Source: Ceratodon purpureus (taxonomy: Eukaryota; Streptophyta; Bryopsida; Pseudoditrichales; Ditrichaceae). From it: DNA of 64,000 bases. Position numbers and translations under genes: made by a program. Positions 1 through 64,000 of this stretch are shown here, one piece after another (the first letter of the stretch is position 1; each line of letters starts with the position of its first letter). The notes beneath the pieces were generated by a model. That model saw only the letters and a program-made list of their open reading frames with translations, did not search any database and had not been told where the DNA came from. The DNA lies in assembly GCA_014871385.1 (NCBI GenBank), contig CM026422.1:25218987-25282986 (forward strand), in the 5' to 3' direction.

Positions 1-1619
1 CTGCAGCGGCGCCTGCAAGACCATCCCCCTACCCCGCCCTCTACACCCCTCCTCTTTCCAAAAGAAAATTCCAAAAACCCACTCTTCCCAACCCTTTACC
101 CCACCATGCTCTCCCCCATCCCTTGATGCCACCTGGACCCCGCTCCCTCCCCCTCGCGGGCCCCGCCCGTCGCCCACTGCCCACCCTTCCCCATTCCTCC
201 TCCCTCGCAGGCTGCGCCCAACCGTCCCCTTCTGACACAGGGAATTTTTGCAGCTTCTTTTCCCTTTCCCACGCAGCGTCTTTATTCCCATCCCACTAAA
301 TCCCAAAATTTCAGTTGCCCCACAGTGGAACCATTCATAATTTGGGCAGGTGCCCAATAAAAAGTCAAGCATCCTAAGCCCTCTCATTGGATCCTTAATT
401 TTGCTAAGTTGCCCGCTGAGCAACATTTTGTGCTCAGACCTCAATAACTTCTCATCCCGATGTCGGAATTGAAAAATAAAAATACCAACACGAAGATCTC
501 CGAACGGCCCAGCTTCAATAAAAATTTCAGAAAATCCCGATGTGAATTGAACTCATAGTAACCTGCCCAAATTCAAAAAAAGCCCAAATGTGGATGATTG
601 TCCTTTAGGGGTTAATGAAGAATGTGTGGAAAAAGATTCAATAAAATATACATTGTTATGATTGATTGAAGTTCAGTTTATTTTTGGACCAGCATTGATG
701 TAATGCTAATGATTGTTAAAAGGTTCATTAATGATGCATGACAAGGCTTGTGGAGTATGACCAACTCTTAATAGCCTAAGAGCCTTGTCTTCTTGTATAT
801 ATTTTAATGGGAAAAAAATTTAGCCTCTTGACAAAAGTTTTGGGGCGAGCATTTTGTTTGACCAAAACTTTGCTCAAGAGGCCAAACTCTTGACGCCATA
901 ATTTCCTAAAAGTGTTTCCACCTGGGCTCTTTTGGAAGTCACATCCTTTGGACTTCGGCCTTGAGTAAAAAGGCCGAGAGGAGGAACTTTGTGCATTTTT
1001 GTGATTTCCTTGGTGGGGACGCTTCTCTTCTTGAAGTTTGCCCATAGTCTGAACCGGCCCTTGATGCCTTGTAGCCTAGAAAAAATTGAATGAGAATAAA
1101 TGCAAGACACTTGTAATAGAACGATTTGTGTTGAGAAGTCAAATTCATTGTTTCTTGGCTCTCTCCTCAAGAAGATAACAATCTGTACAATACCCTGTAA
1201 CAAGTCTTGCAACCCCACTTTCAAACCTCACACTAAAACATTTATTACATTCAGTCCAACATGATGATGACCATGAAATTTTGCATGTACCACCGCTTGG
1301 ACATAAAGCATTTTTGGGCAAAATTTGGTATGTTAGAAATGAACTATTTGTGAAATAGAGCTAATCTGCTAACTTTTAGGACTTTGTTATAAAAAAATCA
1401 TATGTGATACCCAATAGCTGCCATGGATCCAAATTTTTGGTAGAAAGTAGAAGTCATAATGAGGAACAATATGGTGATATAAAAAATTAATAGTATCTCT
1501 AGGTATTTTTGTGTCGAGCTGTAATTTAAAGTTTTAGAAACATATCAAGTTTAATATTTGAAGAGCAAATTGTCCTTACAAAGGATCTCCAATGTGGACT
1601 TTTTAATTTTGAAGATTTC

Positions 1620-1893
1620 CATATCTCGCCCTCCCTGGAAAAACCAAACTGGTTTAATTTAGATTTGGCCAAGTGAGTTGGCAGACCCCTCAGAAATCAA
1701 TATCAGTTAGACTCTAAAGAACCTTTCCTTGTACATTACTCGCATCTCTTCCCCTTTTTAAGATTCATGAGCAGTAACAAGTAACCAACTAGACTGTGGT
1801 GATCATCATGCGCCCATATACCCATCAGTTACCGAAGGGTCCAATATTGCTATAATTAAATCAGTTTGGTTTTTCCAGGGAGGCTGAGATATG
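1620..1893. repeat. Foldback element, about 274 bp, arms of about 40 bp
   Basis: The left arm (1620-1661, starting CATATCTCGCCCTCCCTGG) is nearly the reverse complement of the right arm (about 1853-1893, ending GGAGGCTGAGATATG). Only a few mismatches separate the arms. This fits a MITE or foldback element. No clean target-site duplication was seen at the edges, so the superfamily is open. Confidence 0.55.
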
Positions 1894-2482
1894 CAAAGAA
1901 TCAACATGAGACTTAAAGAAAGAGTTTATATTAAATTTTTTTTGACAAACAATTGTTGGACTTTCATCAAAGCTAATATATATAAGACTTGCATACTTAC
2001 TTGTTTACAAAAGCGATTATCAATCTTTTTATTAAATGTAGATTTTTTTTTCTCAATACCTAATTTACAATTTGATTTTTAATGTCTTTTATTCATGAAG
2101 TGTGTATTTTTAATGAGTGAAATGGAACAACATTACGTAGCTTAAACTAATGTAGCGCGGGCTCTATGCATTCTAGTACTTTTAAGAATAATACATATAA
2201 TTTTTAACATCTTGTAATACAAGTAATAGTTTATGGATATTCTTTTTGTTGAAACAAAGTGTAGTTGCTTCGATGATGCTCATGTACAAGTCTTCAACGT
2301 GGTGTTATTAGCGTCATTATGTTATTATGATCATGTCAATATCTTTCCTTCTTTGCGGTATATGACAATTTGCACACAATTACCATCCATCTTTGTGTTC
2401 TCCATGGTCTCAAGATGTTTGGGGACCCCAGTCCAAGCTATGAAAAAATTGTAACATTAAGAAACATTATCTTAACATATAG

Positions 2483-2534
2483 TAATGAATCATGATAATG
2501 TCATACGATATCTTAACATTATCATGATTCATTA
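2483..2534. repeat. Perfect 19-bp inverted repeat (hairpin)
   Basis: The arm at 2483-2501 (TAATGAATCATGATAATGT) is the exact reverse complement of 2516-2534, with a 14-base loop. It lies about 240 bases upstream of the NOP9-like start codon. It is AT-rich and could be a transposon footprint or a chance palindrome; no function can be assigned. Confidence 0.6.
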
Positions 2535-2647
2535 GTAATATTCATGCTAAAAATAAAAAATAAAATATTCACGTGGCAGATCCTGCTATTGTGCTACGGT
2601 ACTGCCCAGAGAAAAGAAGAAAAGAAAATGGCTGTCGTCCAGGAAGT

Positions 2648-2728
2648 CCTAGGGTTTAAGCTCCCAGGGTTTAAGCTCTTCCCTAAGGAAGGAGAGGACC
2701 ATAAACCCTAAACCCTAAACCCTGGAAC
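2648..2728 (+). promoter_or_regulatory. Telo-box cluster in the NOP9-like promoter or leader
   Basis: Three consecutive AAACCCTAA-type units lie near 2700-2725, and two AGGGTTTAAGCTC units in the opposite orientation at about 2652-2678. In plants, telo-boxes (AAACCCTA) are known promoter elements of ribosomal-protein and ribosome-biogenesis genes. Their position about 50-130 bases upstream of a ribosome-biogenesis start codon makes a regulatory role plausible; this is inferred, not shown. Confidence 0.5.
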
Positions 2729-2775
2729 CCTGAACTCCGAAGCACAGGCACTCCAGTTGCAGCGAAGCAGTGGCG

Positions 2776-5700
2776 ATGGCGGAGGAGCGAAGGCCCGAGC
2801 GAGGCCGAGGGAGAGGGAGAGGCAGGGGCGGAGGCAGGGGCAGAGGCGAGGGGCGAGGACGCCATGGCAGGGACGCCGGAGAGGAGGGCCTTGGATATGG
2901 CTACGAGCACGGCAGGGACGGAGGCAGGGGCCAGGTGGACGCCGAGACGCAGCAGTACTACGCGGAGATCAACGAGATGGTGGGCGAGGGCGGGGGCACG
3001 GTGGTGGACGAGGAGGAGCGGGCCATGGTGATAGCCAACGCGCTGGACGAGTCGCGCGGGAAGGAGCTGCAGCTGGCGTGCAACCCCGCCTGCGGGAGGG
3101 TTCTGGAGGTCCTGCTCTCGGGCTGCGACACGCTCAACGCTGCGCTGTTTCTGGAGCGGTGCACCGAGGTGTTCGGGTCGATGTCGTTGGATCCCGGCGG
3201 GTCGCATGTTGCGGAGGCTGCGTTGAAGGCTCTTGCGTATGCTCTGCAAGGTAGTAACGTGAGGAGCCAGGAATGGTATCCTGCTGTGGAGCGCACTCTG
3301 TCGAGGATTTGTGAGGTGCGTTGAGTTTCGCTGGTGTTTGGGGGGAGCAGGGCTTGCAGGGTTTATGGCTTGAGGGTGACGCATTATTAGCAGGATTTAG
3401 GGTTCTAAGAGAATTGCAACGGGCAACGGGCATGATATTTTTGAAGTGGAGGATTGTTTTAAGACAGAGACGAGGCAATTTATGTTTACAGAGTAATCGT
3501 GAGATGAAGTGAAGAGAGAAATGAGAAGTACAGATTGGTGGCATTTGTAATTTATGAGGATGAGGACGAGGATTGTAATTAATGTTGTAGTTAATGTTTG
3601 TTTTTATGTTGGCAGGCTTTAGGAGAAGGTTTTACTGGGTCTGATTTAATCAATAGTCGTTATGGCTCCCACGTACTGCGACAGCTTATTTCACTGTGTA
3701 GTGGTATTCCGATCGAGACATTGTCGAAATCTGGAGCTGGGGGGAAGGGGAATAATAGTCTTGCAGAACGGCTTGGAACTAAGGGGTCGAAATTTAAAGG
3801 GGGTGGAGCTGCACGCCTTCGTGGTCATCGCTTTGGGGACCAGCTGCACGTGCTTGTGGGGAATCTTTTGAAAAGTTGCGAAGGTAAAATGGAGGAGTTG
3901 CGGTCTAGTTCAGCTGGAGGTCCAGCATTGCAGGTAAGGCTCTATAAAAATTAAATCACTGCGGATGGTTAGTACAAGATGAATGAATCCCATTGAGAAA
4001 TTCACACAATTGTTTTTCAAGTATTTAGCAATTTATGAATTACGCAACTAGATTAAACGAGAGTCATTTGTGTCTTTGTTATGCAGTTCATGCTGCGAGC
4101 TCTTGAAGGAGACGAAGAAGCAGTGACGCATAGTATTCAATTGATGCTGGAGTGTGCTGGAGAGGAGGAGCCAAAGGAGGGATTGGTGTTGGAGACTGCC
4201 TCTGTTGACAAGATAGTGGATATGATACAAGACTCTAGCAGTAGTCACCTAATGGAGGTCAGTATATTATTGCACGAGATTATGGAAGTGATTGTGTGAC
4301 ACTTGTTTATATAGACGCTTGAAACTGGCAGATGCCTGACGAGGTGGCACTGGAAAAACATTTTAACAAATCATAATGACGTTGACGGCCTTTGAATTAT
4401 GGTAATGACAGGTTATGCTTCAAGTTGCCTCTGATACCTTATACCTGGAGATGTTTCAACGCTTCTTTAGACACCGACTGCTCCAGTTATCCGTGCACCC
4501 GTCAGCGAATTTCGTGGTACAAGCCCTCATTGCCTCTGCACGGCATCCGGGTCAGGTCCGCTGCCTTCCACTAGCATCCTTCGTCTTGTTACATATCACT
4601 CTCCAGTTGCTTCTTTTCGTATTTGAATTTTAAATAACATTTCGAATTTGGTTTCAATGAGTTTTTCAAATTGGAAGACATTCGTGAGAAAAATAAATGT
4701 ATTGACGAATTCTAAAATGCAGGTGACTATGATGCTGGAGGAATTAGAGAACAGTTTTTCAGAGATTTTTGGAGAGCGTAGGGGTACAGTAGTTGGCGCA
4801 CTTCTGGCCGCGTGCTTACGGTTTCGAATCAAACAGCGTGAGGTAATTTAATTTGGTTACTCAAGGAGGATAGAAGTGGGATGATTTCATGTGTTATATT
4901 AGTAGGAGCTCCATTCTATGTAGTCGTACAGCAGGAAACACATGCTATTAAGCATGGTTGATTGGATTAAGTAAATATTCTAAGTGAACTAGGATGAGAG
5001 ACTGGTATCTCGACAAATATTGGCAGTGAATAGTGGTTGGATTTCTCAGCATTGTTATTTGAGATGTATTTCTCTAGACTGATTCTGGACATCATGTTCT
5101 CTGCCATGGTTGCAGATTTGCAGAGCGCTTACTCGTGCCATTAATCCTGACACGCCCTCGCCTAATCGTATTGTTCCTCGGATGCTATTTCTTGAAGGGC
5201 TATCGGGAACCGGAAGGTTTCCACCCGAATGGAAGGCACCATTCGGCTCCCGTATGTCAGTGCTTGGTTGTGCTATGCTACAAACTGCGTTCAGCTATCC
5301 AGAGGTACAAATTATCCAGTAACGAATTCGAGTCTGATTATCAGTTCCTTCTAGACTCACTTTTTAATGTCGTAGGTTAAATAGATACTGAACTTGGTTG
5401 CAAATTGAGCATCGCTGTAAGAATCAATCTCATTTCTTTTATTTTACGCAGGATTGTTGCCAGCAGTTCTGTGCAAGCATGGCTGCTCAGGAGCCTAATG
5501 ATGTCCTCGAGGCAGTAAGGGACCCTGGAGGGAGCCGTGTTATAGAAGCTTTTCTATCTTCTGTGGCCGCTCCTATGAAACATAAGCATCGACTTATAGC
5601 AAAGTGAGTGTTTCACGGTCTCTAAAATCGGATTTCCAGATATTTTTTGGAATTGAATGCCACTGCCTAGAAGCAGTTTGTCTGAGTATTGAAGATGTCC

Positions 5701-6761
5701 GTACCTATTTCTTTCTATGTTCGAAGATTTGTGGCTCATGTTATCCTTCCTTTGCCGCAGGTTAAAGGGACACTTTGCCGAGCTTGCACTTTCTCCAATT
5801 TGTTCTTACACGGTAGAAAAATGCTTCCAAATTGGTGATATCAAGCTCAAAGAGATGATAGCTGCAGAGCTAGCTCTGTCTCAATCAGAACTCTCGAAGA
5901 CTCGACATGGTCCATACTTGCTTAAACGATGTGATATTGCCTCGTATGTGCCCCATTCCTAGTTTCATCTTTCAGAAAGTTACCATTTAGATAATTAGTT
6001 TGAAATTTGTTAAGGCATCTGTCTGTTGTGCAAAACTTAACTCCCTGAATTTTCAAACTGTACGGATTTCTTACAAGAATATCTTACTTGTGCACAGATA
6101 TGCCAAAGGTCCGGAACAATGGAGAATGCGTGAAAGTTCTAAACAAGGAACTCGAGAGGCTTATGCAAATATTTTTCAAGCAGATGCAGAAGAAGATATT
6201 CCGAATCCTGAGCATGGTTTTGAAGCTGTGGCACCTCCAAGTGAAGGAAAGAAGAAAAGAACGTCTGTAGACGAAACGACTCACAATAACCAAGAGTTAG
6301 TGGTTATGAGTGAGCCTCCTTCTATCAGTGCGCTTGAGTTAGATGGAACGATGGCACAGTTAGGATTTAATTTGAGCAAGTTTCCACATAGTAAGAAGAA
6401 GAAAAAAGATTCAGCTCAACAACCAGAACTGTCTTTCTTTGAGCCCGAGGACGGTGCAGTTGTGAAGAAGGATGAGATTGATGCCCTATTCAAGAAGGAA
6501 AAGAAAGGAGATAAAACCAAAAAGGAGAAGAAAGGAGATAAAAGTGTAGAAAAGAAAGAAAAAAAGGGGAAGAAGCGGGACAGACAAGAAGAGGGTGGGA
6601 TTCAGAATGCGGTAGAGCCTGAAGCCGTCCAGATCGAGACTGCTGCTGTGGCGGACTCACTCAAGGCCGTAATGGGAGCTCTGGAGGGCGGAACGAGAAA
6701 GAGTAAGAAAAAGAAAGGTGACGGGTCTGCAAAGCAGAGAACCCAAAATGTAATGATTTGA
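2776..6761 (+). CDS. NOP9/PUM23-like nucleolar Pumilio-repeat protein
   Basis: Nine exons join in phase: 2776-3315, 3616-3933, 4087-4257, 4412-4555, 4723-4842, 5116-5304, 5452-5603, 5761-5943, 6098-6761 (2481 nt, 826 aa). All introns are GT-AG. The ATG at 2776 is chosen because the upstream in-frame codon at 2770 is GTG. The protein opens with an RG-rich tail (about residues 6-50). Degenerate Pumilio repeats follow with helices such as DPGGSHVAEAALKAL, SRYGSHVLRQLISL, SANFVVQALIASA, DPGGSRVIEAFLSS and SPICSYTVEKCF. Next comes the NOP9-type end of the repeat region (RHGPYLLKRCDIA, then GPEQWRMRESSKQGTREAYANIF), and finally a Lys/Glu-rich basic tail. NOP9/APUM23 proteins bind pre-rRNA in the nucleolus and act in 18S rRNA maturation. 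Its 3' flank from about 6915 is duplicated, inverted, at 34.6 kb. Confidence 0.9.
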
Positions 6762-7277
6762 GACCGATTTGGATGTTTATGAGTCCAATTTTTGACCGCA
6801 TTAGGAAGCGTAGTAGGGTCCAGCAGTAGATTAACCCTCTTGATATTAATTATTTCTTTTCCCACTCTGAGGATCTTGTATAATAGGTCTCTGCAATCAA
6901 AATGCGCTGCCGTTTGTAGACGACAGGACTTACCCTTAGTTGCTCTTTTATGGTGGAATCGGGGTGCGTGGTCATCCTAGTAAAGGTGCTGCTTGTCCAG
7001 AAGAGAAGAGAAGAGAAGAGAAGAGAGCGTGTGTAGTGTGTCCCCCCCTGCTTTCTCATGTTGGTTCCAGATTATAGCAGTAGCGATTGAGGGTGAGTTG
7101 TCAGAGAGAGTATGACAGTGGCAGTGGGAGTTTGAAGGGAGCGGGAGGCTTTGAGAGTATGAAATCCGTAGTCGATGCATTTCAAATCTGGAGAGAGAGA
7201 ATGTGATTGGGGCTTCTGAGTGGACAGATTCTGTGAAATGTTGGTTGAATTGGTCTGTCGTGATCTAATACCAATTA

Positions 7278-7561
7278 AGGTTGACACACCTATAGTCGAC
7301 ACATGACCAATAGCCGATATCTTCTAATTCCTAGATTATGAAAGAACAGATGTACCTCATTTGTATATATCGGCTATTGGTTCGGAAGTACTTTTCACTT
7401 TGAAAAATTGTACAAATTTCAATATTGGGAGATAATTCATGAAAAAATGCTCATTCTTCATGAACCTTATTTTCCTATGAACCAAAAATATCTCCTTGTC
7501 GATAACCCAAGCTTTGATATGCTAAACTGCTTTAAGTTGTCGGTTACAGGTGTTTCTACCT
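7278..7561. mobile_element. TA-flanked MITE (Tc1/mariner-type), 284 bp
   Basis: The paralogous block near 34260 carries the empty site CCAATTAGTGG. Here the same site reads CCAAT-TA-[284 bp]-TA-GTGG, so TA is duplicated. The ends are imperfect inverted repeats: AGGTTGACACACCTATA against AGGTAGAAACACCTGTA. An internal perfect 15-bp inverted repeat (7306-7320 and 7367-7381) adds a hairpin. TA duplication indicates Tc1/mariner-type mobilisation. No coding capacity is visible. Confidence 0.82.
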
Positions 7562-7756
7562 TAGTGGAATCTCTGCAAACTTACAGAGACGAGCCCGAAG
7601 TGTAAACCAGAATGTGGAGACCGTGAAAGATGAGCGAAATGAAGCGTGAACCTTGTTATAGAGTGGATGAATGAAGAACTTGTCATCTGGCACCTGTTGC
7701 GGTCCGCCACGTCATCGCACCTCGGTCTGCTGACGTTGGACGATTTGACACGTGTC

Positions 7757-7828
7757 TCCGTTGTAGTCTAGATGGTTAGGATACTCGGCTCTCACCCGAG
7801 CGACCCGGGTTCGAGTCCCGGCAACGGA
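7757..7828 (+). tRNA. tRNA-Glu (CTC)
   Basis: This is a 72-nt cloverleaf with a 7-bp acceptor stem (TCCGTTG/CAACGGA), anticodon stem CTCGG/CCGAG, loop CTCTCAC with anticodon CTC at 7791-7793, and T-arm CCGGG-TTCGAGT-CCCGG. There is no intron and no encoded CCA. The A-box region (TAGTCTAGATGG) and B-box (GGTTCGAGTCC) are intact. It is the only unbroken copy of three in the window; the other two, at about 22.45 and 33.8-34.07 kb, are interrupted by LINE sequence at the same base. Confidence 0.95.
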
Positions 7829-8089
7829 AGCTCCCCAGTTTGCAGACTACCTTTCGGAAAACCTTTTGACATCCAAAACTCGAAAGAGCGAAAGAGCGAC
7901 AGGACTCACTCCCGCATTTCTGATCAATGTTTTTGTTACAAGAATACCCAAATAGACATGTAGGTATGATGTATGAATGTGAGTTAAAGAAGAACTTGGG
8001 CCCCTTCGTATGAGAACTCAAATAATCACCAACGTATGTGGCCTATATTTCTGCTTCACTCTCAATGGAATTCTAGTCGGCCGGATTTG

Positions 8090-8650
8090 AAGTTTCCCAA
8101 TACTCTGATTCTCTCTCCAATATGACCGGGAGCACCATCTTCTATGAACACCAACCTCCAAGCATCCTCTTGTGCATCTAAAAACAAATCTAAAACTTCA
8201 TCATACACAACCTCAAGAAAATCTATGGCAATTCATCTCCCTCAAGGCATTGCAAGCCATAGAACTGTATTTGTGCCACCATTGCCAATTGGTAAATTCA
8301 CAGGTGTGGTGCCCGGAAAGCCGGAGGTGAGAATGCCTTGTTTACATTGTTTTGTTGTTGTGCTTTAAGCTTTAGGCGTTGCTTGGGTAAAAAATGTGCT
8401 TAATGAATTCTGCATTATGTAACAGGTGGTGGAGATAACCTCATAGCTGAAGCAGTGAACAGACATTGCAGTGAATTTGCAGTGCAATTCCGAGGATACA
8501 ATATGGATGCATGCAAGTGTGCGCCGAACACCATTGATGCCCATAGAGGTCTATCTTTTAGGGTGCAACATAAGCAGCGGTTGCTAACAATTGGATTTTC
8601 CAATGTGTTGCACACTTCACTTTGCGCACATTCTGGTGAGAATCAAACGA
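8090..8650 (-). pseudogene. Decayed Tc1/mariner-like transposase (copy 1)
   Basis: This is the minus-strand counterpart of the relic better seen on the plus strand at 33090-33650. A DGAPGH segment, preceded by a hydrophobic strand (LVFIE), resembles the second catalytic Asp region of DDE_3 transposases (usual form DNAPCH). A segment ENPIVSNRCL...TLKDR..LWA resembles the upstream helix-turn-helix. Stops and frameshifts interrupt it. Sense-strand open frames here are shadows of this relic. The assignment rests on short motifs only. Confidence 0.45.
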
Positions 8651-9794
8651 GGGCATCGTGAGGGTTGTGTTGGTAGAGGCGGTAGATGCGATTGGGGCAA
8701 TTTTTTGATAAAGTTATGCACTTGTTCATAATACTTCTTCAAATGACTGCATTGACTTTATCAGACTTTAGACCGTTGTAGGGCATTATAAAAGTAGCGA
8801 CGTTGTGCAAAATTTCCGAAAGTCGAGATGACCAAGTCTACTTTCTATATGCCAACCTCTTTGGATTTTGTCAAACATCTAACAAAAACCAAAGACCAAA
8901 GACATTTGATGTTGCAAGGACAAAGAAGACGAAGGGGAGGGTTCAATTGCCACTCACTATAGTTAGCTTCATTGATATATCACCAAGTGATGCAGAAGAT
9001 GAGGCTCTACAACAGCCAGAGGATGTGCAACTATCTTAAAAAAAAAGGGATGGGAAGGTGGCCAAGTCCATTTTGTCAATTGAGCAGCTTAATAAATAAA
9101 CTTGTATATTCAAGCTTCCCATAAGGACAACGCCTATTCTGCCATGTGAGGAGACCTTCCAATTACCCGTGTCTAGGTTGTAGAATCAGATTGAATTTAA
9201 TGATCTACTCTGGAGCAAGCTCTTAGAGTACATGAAGATTGAGGAGCTAGTAGTTATAACAATCCTCGGAAGCATAGAGGACAAGCAAACATTTAATACC
9301 TTAACTTTTATGAAGAATAGACTTTGAAACCGACTCTCCACTCATCTACCACTTGTAGTAGGCTGCATATGTACAGTCCACCATCTATGAATGTTACACC
9401 TATAAGATTCTAAGTACGACAGCAATAAGGATGCATGATGCAATTTAATCAGCGTCCATAGCGTCAAGTCTGTCGAACAGGACCAGAATTTATACAGCAT
9501 TCAGCGTCTAAATGATGAGCAATCATGCTCATAGTTTCCTCCAAAGCCTCCTGCATCAAGCAACAGTTCCCAGCAGTACTAACTCAGCATCTCGCTTGCA
9601 GATACACTTCAGTTAAACACAATTCAGCTTCAGCTCTAGAACAGAGCATGCTCACATACTTAGATCTCCTCCAACCCTAATTCTCAGTGCCCACAGCAAG
9701 GCACATTAAGCAAAATTATAGAATTCACAAAGATGAAATGTAGTAGAGGAGTACCGCATTTATCCTGGCACTTCACAATATCTAAAATCCACTA

Positions 9795-10139
9795 AGGTAG
9801 AGATGGGTATTCCCGTGAGGGTTCCAATTCCGTGGCCTATGAGTGCATCAATATCTGAGCAGACAGCACCTGACTACCACACCCAGCAGATTGTATAATA
9901 ACCTATCATTTTCTCCATGCAAGAATCTTTGTATTGCATATACCTACTCACGGAAATAGTGATCTACAATATTGCACTTCAAATTTTCATGAAAATTTGA
10001 TAAATTTCAAAAAAAATATAGAAAAATCAGATTTGCGATTTTCAACCTAACTTCTATTTGTATAAATTTTATCCCCATAGTTTTCTCAATCCCAAATATG
10101 CTGAATGGCTTAAACTGACGGGAATACCCATCTCTACCT
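9795..10139. mobile_element. TA-flanked MITE with perfect 22-bp TIRs, 345 bp
   Basis: The ends AGGTAGAGATGGGTATTCCC (9795 onward) and their exact reverse complement (to 10139) are flanked by TA at 9793-9794 and 10140-10141. That is the target duplication of Tc1/mariner-type MITEs. The first four bases, AGGT, match those of the MITE at 7278. The interior is AT-rich and non-coding. Confidence 0.8.
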
Positions 10140-10218
10140 TATGTCAATTCACTCAACATATCTAGAATCGACATAACCTGAACATCCTCAAGACTAGAAT
10201 CCAATCCATGATGCTCAC

Positions 10219-10275
10219 CTTGTCAAGCGTCAGCTTGATGTAGTCCACATGGTTTTCTAAGTAGAGCTCCCCCAT
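10219..10275 (-). pseudogene. Possible orphan first exon of Rab geranylgeranyltransferase beta
   Basis: On the minus strand an ATG opens 19 codons (MGELYLENHVDYIKLTLDK) and ends at a good donor, AAG|GTGAGC. The peptide resembles the start of plant RabGGTase beta subunits (MGEL..EKHV.YI). No matching second exon was found at lower coordinates, where a MITE and AT-rich DNA follow. It is probably a fragment of a duplicated gene. The match is short, so the call is tentative. Confidence 0.35.
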
Positions 10276-10365
10276 GGCTGCAGCTCTCCACCAAAAGAAA
10301 GCCTAGAATTGAGACGAAACAAGGCTTCATCAGCAGAGCTCCAGTACTCTAGGGAATTACGAACT

Positions 10366-10494
10366 ACGTTATTGCATGGACGAGAGGGTTTACGGTGGGT
10401 AATGCACTCCCACCTACCCACCGAGTGCGAAGCACGAGGAAGATAGGTGGGAGTGCATTACACACCGTAAACCCTCTCGTCCATGCAATAACGT
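10366..10494. repeat. Near-perfect 51-bp foldback
   Basis: The arms 10366-10416 and 10444-10494 are reverse complements with a single mismatch (50 of 51), separated by a 27-base loop. The outer end reads ACGTTATTGCATGGACGAGA. It could be a MITE core or the template of a hairpin RNA. It directly adjoins the SINE-like stretch. Confidence 0.8.
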
Positions 10495-10835
10495 GACGCG
10501 GCCCTCCGGGGGCCCGTCGAGGGCGTCCACAGTGAGTTACGTACCGCCTTGAATTCTGATACCAGAGGTCTCGAGTGCGATTCCTGGTACCGATGCTCGT
10601 ATAGCAAGGTGACACGTTGCGAATACTGAGTAGGTTGTCATTATACACCCATGCTACCGTGCAGGTCGTCATAATGCACCGCCTGTAGTTAGATAACGAT
10701 GAGTAATTCACTCTCCTTTGGCCAATCAGAAGCCCGAGACGGGCCCCCCGTGGGTTACAGATTATGAAGGTTGTTGAAACACATAAGGGTTCAATATGTA
10801 ACATCGTTCAACACATATTCGACATGCAACTTAAT
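10495..10835 (+). repeat. SINE-like, tRNA-derived stretch
   Basis: The segment CACAGTGAGTTACGTACCGCC (about 10531-10551), followed about 30 bases later by TCGAGTGCGATTCCTGG, has the order and spacing of Pol III A- and B-boxes in tRNA-derived SINEs. A 41-bp segment near 10789-10830 recurs imperfectly as a direct repeat at about 11128-11168. The 146-aa minus-strand open frame over this region comes from this repeat and the adjacent foldback. Confidence 0.4.
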
Positions 10836-12170
10836 TTAACCCTGAGCCAAATGCCTGACTCTATGACCACGGAAATAGACTTTGACTTTGGATGCTCTAT
10901 TTTGCTACTATAAATAATGTAAAATATGAATTTTTAAAATAATATAATAAAATTCATGAAATTATTATTTTGAGTATTCATTAATGAAATTAGAAAGATT
11001 TCTCACAACTTTACAACATGAAAAAATAAATGGATAAAAAATTGTCATCTGGATGACAGATATGGAACTTGGAAAAATGACATCAGCTAGTTTTTGGTCG
11101 TTTAGGCATTTAGGGGTTAATCCTTACTCAATATGTAACTTAGTTCAACACACATTCAACATGCAACTTTGTTCGAAACGTACTAGGTAGAGTATTGGGC
11201 ATGGTCCGCTACGGGCTGTAGCAAGATTGTTCGTGCTATCAACCAAGTCGCGAAGCGACGGAATGCAAAAGCCATTGAACCCGGCTATGAGAAAGCAGAT
11301 ATAGCCCTAACAGACCATTACAATAGGATAAGTCACTACTATGCTCTTTTGTATTCGCTACTTGTCGCATTTGGGCATCATAACATTACATAGGGGTTGA
11401 TCCTACAACATCTTGCAAGATGTTTTGATGTAGATCATCTGATTATGTAATATTATGCTACAAAATATAGTAATTTGTAAAGGCACCTGTTGTTTGAGGT
11501 AGATACCATGTATTTTTATCGAACATAGTCTTAATTGTTCACAAATAGCATGGAAGAGTTTGATCGTCCATCTATGTTATGTGACTAAGAATATAGTGTT
11601 CTTTAATCTAAAAGGAAATTTCTAGTTTTGGCTACATTCATGACAAAAAAATTAATTTTCCTTGAATTTAGAGATAACCAAAATCTTACACAAATTAGAT
11701 GTAAAAAAACCATCAAGCTCTTCTATACCTCCCTATTGTTTGGATTAAAATACAATAATATTATAGTAATAGTGAATATATGGTATCTTTCAAAACCTCA
11801 AGGTGACTTTATACATAACTCTAATACCAAGTGATTTTAGCCGGTCTTAAAACATGATGCTGAAAACACATGAATATTGAAAGTATTTTTTTTTCAGATC
11901 TAAAAAAGGTGCATGTCATCAATAATTGCACTAGAAAATGTTAATATCCAATACAAGATATTTTTCCAATTTTTGGTAAATGTTATAATTCACTACAAAA
12001 GGTAGACCGTAGAATACTAATTGAATCAGATGTTTAAATATCACAATTTTTTTCCTTCCCTCCTTGTAAGCTTTCTTTTCCACCTTCCTAGGAAATAATT
12101 TGTCATTACTACTAGAGCTTATAAAATGATATAGCTCGTTAGACTTCCACGTTTTTCCATATGCTTCTTC
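10836..12170. other. AT-rich intergenic DNA, no supported gene
   Basis: Only short, unrecognisable open frames are present. A 41-bp direct repeat (about 10789 and 11128) brackets roughly 290 bp whose inner ends read TTAACCC...AAATGCCT and AGGCATTTAGGGGTTAA, so a small decayed transposon is possible. Confidence 0.4.
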
Positions 12171-12177
12171 TGTGCAG

Positions 12178-12336
12178 AATATATCACTTGCTGAAGTGGA
12201 GACACTAGCGCTATCAATTTTAAAGCAAATGATGGAGGAAGACTTGACGTCTTCAAACGTGGATTTTGCAAGTGTTGCTCTAGAGTTTCACCTCTACTTT
12301 GTAGAGAAAGTGGAGGCAGTCATTGCAAGGCTTTAG
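12178..12336 (+). pseudogene. Orphan last exon of 20S proteasome alpha-5 (PAE-like)
   Basis: After a good acceptor (TCTGTGCAG) the frame from 12178 runs 52 codons to TAG at 12334-12336. It matches the C-terminus of proteasome alpha-5 in character: LAEVETLALSILKQMMEE, then SNVDFASVA, and a final VEAVIARL before the stop. No upstream exons were found in the AT-rich DNA before it, so this is a gene fragment. The retained acceptor argues for DNA-level duplication rather than a processed retrocopy. The residues between SVA and the end look diverged. A complete beta-5 gene of the same particle lies at 60-62.5 kb. Confidence 0.72.
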
Positions 12337-14340
12337 TAAACTTTGCTCTAAAATAATTATGACTTGTCTAGTACCTGCCAAAAGGCAAAAAACATTATAT
12401 TTCCAATTTATGCTTGGTGAGCATGGCATTGGGTATTGTGAAGATAAGCAAAATATTTTGTGTGAATATTTTGTTTTTTTAATCACTAAAAATAATTATA
12501 GATGGATTAATTTTTTATTTTTTAAAACAGAGTTATTATTCTTCTAGATTGGTTGCAATATAGCTCTGCATTATGTGTTTTGTTGATGGTTTTTACAAGT
12601 TGTACAAGAGTGGTAATCTAATATAAAGTTATCGTCCGTCAATAGCAGGATTGTTCTTAAATCATTATACAAAAAGTAAACAAAAAAAATGGTAACTTTA
12701 AGGATTAAAAATTTGATAAACAAATCTCATCTCTCCCAAAAAAAATTTATGTTCATCCAAGGTTGAATGAGCCTGATATCAACTAGCCGTATTCTTCCAT
12801 ATAAACTAGGTCTTAGCATTAACTGCTAAGTTAGTGATGTTTTTATTTTCTTAAATAAAAAATAGCTATCCAGGTTGATTTGAAAAAATTCAAATTTCTT
12901 TCACATTTTTATCTTTTTGAATCTTGTAACGTATTGTGATTTCTCACCCACTTTTCACTAGATATTTAAATCTTGTGGAAATGAAAATTTTCATTATCAA
13001 AGTCATTGTAGTCAAAGTTAAAAACAAAAGATCCATAAACTCTTCATTGAGTATATTCACCACATTCCCCAAAATGAATACACCACTAGTTTCCAAAAAC
13101 TATTAAATGTACAATTATGAATCACAAAATTCTTGATGATGATTTCCTATCAAGAGAAAGTATTGAAAATGTGTATAGAAACTAAGAAATGTCCCATAGA
13201 TTTTTGAATTATGAAATAAAAATGATGGCTTTTGAAGCTAAAAGAGTCCAAATGTTGCGTTCATGTCTAGTATAAAAGACAAAATTGTGATAATGAAGCT
13301 GAAAATTGGACTAAATTAACCACATTAAAATATCATTTTTTAATACAAACAAGTAATGGAGGAAAAAAATTACTTTTGATCTTAATAATGGGATCTTGAA
13401 TAAAATGGCTAAAAGTTTATATTTGTAAAAATGTGATTGTATGAATTGATAAATGAACTAACAAGATCTGTGGTGAACTGTTTTGTTCTGAAACCATGCC
13501 AATAGGGTCAATACACTTTGCCTTTATACCTTTATACTTGATAGAGTTTTGTCTTTTTTATCATTTATAAGCAATGCGAAATCTTCAAAATTGTGAACAA
13601 TACATATGCAATATATTTGTGAAAGTAGTTTCTTTTACAATTTTAATTAAATTAATCAATACAAAGATCATTGCATTCTCTTAAATAGTAGTATTTTAAA
13701 AGATGAATTTATGTTTTACTTCTAAAAATACTGTAAACACTCCTCTTTCTTTTTCTACTCTATTTTGCATGGTCAACAAACTTTGACTTCTCTTCGGATG
13801 ACATTTTTTTTTGTGTTTTTAAAGAAGATACATTTGTTACATATATATCGAAATGACAAGGTAATATATAAGAAAAGATAATAATATTTGAAACCTTTTG
13901 ACATTAAAAAAATGCATCATAATCATTTAGAATAGTGTAATGTTTTTTTCCAATGTTTGATATTAACATTGGATTACTTATATCTTAACTAAATTCTTGC
14001 AATCTATTATTCAAAAAAAATCTTAAAAGATCAAATTTGTACCTCTTTACATCATGTCAACTAGCAAATTACAACTTGTTGCAATGCAACAAAAGAAAGC
14101 GCAAGAATTGCGTTGGCCATTGAGGAAGTAAAAATTAATTGAAAACATGAAAGGAACATTGGAACAAAACGAAACTACGGATGAAAGGTATGAATGTAAT
14201 GTCTTGGATGATTTTGTGACATGGTATTGTGACGGATATCAAAGAGAGTAGTGACATAGTATTCTGACAATGTCTTTTTAAAAGAATGGATATGTGATAG
14301 AAAAAATGATTGAATATATGTATTTTTATATGAAACTTCC
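12337..14340. other. AT-rich intergenic DNA, no supported gene
   Basis: Long runs of A and T with scattered short open frames. I saw no domain motif, tRNA, clear inverted repeat or tandem array. Confidence 0.45.
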
Positions 14341-14720
14341 CATGCTCTCCAAAATGCTAACTTCTTAGAAAGAAATGAGAAAGAATATGATGGATTGTGT
14401 GCTGGGTCTTTGAATCTTTGTCTCATGTACAAGTTGGCAAAAGTTGAGGAGCTTAGCAAAGGAAAGAACTTGAAGGTTTGTTCTACAATTTTTTTTTGTA
14501 ATGTGATACATTTTGAAGTCTACAAGGCAAAACTGGTCACAAATTAGGCTTTTTCATATTTTGATAGATTTTTAGAAGGTCGAATTTGAAGCAAATTTTG
14601 TAGAAGCTGATACAAAGGTTGAGTGCATATATGTAGGACAATTGCACGATATTGTAGGATGGAATGAAAAGTTAGACATTATTAGCAGTCATTTGATACG
14701 TAAGATTTGTGTGTTGATGG
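14341..14720 (+). other. Possible decayed exon pair of unknown type
   Basis: One open stretch (about 14350-14475, containing NANFLERNEKEYDGLCAGS and ending LSKGKNLK at a GT) and a second after a TAG acceptor near 14575 (starting KVEFEANFVEADTKVECIY) have protein-like composition in AT-rich surroundings. No family was recognised. They may be exons of a dead gene or transposon. Confidence 0.25.
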
Positions 14721-15062
14721 AAATACAACAAAGGTAGATTCTTTGATTTACAAGAAAATTACATGTTTACTACAAATAGTATAGCTTTGTTTTGAAAGTG
14801 TTGTGGTAAAGTTTCTCATGCACAATAATATACTAATGCACTCATTTGAGCATATTCTATTGACATTTTTTAATGTTGATTTTGTAAATTTACATTTAAA
14901 TATTGATTCCACATTTTTACTTTAGACATAAAAAAAAATGATGAGAGTTAAAAGTAAAATTGGAAAAGAACAATTTTGTTACTTTAATTTGAATGTGGTG
15001 AATTTTGATTCTTTTCATTATTTTAAGGCCCGCAAAAGTATATTTTATAACCCGTATAATAT

Positions 15063-15899
15063 TAACCCCTAAAGTTAAAAGGCCTCAGAACTGCCAAGAA
15101 CCCTCAAAATTAGACTCGTTCAACACAAGGTGTAAGTTTTCAAGTTTTGATGTATTTTAGGGGGAAATAACCGTAGGATCTAGTACTTTACTTGTACATG
15201 TATAAGTACTCCAAGTGTTAGATTCAAACGCCATATCATTTATGAGATCATAACACTCTAAGTTAAAAAAAAGTTTTTTATCCTTGTTGCAAAATGGGTT
15301 TCAAGTGTTTTATGAGCCAAAAATCCAATTTCAAAAGCAAAGTAGATGTGGGGCTCTTCAAATTCATGTTTCGAGATGTATTAGGAATATGTCCATGGAA
15401 TTTTTTCCCTCATACGACCTACAAAACCTAAAGAAATGCTTGATTTTTCACATGGAGGGATGCTTAAATTCAAATGCAAAGGGTGGTCTATGATAATAAA
15501 AAAGGCATATAGAGAAATATTGGATTGGAAAACCGAGCGGCAAGATCATGCCTTCAAATTGTATTAATATGTAGAAAAAACAAAACTTGAAAAAAGTAAA
15601 ATCTCAATTTTGATGAATTTTTTAAGTTTTTGTGATCTAATTAATTTTGGGCAGATTTTGAGCATATACAGTAGTTTTGGGCAGATTACAGCATCCCCAA
15701 ATAGTATTTTCAAATTTTGAGTGTGGATATCTCTTAAAGTATGAGGAATTTTGAAGCATAAATGGTCTTTTTAGAAAGATATGAAAATTTCCCATGTTGA
15801 GCCAAAGTTAGAGCCCCATCCGGTAACATTTGACTCATAGGAAGCCTGACCAAACCCTAAATCATACCAAAACTGCCGAGTTGATGCTTTAGGGGTTAA
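15063..15899. repeat. Possible decayed transposon with TTAACCCCTAAAG ends
   Basis: TTAACCCCTAAAG at about 15063 faces its reverse complement CTTTAGGGGTTAA at about 15887-15899. Related motifs occur near 608 and 11112. No target duplication was found and no transposase is visible, so the element status is uncertain. Confidence 0.3.
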
Positions 15900-16369
15900 G
15901 GCAGATATCTAATGTTGTTTAAAATGTTAATTACACTTCATTGCTTTATTTTGATTCCTCATCTTTAAATCTTAATTCTCAAGATATTTTTGCTATTGAT
16001 AATTTTTCTTAACCACCTGATGCAATGCCAGAGGAAAAAAAAACGCCCTGTATGCCCAATAAAATAAATATAAATTTATCTTTAATTCAACAATTGGTAG
16101 AACTGGAATTGATATTGTACAAAAAATTTATTACTGGTATTACTACCATAATTCATGCACGATAGGTAGCTGGTAAAACTTGTTGAAGTGCATTCAATTA
16201 TCTTCAATACAATTGTACAAAGTAGTACTCATGGGCCGTATGGTAGAATTACCATGTAATGTATATTGTAGAGTATATAACTTGTGTATTATTGTACAGG
16301 AAGAAGGGCCAAGGCTATAAAAGAGAAGCAACCCTGTGCTTCTCTTCATTTTTGTGTTTCAGTCTTCAG

Positions 16370-16735
16370 AGATAGTGAGAGATAGAGGTAGAGAGGTGAG
16401 AGATAGAGGTGAGAGACAAAAGTAGAGTTGTGAGAGAGGGTGAGAGAGGGTGAGAGAGAGAGGTAGAGAGGTGAGAGATAGAGTTAGAGAGGTGAGAGAC
16501 ACAGGTGAGGGACACAGGTGAGAGACATAGGTGAGAGACAAAGGTAGAGATGTGAGAGAGGGTGAGGGAGGGTGAGAGAAGGTGAGGGAGGGTGAGAGAG
16601 GGTGAGGGAAGGTGAGAGAGGGTGAGGGAGGGTGAGAGAGGGTGAGGGAGGGTGAGAGACAAAGGCAGAGAGGGGAGAGATAGAAGTAGAGAGGTGAAAG
16701 ACAAACACAGAAGTGTGACTTAGGGAGGTGAGAGA
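16370..16735 (+). repeat. Polypurine GTGAGAGAGGGTGAGGGA minisatellite
   Basis: About 365 bases are almost entirely purine plus T on this strand, built of units such as GTGAGAGAGGGTGAGGGAGG and GTGAGAGACAAAGG. Proline/serine/leucine-rich frames on the other strand are artefacts of the repeat. Such mirror-like polypurine tracts can adopt triplex DNA. Confidence 0.85.
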
Positions 16736-16739
16736 CATA

Positions 16740-19700
16740 GAGGTTCATGTTAGAGACAAAGAGGTGAAAGATTAAGATACAGATAATATGTGATGAGAGA
16801 CTGAGGTAAGAGACAAAGGTAAGAGCTTAAAAATAGACATAGATGTAGATAACATTAGTTAGCATGAAGTGGGCCTTTCTGAACTTTCCTTGACACATGT
16901 ATCTTTGTGTTATTATAGTTAGAGTTTTTTATTTGTTCTTAATTAAAAAGGCACCAAGGACCTCATTGCTTGGAAAGAGATAAGGGCAAGAACCCTAAGG
17001 CCAACCAACCAATATTGTTAAAGTTTTCTAACCACTATAAACCCCCTTCTTCTTCATTTCCATTGCACAGATTACTATATACCTCAGGGTGCTCATCTTT
17101 TGTTTGTTTGACATGCAGATTGCACCAAAGCTGGGAGCTTGGACAAAGCTTCTTCCAGAGCCTTGTTAACTTGTTAAGACTTCAGCACAATACAACTGGC
17201 ATTTGTTCCTTTTTTTTTGGTTGACAACTGGCATTTGTTCTACTTCTTCGAGTTTTGAGTGTTTTAGGTAGAGTTGAACAGAAAAAGAGCCAAACCTAGT
17301 ATTCATAGGTTTCTCTCATCCTTCTCTTTGCCAGTCCAAATGGATGAGGGACAGAAAACATCCATTCTCAGTGTCAGTGCACACAAGTTTGATGCAAACA
17401 GGTTTCATGCATCAGTATGCAGACAAAATTCGAGAACATATAGTCCTTTAGTTTGTATCAGACAGAACAATATGGACTCATACAGACTGAAGGACTATAT
17501 GTTCTCGAATTTTTGCATGAAACTTGTAGAAACTTAAAGGACTATGTCTACTTGAGCGTACAAGCATTGCAAGTTGCATACTGTGCTGATGTCTAAACAA
17601 GGTTCTGCTGGATTGACGTTTGTTCAAGAACGAGCCCAGCTTGAAACAAGGTAAGCATACTTGCTGCAACAGTCTCCAACATATATATATTCTTTTGGAT
17701 ATATCCACAAGCTGGAAAACAGACCCAACTCAGATTTGATTAGTTTCCTTGGGCAGCACAATATTGTGGACCCAGCTGCAGTTTCAAGGACTCGTACTCT
17801 GTTGACATTAATCATGCAAGCGGTGATAGAAGGACCCACATGCAACGAAATGAAAGTTTTTTACTCATGCTTATCAGATAGCTCGGTTGTACTGAGAGTG
17901 ACTTCTCAATAAGCAAGTTACTTCATATTCATGTACATACTCATGCTAGTGGCTTCTCAGTTTTTCATCTCTTGCAAGTTGCAGTATGAAGGAGCTGCGG
18001 AAGTACAGCGAAGCTTATAACAAGGTACGTATTGGTGAACATATCATTCCACTATAGTTTCTTTCAGGCGGTTCTTGCTGTTAGTTTTTCAGATTAGTAT
18101 AGCCCTCGAAAATGAACACATGTAACTGGACTCGGAGCGAGGTGGCTGGAAGGAACGATGAGAATGCACTGGGCTGAAGTGGTAAGTGCAAGACAGATCT
18201 TCATTTGTTGTTCGTGATTCAGAAAATGTACGCTAAATCTCTTCACAATCCAGCCTACCAGGCCACCACGCTGATCATGCTGAGAATGACCATTTCGAAA
18301 GGACCAGACACTAAATGTGAATCCAGTGCCCAAATCTAATTGCGCTGTTTTCTGCAGTCCCGCTGAACTAGTGTACTTACCTCCCACGCGTCTTGGTGAC
18401 GATGGAGGCGTCTTACGGATGAGTACTCCTGGCCCTGCAACATGTCAAATCAACTTAAGAAGACCAGTTCGAGTACAACTTACGTATGAGGCTCGCCGCT
18501 GGTACCGCTTATTGAGTATTTGAAAGGGTCACGTAGCTGTGATGATTGTATACGTTTTTCCGTCTTGTATCATCCTGCATGCATTGAAACATTGGCACCT
18601 GGAAATGCAATGCGAGTTTGCAATATCGGTGGCATGTGGCATGCAGAAACGAGCAAGTGCAGAGATATTTCGGAGCGAACTTGGGCTGATTTGTCTACAC
18701 TGGTTTTACTGGAAGCTCAACGGTCTTTGCCATGTGATCCGCTGGGTGAGTATATTGTTTGCATGTCAGACTGAAAGCGATGATGTTACAAGACCTTCAC
18801 TGCAACTCGTAATGACCTAAACTTTGGAGACAGATTATCGCAGGACCCAGAAAAGATGAAATCTGATGGAGAAGGTGCCATCTAACTCACTCAGTCATTC
18901 TTTCATGCATTGAACAACACGGAAACATTTGGTAGATGCAGGGAACATAATAAAAAGGTTCCATATATACTTAGATATCTTCAAATATGTTTTCTCATAT
19001 AACATTTCACAATTCCAACACTAAAAAACCTTAGGTCACTCAATCACACACTTAGTAGCTCTCCGCTTGTTACCAACCAACTCAATTTTCTTTGCAGGAG
19101 TTGAACCAGTGTCTCCTTCAACAACTGCACAGTTAAGTGTTTTGCAGATGCCTCAGCTAATTTTGGAAATTTATTTCCTTCTCCTCTCATGGCTCTGATT
19201 ATTTTAGGGAGTTTGGAAAGACAACCTCACATGCTTGATGTGTATTGACAAACTGTTTCAATTAATAAGGAGAATTAATGGTTTATACTGAGGAGTTGTT
19301 CTTGTATTTTTACAATTCTAGTGATGACTACAGGGAGGAACTGTATGAGCAGGAGAGAGGGCCAGTGACCGTCCCCTCAGGTAACACTCCACAGACCAAT
19401 AATAAGACCAGGTAAAAACTCTTTCGTTTGTACACAGAGCCTTGTGGTAGAACGCTAAGTGTGAGGCACAAATCAGTAACTCTGTCAAGTATCCATGTTT
19501 GTGAGTTTCTATTATTTTTCGAATTCATAGTGTCATTGAGAAATGATAAAATGAAGGTTAAGGCCCAATTTGGTGGGATGTCCAGTTGTTCTGAAGTTAG
19601 TCATTTGGGCGAGCTGATTTGGGAGCGTTCTGATGCTTTCTTCCTACGTGGCCATATTCAGTTCCAGCTTGTGTTATGTGCGTAATTTGCTTCAAAATGT

Positions 19701-20410
19701 TTAACAACTTCTACAGATATCGTTGCTTGGATCTCCTCTTGTGACCATGTGACTCACTTTAGTCAGAGCTGGAGGTGGCGCTCTGGATTTAAAAGGATGC
19801 TCTTACCGCATAGTCCAAACTTTGAAGTACAGCACAACTCGAACAGCGCTCGCAACGTCGTAATGTTAATATCAAAATCTCTGTCCTCTTCGTTACAGGT
19901 GTCTTCGATTACACAGCTCAAGGAATGGCTTTTATGCATGCTACGAGGCTGGCGTCTCAAGTAATCTAGTTGCTTTTGTATGTCTACAAAAGCACCAAAA
20001 GAGTTTATAGCATAAAAGCTATTCTTAGAGCTGTATTGAAGACACTAGTGATGGAGAGGTTAGAGGTAGTGATGTCGTCGTTACGTTGCGGGGCTAGGGG
20101 ATGCGGAGCTGTTTGAGCGACGGAAGAGCATGTTGAGGAGAAGGGTCATGGACAAGAAGTCTGGCAACCATGCAACATCACATGAGCCAGATCTAACAAC
20201 TACATGAGCTCAATCTGCGAAAACTTTGGAAGTTGTGGAACTCGTGGAAAGGAAAACCCTGCCCGCCGACATTGGGCATGTTCCATGTGAAGGAGGAGTT
20301 CATCCCCATAGGTAAAGGAAAATTCGCTGAACATATGAACGTCTGGAGACTTCATTAGGTGACAATTTCAGTCTTCGTTTTAATGATTTATAATCCTGTT
20401 CGTGGGTATG
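16740..20410. other. Intergenic region with a few exon-like frames, no recognised gene
   Basis: Several frames of 60-97 codons occur between 17.6 and 19.7 kb, some followed by GT donors (for example near 18747, GGGTGAGTA). None shows a known motif, and I could not link them into a gene. The hairpin at 17402-17523 is listed separately. Confidence 0.35.
17402..17523. repeat. Two-tier hairpin, 24-bp plus 10-bp perfect arms
   Basis: The inner arms 17425-17448 and 17490-17513 are exact reverse complements (24 bp). The outer arms 17402-17411 (GTTTCATGCA) and 17514-17523 (TGCATGAAAC) are also exact, leaving a 13-base bulge on the 5' side and a 41-base loop. The size and shape resemble a plant hairpin-RNA precursor or a small foldback element. 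Confidence 0.65.
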
Positions 20411-20413
20411 AAT

Positions 20414-20916
20414 GTAGCAGAGGTGACCTCCGGCTATGGCCCCGGCGGAGTGGGGGGTCGGGGGCAGGAGGACCCGACATCCACCAAGGGGCAGCTCTCA
20501 CCGGGCAGCCCTAACTTTCATTAATTTTTTTTTTAAAAAAATTTAAAAAAAAATTTGTTTTTTTTTTGGGAGACATATGGTCTCAGAAATTTACATGAAT
20601 TATATAAGGTTTTTCAAACCCATCGAGCGGAGCGAGAAGGGTTTGAATAAGGGCGACGGGTCCGGTAGGACCCGTTGCCTGTTAAGTAATTTTAGGGTTC
20701 ACTCAAAACAACGATCTCGGGGTAGCTAGGGTTGATCTCATTGAATTTTGGTTTTTATAACCTTTATTTTTTCCAAAGTAAATTTTTTAAAAAAATAAAA
20801 AAATAAAAAAATAAAAAATAAAAAATTCTATGGGGCTGCCCGCCCAGTGAGCGCCGGGTCACCCTGCCCCCACCCTTCAATTCCCCGGGGCCATAGCCGG
20901 AGGTCACCTCTGCTAC
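20414..20916. mobile_element. Foldback/MITE-like element, 503 bp, 32-bp perfect TIRs
   Basis: The ends GTAGCAGAGGTGACCTCCGG... (20414-20445) and 20885-20916 are perfect reverse complements over 32 bp. Looser similarity extends to about 100 bp (GGGGCAG..., GGGCAGCCC). The interior holds A/T runs and a second small inverted repeat, CAAACCC...GGGTTTG, near 20615-20645. No target duplication could be identified. Confidence 0.7.
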
Positions 20917-20929
20917 ATGTGTCCCCTGT

Positions 20930-21855
20930 TCGTGCTTGTAATCGCAGTAGGAGTTATGGGAGTTGGAATCGCGGCAACAGTGGAAGCCTGCAGGGAAGCT
21001 CTCCAGAGCGCCGGCCTCATTTGTCGTTGTGAAGATTTGAAATGCGATTTTCCATTCAAGGTGGACGATAGACACAGCCATCTCTGACGGTCTGTATAAT
21101 GCAGTAACGGCATGTGGAATCCCCGATGACAACTCCAGAGGATGACGTTGACTCGAAAAAACACAAACCCGCATAAGGATAATCTAGAAGTGGGGGACGC
21201 TATATCAGGAGACTAGGTATTAGTCCAAGGACTGTCCCTATGTCGGATATAAGTGAGCTACAAAGTTTGGCATGTGTACAGGATGGGCAACCATGTTTTT
21301 ATCCGCAGGATGGTATAGGCTGTAGGGAGGTTTTACTATCTAGAATGCAATGTACTAATGCTTGCGACGTAAACATAGTTGTTTGAACGCTTCGAAAATC
21401 GGGAAGAGCATTAAGAACGTTCTCTGACTCCAGATCTGCATCTCAATGTTTTGATTGTTTTTATATACTGAGTGATGCTTACTACATTGTTTGGCTTCGA
21501 CGGTCTGAATGGAATTGAATGGATTTAGGGATGGAGGCGGAGAGGTGTACATGGGGTGCGGTGTTGGAATTTTGCTGTGTGGAGTGGCGGTAGGAAGTGC
21601 CTTGCTGTGTGGGGTGTGGTTGTCGTTGACAGGTTAGGTCAGTATCTTAGAAGCTTAAGTGATTCAAACATAGTGTGTTCATGTGGAAATTGTATCAGTG
21701 TAGAATCTAAACCGTGTGGACTCTGCTGATGAATGTTGCCTGTCATGTTCACCCAGGTTTCATAGTCCATATATCATCAAACTTGATTCTGTTTCCACAC
21801 TCGCAGCAATTTTCCTCATTATACTTTTCCTTTTTGCTATGGACATAACAAGGGT
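20930..21855. other. Intergenic, no supported gene
   Basis: Short open frames only, with no motif or repeat recognised. It ends where the third copy of the tRNA/transposase block begins. Confidence 0.4.
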
Positions 21856-21857
21856 GT

Positions 21858-22513
21858 TAAACAAGGCATTCTCACCTCCGGCTTTCCGGGCACCACACCT
21901 GTGAATTTACCAATTGGCAATGGTGGCACAAATACAGTTCTATGGCTTGCAATGCCTTGAGGGAGATGAATTGCCATAGATTTTCTTGAGGTTATGTATG
22001 ATGAAGTTTTAGATTTGTTTTTAGATGCACAAGAGGATGCTTGGAGGTTGGTGTTCATAGAAGATGGTGCTCCCAGTCATACTGGAGAGAGAATCAGAGT
22101 ATTGGGAAACTTCAAATCCGGCCGACTAGAATTCCATTGAGAGTGAAGCAGAAATATAGGCCACATACGTTGGTGATTATTTGAGTTCTCATACGAAGGG
22201 GCCCAAGTTCTTCTTCAACTCACATTCATACATCATACCTACATGTCTATTTGGGTATTCTTGTAACAAAAACATTGATCAGAAATGCGGGAGTGAGTCC
22301 TGTCGCTCTTTCGCTCTTTCGAGTTTTGGTCTTACAAACACAAGGATGTCAAAAGGTTTTCCAAAAGGTAATTCTTGTAACAAAAACATTGATCAGAAAT
22401 GCGGGATGTCAAAAGGTTTTCCGAAAGGTAGTCTGCAAACTCGGGAGCTTCCGTTGCCGGGACTCGAACCCGGGTCGCTCGGGTGAGAGCCGAGTATCCT
22501 AACCATCTAGACT
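21858..22513 (-). repeat. tRNA-Glu/Tc1-like block, copy 2 (truncated)
   Basis: In minus orientation this matches the part of copies 1 and 3 that begins in the tRNA-Glu gene and ends within the transposase relic. It has an internal tandem duplication near 22320-22440. Its tRNA gene has lost the 5' end because the LINE joins at 22513/22514. On the plus strand of this copy, DAQEDAWRLVFIEDGAPSHT is the best preserved Tc1/mariner-like segment in the window. Confidence 0.8.
22450..22513 (-). pseudogene. tRNA-Glu (CTC) fragment cut by the LINE 3' end
   Basis: The minus strand reads GTCTAGATGGTTAGGATACT... through to CCGGCAACGGA, identical to the intact gene at 7757-7828 apart from the missing first eight or nine bases (TCCGTTGTA). 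Directly upstream on the minus strand is the LINE 3' end, GGGATTTTCA. The A-box remnant, anticodon loop and B-box are intact, but the acceptor stem is destroyed. Confidence 0.92.
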
Positions 22514-23170
22514 GAAAATCCCTCTTCGGGTTAAAGTGAAAAGAAAGTAACAACCGGGAAAAAACCCGGGGACAGGCCCAGAGGGCCGTCACGCCCCCCC
22601 CAGAGGGGAGCCAGGCCGAAGCCGACCTAAGACCACGGAACCAAACTATCAAAGCAGACAGTCGAAAGCGGCACCCACGCAGGGGTGAAAGCCAAGTCGA
22701 GCACGAAGCAGAGACGAGGCAAGGACCAGGCACTGAGCCAAGGACCGAGAAAAGAACCTAACCGGAGAGCACACAGCAAACCAGGCCAGGAGACGGGAAC
22801 GAAGCACAGAGCAACGAGTCCCTGAACATACCAAAAACAACAGGAATCTAGCTCTGAGCAAGGATCCTAACAAGCAGCAAGAGCCGCCTACCTACAGCAC
22901 TGAGCTACAGGAAGTCACAGCCCCCCAAGACCCGCGCAGGGGAGAGGGGGCAACAACAACTCTAGAGACATCAAGGACAATTCTAGAGGCCTAACAACTG
23001 CACCACTAAAACCCCCGGAGGGGAAGGGCGGTTGAGGCTGAAGGTCTTCACTGGGACGTCGCCAAACCTGAAGCGTTGAGCAACAGGGAAATCTCCAAAA
23101 AATTCCTCGGTCAAGCACCGAGCAATACCGAGCTGTTACCGAGGGTAGCTGCTACCTCCATCAAAACTAA

Positions 23171-26100
23171 TCAATGTTGCACCCAGAACGCGGCGTGGGC
23201 AGCAAGATCCGCGGACGACTGCAGGTCCATGGGAAGACTGAGGTCGTCGTCAGAGTCATCATCCTCCTGCTCTGCTGAGATGGAGGGATCCGACTCTTGG
23301 GAGAGGTCTGCTTGCATCCTTGCAATGATGTCCATGAGGACGGCATCAGCCTCGGACACCGCCCTCAAGTGTGCCTGAGAAACAGAGCTGTCGACAGTGG
23401 ACTCCTCAGGGGAAGCCAATGGAATCTGAAAGGAGTTGAGTCTGTTCGCAAACTCTCTCGTTAAGAAGAGAGGATGAGGAACAGGATTCCAAGTAGGTGA
23501 GTTAACTCCCGTGCAGAAGAGTCCTCCCTGGTTCCAGATTGACATGAAGAGTTGGACCATCGCCGAATGTTTTTCGGGGGATCTCTTTCTCTTGAAGCGC
23601 TGCAGCTCCCGCCATGCAGCCATGCCAATCTGAACAGTAGTCTTCCACGTGCGGAATAGGACTATACCAATATGAAACTGTCCATTCCGTAAATCATACT
23701 CTACCTTTTGACACCATATCATGTACAAAAGGGTGCTGCGAATAATATCCCAAGGGGTCCTCGCAGAAATGGAACAGGCTGTGCGGCTAGCATCCCAGAG
23801 CGCATCTGGGTCCGGTTGCCTTCCCCTAGTCGTGTTAGGGGGGTCCATTTCGCCGTGGAGTGCAATCTCCCAATTTTGTAATCCCGGCTGAAGTCCGGCC
23901 AGAGCCCGAATAGTTCTTAATCGTTCCCATGCAGGTGCAACCGCTGGGCATAGAAAGAACGCATGCTCTGAGTTCTCCAGCTGGGAGCCAGAGCACAGAT
24001 TGCAGATGCCAGAGTGGCCTATCCGCTGTCTCCATTCACCAATCGGAAGGCCTCCGGATATGGTGAGCCAAAGCATCCCTGAGATGCGTCTCGGTAGCCA
24101 CTGGTGCCAGAGTCGGGAGAAATACTTCTTCCTCTGAGCCGGTGGGTAGCCTCTAGCATCCATCTCTTTGTCCCAGAGGGACTGACGAGATTGCTCTCGG
24201 ATTATGATGCGATAACCTCTCTTGGTGCTATAATCGAAGAAATGAGTCGACTGCATAACACCCTGTTTCTTCCACGCCCATTCCTTGGGGTCAAAGGGGA
24301 GATCCTTAATGACCCCTGATCGGAATGTCCAAAGAGAATTGCCTTGGATTAGTCCCACTGGGGGATTAAACCCTCTGACCTTACCGTCGCCTTCCTTCAT
24401 GATTACCCGAGCCTCCTCAAACAAGTCAGAGGGGAAAATTGTAACTGGAAGGTCTTCCCGAGTAAGGAGCTCCGAGTTATCTACTCGGCTGTAGGCATCT
24501 GCAACCCAACCATCTCCTGATGGGGCTTTGAGTATGAGAAACTGTCCTTGAGAATCAACAACCCAGTCACCAACCTTAAGCTGATGTGGTTTGGAGAGAT
24601 CCCACGGGCATTCTCGGATAATGTTGTTCCTAAGCGGAACTACATGCCAGGATCTTGTTCGCTGCTTGAGGTGTTCAACCCCAATAAAGCGGTTTGAACG
24701 TTCAATCCAAATATCCTTGATCTGATTGAAGCCTTTGACGCTCCAATTGCGGTAAAAGGAGTTCCTTTCGCTGCCGAAAGGTCTCGTTGGTCCCGCGAGC
24801 AGCTCGGTGTTAAGAAACAAGGGCTGACGGAGCATCTCAGCCCTTGTTGAGGCCTTATGCTTAGAGACTCCCGGCATTATGGAGACCCAGGCGGTCCATA
24901 TAGCCATCCAAAGTCTGGAGCCGTCTGGCTTCACTTTAGGCGCCGAGCAAAGCCAGAGGGCCGACTGGGCCCAATCCCCATCCTGACGGAATTGAAGCCT
25001 CGAGACTCTGTGTCGAATAAGAGATTTCCAGGGTTCAGGTCCCGGAGACATGGCCCTTGGTATCATCTTCGCCAATAAGGCTCTGGACTGTGCATATGGA
25101 TCAAAAATTTTGATTCCACCCTTCACGGTAGGGATAACAGCAGTGTCCCAAGCAACTTTTGCTCTCGGGTTACCTTCCGATGAGCCACTCCATATAAAGT
25201 TGCGGATGATTGCTCTGACTTTCATGAAGACTGAATTGTCAACATGAGAGCATGAAGCTAAATACCAAATACTGGCTAAGACTATTTGGTTGGAGACCAA
25301 CACTCGGGCTGGTAGAGAGAGTCTCCGAGTCGCATAGGGTGCCATCTTGCTACGGATGTTGTGCAGGATGGCGGCATCTATGTCCTTCTGGGGCAGGTCC
25401 TTCCCGAAGGGGAAACCCAAATATTTGGTTACTTCTCCCTCACTTAACCAAACCAAGCCCCTGTCAGCTCCCCATTCCCAATCTCTAACCTCATCTGAAG
25501 CCCAAATCGCCCGGGACTTGTCCCAGTTCAACTTGGCCCCGGAAGCTCCACAGAAAAGTTCTAGGACGAGGAAGACTCGTTCCATGTTCGCTTTGGTGCC
25601 TCTCAAATAGAGAGAGGTATCATCTGCAAAACATTGGACTCTGATCACCGTACCATCAGGGAGTCTGAACCCCTCGATGCCGTATACGGGATCGTTGATC
25701 ATGTAGCATAAGACGTCCGAAATGAAGAGGTAGAGGTAGGGTGCAATCGGGCACCCTTGCCTAACCGACCTCTCGAGCTTAAACTTGGGTGTCTTCTTGC
25801 CGTTGACTAGAATGGAAGTGGTAGAGTCACGGTAAAGAGCTTGTGTCCACTTTACCCACTCCTCTGAGAACCCCATCTTCCTCATCGTTGCCGAGAGAAA
25901 TGTCCAATTGACGCGGTCATACGCTTTTTCAAAATCCAGAAAAAGGATGACCAGGGGTTGCTTACTTTCTTTCGCGTAGTGTATGGACTCCTGTGCTAGT
26001 AGGACGTTATCGAGGATAAACCGTCCCTTGACGAATGCCGTTTGTGTCGGTAGAATCAGCCCTGGGAGGAGTGGTTGCAACCGATTGGCAAGCGCCTTAG

Positions 26101-27112
26101 CATGCAGCTTATATACCGCAGTCAAGACTGAAATTGGCCGGAAGTTCTTTGCCAGGGTCATCGAGCCACCCTTAGGGATGAGGCTGGTGACACCATCATT
26201 CAGATCCGGATGCAGATATCCTCGCTGGAAGGTTTCATTGAGGAGTGCCGTAAGATCCTCTCCAATAACTGGCCATAATTCCTGTAGCAGCTCCGTGGGG
26301 ATGGAGTCTGGCCCCGGAGCTTTATGCTTAGGAAGGTCGTTCAGGGCCTCTTCAACTTCAGTGAGCGTGAAGTCTTTAGTGAGGATGTCATTCATAGACT
26401 CCGTCACGATGGTGGGCACGCTCCGCAAACACTGCTCCCTGCCGGCAGTGTTGCTTTCCACCGTCTCATCTCTGGTGTAGAGACTGCTGTAGTAGCTCCG
26501 GAGGTATTTAGAGATCTCCTCTTCTGTCTTGAGAGATCTACCACCGTCCATTAGCTCTGATATCGTTGTCTTCTTCCTCCTATCTCGATAGAATTCAAAG
26601 AATTCCTTCGAGCACCGATCTCCAACAGTAATCCACTTTGCAGCGAGTTCATTCTTCGTTTTGTCCAATTTGGCCAACCTAAGCTCCTCCAGTTGAGCTT
26701 GAGCTGAATTCACCCGCTCCCATGCTTCCAAATCTGCCCAATCCTGTTGAATGTCAGCCTCAGCAGCTTCGATCTCTTTGAATTGGCTCTTATATAACTC
26801 TTTTGCCTCCGCCTTCTTGTCCTGAGTGATAAAATTACTGAGTCTCCGAATGTGCTCTAGAGCAGTAACCACCTTCTCGCTCTTCAGCAAATCCTCAGGC
26901 CAGCGCATGGCCTCCTTCCAAGCGTCTGAGAAGCGGTCTTGAGCTTCAATGTTGTGGATCAGTCCCGTATTGAAGGTCTGGTGTCTATGCCGCTTAACTC
27001 GGGAAAACGGGATCTGAAGGAAGGCAGCGGAGTGGTCCGAAACATGTCTCATGTTCGGCCAGATTCCATGCTTTCCTCCCCGTTCCTTAATTTCTGGGGA
27101 GACGTAAAATCT
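23171..27112 (-). CDS. LINE ORF2, reverse-transcriptase part (3' half of split ORF2)
   Basis: This stretch is open for 1313 codons plus stop. It begins RFYVSPEIKE, the normal continuation of the endonuclease end (LDRFYVS). RT motifs appear in order: KNFRPISVLTAVYKLHAK, QTAFVKGRFILDNVLLAQE, LFLDFEKAYDRVNW, RQGCPIAPYLYLF, the catalytic FADDT and YLGFPFG. Near the C-terminus SRLWHQWLPRRISGMLW and a CNLC...EHAFFLC knuckle match zf-RVT. No RNase H motif was seen. The upstream 227 codons lie at 31524-32204; their frame is the same once the insertion and one target duplication are discounted, giving a 1540-codon ORF2 with no stop. This suggests a young element. Confidence 0.92.
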   Translation of the reverse strand, partial: RFYVSPEIKERGGKHGIWPNMRHVSDHSAAFLQIPFSRVKRHRHQTFNTGLIHNIEAQDRFSDAWKEAMRWPEDLLKSEKVVTALEHIRRLSNFITQDKKAEAKELYKSQFKEIEAAEADIQQDWADLEAWERVNSAQAQLEELRLAKLDKTKNELAAKWITVGDRCSKEFFEFYRDRRKKTTISELMDGGRSLKTEEEISKYLRSYYSSLYTRDETVESNTAGREQCLRSVPTIVTESMNDILTKDFTLTEVEEALNDLPKHKAPGPDSIPTELLQELWPVIGEDLTALLNETFQRGYLHPDLNDGVTSLIPKGGSMTLAKNFRPISVLTAVYKLHAKALANRLQPLLPGLILPTQTAFVKGRFILDNVLLAQESIHYAKESKQPLVILFLDFEKAYDRVNWTFLSATMRKMGFSEEWVKWTQALYRDSTTSILVNGKKTPKFKLERSVRQGCPIAPYLYLFISDVLCYMINDPVYGIEGFRLPDGTVIRVQCFADDTSLYLRGTKANMERVFLVLELFCGASGAKLNWDKSRAIWASDEVRDWEWGADRGLVWLSEGEVTKYLGFPFGKDLPQKDIDAAILHNIRSKMAPYATRRLSLPARVLVSNQIVLASIWYLASCSHVDNSVFMKVRAIIRNFIWSGSSEGNPRAKVAWDTAVIPTVKGGIKIFDPYAQSRALLAKMIPRAMSPGPEPWKSLIRHRVSRLQFRQDGDWAQSALWLCSAPKVKPDGSRLWMAIWTAWVSIMPGVSKHKASTRAEMLRQPLFLNTELLAGPTRPFGSERNSFYRNWSVKGFNQIKDIWIERSNRFIGVEHLKQRTRSWHVVPLRNNIIRECPWDLSKPHQLKVGDWVVDSQGQFLILKAPSGDGWVADAYSRVDNSELLTREDLPVTIFPSDLFEEARVIMKEGDGKVRGFNPPVGLIQGNSLWTFRSGVIKDLPFDPKEWAWKKQGVMQSTHFFDYSTKRGYRIIIREQSRQSLWDKEMDARGYPPAQRKKYFSRLWHQWLPRRISGMLWLTISGGLPIGEWRQRIGHSGICNLCSGSQLENSEHAFFLCPAVAPAWERLRTIRALAGLQPGLQNWEIALHGEMDPPNTTRGRQPDPDALWDASRTACSISARTPWDIIRSTLLYMIWCQKVEYDLRNGQFHIGIVLFRTWKTTVQIGMAAWRELQRFKRKRSPEKHSAMVQLFMSIWNQGGLFCTGVNSPTWNPVPHPLFLTREFANRLNSFQIPLASPEESTVDSSVSQAHLRAVSEADAVLMDIIARMQADLSQESDPSISAEQEDDDSDDDLSLPMDLQSSADLAAHAAFWVQH

Positions 27113-27239
27113 ATCAAGCCCATGGTTGTCATAATAGACCGACCGTCCGTTAGTCCGTTAGTCCGTCATGGTGACAAGACACACCCCCGTGTCCGTCACA
27201 TAAGGAAATTGACCGGTTGACTCACGGTAAGGTTAAAAC

Positions 27240-28150
27240 GAATTTACCTAGCGCTGACTTTTGCGCGCGCTCGCGCGCGCGCCCGAGAGCAGACGGGCGC
27301 GAGCATACAGGCAGGTGCAAAAAAAAAAAAAAAAAAAAAAAATTTTTTTTTTTTTTTTTTTCGCACTCGCCCGTATGTTCGCGCCCGTCCGCACTCGCGC
27401 GCGCGCAGACGGGCGCGAACGTATCAGCGAACACGCACACAGAAACCAGCCAAAGTTCTAAAAAAAAAAAAAAAATTTTTTTTTTTTTTTTTTTTCGCAC
27501 TCGCCTGTATGTTCGCGCCCATCCGCACTCGCGCGCGCGCAGACGGGCGCGAACGTATCAGCGAACGTGCACTCACAAACCAGCCAAAGTTTTTGAAAAA
27601 AAAAAAAAAAAAAAAAAAAATTGTTTTTTTTTTTTTCGCACTCGCCCGTACGTTCGCGCCCGTCCGCACTCGCGCGCGCGCAGACGGGCGCGATCATATT
27701 AGCGAACGCGCACACAGAAACCAACCAAAGTTCTGAAAAAAAAAAAAAAATTTTTTTTTTTTTTTCGCACTCGCCCGTACGTTCGCGCCCGTACGTTCGC
27801 GCCCGTCCGCACTCGCGCGCGCGCAGACGGGCGCGAACGTATCAGCGAACGCGCACTCACAAACCAGCCAAAGTTCTGAAAAAAAAATTTTTTTTTTTTT
27901 TTTTTTTTTTTTTCGCACTCGCCCGTACGTTCGCGCCCAACCGCACTCGCGCGCGCGCAGACGGGCGCGAACGTATCAGCGAACGCGCACTCACAAACCA
28001 GCCAAAGTTCTGAAAAAAAAAAAAAAAATTTTTTTTTTTTTTTTTTTTTCGCACTCGTCCGTACGTTCGCGCCCAACCGCACTCGCGCGCGCGCAGACGG
28101 GCGCGAACGTATCAGCGAACGCGCACTCACAAACCAGCCAAAGTTCTGAA

Positions 28151-28183
<33 letters not shown>

Positions 28184-28470
28184 CGCACTCGCCCGTACGT
28201 TCGCGCCCGTCCGCACTCGCGCGCGCGCAGACGGGCGCGAACGTATCAGCGAACGCGCACTCACAAACCAGCCAAAGTTCTGAAAAAAAAAAAAAAAAAT
28301 TTTTCTTTTTTTTTCGCACTCGCCCGTACGTTCGCGCCCGTCCGCACTCGCGCGCGCGCAGACGGGCGCGAACGTATCAGCGAACACGCACACAGAAACC
28401 AGCCAAAGTTCTCAAATTTTTTTTTTCGCACTCGCCCGTATGCTCGCGCCCGTCTGCACTCGCCCGTCCG
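27240..28470. repeat. Array of about 135-bp hairpin units with A/T runs (array A)
   Basis: Roughly eight units start near 27361, 27495, 27637, 27765, 27913, 28049, 28183 and 28314. Each holds CGCACTCGCCCGTACG, the arm ACGTTCGCGCCCGTC, a CGCGCGCGCG core, the facing arm GACGGGCGCGAACGT, a spacer (CAAACCAGCCAAAGTTCTG), then A(n) followed by T(n). Each unit therefore contains a perfect 15-bp GC hairpin and an A-T palindrome. All open frames here (lysine/phenylalanine runs, RARADGRERI) are artefacts of the repeat. Confidence 0.93.
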
Positions 28471-28559
28471 CTCTCGCCCGATGGCGTGCGCCGGACTCCC
28501 ACGAAGTTGTTGTTCTTGTCATTTTGGTGCTACCCCCACCATTGAGTGCGAGCATTCGG

Positions 28560-29130
28560 GCGCTCGCACATGGGCGCGAGCAATCGCGCGCGCGCTGACG
28601 GGCGCAAGCGTATCAGCGAACGCGCACATAGAAACCAGCCAAAGTTCTGAAAAAAAAAAAAAAATTTTTTTTTTTTTTTTTTTTTTTTCGCACTCGCCCG
28701 TACGTTCGCGCCCGTCTGTACTCGCGCGCGCGCAGACGGGCGCGAACGTATCAGCGAATGCGCACTCAGAAACCAGCCAAAGTTCTGAAAAAAAAAAAAA
28801 AAAAAAATTTGTTTTTTTTTTCGCACTCGCCCGTCCGTTCGCGCCCGTCCGCACTCGCGCGCGCGCAGACGGGCGCGAACGTATCAGCGAACGCGCACTC
28901 ACAAACCAGCCAAAGTTCTGAAAAAAAAAAAAAAAAATTTTTCTTTTTTTTTCGCACCCGCCCGTACGTTCGCGCCCGTCCGCACTCGCGCGCGCAGATG
29001 GGCGCGATCGTATTAGCGAACGCGCACACAGAAACCAGCCAAAGTTCTGAATTTTTTTTTTTTTTTCGCACTCGCCCGTATGCTCGCGCCCGTCTGCACT
29101 CGCCCGTCCGCTCTCGCCCGATGGCGTGCG
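28560..29130. repeat. Hairpin-unit array B, same family as array A
   Basis: Four more units of the same design (starts near 28689, 28821, 28953, 29065) follow a short unique spacer containing CATTTTGGTGCTAC. Each has the GACGGGCGCG hairpin, CCAGCCAAAGTTCTG and A(n)T(n). The edge segment GATGGCGTGCGCCGGACT occurs at both ends (near 28481 and 29120), so the block looks duplicated. Confidence 0.9.
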
Positions 29131-29559
29131 CCGGACTTCCACCAAGTTCTTGATCATTTCATTTTGGTGCTACTTCCTCCTTTGCACTCGCCGGTATGCT
29201 CGCGCCCGAGTATTGGCGCCCGTCCGCACTCGCCTGATAGCTTGCATCGGACTTCCAGCAAGAAGGTGTTCATTGCAATTTTATGCACAAATAATTGTTG
29301 CTAGACCAAGGAGCTCAATTGCTCAGTACGCGATGTGATGGAGATCGATGAGTGATGAGAATATTTTTGTAATATGATATTAGAATTAAAGTAGTAGCAA
29401 AAGGCATAGATAATTAGATTAGTAGAAGATTTTGGAGTTAGTTTAATTTTGTTTAAACTAGTACATTTTGTGTACATTTCCACTATCTTCGCGTTGATTA
29501 AATCATAATCTATTGTAACGTCAATTCATTGTTGACTATGTCGTTCATCACACTTGATG

Positions 29560-30540
29560 GCTTTTTATCCATGACTTTTTTTTATATTTCTCCCATTCTA
29601 TCCCTTTATTTGTTGATTTTTCTATTCTTCTTCCATTCTATCTTCTCGTTTTCCTTTTCTTCTATATCCAGTGGATGATGTATTTATTTATTTTATTAGC
29701 CTTCCATTGGTCTTACATTCTATCTTTTATTTTTATATATTAAAATTTCCAATTGTCTTCCATTCTATCATCTCATCCCTTTAACTTCATTATAATTCCA
29801 TTCTATCTTCTTCTTTTCCTTTTCTTCCATTCTTAGCCTATCATGTATTTATTTATTTATTTATTCTTCCATTGGTTTCACATTCTATCTTTTATTTTTA
29901 TATATTAAAATTTCCAATTGTCTTCCATTCTATCATCTCATCCCTTTAACTTCATTATAATTCCATTCTATCTTCTTCTTTTCCTTTTCTTCCATTTCTA
30001 GTGGATGATGTATTTATTTATTTATTTATTCTTCCATTAGTCGCCCATGCCATCTTTTATTTTTATTTATTTTTCCAATTGTCTTCTATTCTATCATCTT
30101 GTTCTTTTTAAGTTCATTATTATTCCGTTTTATCTTCTTATTTTCTTTTTCTTCCATTTCTAGTGGATGATGTGTTTATTTATTTATTTATTTATTCTTC
30201 GATTAATCGCCCATTCAATCTTTTATTTTTATATATTTTTCCAATTGTCTTGTATTCTATCATCTTGTTATTTTTAACTTCATTATTATTCCATTCTATC
30301 TTCTTGTTTTCTTTTTCTTCCATTCTTAGTCTATCATGTATTTATTTATTTGTTTATTCTTCCATTAGTCACACATTCCATCTTTTATTTTTATTTATTT
30401 TTCTAATTGTCTTGTATTCTATCATTTTGTTATTTTGAAGTTCATTACTATTCCATTCTATCTTCTTGTTTTCTTTTTCTTCCATTCTTAGTCTATCATG
30501 TATTTATTTTATCATTCCAAGTCTATGATGTATTTTTTTT
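29560..30540 (+). repeat. AT-rich tandem satellite, period about 165 bp
   Basis: Blocks reading TTCCATTCTATCTTCTT recur near 29789, 29956, 30121, 30288 and 30452. Each is followed by TTCTTCCATT, a TTTA run (ATTTATTTATTTATT) and CTATCATCT. Spacings are 164-167 bases. The frames are serine/phenylalanine/isoleucine-rich and not genes. It lies inside the hAT-like element. Confidence 0.85.
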
Positions 30541-30759
30541 CCTATATTTGTTATGTAAACTTATTATATGTGCCAATTGAATGAAACATGGTAAATAAAT
30601 TTAAGAATAACATGAAATATAAGTTATTTACATATTTAATTAATGAATGCAATCATGAACAAAATATAAAACTATATTTAACAAGAATAACTTTAATAGT
30701 ACAAAAATCAGGATTCAAATCATACAAGAACATATCTACATGAGTTTTGGGAGTTCGGT

Positions 30760-30995
30760 TTCATTTCATTTTTGTGCTAGTTTTTTCTACGCACACCGAT
30801 ACGCACGCACCCAACCTCCACCAAGAAGTTGTTCATTTCATTTTGGTGCTTTATTTTTTCCTATGTACATGCCTACATGTACATGCCCAAAGGATGAACT
30901 ATCACCAAAATGAAATGAACAATTTCTTTGTGAAAGTCTCGCGCCTGAATGCTCGCGCCCGTAGGCACGCGCGCGAGCACTCTGGCGCGCGCACC

Positions 30996-31039
<44 letters not shown>

Positions 31040-31233
31040 TTTTTTTTTTTTTTTTTTTTGCGCGCGCCAGAGTGCTCGCGCGCATGCCTACGGGCGCGAG
31101 CATTCAGGCGCGAGCATGTGGGCGCGTGCACCAAAAAACCATTTTTTTTTTTTTATTTATTTTTTTTAAATTTTTTGCGCGCGCGCGCGCGCGTGCCTAC
31201 GGGCGCGAGCATTCAGGCGCGAGCACCAAAAAA

Positions 31234-31290
<57 letters not shown>

Positions 31291-31380
31291 TTTTTTTTTT
31301 TTTTTTTTGCGCGCGCGCCCGAGTGCTCGCGCGTGTGCCTACGGGCGCGAGCAAACGCGACGACGGGCGCCACCCATGGT
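30760..31380. repeat. Hairpin array C, second sequence family
   Basis: Units read GCTCGCGCCCGTAGGCACGCG, then long A and T runs, then the inverted partner (CGTGCCTACGGGCGCGAGCA). Long A(n)T(n) palindromes occur at about 31000-31060 and 31234-31308. It opens with an inverted pair of CATTTTGGTG segments at about 30839 and 30905. The architecture matches arrays A and B, but the arm sequence is different. Confidence 0.85.
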
Positions 31381-31523
31381 AAACAGTAGTAAACTGTGAG
31401 GACAGTAATTTTGCTCGCGGTCGGGAGCCCGTCCGATAACCGTCCGTCCGATAACCGTCCGTCACGTTCGTCACGTGACTACACGACAATTTTTTGGCCC
31501 GTCCGTCCATTATGACAACCATG

Positions 31524-32204
31524 ATCAAGCCGGGCCCAACAGGGGGTCGGCCTCTCTCTGTTCCAAGTGAAATGTTTGGAACCGAGGCGACAGTACTCAT
31601 CTTCGAGAAATGAATCCGTCAAGCCTAGAGAAAGAACAAGGTTAGCCCAAGCGGTCTGTTCCCTAGGACCCATGTTCTTAGCATCGAATCCTTGGCTTCT
31701 ATCGCTGCCAAGCTCCGTCATGTTGAAGTCTCCAGCGACCACCCACCCATGTACCTCGGGGAGGGAAAAGCGGTTGATCTGATTCCAAAATTGAGCTCTT
31801 AAGGTTGTAAAGTTAGGGCCATAGATATTCATAATCCCAATCCGCTGGCCATTGATGTCGAGAATCAGGTATTGGGCCCGTCCCTCTGAAATGACTCCAT
31901 AGTCAAGAACTCTCTCAGCTAGGCTCCTGGATATCGTGATTCCAGTTCCAGCCGAAAACCTGTCCGTCATTGCGTCGTACAGTGCGTTATTCCAAAAGCT
32001 TGCCCCTCCCTTGAATTGTAATTGGCTGGTGAGGTCCATACAAGACTCATGGTCCAGATGATGCTCCTGTAGCAGGATGATATCCGGCTGGGGCTCCGCT
32101 TTTCGAAAAAAGTCTCTGATCTCGGCTCTTTTCCGTATCCCTTGAATGCCTTTACCAAGGCTCCTGGTATTCAAGGTTGCCAGTGTAATCTGGTGTACAG
32201 TCAT
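31524..32204 (-). CDS. LINE ORF2, endonuclease part (5' half of split ORF2)
   Basis: These 227 codons begin MTVHQITLATLNTRSLG and contain LLQEHHLDHE, GRAQYLILDINGQRIGIMNIYGPN, WVVAGDFNMTE and KHFTWNRERP, the motif order of AP-like LINE endonucleases. The frame reads through ARLD and is then cut by the TIR element; apparent codons below 31524 belong to that element. The start codon overlaps the ORF1 stop as ATGA. With the part at 23171-27112 this makes one uninterrupted ORF2. Confidence 0.9.
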
Positions 32205-32359
32205 TCAGGGGTGAATGAAAGAGTACCCTGACTCTTGGTGGATGGCCCATCAAGGTCTTGATCAGAATCGCTGTCGTCCCCCAGGGAGGATTCTGGGCGG
32301 AAGGATTGCCTCTGTTTCTTCAGCTGAGGGCGTGAAGGAGAGGGATCATCATCTACCAT
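32201..32359 (-). CDS. LINE ORF1 C-terminal tail (5'-truncated)
   Basis: A 52-codon in-frame remnant (contains SSLGDDSDSDQDLDG, ends GTLSFTPE) stops at TGA, sharing ATGA with the start of ORF2. It is acidic and serine-rich. The gag-like body of ORF1 is absent because the LINE copy starts here. Whether the ATG at 32359 was ever a start codon is unknown; it is more likely an internal methionine. Confidence 0.6.
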   Translation of the reverse strand: MVDDDPSPSRPQLKKQRQSFRPESSLGDDSDSDQDLDGPSTKSQGTLSFTPE

Positions 32360-33089
32360 GATGAGTGGAGAGTCGGTTTCAAAGTCTATTCTTCATAAAA
32401 GTTAAGGTATTAAATGTTTGCTTGTCCTCTATGCTTCCGAGGATTGTTATAACTACTAGCTCCTCAATCTTCATGTACTCTAAGAGCTTGCTCCAGAGTA
32501 GATCATTAAATTCAATCTGATTCTACAACCTAGACACGGGTAATTGGAAGGTCTCCTCACATGGCAGAATAGGCGTTGTCCTCATGGGAAGCTTGAATAT
32601 ACAAGTTTATTTATTAAGCTGCTCAATTGACAAAATGGACTTGGCCACCTTCCCATCTTTTTTTTTTTAAGATAGTTGCACATCCTCTGGCTGTTGTAGA
32701 GCCTCATCTTCTGCATCACTTGGTGATATATCAATGAGGCTAACTATAGTGAGTGGCAATTGAACCCTCCCCTTCGTCTTCTTTGTCCTTGCAACATCAA
32801 ATGTCTTTGGTCTTTGGTTTTTGCTAGATGTTTGACAAAATCCAAAGATGTTGGCATATAGAAAGTAGACTTGGTCATCTCGACTTTCGGAAATTTTGCA
32901 CAACGTCGCTACTTTTATAATGCCCTACAACGGTCTAAAGTCTGATAAAGTCAATGCAGTCATTTGAAAAAGTATTATGAACAAGTGCATAATTTTATCA
33001 AAAAATTGCCCCAATCGCATCTACCGCCTCTACCAACACAACCCTCACGGTGCCCTCGTTTGATTCTCACCAGAGTGTGCGCAAAGTGA

Positions 33090-33650
33090 AGTGTGCAACA
33101 CATTGGAAAATCCAATTGTTAGCAACCGCTGCTTATGTTGCACCCTAAAAGATAGACCTCTATGGGCATCAATGGTGTTTGGCGCACACTTGCATGCATC
33201 CATATTGTATCCTCGGAATTGCACTGCAAATTCACTGCAATGTCTGTTCACTGCTTCAGCTATGAGGTTATCTCCACCACCTGTTACATAATGCACAATT
33301 CATTAAGCACATTTTTAACCCAAGCAACGCCTAAAGCTTAAAGCACAACAACAAAACAATGTAAACAAGGCATTCTCACCTCCGGCTTTCCGGGCACCAC
33401 ACCTGTGAATTTACCAATTGGCAATGGTGGCACAAATACAGTTCTATGGCTTGCAATGCCTTGAGGGAGATGAATTGCCATAGATTTTCTTGAGGTTGTG
33501 TATGATGAAGTTTTAGATTTGTTTTTAGATGCACAAGAGGATGCTTGGAGGTTGGTGTTCATAGAAGATGGTGCTCCCGGTCATATTGGAGAGAGAATCA
33601 GAGTATTGGGAAACTTCAAATCCGGCCGACTAGAATTCCATCGAGAGTGA
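33090..33650 (+). pseudogene. Decayed Tc1/mariner-like transposase (copy 3)
   Basis: In order on the plus strand: an HTH-like segment (ENPIVSNRCL...TLKDR..LWA, about 33103-33175), a degraded middle, then LVFIEDGAPGHIGERIRVLG (about 33550-33610), which resembles the second catalytic Asp of DDE_3 transposases. Stops and shifts separate the pieces. It has no intact ORF and lies beside the tRNA-Glu gene in all three blocks. Family assignment is from motif shape only. Confidence 0.45.
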
Positions 33651-33790
33651 AGCAGAAATATAGGCCACATACGTTGGTGATTATTTGAGTTCTCATACGA
33701 AGGGGCCCAAGTTCTTCTTTCGAGTTTTGGTCTTACAAACACAAGGATGTCAAAAGGTTTTCCAAAAGGTAGTCTGCAAACTCGGGAGCT

Positions 33791-34068
33791 TCCGTTGCCG
33801 GGACTCGAACCCGGGTCGCTCGGGTGAGAGCCGAGTATCCTAACCATCTAGACTTGAAAATCCCCACCGGGGTTAAAAGAAAATGAAAGTAACAAGACCA
33901 CCAGGGTCGGGGGCGGGAACCAACCAACAGGTCAGAACCCAACCGCAAAGCAACCAAAAGGTTGAAAACGTAAAAGTAAAAACGGACCAGAGAGGAGGAA
34001 ATCCTCCGAGGGGGAGCAAAGCTCGGGAGAGGTCAACATAAAGTCCTAACCATCTAGACTACAACGGA
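33791..34068 (-). pseudogene. tRNA-Glu (CTC) interrupted by a 189-bp LINE fragment
   Basis: The 5' part of the tRNA is at 34068-34044 and the rest at 33854-33791. Between them lies the LINE fragment 33855-34043. The 17-bp segment TCCTAACCATCTAGACT is present on both sides (33838-33854 and 34044-34060), a target-site duplication. Without the insert and one duplicate the sequence equals the intact gene. The duplicated bases are the D-arm/A-box region. Confidence 0.95.
33855..34043 (-). mobile_element. 5'-truncated LINE fragment (189 bp) in tRNA-Glu
   Basis: On the minus strand it ends GTTACTTTCATTTTC...AACCCCGGTGGGGATTTTCA, closely parallel to the 3' end of the large LINE (GTTACTTTCTTTTC...AACCCGAAGAGGGATTTTCA) but not identical. 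It is therefore a separate insertion of the same family. It has no coding capacity. The flanking 17-bp duplication marks target-primed insertion. Confidence 0.9.
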
Positions 34069-34632
34069 GACACGTGTCAAGTCGTCCACGTCAGCAGACC
34101 GAAGTGAGATGACGTGGCGGACCGCAACAGGTGCCAGATGACAAGTTCTTCATTCATCCACTCTATAACCAGGTTCACGCTTCATTTCACTCACCTTTCA
34201 CGGTCTCCACATTCTGGTTGACAGTTCGGGCGCCCCCAGAGGTTTGCAGAGATTCCACTAATTGGTATTAGATCACGACAGACCAATTCAACCAACATTT
34301 CACAGAATCTGTGCACTCGGAAGCCCCAATCACATTCTCTCTCTCCAGATTTGAAATGCATCGACTACGGATTTCATACTCTCAAAGCCTCCCGCTCCCT
34401 TCAAACTCCCACTGCCACTGTCATACTCTCTCTGACAACTCACCCTCAATCGCTACTGCTATAATCTGGAACCAACATGAGAAAGCAGGGGGGGACACAC
34501 TACACACGCTCTCTTCTCTTCTCTTCTCTTCTCTTCTGGACAAGCAGCAGCTTTACTAGGATGACCACGCACCCCGATTCCACCATAAAAGAGCAACTAA
34601 GGGTAAGTCCTGTCGTCTACAAAAGGCAGCTC

Positions 34633-34894
34633 AATTTGGAAGCGGTACCGAGATGAGCAAGTGACTTTCAAGAGGTTCAACATGCAATAAACCAATCATA
34701 CCGTGACCATCAACAGTTTTCAGTCACTGAAGACGATCTTCGTCTTGTGAAAGCATTCAGCAGGCTGTAACAATCCACTTCTCACAGGCACATAAGGTCA
34801 TAGTTAAGATTTCCATGGTTCTAGTAACATTGGTTCGAAGGGTCGTTTCTCATGTTCCTTACTCAAGCTATCGTAACCATGACTTCTGTGTGCT
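34633..34894. other. Intergenic / FKBP12 3' flank
   Basis: This lies between the duplicated block and the FKBP12 stop codon. Most of it should be FKBP12 3' UTR. No other feature was seen. Confidence 0.5.
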
Positions 34895-36215
34895 CTAGGC
34901 TGCACTGAGAACCTCGATTTCAAATACAAGCACAGAGTTGGGCATGATTCCCCAAGCGGGAAAACCTCCTGCTCCATACGCGTAGTCAGGCGAGCACTGC
35001 ATTGAAACACAAACGAATCATTCCACTGAGCAAGGTTCAAGTAAGCACTGGAAGCATAGTTAAGGAGGAACTCGAGCATCATTTATAATACTGTTTGTTG
35101 AAAACCTTCAGGGAACCACATCAAGTTAATTTTAAGCAGGAATTTACGGTGGAACAGACGAAGGATGAGTATGGATACCTTCAGACGAGCAATTTCACCG
35201 ATGCTCATGCTCATCACACCTTCGTCCCAACCTGGAAAATGAGGTAAAATATAATCAGACTTCAAGTACGGGAATCGACAGTGATTAGACTATTTGAATA
35301 TGTGCCAGAAATGAACGAAAGATATATTATATTCGTTTCAGAATACCAGATGAGAACAATAGCTTACCTTTGATCACTTGGCCCAACCCTAACTTGAACT
35401 TAAAGGGCTCCTGGCCTGGGTCCTTGGTACTGCATAGACATGATAATGCTACGCATTAAAATCTGGGCATGCTGTTGATTTCACTTCAAAGAATTCTTCT
35501 GCCCACAGCGTGATCTAAACTAGCATGATGAACTAAAGGAATTGATAACAGTGCTACCATCACTCGATCCAAAGAAATTTGTAAATACCACACTCCAAGA
35601 AAAATAAACTAACCTCCAGAACTTCTCATTCAGATTTCTGTTCTTGCCTGCAAAGTCAAACACTAAGTCAATGCAATGAAAAAAAATGACTCGTATTTAT
35701 AAATTACTTGGGAGCCTAAGCTTCCATAGCTTGACTCCAAAACGTAGAAAATTAGTGGTTAAGCACAATACGCATTAAAGCAACTACTACAAGGAGATAG
35801 TTAGTTGTCTACCCACCCTTCGGTCTTTTGCACTATTCATCAAACCCTAGAAAAGGTTCTACCGAAGGAAACTCTCCTTCTTTGTATCCCCAGCCACCAA
35901 CTTATCTAGCAAACCATCATTGATTAAAGCTGAACACGAAATACCCTAAAATCTAATCACAGCTCTACTCCTTGCCAAATTACAGTTGAACACAAGTCTT
36001 TCCTATCCATTCCTGAAATTCCTTTTTCAATCCCTCCAACCCTGCTTCTCAAAAAGACCTATCACAACTCATTCCCAGACAACACCTCGTGCAAGCAAAA
36101 ATCGAAGAGAAAAAACACAACACACACCATAGCCGGTGCAGTGGACAGTGACAGTCTGGCCACGGTTGGGCTTGGCGCCCGTCCCGGCCCTGATGATCTC
36201 CTTCTCAAACCCCAT
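34895..36215 (-). CDS. FKBP12: FKBP12-type peptidyl-prolyl isomerase
   Basis: Five exons on the minus strand: 36215-36128, 35647-35614, 35429-35368, 35231-35179, 34996-34895 (339 nt, 112 aa), all GT-AG and in phase. The single FKBP domain fills the protein. Landmarks: [85 protein letters not shown] and [10 protein letters not shown]. The aromatic pocket residues of the family (Tyr in HCTGY, Trp in KGWDEG, Tyr in PDYAYG) are present. FKBP12 is a cytosolic prolyl isomerase and the FK506/rapamycin receptor that can link to TOR. A CT-rich leader exon ending at a GTAAG near 36835, with an acceptor near 36228, may form a spliced 5' UTR. The gene is compact and has no signal peptide. Confidence 0.95.
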
Positions 36216-36229
36216 GTCGAAAACCAATC

Positions 36230-37035
36230 TGTCGATGCACCCAAAAACAGAAAAATGCTTCAGAATACCACACCCACATGCTCAAAAGGAAACAGGCAAC
36301 ATAAAAACATCATACACTCAATTCTTTCCTAAAACAAAAACCAAAAAAATCAGCAAATGCAGCTACCAAACTCCCACAGCTCTCTTCTCCCTGTCCCAAA
36401 AAACCAGTAAAAAGATTAAAAAAAATCCTAGTTCTGAACGGGGAAAAAAAGATCCTGGACACCTGCTGGGAAGACCCCAAACAGCCCAAAAGCCAAGCAG
36501 CCAAAGTGACCACAGTAACCGGTAGCGCAAAGCCCTACACGACACTAGAGACATGAGGAGACGGTTTATTGAGCACTACGAGACATCATGATCGACATGC
36601 ACCGAGACAGCACACAGCAAAAATGGAAGAAAAAAATAAACCCTATGTGAGTGCACCATGTGAGGCATCCAAGGTGACAAGAGAAGTGGAAATGAAGATG
36701 CAGAAGATGGTGATGGTGATGATAGTGGTGATGATGGTGGTGGTGATGGTGGTGGTGATGGTGGAGGTGAGGGATGAGGAAGAGAGTGTGGAAGGGAGAT
36801 GGGAGTTGGACATGGGTTTGCATGCCATAGCTTACCTTACCAGAGAGAGAGAGAGAGGGAAGCTTGGTGCAAGTGTGGAGAGAAGTGGAGGACTGTGTGG
36901 GAGGAGAGGAGGTGTTTGTTTCTTCTGGGAATGAAGAGGGTTGAGTCTGTTTACTTTACTGGGATTGTGGTGGAAGAAAGTCTGAGGAGCGGCTCCTGGT
37001 GGCTGCCATGGTGTTTGTTGCCCAGTGGGCTGACA
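36230..37035 (-). promoter_or_regulatory. Likely FKBP12 5' UTR intron, CT-rich leader and promoter
   Basis: Minus-strand reading gives a (CT)n tract (complement of GAGAGAGAGAGAG at about 36842-36858), followed by GGTAAGGTAAGC, a strong donor. A candidate acceptor, TGCATCGACAG, lies 13 bases before the start codon. A GTGATGGTGGTG microsatellite at about 36708-36770 lies within the proposed intron. The plus-strand frame over it is repeat-derived. The splice is inferred. Confidence 0.4.
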
Positions 37036-37610
37036 ACAAAAGATCTTCATAATGTGACTCAAGGTTGAGTGGTTGTTGAATTTCACCAATTAGATTGTGA
37101 GAACATTCAATATCTAGCCTCTTGGTCTTCATATTAGAGATCAAAGTCTAAGGTAGCAGCACCTATTTTTGTACATTTAGGGAACTCACTATACTTGGAG
37201 TGGTGGAATGAGTGCCTCAGTAATTAACAATAAGAAAAAATGAAGTTTCCCCATTTTTAGGATATTTATAAGCACTTACAATAATAACTACAAATTTTAG
37301 AAGTGACCAATATAGATTAACCTATAGCCGGACACTCTACTGCACATACGCATGGGATACATTACAGGTAATTATAGGGTGATTAAATCTCCAGTGGAGC
37401 AAGAATCTGACGTGTTCGCCTTTGAGGGGGGGTCCGGGGATAGGTGCTTCCACCATAAAGTCTGTTCTTCTCCATCGTGTTAATCTGAAAACACTTTTAG
37501 AGAATTTTGGTGCTAAGACGATGGCCTTTTAAGCTACATTTATGGCCAGTCTAAACTACTAGCAAGAGTTTGTCAATATTTTTATAATAAATATGTATAA
37601 AAAGACAAGG
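37036..37610 (+). repeat. Dispersed repeat, copy A (interrupted by a MITE)
   Basis: GTTGAGTGGTTGTTGAATT, CTAGCCTCTT.GTCTTCA.ATTAGAGATCAAA, CTTTTAGAGAATTTTGGT and AGAGTTTGTCAATATT recur in the same order at 44226-44560. The similarity is roughly 80% by eye. Copy A carries a 307-bp insertion. The family is unknown, and both copies flank the MULE/CACTA-rich interval. Confidence 0.7.
37150..37456. mobile_element. MITE, 307 bp, inside dispersed repeat A
   Basis: The ends AAGGTAGCAGCACCTAT and (inverted) ATGGTGGAAGCACCTAT match at 14 of 17 bases. AAAGTCT is duplicated at 37143-37149 and 37457-37463. The uninterrupted copy B near 44390 has AAAGTCT once, the expected empty site. A 7-8 bp duplication suggests a hAT-type MITE. 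Confidence 0.72.
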
Positions 37611-37807
37611 TTGTTGGATTAACGGAGCTAATGGCTCCATAGTGGGACACCTACGCTCTACATGTCCAACCTTAATTTTTTTTCCCCGCACCCTCATGTG
37701 ACCCCTGTGCCTCGCTCCGCCAGACCTCGCCTTGACATGCTCCGCCCTTTTCATACCTTGCAATCTACCACCCCTTACCTCCGTAGTCATAATCAAAGGT
37801 TTCTCAC

Positions 37808-37883
37808 ACATTTTGATAAATGTGTAGAAATCCCTTTATCTCTCCCGCCATCTTTAGAGAGCCCTACACATTTATCAAAATGT
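37808..37883. repeat. Perfect 20-bp inverted repeat
   Basis: The arm at 37808-37827 (ACATTTTGATAAATGTGTAG) and 37864-37883 are exact reverse complements with a 36-base loop. No flanking duplication or coding content was seen. Confidence 0.6.
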
Positions 37884-38329
37884 ATGGAAATCTCTATAAC
37901 TTACCAGGCATAAAAAAATGTCTTCCATATATAAAGATTGTGTTATTTTCAAATGTGACTTTATTAACAAGTTGCATAGTTATTTAAAATTTGTGGTTGA
38001 GTATTCATAACTTATTCATGTAGTATTCACACATAAAGGTTTATGATTATTGTAATTTTCTTAATTGTTTCAATTAAAATGTTTGAAAAAATGAAATTGT
38101 AAAGATACTTATGCTATTTTTGTGAATAGTTTCTAATAATTATATTACAATAAGATTCACCATAACTAAAATATTATTATCATGAAGCCACCTCAAGGTT
38201 GTTTTCATCTTTCAAAGAATCTCCATTCATTTAGATAAATATCTATAGTTTCCTTACAAAAAAAAAGCGGTTCTATATTGTAATCATGCTCCGCCACCAA
38301 CACTGATGAGCTTGATGGAAGAATGAAGT

Positions 38330-39480
38330 AAACTTTCAGAATCTGTTGGACTCCCAAGATGTGCTTGCAAGTTGATACTCAAGTTGGACAATCACTGAAA
38401 TAAGTGTTTAATGAAACAATATACTTAGCGGTGGGTGAACTTTCGCTTTCCATTAAAAAATAACATTAATTCCAAGTCTACAACCTCAATACAACACTTG
38501 GATTTAGCTGATAAGTTTTGGAAATGCACTCTCATCCTTTCAAGCGTTGGCAATGTTCTTTAATAGTATCTCTTCTAGAGTACCTCTTAAAATCACCTAT
38601 ACATCACATCAAATTTAATTAAAACCATGTTGAAACAAAAAGAAATGTCTTTTATGTTAAATATATTCAACCGAAATGTAGAAATCTTAGTTTGAAAATA
38701 CTTACTCATTAGTTGCACTATTTGAGAATGATTTACCAAAGTGGGCCCTTCAATTCAACTTCCATCTTCTGCACTATTGACAATTGCAATGATAAGATCT
38801 ATCAAGGCACAACCCACCTTTTTTTGTAGCAAAAGGTACTTAATCCACTTTCAATGCCGTTCAATGTGGTTGATCGTATCCATACCACCATAAGCAAATA
38901 GCCGTCCAAATCGTGGCCAAAGCTTCCTCTACTAGACAATTTGACCAACCCATCCAATCTTCATGTAGTCTGCCATGCTAGGTATGTGTTGAAAGTCATC
39001 TTAAACTTTTTGAGATTATCTTCAAAATGCTCTTCTTTTGGATAGTGCATCAAAACATGTAGAGCTAGTCACAACTTATTCTTTGCCGGCATAAATACAC
39101 AAGTTAAGAGATTTTCACTTTAAGCTTTCACGAGATGAAAATGACACTACAAAACTTTGTCACCCACTTGTACCTTCACTTCATTCTCAATGCTCAAATA
39201 ATTATCACCACTCTCTACAATGGCGTTGATAAAATTCAATGATTTTTTGTCCTTATCAATGACAATTGTAGATAGTCTTGTTCCTCCCAAGGATAAAAAA
39301 CGGCGACCAATGCAAACTCCAGTGCTATAACCTGATGACTTTGGATCTTGCCTTTTATACACAAGATATAAAATACAAGCACTTCTTTTCCATCTTGGTT
39401 CGACACAATTGCAACATACAATGATAAATTGTATTGATTAATTTTGAAAGTAAAGTCAAAGGCTTAAAAGTTACTATGTG
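38330..39480 (-). pseudogene. MULE-type transposase relic with SWIM remnant
   Basis: Read on the minus strand in several frames: LYVAIVSNQDGKEVLVFYIL (about 39420-39360), CHFHLVKA...KNKL.LALHVLMH then EEHFEDNLKKFKMTF (about 39140-39000), LWPRFGRLFAYGGMDTINHI followed by ERH.KWIKYLLLQKK (about 38930-38820), and YIVSLNTYFSDCP...STCKHILGV (about 38430-38350). The last looks like a SWIM zinc motif whose first Cys is lost. Order and content resemble plant MULE transposases. Multiple stops and frameshifts show it is dead. Its N-terminal part above 39.5 kb is not recognisable. Confidence 0.6.
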
Positions 39481-41148
39481 AGAATTCACGAGTATTTATC
39501 TATATCATCTTTAAAATACTATTATTTAAAATAAAACTTCTTTAAAACAAATCTATATTAGATTAGTGTTCACTGGGGCTATTTGGAAGAATCAACAACA
39601 ATTTAATCACTACATTTTCATCATAATATCTCATCTAATCAACTTGAATGACTATCACAAATGGACGTTTCTTCACATCCTTGTGTTTTGATGCATAAGG
39701 TTGGTTAAAATTGACCTTGGTGCATATGGGTTTGCAATCTCATAATTTCCAGTTGAGTAGCATTTCAATCATACTTGCGTAAAGCATCATACAAATTAAT
39801 TCACTCTACACGTTAAAAATTCAATGAACTTTATAATGTGATAATGTAACATAGAAAAATTTGAGTGATTAGAGCAAAATTTACCATTTATTCTCATATT
39901 GTGCTTAAGTTGCTTCACTATCTTTGGTACAATGAAAAAGCAATATGTCATACGCTCCAAATTTCTAACCATAGCTTGTTTTCCTTTGCATTACATTCAA
40001 ATGCAAGAAGCACTCTAAATGTTGAAACCATTCTCTTAAAGTTCTTTGTAGCCATAGTTATAACATGTGGATGTACATGTAAGAATAAATTATCCCTTTC
40101 AAAATTTGGTACATGTCCAGGGTGCTTAGTACGCACAGAAATAGTAGCAATTTTTTTTGTGGATGCTTCACTTGCTTTTTCATTTATAATGGGCCTACAA
40201 TTTTCAAGTCAAAAAACAATCACGTAATCTACTCTTCATGTCTTGTTTACTGTTCATAACTTGAGAAGATCTCCGAAGTGCCTTTACTTAAGGCCAACTT
40301 TTGCTTCCACGGCTATGACAATAGTAATACTTAGCACTATGATTTCTAAACCAATTGGTATGACTCAACCTCCATGAAACATATGCCTTATGCATATTTT
40401 ATTAAGGGTAACATTCAATAAATCATAAAGAACGTCATGTATCTCATCCCACAACCTGTATTTGTTGCAAATGGAGTCACAATAAAGACAACTCTCCTCA
40501 TATTTAATCCAGATCTCTCCCACTCTATAATTAGTGGTCCACTGTGCACAAATCATATCAAGCGTAGACAATGGATTCAAGTGTTTTTCATTTTTATCAA
40601 CATGTGACTCTTGTACTATTGAACACCAAAGCTCAATAGGAGGGATTTACGTATCCTTTAGGTCTTGTTTCATTGGAGACAAACTAAAACTGTCATTTGG
40701 CACTTATCAATTTAATACTTTCTTGAAGTTTTTTTCATTGCTCAACTAAAGGACGGCCGTGCATTAGGAGAAAAATCAGGTCACAAAGAAGCCTTACAAA
40801 CTGGCACGTGAGAAAAAAAAAGGGTGCTCGTGCACTTTTGACGGGGCACCAATGGTGCCATTGTGGTGCCAGCAACGCCGGTGGGAGGGTCGAACTAATG
40901 ACCTCCGGCTTCTGCGTGTGTCGAGCGTTGCTACAATGACAACATTGACAGCAACTTTGCCTGCTTGGGACAGATCCCAAGCGGGCCACGTTGTGTCAGC
41001 AAACTTTCTGCCAACGCATTCAACGAGAAAGTTATGAGTCAGCCCACCTACCTCCTCCACCGACAACGAGTGATGCTCCATCTCAGCTTAGATCGCTACG
41101 AATCTCGCCTAATAAGTAGTGCATAGTGTGCATCAAGCGAAACTTGGG
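39481..41148. other. AT-rich DNA with possible SINE, no supported gene
   Basis: Up to about 40750 this could include the decayed N-terminal part of the MULE relic. On the minus strand at about 40800-41080 a TAGTTCGACCCTCC B-box-like motif, preceded by a GTAGCAACGCTCGACAC stretch and followed by a T run, hints at a tRNA-derived SINE. No intact coding region was seen. Confidence 0.3.
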
Positions 41149-42382
41149 GAACACTAGTAGAAACAGCCTCTAACTACACTGAGCTATTACACCAAAAAAA
41201 CTCTTTGGTGTTCTTGTATTCTGGGTAGTGCTCTGTGATTGGTGCAGATACCATTTCGGTGTTCATGAAGGCATGTGAACTGTAATAGCTGTAGGATCCG
41301 CGACTAGCATTGGACAGGAAGGCAGCGTTGGGTGTCTCAAGTGAGGTCCGCGACCAGACATCCAATCCCCATGTTCCACCTCGCACCACGCAGGCACCAA
41401 GAATACACGTTACCTTCACCAAGAATACTTTGGTGAAACCCTGCAAAGGAGCCGCATCTTGCCTGGCAGCTCCTCGCCTCCCGTTGGTCGCCCCACCTCA
41501 CCCTCTCCGAAAGTCCCTCCCTCCCTCACCCTCGCTGAACCTCCCTCCTTCACCCCACTCTCCATCTCTCCAACCCTCACTCACTCCCTCCAAACCCCAA
41601 CTCCAAATCCTCACTCCCTCAAACGGGATGATCTCTCTACGGCAACTCTTGAAACCAAACCTATGCTACCTTACCACACCACTAAGTCCGAAACCCAGTG
41701 CAGGTGCTGCGATGTTTTGGCTGTGCATGTGCATATTGCAATCTTTTGGCTGTGCTGGTGCTGCGATATTTGGCTGTGCAGGTGCAGGTGCATGTTTTGG
41801 CTGTGCAGGTGTTGCAATGTGAAGGCTGTGTAGGTGCTGCGAAGGCTGTGCATGTGCTGCCAAGGCTATGGGTTTGCTTGTGGGTTTGCTTGTGGATTTG
41901 CTTGTGGATTCACTGTGGGATTTGCTTGTAGATTTGCTTGTGGGTTTTTCTACAGCGTTGTTGTCACAGCGAAAGATGGTGAATCCTCTCATCAAGAATC
42001 AGAAAGCTCCTCCATGGCTTTGGGCATCTACCTCCGCCAACCGGTTACCACAATCCAAGTAACCTATGAAATACAACATGAAATCATACAAATGAACAGA
42101 ATCAATCTCTGTCCACTCAGGCATCAGTACAAAAAATTACAATGCTCTAAAATATTCGAGATTTACATTTAATGGAAACCAACAAAACCCATGTGACGCG
42201 GGCCAGAAATATACAATGTTCATGGGGACCACACTGGTGACACTATTCACCTTTAATTTTGGTCATGTCAGGTGCCGAATTACACCAAAGAGACTTCTGA
42301 GTACACCATTTTGATAAGCCTAAATTAGCTACCATTCCGGTGTAATACTTGGTGTAGTTGAGGCCTCTTTCTACTAGTAGAA
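41149..42382. mobile_element. Non-autonomous CACTA element (41152-42379)
   Basis: The left end is CACTAGTAGAAACAGCCTC. The right end, read inward, is TACTAGTAGAAAGAGGCCTC, so the final G of the usual TAGTG end is changed to A. Inverted similarity extends about 40 bp to ATTACACC. GAA is duplicated at 41149-41151 and 42380-42382, the 3-bp duplication typical of CACTA. Inside are two minisatellites and no transposase. A solitary CACTAGTGGAGGGGCC hairpin near 43191 may be a related end. Confidence 0.82.
41695..41945 (+). repeat. Two minisatellites inside the CACTA element
   Basis: From about 41698 to 41860, units such as GGTGCTGCGATGTTTTGGCT and GCTGTGCAGGTG repeat with a period near 27-30 bases. 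From about 41868 to 41945, GGGTTTGCTTGTGG repeats with a 12-base period. The frames they encode are repeat artefacts. Confidence 0.8.
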
Positions 42383-44225
42383 TGTAGCTTGAACGCTCCG
42401 CCACCCTTGCTACCATCGAGAGTCCAGAAATCCGAAGTAGTGCTTGAAGCTCTCAAAGGCTCTGAACATACTGCAAGTATGAAGAAAAACCTTCTTATGA
42501 TTGCCAAGTATCCAAAACTCCAGAGTTGTCAACAACCAAATCCTATACCGTAGCCACTTAAGGAAATTGCAAAATGAAATGAAGAAAATCATCTACTCGA
42601 GTACTGTGGAACACGACCAGAACTTATCATAGAGAAAACGTCACTTACAGTATATTTTCAATCTACTGCAGTAGGAGTTACAAGAACATCCTTGCATCTG
42701 CTTCCTGCTCGAATTCGCAATAGCCAGCGGACATCTGTAAAGAAACCGCTCATAATTTTAGTTGTCACTCTCAACCTCGTGCGCCCTTGTGTTGACCCTA
42801 AACCCTTGAATTCCACCTTACAATGGTGTCTTCCGTTCTGCAACACTCAAATTCTAAGCACCCAAGTTTGTCACTGCTTTTTGTAGGTGGAGACCAACCT
42901 AGGCGCGGCCAAGCTTCACGGCTTCTTACCGTTGTGCCAGCAAACTTCGAAACGCCGGCTCTCGAAACCGTTGGCACCAATCACCCTTGATTCGATGATG
43001 GAGTGATTGCTCTCCATTACTGCTCTCCTTCAAACCCCGCTGCAGAGGAGTAAATGCCGTCCCTCGGTGGTTCGCCAAACACCCCAGCCACCTCGGCGCC
43101 ACTAGGCACTCGTCCACACCACGCAATCCCATTCTGACACCATAAAGAGGGCCTCTTAACTCTGCGGGCAGCAATTCTGGCATCTGATGCCACTAGTGGA
43201 GGGGCCTTTAAGCAGCCGGTTTACCTAACCTAGGCTGCCTTAGAGGGCCCCTTTGTGAGGTCGAATTTCCCCTAATGGCCCTAAAAAAATGGACAAAAAT
43301 TAGCCTCTACTTCACAAATTTGCTCAAACGAAGGAAATAATTTGTGTAAACATTCAATCATGAGTTTCATACTTGCGAGTGTAAAATGAAAAGAAATTGG
43401 AAAAGTTGCAATAGGAAGGAAGAGAAGGCTCGTCTATAGAAAACTTGATGTTGCAACTAGATGAGTTTGGAGCCCCATTGTGAATTCCCTCCATTCCCTC
43501 CATTCCCTCCATTCTCTCATGAACTCCATTGTTGCCATCACATTTGGATTCATAATCCAAAATGCTGAAATATGTCTCATCCTAAGTTGTAATGAAATCA
43601 AAGTCACTAAAAGTGCCATGACCTCCACCTCCGCAACATACTCCAACTCCTCTTCACAATCTGAAGGATAAAAAAAATCATCTTCTAAAAAATGACTCCA
43701 TTTCTCCATGCTTAATGTCTAAATCTTTCTCAAAGTAGTCAAAACTCTCTTCTATTAAGGCATATACAAATGATGTGTACTATAGTAAACCCTACTTAAG
43801 CAACACCAAGAAGGAGCAATTTGAGTGTGCTTAAAAACACAAGCATAGACCTTAGATTTTTCAACCCTCAAAATCTAAGTCCAAACCTCACTATCACAAA
43901 CAAGAATGATAAAAAAATATAATCTAAAGTGCACTTTCATGAAATGAAAATGACACAACAAAATTGTGATCATGCGAGTGAGATAGCAGAAAGTGTGTGT
44001 GAGAGAGAAGTGTATGTAAAATAGGCAATGTCAAGGATTGGGGTTGAGAGGTAAGGGAAGGGTGGGAATTAAGAGGGACAGAGTTTTGGAGGGGATTAGA
44101 TTGGCAAAGCGGAGGTTGGTAGAGCAGGGCACGGGGGTCGGGGGGCCGTGGGGTTGTGAAGCTATGGGATCGGGGTGGTTGCCAGTGAAAGATATGAGGC
44201 TAGGTAGGTGGGGAGCCCGTGGAGC
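42383..44225. other. Accessory intergenic DNA, no supported gene
   Basis: Short frames with no known motif. Features seen: a CACTAGTGGAGGGGCC...GGGCCCCT hairpin near 43191-43252, and a CATTCCCTC tandem near 43490-43517. Confidence 0.4.
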
Positions 44226-44560
44226 CGTTAGTTTTTAGTGTTGTCTAATGGGCTAACAAAAAATGATCTTAGGGCAGGTTTATAATGTGATTGAAGATTG
44301 AGTGGTTGTTGAATTCTACCAATTAAATTGAGAGAACATCCAATGTCTAGCCTCTTAGTCTTCACATTAGAGATCAAATTTTAAAGTCTATTGTTCTTCA
44401 TTGTCCTTACATGGCATCACTTTTAGAGAATTTTGGTACTAAGACGACGACATCTTAAGCTAAATTTTTTGGCTGGTCTAAACTTCCGTTAAGAGTTTGT
44501 CAATATTAAGTTTTAATAGAATATGTACAGAAGATAAGGTTGTTGAGTTATTCAAGGCTA
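44226..44560 (+). repeat. Dispersed repeat, copy B (uninterrupted)
   Basis: Matches 37036-37610 without the 307-bp MITE and supplies its empty site. Same orientation as copy A, 7.2 kb away. Confidence 0.7.
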
Positions 44561-45950
44561 ATCATGGTCCACAAGCCTTGTCATAACTTTATTAATCAAT
44601 CTTTTAACTATAATTGGCACTTAATCTATGCTAGTAAAAAATACATCAACTTTCAATTGATCATAATCTTTTCATAACAATGATTTTATTACTAAAATCT
44701 TTTCCACATTTTCTTTAAAAGTGTATACACCTTCTTTTATTTTTCAAGAATTTTTAAATTTTTTTCCAACTTTCTTTGCATTTTTAAATATTCAACTCAA
44801 AGATCTCAGCCTTTGGACTTGATCTTTGATTGGCCAAAGGTTCCAATTTGTAAATCATAATTTTTTTTTAGGCCTAAGACTTTGGATTTTTGCCTTGGTT
44901 CATTATGATTTAGCATATCAACTTGGCCATAATATGAAATGGCCCTAAGTTAATATTTTTCTAGAAATCTTTCTTCTCTGAAAAAACTTGAAGTTGGTGA
45001 AGTTGGCCAAAACATAGTGATTTTGTTTGTCCTTTTTTTCCAATACCCTAACACCATAGTAGGTTCGTTCCCTATTGAACAAATATTTAATATTTTTGGA
45101 AAAATAATGCTTCTTCCTTGAAAATAGATTTTTAAATTTTTGTTTGTAGTAAAAAATCTCTAAAAACAACCCCAAATAGCTTAGATATAACAAATTTTCA
45201 CAAAAATACAATTTATTCTATTTGTTTTTTTTTTTGTCTTAATAATTTCAATTTTTTTTTTTTGTTTTTTTTGGAAATTGTTTATAAACAGACCTGCTAT
45301 GGGGTTACTGTACAGGGATTTTTCCTTGACATTGAAATGATACTCAAGCAATATTCAGGCAACATTCACATGCCATTGTAAGTATCCCTTTAAGGGAAAT
45401 TCAAGCTATGTCTCAAGCAATATTCAGCTGATGCTTTATAGGTGACATTAGGTGGTTACACTTAAGGTTATATTAAAGTAATACTTATATTATACTCAAG
45501 TGATATTTAGGTGGTGTTCTTGTGATACTTCAATTACATTTGAGTGATATTTCGGTTATACTTAGGCAATACTAATGTGATACCAATGTGATACTTATGT
45601 GTTACTTAGGGCCCTTACCATGATTATACTTAGATCAAATGTAGACAATATTTCGCAACAAACCTCAATACTTCGTTTGCAAATACGTAAAACATGATTC
45701 AAATCAAGAGGAATACTTCTTTCTCATCAAAGACTAGAATAAACAAGCAATTACAATGCTTGTGTGAACAATGCTTGGAAGGTGTGCAGCAGTGTGAGGA
45801 TTGTTCAAGTCTTTAGTAAGAAATTCAAAGCACCACTTTGAAAATTCTAGGCATTTGCTTGCAGTGGAGTACGTTTCGGATTTGCCAATCCTTTGCACAG
45901 ACAGAGTGCCTTGTGAGAAATGCTAGAGGTTATTCCGAACTATGCAAGGT
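44561..45950. other. AT-rich DNA with a degenerate short tandem repeat
   Basis: From about 45335 to 45610 a loose 12-18 base motif (GATACTTAGG, CAAGCAATATTCAGG and variants) repeats many times. The rest is AT-rich with T runs. No gene was recognised. Confidence 0.5.
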
Positions 45951-45953
45951 TAG

Positions 45954-46022
45954 TCCCATAGGCTCTGGTGGTGCAAAATGCGAACCTGAGATACAAGATG
46001 GGCTGACTGACTGATGGAAAGC
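45954..46022 (+). promoter_or_regulatory. snRNA promoter of U2 gene 1 (USE-like and TATA-like)
   Basis: TCCCATAGG at 45954-45962 sits 69 bases before the RNA start and matches the core of the plant upstream sequence element. GAGATACAAGATGGG near 45988 lies at about -35 to -20, where the plant snRNA TATA element is expected. Both occur at identical distances before the second U2 gene. Confidence 0.7.
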
Positions 46023-46216
46023 ATACCTTTCTCGGCCTTTTGGCTAAGATCAAGTGTAGTATCTGTTCTTATCAGTTTAATATCTGATACGAGGCTCATC
46101 GAGCCTCATGATATTAATCTAATTTTTCTGCGGGTGCGGGTCTGTCTAGCAGCTTGCTGCTTGGATCTGCGTGTGTCGCCTTGGTACTGCACTGCCTCCA
46201 TGGCCGGCACAGCCCT
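46023..46216 (+). ncRNA. U2 spliceosomal snRNA, gene 1
   Basis: The 5' half is the highly conserved U2 sequence, ATACCTTTCTCGGCCTTTTG, then the branch-site-recognition segment GTGTAGTATCTGTTC and TTATCAGTTTAATATCTGAT. A Sm-type site follows (TAATTTTTCTG), then two 3' stem-loops ending near GGCACAGCCCT. The length of about 194 nt is normal for plant U2. U2 pairs with the intron branch site in the spliceosome. Downstream, CCCAATCAAATTCC is shared with gene 2 and may belong to 3'-end formation. The exact 3' end is approximate. An open frame across it is spurious. Confidence 0.95.
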
Positions 46217-47515
46217 CCTCTCTTCTTGAAGAGTCCCAATCAAATTCCCAAACTGGATTAGTAGGTTGATATGTGAAATGTATAAGTTGTTCGTGAGGTA
46301 GGAGAATTAGTTCCTTCCTTTGTGACAGTGGCGTCCGAATTGTAATCTTAATGATGCAGCTCGTTCTGAGTGTGTTGCTGAAGGTGATAATTTGCAACTA
46401 ATTATTTGTGAACTGTGCAGAAAGCCTTACTTTAATCATTGCTGATAAAAGCTTTGTGGCTAAGATTGAGTACGTGACTCATGTTTCAGTTACATCATGC
46501 AGCTTCAATAGTTGGATTGAAGTTTCAATATGCTGCGAGGGGGCTGTTTCACTTAATTGTAGATTGATTTAAGAGCAGAGTCTATAGACCAGACTAGCTT
46601 ACAGGTTTGTGTTGCAGCATTGTGAATAATTGGCATAGAATATCTTGAAACTAACTTCCTCCCTTGCAATCTCCGAAGACAATCTTGCTATTCATTCTGG
46701 ATGGCAATGAGATTAGTTGCTGAGTCCCAAGCTTTCTTCCGTGCAAAGTTTGAAGTTGTCCCGTCATTGGCTGCTCACATGGAAGCTGGTGTAATCGCTG
46801 AAACGCTCTCAAGAAAATTGCTGAGATTGCTAGGTTGATCGAGTAACTGTACAAGGAGTGTATAATTATGATTTGGAAAAGAGTTTATTTTTCGAAATTA
46901 TGCAGGACTCAGAACTTGTAAGCAAAGTGCTTCAACTTTGGATTTGCTCTTTTTCACCTTCTCCCAGCATTGGTCGCTGGACTAATCCGAACACGCCCTC
47001 ACACCATGTACCTATCAAAAGCTTGCAAAAACACTCTGATGGACTGCATCATCTTCTAGCACCACCCGCATGCATGCTTTTCCAGGCTGGGATGCAAGCA
47101 AATGTCCTCCTACTTTGTTCAAACTAGCCCACCTACTCACTTACCCAGAGAGACAAGCCACCATTTTCCATATGCATCAGAAACCCCTCCTCCCCTCCCT
47201 CACCACCACCACCGTCATGCCTGAAACTAGTGTGAAATTTTAGAAAGTAGATCACCGCAACCAGACAAAATGTATGCAATTACTTTCAACTACAAATCTA
47301 AGCTACCCAGGGCATCATTCGCTTTGAAGTTCTCGCACTGCAAACACTCTAACGATCCCTACCCTAATCAGAGACTGCTTGATGTGTTGGCCACTTGTTA
47401 CCATGACTCTCCACATTCGAAAAACACACAGACGATAGAGAAGCAGAGAACAGCCGCTTCAATGCTGGGATAATGCTTGCACAATACCTCCAATTTCGAT
47501 CTGGAATGAAAGCTT
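46217..47515. other. Spacer between the two U2 genes
   Basis: About 1.3 kb without a recognised gene. Frames of 60-90 codons occur but carry no motif. Confidence 0.5.
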
Positions 47516-47517
47516 GG

Positions 47518-47586
47518 TCCCATAGGTTCTGGTGGTGTAAAATGCGAGCATGAGATACAAGAAGGGCTGACTGACTGATAGAAATC
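47518..47586 (+). promoter_or_regulatory. snRNA promoter of U2 gene 2
   Basis: TCCCATAGG at 47518-47526 again lies 69 bases before the RNA start, and GAGATACAAGAAGGG has the same position as before gene 1. The whole 69-base promoter is nearly identical between the two genes, whereas sequence further upstream is not. Confidence 0.7.
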
Positions 47587-47780
47587 ATACCTTTCTCGGC
47601 CTTTTGGCTAAGATCAAGTGTAGTATCTGTTCTTATCAGTTTAATATCTGATACGAGGCTCATCGAGCCTCATGATATTAATCTAATTTTTCTGCGGGTG
47701 CGGGTCTGTCTAGCAGCTTGCTGCTTGGACTCGCGTGTGTCGCCTTGGTATTGCACTACCTCCATGGCCGGCGCAGCCCT
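47587..47780 (+). ncRNA. U2 spliceosomal snRNA, gene 2
   Basis: Identical to gene 1 through the first 140 or so bases, including the branch-site recognition and Sm regions, with a few changes in the 3' stem-loops (GGACTCGCG for GGATCTGCG, GGTATTGCACTACC for GGTACTGCACTGCC). Both copies look functional. The direct-repeat arrangement and shared flanks indicate a local duplication. The 3' end is approximate. Confidence 0.95.
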
Positions 47781-48126
47781 CTTCTCTTCGTTGAAGAGAC
47801 CCAAACAAATTCCTAAACTGGATTGCATGTCGTAATTGCACATGACACTGAGTGTATGTGACATATGTAGACCAAGATGAATGTTCTAAACAAGGTCGTC
47901 ACCCCATGCGGGAGATGTCCACGGCAGCTCCTCGAAGCTCAGCTCCTCCTCAACTAGTGCAGAAAAAACCTGGGTGATGGTATCTAATATAATACATATT
48001 GTTTCAGATGTTCAAGAGCAGCTCCACTGGAAAATGCGAGTCCGTGCAGACGAGTTTGCTTGGACAGACGAGGAAAATGGAAGAGTCTGCGTTCAGTCTC
48101 AGCGCACTTCATCTCCAATAACTCCT

Positions 48127-48974
48127 TTAGGGTTGATGATCTCTGAGATTTCCAACAGGGAGGATGAAGTAGGAATTCTCAGGCGTCAAGATCCCAGCCA
48201 GGGCCATGTACCATGCAATAATGGCAGTGAACACGCCGAAGAATCCACCTGCCTGGATCATCAATGCACATACAGATCATAAGTAAGAGCGACAAAGCAT
48301 ACATGATATGATTCTAGTTCCAAGGCATAAACCTTCACATAGACAACCCAACAAAGAAGTTGAGAGTAGCAATTGTGAATTTAGAAACAACGAGAAAGTA
48401 CCCGTTTGAGAAGCTGAGCAGCTGGAGAGCCAGCCATGAACTCAGAGATGGTGAGCAACGCGAAGGTGATGGTCAAGAAGGCGAACACAGTCCGGAGCGC
48501 GACGTTCGCCCTGATCGTCAGAGTCACCACCCACATCATGAAGGTGAAAACGGTCCACCCGAGTAGCAAAACTGCATTCGCAGCGAGGAGATCCTCCTCA
48601 TGACCCTCATACGCTTCATAGACTCCAAACCAGGGGATCAGAGTGGCGGCATACGAGAGCCGGTACGCGCCGTAAGACGAGAACGTCGTAGCAGCGAAGG
48701 TGTTTCCCGTCTCGAACTCCCACATTCCAGCCAGCAGCCCCACAAGGCCACCAGAGAACACCGAGAGCCCTGTGACGACGTTCGGGGGAGACGTCGTCCC
48801 CGAAGTCCCGAAGATGCCTGCATTGTAACACGAGTGCACAAACGTCGTCAACGCAAACCCGCACAGGCCCAAGGGTGCGGGATTGGCAACGCAAAATCGA
48901 GGGGAGTCTCCGCAGCAACCATGACATACTATCTCTGGTACTGCTACATCCTGATGACAATTGCCCATGGACAT
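48127..48974 (-). CDS. GPR1/FUN34/YaaH (SatP) family acetate/succinate transporter
   Basis: Two exons on the minus strand, 48974-48402 and 48252-48127, joined in phase (232 aa). The family signature NPAPLGLCGF is at residues 31-40. Hydrophobic segments follow that fit six membrane helices, among them LTTFVHSCYNAGIFG, FSGGLVGLLAGMWEF, AVLLLGWTVFTFMMWV and TVFAFLTITFALLTI, then after the intron GGFFGVFTAIIAWYMALAG. The C-terminus is short (LPVGNLRDHQP). Members move acetate, succinate or ammonium across membranes. The start is the ATG at 48974; ATG 48968 is possible, and an extra 5' exon cannot be excluded because the N-terminus is not conserved. The gene diverges from ARP8, with about 1.26 kb between the start codons. 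Confidence 0.88.
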
Positions 48975-50234
48975 CCCCCTCAATCACATACGCGACCCAA
49001 ATGATGTAAATCCTGAACGACGAGGGAGGAATGTAGAACCTTAGCTTTCAGATGGTGTAAACTTGCGATCGAAATGGTAGAGTGGTGAATCTCTGGATGA
49101 TGGGCAACACAGATATTTCGGAGAATAACTACAACCGCGGCGGAACTGCTTGTCTCGTCGCATTTTGGCATCGGAATGGATAGCGAATCCCCAAGTATGG
49201 ATTCATTTCTCATCATGTTTTCATATCTGTTCACCATATCTCGCAGTTCGGCATCCGTTGAATGCCTCTAGAGAAACTTCACACAAATTCCTGACTCCAC
49301 ACCATGATTCCATATTCGGATTCACGAAGAAATGAAGAATATGCCTATCTTCACCGCTGATTTGGGTTGCACGGAACTGCGTTAACCTACACGGATGTAG
49401 ATACTCGAATATCCTGGAGGTGTTCATGTTGATGTCTAGGCATCGGGTAGATGCTCGTGTCGTCGCCTGATGGCATCTACAAATCTATCCGAGTGCTTGC
49501 ATTGAATGCCCATTTTCTGTTTGCATGTCATTGTGGGATGCTGGCTAGACTCTCTGATAAGTCCAAAGAATGGTGCAAATGGGCGTGATGATGTGAACTT
49601 TGTGTAGACCGAGACCGAGTGCAGGCTCAAGGACGGCACTCTCTGAGTCAGCAATTGGAACATTGCACACTGGGTGGCGATCATGAGGAGAAGCAGCTCT
49701 AATTGACGAACATTCGTGTGGTGTTTTTGGTGCAATTGTTGTGGGAGATCCGGGGTGAGTTTTGTCTGGCGTCAGGAAATGGGTTTGAGATTTGAAAGCA
49801 AGCGGTGGATTGTGTAATTTGCGGTGGCGCCCTTGGTTTGGAGCTTTGATACTTTCTTTGTTGATGTGGGTGCGTGTCGGTGGCAGAATGAGTTGCTGAG
49901 TCGTGAGGGTTTGCTGAGTGTCATGAGGGTTTGCTGGAGTCCATTTTCTGATGTGCTCGGGATGTACCAAACCTAACTTTTGTGGATGTGGCCAAGTGTT
50001 CTTTTGTGCCTCGGCTGTGAGTGGTTTTAGTGATGAAGTTGGCACCTGCTTGTGGCCGAGTGGATCGGTTTTTCTTTGGGATGATTTGGGGTATGCGTGA
50101 TTAGGTTCAAAATTCGTGGATTACATTCTGTTATTGTAACTGTAATTGATAGCGATCTAGTGGAGTCGGTCGTTGGGTTGGCATTTCATCTTTCGATTGA
50201 CCCGTGTGGGGGTATAACTTACAGGATAACAAGG
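48975..50234. promoter_or_regulatory. Shared upstream region between the transporter and ARP8
   Basis: About 1.26 kb between two divergent start codons. No other gene was recognised; the frames here lack motifs. It must hold both promoters and both 5' UTRs. Whether control is shared is not visible. Confidence 0.45.
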
Positions 50235-53200
50235 ATGGCTTCGTTGTTGCGCCGGGCTTGGTCAAGTGTGCGGCAAACATCGAAGGAAGCAGTTGGGAAG
50301 TCGCAAAGCGAAGACATGGCCATGGAGGATGATGGACCGGAGGTGATGAAGCTGCCCGGGGAGATGTTGTTCTCCATTTTTGCACGGTTGGATTCAGTGG
50401 ACCTTGCCCATGTCAGTGCGGTTTGCAAGACATGGCATGCCATAGCGGATGACGATGCTTTATGGGAGGCAAGGCTGGTCGCTGATAATGGCCCCCTTTG
50501 GCCCTCTGTGCAATTTGCTGAGAATTTTCTTCGAGCTGGGTTTTGCCAGAGGTAACGCCTCCTCCATCACCTCAATGAATTTTGTGTGGATCTACGCCTT
50601 AGGTTTCGATCATGGCCACTTCTGTCTTTTCCACGTTAACCCGACCGCCGGCCTCTCATTGAAATGCGCAGTTAATTATGTCTTTATTTTTTCAACTGCC
50701 AGTGAGATACTGTGCAACAATTGTATTAAGCTTGCGAACTTTTATCAGATTGTGAGGTTTTGTCTTTTTGGTCCTGTGGCTTTCATGAAAGATGTGAAGC
50801 CATTTTGAACTTCTAGGGTGGTCCGTAAATTACTTCGATTTTACAATGCGCCGATTAGGATAGGAAGATAAGTTAGGCATGAGGGATAGAATTTGAAATG
50901 AAGGACTGCGTACTAAGTTTAACGTGGTTCTTCAGGCCAGCTTCAGATGTTCCTACAGGACATAGAAGTCGATTACCAGGAACAGCGCTTCCCAGCCCTA
51001 CCCTTAATGCTCTGCTACCATTTCGATCAATCTACAGTCAACGTGCTATGGTTCCTCGTGCCATCATATTTGATGGTTAGATGCTTGTCTCCTTGATGCA
51101 TCCCCACTTTCCATGCCCCGTGGAAAGATAACCTGGAGGTTTAGATTTTAGTCAGTTAAACATGTATCCTCAAGAGTTTTTTGGAGCATAGTTTTTATGC
51201 AATTTCTTGTATGCAACGTGACAAAGAAATGGTTCAGATTTTTGTTTACCACTTGTTCGTGTCATCCCTAATCTGTGGTTGGGGTGCGAAGGTGGCTCTG
51301 GATATGCCAAGTACGGCTGGAGTGATGAAGTAGCTCCTCAGGACACGTTGGCAACATTCTTGGTACGTTAAAATGAACTTAAGATAACTGTTGATATTAA
51401 CGGTAGATAGTTTTGTTTGGAGAAAAGTTGAAAAGGGAATGCCCATGCCTGAGGTGTCATTCAACTTCTCTTGTTGGCAAGTCTTACCACAGGCGTATCT
51501 TCTCTTATCGTGATTTCACCATGCGAATTTCTTAGAAACCTTCCTTCTGGTTAATGAGTTATTAAAGATTATCCTCGTCTATAATGATAATATTGATAAT
51601 AGCTATACATTGGTGATGTAGGAGTTTGGAAATATTGAGTCACCTCTGTATCCGCGTTTAAAGCATCTATTCACCGTGATATTTGACCGGTATGTTTTCT
51701 CCACCACTAGTTCATTTTGCACTCCTGCTTTTATCTTCAGAAGCGTGAGTTTATACTGAAGGAAGCTTAAATTGTGGTCAAGCTTTTTGTTTCTTCTGAT
51801 GGTACTTGAACATGTGGATTGCATATACAGCATGCGTGTGAAGGCCTCAGCGCAGCCTATTGTTCTTTCTACCCCAACAGTTCATTCAGATGGTACAGTG
51901 GTTCATTTCCAGTATGCACTCTGTTCTTAATGACCCTGTGATACGTAGTTATTATGTTCCTTTTGAGGAGGCGAAGCATTTTCAGTGCAATATTTGATAT
52001 TGTCCTACTGAGGTGATGACTTTGCATGTTGTAATTTTTAGCGAGCGATAAGCCTGACTGTGTTTACTACAGCTTTGTCTACTCTAACTGGGAGGAGTCA
52101 AGAGGAAATGACGTTTCTCTTGGTACTTGTATCAGATTCACAGATTGAAAAAAAAGCGAGGCGGCAGCTGCGGGAGACAACGTTTAGTGTTCTTTTTGAA
52201 CTGGGCGTCCCTGCAATATGTGCTATTGATCAGGTAAATTTATTGATAGGCTCTGTTGCGGTAGATGGGCTTGGGATAGAAATTTTTGTCGTGTTTGGAT
52301 AACTAGCTCCGTCCAAGAATTGGTTTTTAAGGTACTTTTCATCCATCATATAGTAGGAAAGTTCAGCAGATGACAAGATTGTAGACTGATGAACTTGACT
52401 ATACTGAAGGCCAGTTTGAGTTCTTAATCTACTCTTCTACAAATTATTAAAGTCGGGGAGGAATTATGTCGAGCTGATAATTGATTGTTTGCGATGGATC
52501 TTAGTTTACTGAGAAAGATTTCTTGTTGCAGGCAGTGTTAGCTCTCTTTGCTTCAAATCAAACGTCAGGGATTGTCGTCAACATAGGCTTTCATGTCACA
52601 ACTGTTGCACCAGGTAAGCAGTTAAGGAAAGCTCTATTGGTGTGTCACGCTTCAGAATCTTTCCAGAATCACGTATTCTTTAGACCTGTTTTGGAAGATC
52701 GAGATGATCTTCCGCTTGTGGTGTGGACGGCGTTAAATTTTAGACTTTCAGCTTCCGTGCGACAGATCTCCTTTATTGCACCGTCTGAAAGTAGTGCATC
52801 CCTTAATTAGAAAGCTGGTAGTAGTCAGGTTTTTCCAAGAAGAATTTTTAGAAGCGATAAACGATTTTCTATTAATATGAAGATAAAAGTGAGTAGTTCA
52901 TCCAGAACTATGCGAGGGAAACTAACTATTGCTGCTCTGGATCGATGTAGTGTTGCACGGCGTCGTAATGAGATCCTTGGGGTTAGAAATCATGGGACAA
53001 GGTGCTATGACGCTGACTGTTCATTTGAGTGAACTCATGCATCAAAGTGGCTTGCGGTTTGCGTCCATGTATACTGCCCGCACCCTGAAAGAGGTCAGCG
53101 TGAATCCATTTATCTTTTACTTCACTTCGGCTGACAATACCAGCATCCTCTGATAAGCACCTGATGAATCTGTATGACTTACATCTGTTTTCTTTGCTCC

Positions 53201-54608
53201 ATCACCTGTAAGCTGCATTTGATTGAATCAATAGTCACATCTTTGTAAATATATATCTTACAGTGTTGAGATGTATGGCAGAAATTATGTTATGTAGCAC
53301 AAGACTTTGTGGAAGAGCACTACAACGAGAATTGTGAAGCATCATGCGAAGTGGGCACAGAGGGTACTTTTACGCTCCGATCGGAGCGCTTTCGAGCACC
53401 TGAAATCTTGTTCCAACCCCGCCTTGGAAACTTGTATGCAAAATCTCTCCACCCTACTTGTCAACCTTAGATTGTTTGAATAAATGTAATCGAGGTTTCT
53501 GCATTCATGTTCTAGGAATTGCAAGTTTTATGTTTTATGTCCTGGACTTCCCAGTTTAGAGTACATTGTAGATAGTACAAACTTTCGTAAACAAGAAATA
53601 CCTCCAAGTTCCCGACCATAATCTCATGTTTATAAAAATAACGGGGACACCTTTCATTAATTTCACGTCTATTGGAAATAATCTGAAAATTGACTCTCTT
53701 GGTTGTGGATGCGGTAGGCGTACAATGGCGTTGCATCAGGCTGTGGCACTTTGTATCGATCACTGTTATAATCTTCCTCTAGAAGATGCTGCAGATGCGA
53801 ACTGGTATAAAAATATAGTCTTAACAGGAGGTTCGGCATGTCTGCCTGGCTTGTCAGGTAATTCACAGTTCAATCACAGGTTGCTTTCTCCCAGCTGTCA
53901 CGCAATGGGAGGACATTTTGTTGATAATCTGGATGGCGTTTATGATTCTTTACATGCATGTGATCTTTAAATGCAGCGTGATCTTGTGCTTCTATTGTGA
54001 TGACTTTATTGCTTTTCTCAGAAACGCTGTTGTATACTGTTGCAGGGAGACTAGAGAAAGAGCTGAGTAGAATGTTGCCGGCTGACATGTCAGACGGCAT
54101 CAGGGTCCTCCCTCCTAAACAGGGGCCCTATTCTGCGTGGTTTGGTGCTAAGGTTCTCAGCAATGTAAGGACTCATTTATCACCTGCACTGAGCTTTATC
54201 CTTGCAATCTCCCAGGACTTCGTTTGGTCCTGAGCTTTCAGGAAGGGCTTCATTGCATCGTGATAGAAAATTGATACTACTATGTATATATCCTGAACCA
54301 ATATCCCATTTCACAGTGGGGTATCATTGTTGGGTATTACAGCAGGTCGCTTTGTATCAATTGTTATTTTGTATTATGGTGCTTGGGTCTACAAACAGTT
54401 GTGCATTAATACTTGGTACTGAATTGGTTTGTCGCAGGTGAGTACGTTCCAGAGTGCATGGTGTGTGACTCGGAAGCAGTTCAAGCGTCTTGGACCCAGT
54501 TGTGTCCATGATCATGACATATATGATGATGACATGGTTGAGACCCAATCGATAAGGGAACAGGCCTGGACGATGGAACGTCCTGGACCTCCTGCTCCAT
54601 ATAGATGA
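50235..54608 (+). CDS. ARP8: Actin-related protein 8-like, F-box plus actin fold
   Basis: Twelve exons in phase: 50235-50551, 50936-51075, 51292-51362, 51622-51689, 51831-51892, 52136-52233, 52532-52613, 52951-53093, 53282-53433, 53718-53857, 54046-54164, 54438-54608 (1563 nt, 520 aa). Residues about 37-82 form an F-box (VMKLPGEMLFSIFARLDSVD, then HVSAVCKTWHAIADDDALW). The rest is an actin-like fold: AIIFDGGSGYAKYGW, PAICAIDQAVLALFAS, SGIVVNIGFHVTTVAP, RTLKEKLCYVAQDF, EILFQPRL and the ATP-site motif NIVLTGGSACLPG. The end resembles plant ARP8 (SAWCVTRKQFKR). Plant ARP8 unites an F-box with an actin-related domain, suggesting an SCF ubiquitin-ligase adaptor. The start MASLLRR is the first ATG of the conserved frame. 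All introns are GT-AG. Confidence 0.92.
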
Positions 54609-56598
54609 CACTCATGAGATGAAAAGGCAGAATTTAAAAAGTATTTTATGTACAGAAGGTAATAGTGATTGGGGAAGTTAGACTTATTGCAGCTCAAGTT
54701 GTTTTGCACTTAACCTCCGGGCTGTGGGTTTGCTGCCATTGCTAATAATGTAATTCCAGATTAAATGATAATCTTTGAGCTAGCTTTCCTAGCTTACAGA
54801 GTAAATTTCAGTCTGAATACTTGAAAGTTGAAGCACTTGTTTTCCATGTTCGATTCTATGTGATAAGTCTCTGTTTGTGGACCCAATTACCGTATTACTA
54901 GATGCTTCAATTTACTTGAGGATTTTGCTCAATAATATCGTATTTGGCAGCTGCATGAATTTTACGTCTCTGACCACGATACTCTTACTCAAATGTCTGA
55001 ATGATTGTTTATCTTAGGAAAGTGATCATCGATGTCATATTAAAGGAATGGAGATTCAGAGTGTATGAATTCTGCGGTTTTTCATGCATCACGTAATGCA
55101 CAAGTCATAAGGGCACTTTGGCATGATTTAAAGTTTATTTTCTCGATTATTGTTCGCGCGATTCAAACTAGACGCAAGGATGTGTACTGTACAATGGATA
55201 CTTTCTAATCAGTTTCACGCATGTTCCCTAGGAAAAAACCGAGGATGGCGAAAACACTGTTTGACTCATGGATAAGAACGAATCAAGTGGGATAGGTGGT
55301 GCTCGAGGTGGTGCAAACTAGTAGTTTGCATACACCGACTGTATACTGGTATCAGTGTCAGATTCGAAGAACCGCATAGACATCTTCGACCAACTTATCA
55401 TTGCAATGCCTAAGTCCCTAAACAGTTTCCGAGTTCATTCCGTGCAACTGCATTTAATTCCAGAAGTGGGATCAAATCTCCACAGCGTACAGGTTTTCTG
55501 CTGAGATGGTACCGTTAATACAAATCGAGCTTTAACCGTCCCTTTCACGGAGAGCCTACTGGCATTGTTCATCGTCTCGAACAAGAAGATGGAAGCCTCA
55601 ATTCCTTCTCGGACGAAGTTAGTTGACCCCAAGTTAATCAATTAGACAAACGTTAAACGATGACTCGAGTTGATATTAATTAAAGTCAGAGATGCTTATG
55701 AGGAATAGACTTACAGTGTGACGACCGTTCTGTGCAACCGCGGAATCTGAACAATGGATTACAGTCCAATACCTTTTGTGATAATCATACATAGTGGCAA
55801 TAATCCCTGTCGTGAATTGTTGATTCTTCTCCAATAGCTTCGACATACCAATCACCTGTCATGAGTTGAACTGTTAACAAGTAAAAGGTTGTTTTAGAAC
55901 CTGTCAACAGTCTCTCTTGAATCGGCTGACCTTTGCAGGGATTAGAGATGTGCTACCAAGACTCCATCAACAGCATAAACCAACTATTAAAAGTTGTTCC
56001 TCAACAAATTTGTTTAAGAACGGCATTTGCAACTTTGCATTTCTGATGGAGAGAGTGCAGAGTATCTTCCACATCCAACATCATCATTCGTATTTTCCTC
56101 AACATCAAAAATGCAAACGTGCTGTCCTAATTTAACAATGAAGAATGTGCACCTCCATCCTTTTCCTGTCACTAGTAAACCACCTTCACAACACCAAAGC
56201 GTGATCCTAAACATATCCAGCCATATCCAGCTAGATCAGAGAACAAGAGACACGGTCCGAACAAGATACTATCGAAGAGGACGCCACTGTTGAATCCATG
56301 AAAAGGCAAAACCAACGACAGCATAATGCCTCAAGCCACAGGACCCACAAGGATGGTGACAGTAACTTACATAGCGAAGGTGCAATTGAATGGCATCAAC
56401 CACCATTATGTTTCCTACAAAAAGCAATTACCCGGAGGAAGCAATTGCAACGTACTTGCCTCAGAAACAGGTGTATCACCAGATTCAAAACCAATATAGA
56501 GTAGTAAAGTACTCTCCCGTGTGCCATCCCTTGAGCTGCTATTGAGACCCTCCGGTTGCCAATCCGGAATCCAATTGGCATAGGAAGGACATCTCACA
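54609..56598. other. Intergenic with one possible exon pair (minus)
   Basis: On the minus strand, an open segment at about 55856-55718 (preceded by TGACAG, ending ACT|GTAAGT; contains VIGMSKLLEKNQQF and YHKRYWTVIHCSDS) and a frame at 55641-55435 (contains NFVREGIEASIFLFETMNN) look protein-like. No family was recognised and no join could be proved. They could be exons of an unknown gene or a decayed one. Nothing else is supported. Confidence 0.3.
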
Positions 56599-56670
56599 GG
56601 GTATCTGGTCTAGTGGTATGATTCTTGCTTAGGATGCAAGAGGTCGGGAGTTCGATTCTCCCGATACCCC
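56599..56670 (+). tRNA. tRNA-Pro (AGG)
   Basis: A 72-nt cloverleaf: acceptor stem GGGTATC/GATACCC with C as discriminator, anticodon stem CTTGC/GCAAG, loop TTAGGAT with anticodon AGG, and T-arm GGGAG-TTCGATT-CTCCC. The A-box (TGGTCTAGTGGTA) and B-box (AGTTCGATTCT) are intact. No intron. A T-run about 20 bases downstream (GTTTTG) can serve as Pol III terminator. Confidence 0.95.
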
Positions 56671-56999
56671 GTATTTCAAGGAAATCGTTTTGAAAAAATC
56701 CATTTTCTACCCAAGATTTTACCTTCTCCGCCTCATTTTTATGAAATAGAAAATGGATACCGTATTTAAATGTATATACAGAAACTACATAGTAGGGTGA
56801 TAGTTTTGAAGGTGAAATAAGCACCTCGTTACAATGAATTAATGAAGGCTCATAACATTTAAGTTAGTTGGAGAAAATGAATATTCTAGTTGATTTTAAA
56901 TAGAATATTTTTATTGTATATGCAAAAAAAAAATCTTTCACTGTGTCTGGGATTCTGAATCTAAGTTTTAGAACTTTTAGTTCTAAATACATGTGTTAG

Positions 57000-58320
57000 C
57001 GTAGCCATTTTTGAGTGTGTAAGAGTATATGAAAAGGAGGAATTGAATGGAATATGTATACAAGGAGTGTGCTTATTAACACATATGCCAAGAAAAGTGT
57101 GTTTATATTGCTGAGTTGGTTTTTGTCTATCTCCAGATGACACAAGAAGGACCAAATACAACCAAGTTTATGAGCGCCCCAAATGCACATGCTTGTGCAA
57201 AGGTTTAGAGGTTGTGAAAGCCTGAGGTTCACAAGCATGCAGAGAAGCAAGCCTTGAGTAAGATATATGTGTGCTCTAGTAGTGGGACCCGCGTTGTTGA
57301 GTATGTTGAGCTTAGGTTGTCTAAGGCCATAACATCCAGTAGCATGCATTGTAGTAAATAGTAGGACCCGCGCCGTTTAGATTTGAGTTAGATTTGCACG
57401 TAGCAAACGTAAGTCTCTTAACATGTATAGAAAGACTGGCAATATTCATGGTGCTCAATTTTTTTGAACAAAATGGAGGAACTTAATGTGAATAAATGAG
57501 TTACAATTATTAGTGATGATGTAGATAAAACTGGTAGTGTGAAGGCTTACAGGTACTATCTTTGGATGAAGCAAGAACAATTTCAACCAAATATCGTCAT
57601 GCTTTTGAGCATTATGAGTGCATGTTTTAGTCCAAGAGCGTTGCATTGAACGAAGGAGGTTTACATGCATGCCTCAAAAACTAGAAGTTTAGTTGGGCGT
57701 GCGTGTTGGAAATGTGTTCGTTAACTTGGATGTAAAGAAGAGCATTTTTTATGATGTCTAATTACTTATTATAATATGGAGAAATTTGATGTTGTCACAT
57801 GGAGCGTAATGATTGGTGACCTTCTATAACATCAATGCAGATATGAAACTTTGGTAATGGTTTGGGAAAATAGATGGATTTGGCATCAAACAAGATGGAT
57901 AATTATTTGTGGTGGTCTTGTCACCTTGTAGTAATGCAGGCGTAATTGATGAAGGTCATCAATTGCTTTTATCTATATTGCAAGATTATGGTTGCAAACC
58001 TATTGTGCAATATTACATGCCTAAATGGTAGATATACTTGGCTAAGAAGGGCTTTGAGAGAAAGCAATGTTCTTTATTGATAATACTCTAATTGATCTCA
58101 ATAAAACAACCATGGTAGCCATTGCTTGGTGCTTGTGGAATCTATTGTGATTTAAAGTGAGATGAATTTGCCATTGAAGAGGTTTTAAAGTTGTATCTCA
58201 ATTGTGCCTCTCCCTATGCACTCTTCTATAAAATCTGTATTGCAGAGGACATTCATGGAGTTTCTTGGAATGAAGCGGGCAAATGAAGCTAATTCAACAC
58301 CAAACTAATTGACTATGGTG
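57000..58320 (+). pseudogene. PPR-protein pseudogene (E/DYW-type C-terminal region)
   Basis: Fragments in several frames follow the order of a plant PPR protein: VLINTYAKK, EGPNTTKFMSAPNAHACAK, FQPNIVMLLSIMSAC, then HASKTRSL and MEKFDVVTWSVMIGDL, LSPCSNAGVIDEGHQLLLSI, QDYGCKPIVQYY, PLLGACGIYCDLK, and EEVLKLYLNCASPYALLYKI. Many stops and frameshifts show it is dead. Such proteins act in organelle RNA editing or processing. Edges are approximate, and no intact parent gene is in the window. Confidence 0.75.
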
Positions 58321-58721
58321 GCGCATGGATAGAGTTTCTTAAGACTTACCGGAAATAGTGTCCAAAAAATCAATGTGACAAATCTTCAATAATGCTTAGA
58401 GTGAAGTTTTTCTAGCATAGAAAGATTTTTTTTAACAATCTCAAAAGCAATTATGTTAGTTATTTGTATAAAAGATCTTAAAGATACTAGAGTGGTGTTT
58501 CAAAATTCTTCAAGTCCCACTTTGCCGGCAAAAAATGACTTTAGAAGCATAATTTTTTTGTAAAGACTTAGTAGGAAATCAAAACTACAAATTTCCTACA
58601 CGGCTCTTATAAATTCCTCCGTCCACAATAAATCTTAAAAGAACACATTGAAAATTAACATCATAAGAACTTGTTCCAAATTCTAATTGTTTACATGTGG
58701 TACTCTGATTGAAAAAGCTCC

Positions 58722-58872
58722 AAGAGTTATATCCCCAAAGTTATATCCCCAAAGTTATATCCCCAAAGTTATATCCCCAAAGTTATATCCCCAAAGTTAT
58801 ATCCCCAAAGTTATATTCCCAAAGTTATATCCCCAAAGTTATATCTCCAAAGTTATATTCCCAAAGTTATGA
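58722..58872 (+). repeat. 14-bp tandem repeat, GTTATATCCCCAAA
   Basis: About ten copies with single-base variants (TATTCC, TATCTC). The two frames YIPKVISPKL across it are artefacts of a 14-base period read in triplets. No association with a gene was seen. Confidence 0.92.
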
Positions 58873-60006
58873 CCCTATCCATAGTCCCAAACAATTCTCA
58901 TATGTATTTCAAGATGTAAAAGCAAGATTTCAAAACACACAGGAAAATCTCAAAAATATTCCTAGTGCATACCCTAGGGACACCAAAAACAAAAAACAAC
59001 CCTCTAAGGTAGTACCGTAATACCATAAACCAAGACCCATAACATGTGTAGTAGACTTGTGTTGAAACTGCACCAACAAGAATCAACAGGAATCAACATT
59101 GAGATTTTTTGAGAATCAAGCCTTCAGATCTTATATTGGTTTTGGGTAGAGCTGCTTTTGGAATACTGCCTATGCCAGTAGCAGACTTTATGAAGTCTAC
59201 AACACAAGAAATGGGGTGGACAAACTTTTCAGCTAAAATATTTTTAGGAAATTATATTTTCATCAGAAAATTTTGAAAACAACTTCTATCATTCTATTTT
59301 CAATTTGTCTATGTACTTGCAATAATTCTTTGAGAAAAGATAGTTCAAATTGCTCAAAACTCCTTATTCTATCGGTTTATGGTATTACTACCTTAGCGGC
59401 TTCCTAAACTATCATTGAAATAGTCAGATCTATGACTTAAAACAATTCTTTAGGTATTTAGTGCTAACCAATGTGTTTTAGGTCTTTCAGTATAAACCAT
59501 TCAACCCTAAATAGCACTATCGAAGTAGAATGGTGGTCAGCCCATGTACTGACTTCGATCAACCCTGCTATTGGTGTTGGTATCAGTTTAAGATGAGCTT
59601 GTATAACCACTAGCAGGTGCATTCAAAACAAAACCAGAAATTCAGGTTCACCATTTGACTCAAAAAATAAATAAATAGATAAATAAATAAAAATAAAAAA
59701 CTAGAAATTCAGAGAGGCCACGGTAGAAAAGATGGTTGTTGTAGAAAACGTCTATCATTCTCTTTCGAATCACGATGTACGTGAAAAATAGACGAAGGAC
59801 TCAGCACAGACCGACTACAAGGCGAGGCGTGTAACAATGTATACAAATTTCAACATAGAAGTATATTAATTGTGAACAACAATGGCACCGCCAAGAAATC
59901 TCCACTATTAATTCTATTCACAGGCCTCAAAGAGATTGATGCACTTCTCTAATGCTGCTGCCTATTGTTAACAGCATGGTGAAGAATCTCCACGAATTGA
60001 TCATGT
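58873..60006. other. Intergenic, includes proteasome beta-5 3' flank
   Basis: AT-rich, no gene recognised. The last few hundred bases should be the 3' UTR of the minus-strand proteasome gene. Confidence 0.45.
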
Positions 60007-62535
60007 TCACGCCTCACCCATCTCTGCCTCGGCGGGAGCCTCCTGAACTGGATAGTAACTATAGTGAAGTTCTCCAACATCATCACCTGACATCTTCTTC
60101 CACCCCGCAGGACCTACATAGTAAACTGCAAGCCAACAAGAGTCTTCAGTATAAAGATCCACAACATTGTGTTACCACTGGAAATACTAGCGAAAAATAG
60201 TGTTCCATGCCAGACCATAAACCACGAAATGAAAATTACCAACATAGCCCAATCAACCTGCTTAAGACAAGGACAACGATTGCTTACCACTAACTACACC
60301 ACCACTAGCTCCATCACGGAAAGTGGCATGGTAAATAGCACGACGAGCAAGTTCTACTGCCTCGTCAATAGACATATCCCAGTTGAACCTGTTAAAAAAC
60401 AGAAAAACACGTTGACATTAAGAAGCAGAAAATCAATAGCCAAAAGGATAACTTGATGTAAAGAATTGTCAAATAGAGTTTGATTCTATATTGAAAACAG
60501 AACAAAAAAATTCCAAAAAGCATGATGCTTAATCTGTCACTTGCGATTCTTACCCTGTATCCAGTACACCATATGCGTAGGTAGACCCAGATCCTACCGA
60601 GAAGCGCGTGCCCTTCACCCTGCCTCCCTCACTGTCCACATAGTACAGGCCTGGACCCTGCATTTGACATATGTGTTAGACAAAACATATGAATATGCCA
60701 ACACCAAATCCCTGCAGGATTTAAGGCATGACGTAACCAGAGTACTCAAGCTGAAATGAAATGCTTCATAGGGAATGAAAATCTTTCTTTAAATCCCAAA
60801 CATCCGAAATCATCTCCAGTAGTATAGGAAACCGCCGGTAGTCAACAGTTACATGACACCCAGCATTTTATAAGTGACAACATGACTCGATGCATAAGTA
60901 GATGAAACAAAGTTCACTGAATAGTTCTCTAGGGAACACAATGGCACAGTGCTGGTCTAACAATTACCGGAATCAACTAGTATTTTTGTGTAGATTATGA
61001 AGTCAGATACCCGTGCCTATACATTGTTGAGATGAATTTCCCTATGTCCATATACATTATTAAGTCCGATTTCCCCGGGCTCTATAATTAAACTTCAAAC
61101 CAAGAGCACAATTAGAAAGTTTACTTACAGTTTCGTCCCAGCCAGCAATCATAGTGCCCATAGATAGACCCATTCCCCTATACGAGTAAAGAGTGTTTGC
61201 AAGCAACTTTGAAGCACCAGTCACTGAAATACGCCTCTTGTTTGCTAACTCGTGCAGCCGGCACTGTAAGATCATAAAAAGCACCAAGTCAGCGTGCACC
61301 TCTCTGAAAACATAGAAGAAAAAAGCTTGAAGAATGGAGTAAAACCATGGCAGGTCTAGCAAAGACATTCGTCGAAGCTTATGCGAAAAGCCGCACTACG
61401 TTGTGTACTAATCACCAAATAGATGACTGATAACAAGCAAAGTGGACTATCATACCCGTGTGCCCAAGTTTCGTTGCCAAAACTGACAGTCAGCGGCACC
61501 CCCCGCCATAGTCCCCAACAAATAAGGGTTGATTTCCAGAATCTTCTTTACTGACTGTGAGGCTGCCATAGAATACCAAGTACGATGTCAGTAGGATATA
61601 TTGCGCAGATAAATTCAGTCTCACATATTAGACGGTGCACATTTGAGAACTTCACTAGTAAAATTTCACATGCACTTCCACTTAGAATCTTCACTCTAAT
61701 GAAACGGGGGGAATATGATCCATCAACTGAGTCAGCTAAGATTACCACAAGAGAACATAAAGACACTTCTGATAGACAACAAGCAATCTGTAATTCCTGG
61801 TTGGATCAAGAGAACGTACAAATATAGTTGCCCATGCTAGCACGCGAGTCCGCTGCCACAATAACGCCATGTTTGAACACAAAAGCCAAAGTGGTCGTAC
61901 CCTTCGCTGGCTTCACCATCTGCACGGCTGCCTTCTGAAACCCATCGAGCTGCATCACCACATCCACAAACCACACGCGATATCAGGCAAAGCTCCTACA
62001 CACAAACAACCCTGATCTCCAGAAATAGGTGGCACTAAACCCCTCCGAAAGAGAAAACCAAGAACTCCAATCACACCATGCCCATACTAACTTCTCTCCT
62101 GCTACTACATGATCCACTACACCCTCTCATCAAACCCCTCGCAAATGACCCATGATCACCCCTAACCTAAAAATTGACCATATCCACTTCACACTCAGCA
62201 ATCGAACCAGCACATCCACATAACGCAACAACCCATCTCAGCCACGACCCAACCCACCCCAAAACGACCTGCGCACCATGATCTCCTCATCACAGTACCA
62301 CTCACTTCACATCACTAAGCCTCCGTTCATCAATCAAAACAAACCCTAATCACACAAACATCGAAAACTTAAGTCGGAAGCGATTCAAAACACATCGGTC
62401 TCCATTACTGAGACAAGGGGTACTTACATCGGCGACGGCAGGCAACTGGAAGCTGGGCGCAGCGAAGAGGTGAGGCTCCACGCTCGACGGCAGGCTGTGC
62501 AGCGTCGGAGGCTCCAAAGCGCTGAAATCCAACAT
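60007..62535 (-). CDS. PBE: 20S proteasome subunit beta type-5
   Basis: Seven exons on the minus strand: 62535-62428, 61949-61820, 61562-61456, 61263-61129, 60657-60554, 60388-60288, 60125-60007 (804 nt, 267 aa), all GT-AG and in phase. Residues 1-53 are the propeptide, with cleavage expected at G53|T54 ([10 protein letters not shown]), giving the catalytic N-terminal threonine. Other landmarks: [118 protein letters not shown] and [10 protein letters not shown]. This is the chymotrypsin-like active subunit of the 20S core. The length is normal. A MITE sits about 320 bp upstream of the start codon. Confidence 0.96.
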
Positions 62536-62852
62536 CGTTTACGGAATTTGATTCTTCGACAGCGTGAGGGCGAGCTGCGAGGCTCAGGAGACTTGTGAAT
62601 ACGCGATTGAATGGGGGGCGCAACTGAGGAGGACAATGTTCACGAGAGACGGGTGCTTCGCTTCACCATGAGTGTCGATCACGGAAGCCGATGTGAGTCT
62701 CGGCAATGATCGATCGCAGACACGAGCACGCCCAGGTCTGGGCCCGAGGCTCTGGTCTGGAGTTAGGGTCGTCGCTGAGGAGGCCCGGTGGGTTAGGTTC
62801 GGCAGGAAGGCGATGGGGAGGTTCGGTCCAAGGTACAGTAGCAGCATTCTAA
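62536..62852 (-). promoter_or_regulatory. Proximal upstream region of proteasome beta-5
   Basis: About 320 bp between the start codon and the MITE, GC-richer than its surroundings. It holds TGGGCCC at 62739-62745, matching the plant site II core (TGGGCY) common in housekeeping promoters. The transcription start is unknown. The open frames here have no motif. Confidence 0.4.
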
Positions 62853-63119
62853 GAGCATCCCCAGTGAGCTGTAAACCTGTAAGCCTGTAATTATGAGAAC
62901 GTCGTTCTCCCAAACCTGAGTGCCTTTCCGAAGCAAAACATTCCAAAACCGTTTACAGATTTACAGGTTTGCCCCAAAAAACCTTCCAAAATGAGGTTTC
63001 GACCTGTAAATTACAGACTTACAAGCTCGAATACAGGCTTGGCCTGAACCGCAATTCACGTCTTTCTACATCTTCCCGATTACAGGTTTACGGTTCAGGC
63101 CTTACTGGGGATGCTCTAA
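62850..63119. mobile_element. PIF/Harbinger-type MITE, 264 bp (62853-63116)
   Basis: The ends GAGCATCCCCAGT are perfect inverted repeats. Looser similarity extends to TAAACCTGTAA on both arms. TAA is duplicated at 62850-62852 and 63117-63119, the TWA-type duplication of PIF/Harbinger (Tourist-like) MITEs. The interior is made of repeated CTGTAA / TTACAG motifs and is non-coding. Confidence 0.82.
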
Positions 63120-64000
63120 GGGCCAGTTTATAAGGTAAAGAAACCAAAAATCGTGAAAATAAGGTGATCGAGTGAGAGAGAAAGAGAGAGAGAAACTTCG
63201 GTTTCCGGAGGAGACCGACGTGAATTAAGTGTTTGATCGATCTACCCCCAATCCAAAGGCCATGTGATTCAACAAGTAAGGACAGAAATAGAAATTCTCT
63301 AAAAAAAATTGAGATGGAGCCGAAGAAATGATCAAGAATGCAGTTTGTTTTGTATTTTTTCTCCCTGTTAATAATTGTCTAGAATTTTTGAAAGTGGGAA
63401 GTTTATCAAATCGCTTTCTTCTATACTAGACTCTTCTTGAACCAAACATGATGGTGTTCTAAAATCGTTAATCAATATCACGGAAAACTAAACGTAAGAC
63501 TATTTTGCAAAACTTGACTGGCCCACTAAAACCTGGTTGGTTTACCAAAACCACGCAAAAATTCTCGGTTTTTGGTTTTTCTACCTTACTTGAGGCCGGA
63601 TGTAGTGGAGATTTCTACCAATCAATGGTAGTTTTCATTTCAACGAATTTCTACAAAGAATGGAATGAAAACTACCAATCAAAGTTTGAAGGCAATACAA
63701 TCACTAACGATGATTAATATACATGCTACTAATAATTTAAATTTTATATTTTAAATTAAATTAAAATTGAAGCTCGATACTTCTGATATTCTTTTAACAA
63801 TGTTACTTGTTCTTTAATTAATCATTAAACGAATAACTTAAACAATTTTTTTAAAAGAAAAATAAAATATTATTGATGGTTTTGATGTCATCTTTAAAAT
63901 GGAGACATAGGCTATATGGTGGAACAAGTTGATATTTTTTCCACACAAGTTTCCTTGTACACATTTATTTGAACATTATTAATGCAATCAATTTGGTTGA
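63120..64000. other. AT-rich end of window, no supported gene
   Basis: Only a GAGAGA tract near 63170-63195 and AT-rich sequence. The 70-codon frame at 63505-63717 shows no motif. Confidence 0.45.

Follow-up and report, generated by a model that had tools for sequence, protein, structure and literature searches.

In the moss Ceratodon purpureus, LINEs that carry the domains of plant L1 elements very probably use target-primed reverse transcription to enter tRNA genes at one fixed internal position. Two such copies lie in the window that we analysed, a stretch of 64,000 nt from contig CM026422.1, and both join tRNA-Glu(CTC) at nt 8/9, within 1 nt of each other, as a sequence-only reading of the window had claimed (Table 1). 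Copy A ends ...GGGATTTTC and copy B ...GGGATTTTCA, and each is followed by tRNA-Glu from A9 (AGTCTAGATGG). Since both run straight into A9, the 1-nt difference can be assigned to the LINE end, and on the junction sequences we read the two copies as having probably used the same target nick. They were also taken to be independent events, and this is borne out by their different 3′ ends and by their matches to different copies elsewhere in the genome. All genome counts given here refer to one genome of 362 Mb.

Copy B is flanked by a 17-bp target site duplication (TSD), AGTCTAGATGGTTAGGA, and is 98.4% identical to a copy inside a tRNA-Gln on another chromosome. The third tRNA-Glu of the window is, as proposed, an empty site: it is intact and paralogous to the copy B locus, with 98.9% identity over 1141 bp on the tRNA 3′ side (32360-33500) and, on the 5′ side, 92.7% over the 220 bp beside the insertion and 98.4% over the next 380 bp. 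Copy A extends over 22514-32355, of which the LINE sequence proper makes up ~5.4 kb because an unrelated insert interrupts the copy. It is 97.8-98.4% identical to a copy with different flanks that sits 450 kb away in the C2 tandem array of tRNA-Glu genes; compared with that array copy, copy A is 5′-truncated. Its 5′ side adjoins a duplicated segment starting at 32360, and in the window neither a TSD nor the tRNA 5′ half was found on that side.

Table 1. Positions of the two LINE copies, the tRNA-Glu sequences that they adjoin and the empty site (window coordinates).
Feature	Position	Strand	Remark
Intact tRNA-Glu(CTC), paralogous empty site of copy B	7757..7829	+	
tRNA-Glu(CTC), nt 9 to 3′ end, adjoining LINE copy A	22450..22513	-	
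LINE copy A, 3′ part: ORF2 RT, zf-RVT, 3′ UTR ending ...GGGATTTTC	22514..27120	-	97.8% to copy in C2 tRNA-Glu array
ORF2 frame, 1293 aa, with RVT_1 and zf-RVT	23171..27052	-	Pfam domain matches
Unrelated low-complexity insert within LINE copy A	27121..31524	.	flanking element positions 1212 / 1218, ~7-bp overlap
LINE copy A, 5′ part: APE endonuclease, end of ORF1	31525..32355	-	98.4% to C2 array copy
tRNA-Glu(CTC), nt 9 to 3′ end, beside copy B	33791..33854	-	
TSD, 3′ copy (tRNA-Glu nt 9-24, D arm)	33838..33854	-	
LINE copy B, 189-bp 3′ fragment ending ...GGGATTTTCA	33855..34043	-	
TSD, 5′ copy	34044..34060	-	
tRNA-Glu nt 1-8, cut off from rest of gene by LINE copy B	34061..34068	-	

Ten insertions with TSD were found, in tRNA-Glu, Gln, Asp, Lys and Pro, and joining the flanks restores a full tRNA in every one of them (10/10). 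Separate insertion events that hit one and the same base of a multicopy gene and leave a TSD place these elements among the target-specific non-LTR retrotransposons. LINE and tRNA have the same orientation, with the LINE 3′ end abutting nt 9 (nt 10 in Pro) and with the D arm, up to nt 24-26, as the duplicated target; from this junction and this duplication we infer that the antisense strand is nicked at nt 8/9 and the sense strand after nt 24-26. The TSD measures 17 bp in Glu against 16 bp in Asp and Gln, the Glu D loop is one base longer than theirs, and the end of the TSD falls at the homologous base. In these copies insertion is inside the gene at a fixed base, not outside it at a distance. 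The C2 tRNA-Glu array contains one interrupted unit of 675 bp, and the 20 uninterrupted unit intervals that surround this unit vary by at most one base; one tRNA-Asp holds two LINEs in tandem with three TSD copies, and several insertions are present in some tandem tRNA arrays. No TSD was found in two of seven relatives tested (L071 and L072), for L026/L057, or, within the 6.6 kb searched, in the Gly case, and one proposed for L033 was set aside as unreliable because its 5′ side is a tandem repeat.

A genome-wide survey of tRNA D-arm sites in six isotypes (Glu 54, Asp 53, Pro 79, Lys 83, Gln 26 and Ala 50; 345 in all) found a foreign base before the D arm in 32. Seventeen of these have a LINE RT match on the same strand, 2.67-3.12 kb upstream of the site, compared with none of the other 313 sites and with ~0.04 expected by chance; 11 of the 17 were already known from sequence and six are new. 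This count used 125 RT matches, and its main lists left out many tandem-array members. The Glu, Asp and C1-Pro array members and the paired Lys members were checked separately and none falls in the interval, and for the C12-Pro arrays there is no RT match within C12:6.0-6.99 Mb. For a few other Pro rows the decision was made by eye on the list of RT matches, and the separate Lys check took in the C56 and C74 Lys rows. Outside the array, 9 of 24 matching tRNA-Glu sites carry a foreign base. Two sites counted as unbroken, a tRNA-Asp (C3:16653194) and a tRNA-Pro (C11:5854314), have an RT match 5.2 and 5.4 kb upstream, respectively. We also note that an unchanged first base is still compatible with insertion by a LINE ending in that base.

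Fourteen relatives were hand-picked by RT similarity from the better-matching part of 125 RT matches, which were those scored out of 923 candidates seen at a first look. Ten of the 14 end in identifiable tRNAs and four, judged by eye, in tRNA-like sequence, and the Rfam tRNA model is entered exactly at position 9 in seven. The targets found include tRNA-Glu, Asp, Gln, Lys, Pro, Ala and Gly; close relatives differ in target isotype (Glu, Asp, Gln), and diverged lineages hit different tRNAs. The original proposal of a single family that targets tRNA-Glu at a single nucleotide holds as regards site-specific insertion inside the tRNA, and nt 8/9 is used in most junctions read, but the elements form many diverged lineages with several isotypes besides Glu, Pro is entered at nt 9/10, a distant group splits tRNA-Lys farther 3′ than nt 8/9, in five genes, and specificity is not absolute. 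Two Leu-like junctions, identified by eye, lie near nt 24/25. We think it likely that L1-type LINEs have radiated in mosses, with almost all lineages directed at one or a few tRNA isotypes, reading D-arm/A-box DNA at nt 8/9 or, in a second class of sites, closer to the anticodon arm, switching isotype by small recognition changes and living in tandem tRNA arrays. The element's own endonuclease, or another part of ORF2, would read the A-box/D-arm DNA, and the cut strand would serve as primer for copying the LINE RNA into cDNA from its 3′ end; isotype switches may follow from D-arm similarity, and multicopy targets, arrays above all, would limit harm to the host.

Tabulating LINE 3′ ends across the genome, a check suggested at the outset, bears out insertion into tRNA genes and also shows where it fails: 19 of 29 ends sampled by pattern search lie in no recognisable tRNA (two of the 19 are duplicates, L052 and L053 repeating L050 and L041). 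Sixteen of the 19 are of the type with a CCGGTGGGG-like end, which is also the source of copy B, and one subfamily has 14 of its 19 sampled sites outside tRNAs, mostly at AGTC. Insertions outside tRNAs have AGTC as their first four bases in 11 of the 19 rows, or in 10 of 17 once the duplicates are removed; two of these have a related flank in common. At one off-target site, L044, a 29-bp LINE tail lies at GTTGT^AGTATA, which has 11 nt in common with tRNA-Asp, in a 3-kb locus where no tRNA gene was called; its resemblance to tRNA-Asp argues for a reading of DNA.

These sites bear directly on the possibility that Pol III factors (TFIIIC/TFIIIB) tether the LINE to tRNA genes and that the exact position reflects steric access. 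In its favour, the identified targets are tRNA genes, whose A box the D arm overlaps, and a tethering of this kind has been proposed for Dictyostelium TRE elements, with TRE5-A described as targeted through host proteins (PMC3706591). Tethering is harder to reconcile with single-base precision inside the gene and with TSDs that stop at the homologous base in all three of Glu, Asp and Gln, as well as with the AGTC starts of the non-tRNA insertions and the tRNA-like DNA of L044, and we regard it as possible but unlikely. That one insertion was copied among tRNA loci by segmental duplication or gene conversion is highly improbable. The window does hold duplicated tRNA-Glu segments, ~99% alike, and such an origin had been named as what might undo the case; the Glu loci, however, differ in LINE type, length, 5′ truncation point and flanks, and the same position is used in other isotypes, and copying was rejected on these grounds. 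Equally hard to credit is that the LINE carries the tRNA as a built-in 3′ tail and does not target it, which would account for the recurrence of tRNA sequence beside LINE 3′ ends but is refuted for the 10 tested copies, where the missing tRNA 5′ part lies with the TSD at the element's other end and the joined flanks give the full tRNA, and is at odds with the several isotypes and the uninterrupted units beside the C2 copy.

The elements for which we favour target-primed insertion encode an ORF2 with APE endonuclease, RVT_1 and zf-RVT domains in Pfam scans. DUF4283 was detected in all three ORF1 frames scanned, just above the cut-off in two, and Pfam matched nothing in the 178-aa end of ORF1 from another copy. 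We take this combination to be the mark of plant L1. No endonuclease family other than APE matched in Pfam at E 0.001, the APE domain being present in place of a restriction-like endonuclease of NeSL/R2 type; the L082 endonuclease frame (205 aa scanned) fell below the Pfam cut-off. Against PDB, the RT matched an entry named RNA-directed DNA polymerase (E 3e-45), LINE-1 ORF2 protein (E 6e-45) and R2 (E 5e-21), and the endonuclease frame had no match at E 0.01.

To our knowledge, plant L1 elements are regarded as dispersed, and a poly(A) 3′ end is usual, not universal, in those of flowering plants. The moss LINEs share DUF4283 ORF1, APE endonuclease, RVT_1 and zf-RVT with plant L1-clade LINEs but differ from them in being site-specific in tRNA genes and in having no poly(A) tail at the junctions read here. 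They resemble Mutsu, Keno and Dewa, LINEs of the Tx1 clade and APE type, in being aimed at multicopy small-RNA genes. In zebrafish, Mutsu targets 5S, Keno U2 and Dewa a tRNA-Leu spacer, in contrast to the interior of the gene in the moss, and Dictyostelium TRE elements, also associated with tRNA genes, insert at a distance from the gene and not at a fixed internal base (PMC3706591). A review gives L1 as the main LINEs of flowering plants, tabulates (A)n 3′ ends in 224 of 233 L1 families and names Tx1 as the LINE that inserts target-specifically (PMC3747384). LINEs with target specificity are already known, planarian elements reported in tRNA-Glu among them: LIN25_SM (tRNA-Glu) and LIN15_SM (tRNA-Arg) are animal elements, shown among relatives of the NeSL clade, which has a restriction-like endonuclease, as opposed to APE in the moss LINEs (PMC4640811). 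Several lineages of Dada target tRNA nt 8-13, the A box, but these are DNA transposons with a transposase, not LINEs (PMC8869645).

A literature search in which subscription journals were thinly covered found no report of plant LINEs inside tRNA genes. If our reading is correct, these elements would be, so far as the literature searched shows, the first strictly target-specific group of plant L1 and would have the broadest tRNA target set of any LINE. Their related endonuclease/RT proteins, which differ in tRNA target, would form a natural series along which shifts in specificity could be followed one residue at a time. Target-primed insertion of such precision at tRNA genes is also of interest more widely. 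They also raise the question of how a haploid plant tolerates broken tRNA genes; tandem tRNA arrays may act as a buffer and refuge.

A conserved CCC...GGG hairpin at the LINE 3′ end, which seemed likely by eye, was rejected: single-sequence folding gave z of -1.05 and -0.14, and RNAalifold gave 3 pairs without covariation. The 3′-end motif is constant in the 29 sampled ends because the search pattern required it. A pattern joining the LINE end to a generic D arm had 21 matches, several of them not tRNA, against 2 for its control, and it misses Glu; a loose LINE/tRNA-Glu junction pattern had 18 matches genome-wide, of which 14 are not such junctions and four are, against 9 for the reversed control.

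Both LINE junctions with tRNA-Glu(CTC) in the window (G000:C2:25218987-25282986 in the host assembly) fall at the same base, as the sequence-only reading had proposed and as reading both sequences confirmed. A 189-bp LINE end at window positions 33855-34043 splits one of these genes and is bordered on both sides by the 17-bp duplication AGTCTAGATGGTTAGGA, which corresponds to the D arm (tRNA nt 9-24). The third tRNA-Glu copy, suggested to be the empty site, proved to be that of the 189-bp copy, because the sequence around this intact gene (7757-7829) is paralogous to the flanks of the insertion on either side. One flank is 98.9% identical over 1141 bp; the other is 92.7% identical over 220 bp and 98.4% over the 380 bp that follow. 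The longer LINE (22514-32355) joins the same tRNA base, is 5′-truncated, has no recognisable target-site duplication (TSD) and adjoins a duplicated segment. Another insert (27121-31524) breaks it up and consists of about 4.4 kb of A/T runs and GC-rich repeats. This insert has an overlap of about 7 bp of LINE sequence at its borders and inverted ends that look alike by eye; it may be a non-autonomous DNA transposon carrying internal tandem repeats.

Across the genome (362.5 Mb in 151 contigs, including one of 110.5 Mb), a loose pattern spanning the LINE 3′ end and its target gave 18 matches versus 9 for the reversed control, and four of the 18 are LINE/tRNA-Glu junctions: the two in the window, C2:24791021 and C4:13001193. 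The C2 copy, which is an unusually clean insertion, interrupts a single repeat in a tandem array whose 675-bp units each contain a tRNA-Glu. Around it, 20 uninterrupted unit intervals vary by 0-1 base. The C2 copy has the same 17-bp TSD as the 189-bp window copy, as does the 3.9-kb C4 copy. The 3′-end pattern TTAACCC..GGGATTTTCA was found at 29 places, versus 2 for its reversed control. Eight ends join tRNAs, of several isotypes (Glu 4, Asp 2 in tandem within one gene, Gly 1, Gln 1), two more adjoin a D-arm fragment (loci L026 and L029), and 19, two of them duplicates, lie outside any recognisable tRNA. Among these 19, 16 have a CCGGTGGGG-like end, from 21 of that type (14 of 19 of the type without duplicates), and three have a GAAGAG/GAAAAG-like end, from eight of that type. 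Because most non-tRNA ends are of the CCGGTGGGG type and 11 of the 19 flanks start with AGTC (as at tRNA nt 9-12), the tie of this type to tRNAs is only partial and its cut preference is retained. Copies of the CCGGTGGGG type that are 97-98% like the 189-bp copy occur both in a tRNA-Gln on C11 and, on C13, outside tRNAs.

A search independent of the 3′ end, using a 317-aa reverse transcriptase (RT) query, yielded at least 125 scored matches (923 first-look candidates) with 45-100% identity, many in open frames of 1500-1900 aa; two matches, C1:15237377 and C1:15201779, have open frames 6595 and 3072 aa long, well beyond the length of a LINE ORF2. From the 125, 14 copies of 58-82% identity, most with open frames, were picked by hand rather than at random, and 2 kb was fetched at the expected 3′ end of each. 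Identifiable tRNA genes hold the 3′ ends of 10 of these 14 (Asp 3, Lys 2, Pro 2, Glu, Gln, Ala), and 14 unrelated 3-kb control loci contain none; at seven of the 14 junctions the Rfam tRNA model is entered exactly at position 9. At the junctions of L073, L077, L078 and L080 no tRNA was called by ARAGORN or Rfam, and by eye their 3′ ends lie in tRNA-like sequence, Leu-like in two with the junction near nt 24/25. L073 also carries a complete U1 snRNA gene on the other strand (L073:933-1091), about 0.4 kb past the LINE 3′ end. On the 5′ side, fetched for seven of the 14, the tRNA 5′ half and TSD were present in five and were not found in L071 and L072. Sequence or coordinates, the latter covering Glu, Asp, Pro, Lys, Gln and Ala, place 24 of the 125 scored copies in tRNA genes: ten from the sample, those in the window and in the C2 array, a Gly copy whose RT was assigned by proximity (5.9 kb), six at the first site by coordinates and five at a second site. 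A further six are tRNA-like or half-supported, and L031 and L051, with RT assigned by proximity, end outside tRNAs.

D arms were listed by exact patterns, so that diverged genes were missed; sites numbered 54 for Glu, 53 for Asp, 79 for Pro, 83 for Lys, 26 for Gln and 50 for Ala, of which 10, 4, 3, 9, 2 and 4 have a foreign base before the D arm. A scored RT match (of the 125) lies 2.67-3.12 kb upstream on the same strand at 17 of 32 foreign sites versus 0 of 313 others, where chance would give about 0.04. Eleven of the 17, including nine of the 14 sampled copies, were already known from sequence, and thus only six are new. Of the 15 foreign sites with no scored RT match in that interval, some are copies known to be truncated or partial (window 33854, C4:13.00, C11:8.46).

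In tRNA-Lys, comparison of 83 D arms with 91 anticodon arms by position left 13 and 21 alone, respectively, and 70 paired. More distant LINEs appear to split tRNA-Lys between these arms, because in five cases (one on C4, two each on C5 and C8) an RT match of 50-51% identity lies between a lone D arm and a lone anticodon arm. The remaining lone arms may be sequence variants.

For ten insertions with a TSD (Glu 3, Gln 1, Asp 2, Lys 2, Pro 2), joining the flanks with one TSD copy gave a complete tRNA of the right isotype in 10/10 by ARAGORN, and either flank alone gave one in 0/10; for the C2 Glu copy, the result with the element's own 5′ flank is for the joined sequence only. TSDs measure 17 bp in Glu, 16 in Gln and Asp, 17 and 18 in Lys and 15 in Pro. 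The Glu D loop has one extra base, and the Glu TSD, one longer than those of Gln and Asp, has its end on the homologous base. One Pro copy has an additional partial D-arm repeat on its 5′ side. In L056 and L028 (C1:15243709-15247000 and upstream), tandem LINEs in one tRNA-Asp with three TSD copies, the TSD restores the target. At L069, where a LINE lies in tRNA-Asp, a very short LINE-like tail (~640-772) is seen by eye within the adjacent tRNA-Gly(GCC).

DUF4283 in ORF1 (3/3 scanned) and the APE endonuclease, RVT_1 and zf-RVT domains of ORF2 are, by domain content, apparent plant-L1 features; in comparison with solved structures, LINE-1 ORF2 scored best and R2 next. By RT identity, the Glu copy in the window resembles two Asp copies at 82% and 81% and a Gln copy at 79%, and a second Glu/Asp pair shares 80%, which shows that target isotype has changed among close relatives. 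As read from the TSDs, the antisense strand would be nicked at nt 8|9 and a second cut would follow nt 24-26; by the known LINE mechanism, cDNA synthesis would be primed at the LINE RNA 3′ end. The element's own protein probably reads the target DNA, given the base precision, AGTC at off-target sites and a 29-bp LINE tail at a site that shares 11 nt with tRNA-Asp and lies in a 3-kb locus where no tRNA gene was called.

In the portions of the literature consulted, planarian LIN25_SM and LIN15_SM, which target tRNA-Glu and tRNA-Arg, share tRNA-gene targeting with the moss LINEs but differ in being NeSL-related (PMC4640811). Zebrafish Dewa is directed to the spacer of tRNA-Leu, TRE elements integrate some way from tRNA genes (PMC3706591), and Dada DNA transposons use nt 8-13 of tRNA genes (PMC8869645). 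Literature searches for LINEs in tRNA genes showed no plant case.

Several tandem tRNA arrays contain LINEs, and many tRNA sites occur in inverted pairs ~1-13 kb apart (for example C3:13005202/13013791, C12:7672528/7679309 and C2:9011915/9015093).

Tandem tRNA gene arrays in the host genome, by contig
tRNA	Location (Mb)	Spacing (bp)
Glu	C2:24.775-24.801	675
Pro	C1:21.907-21.920	1391
Pro	C12:6.247-6.265	1300
Lys	C5:18.19-18.23	856
Lys	C8:2.95-3.01	1725
Lys	C8:1.42-1.45	971
Asp	C11:11.008-11.055	1676
Ala	C4:12.015-12.046	1519
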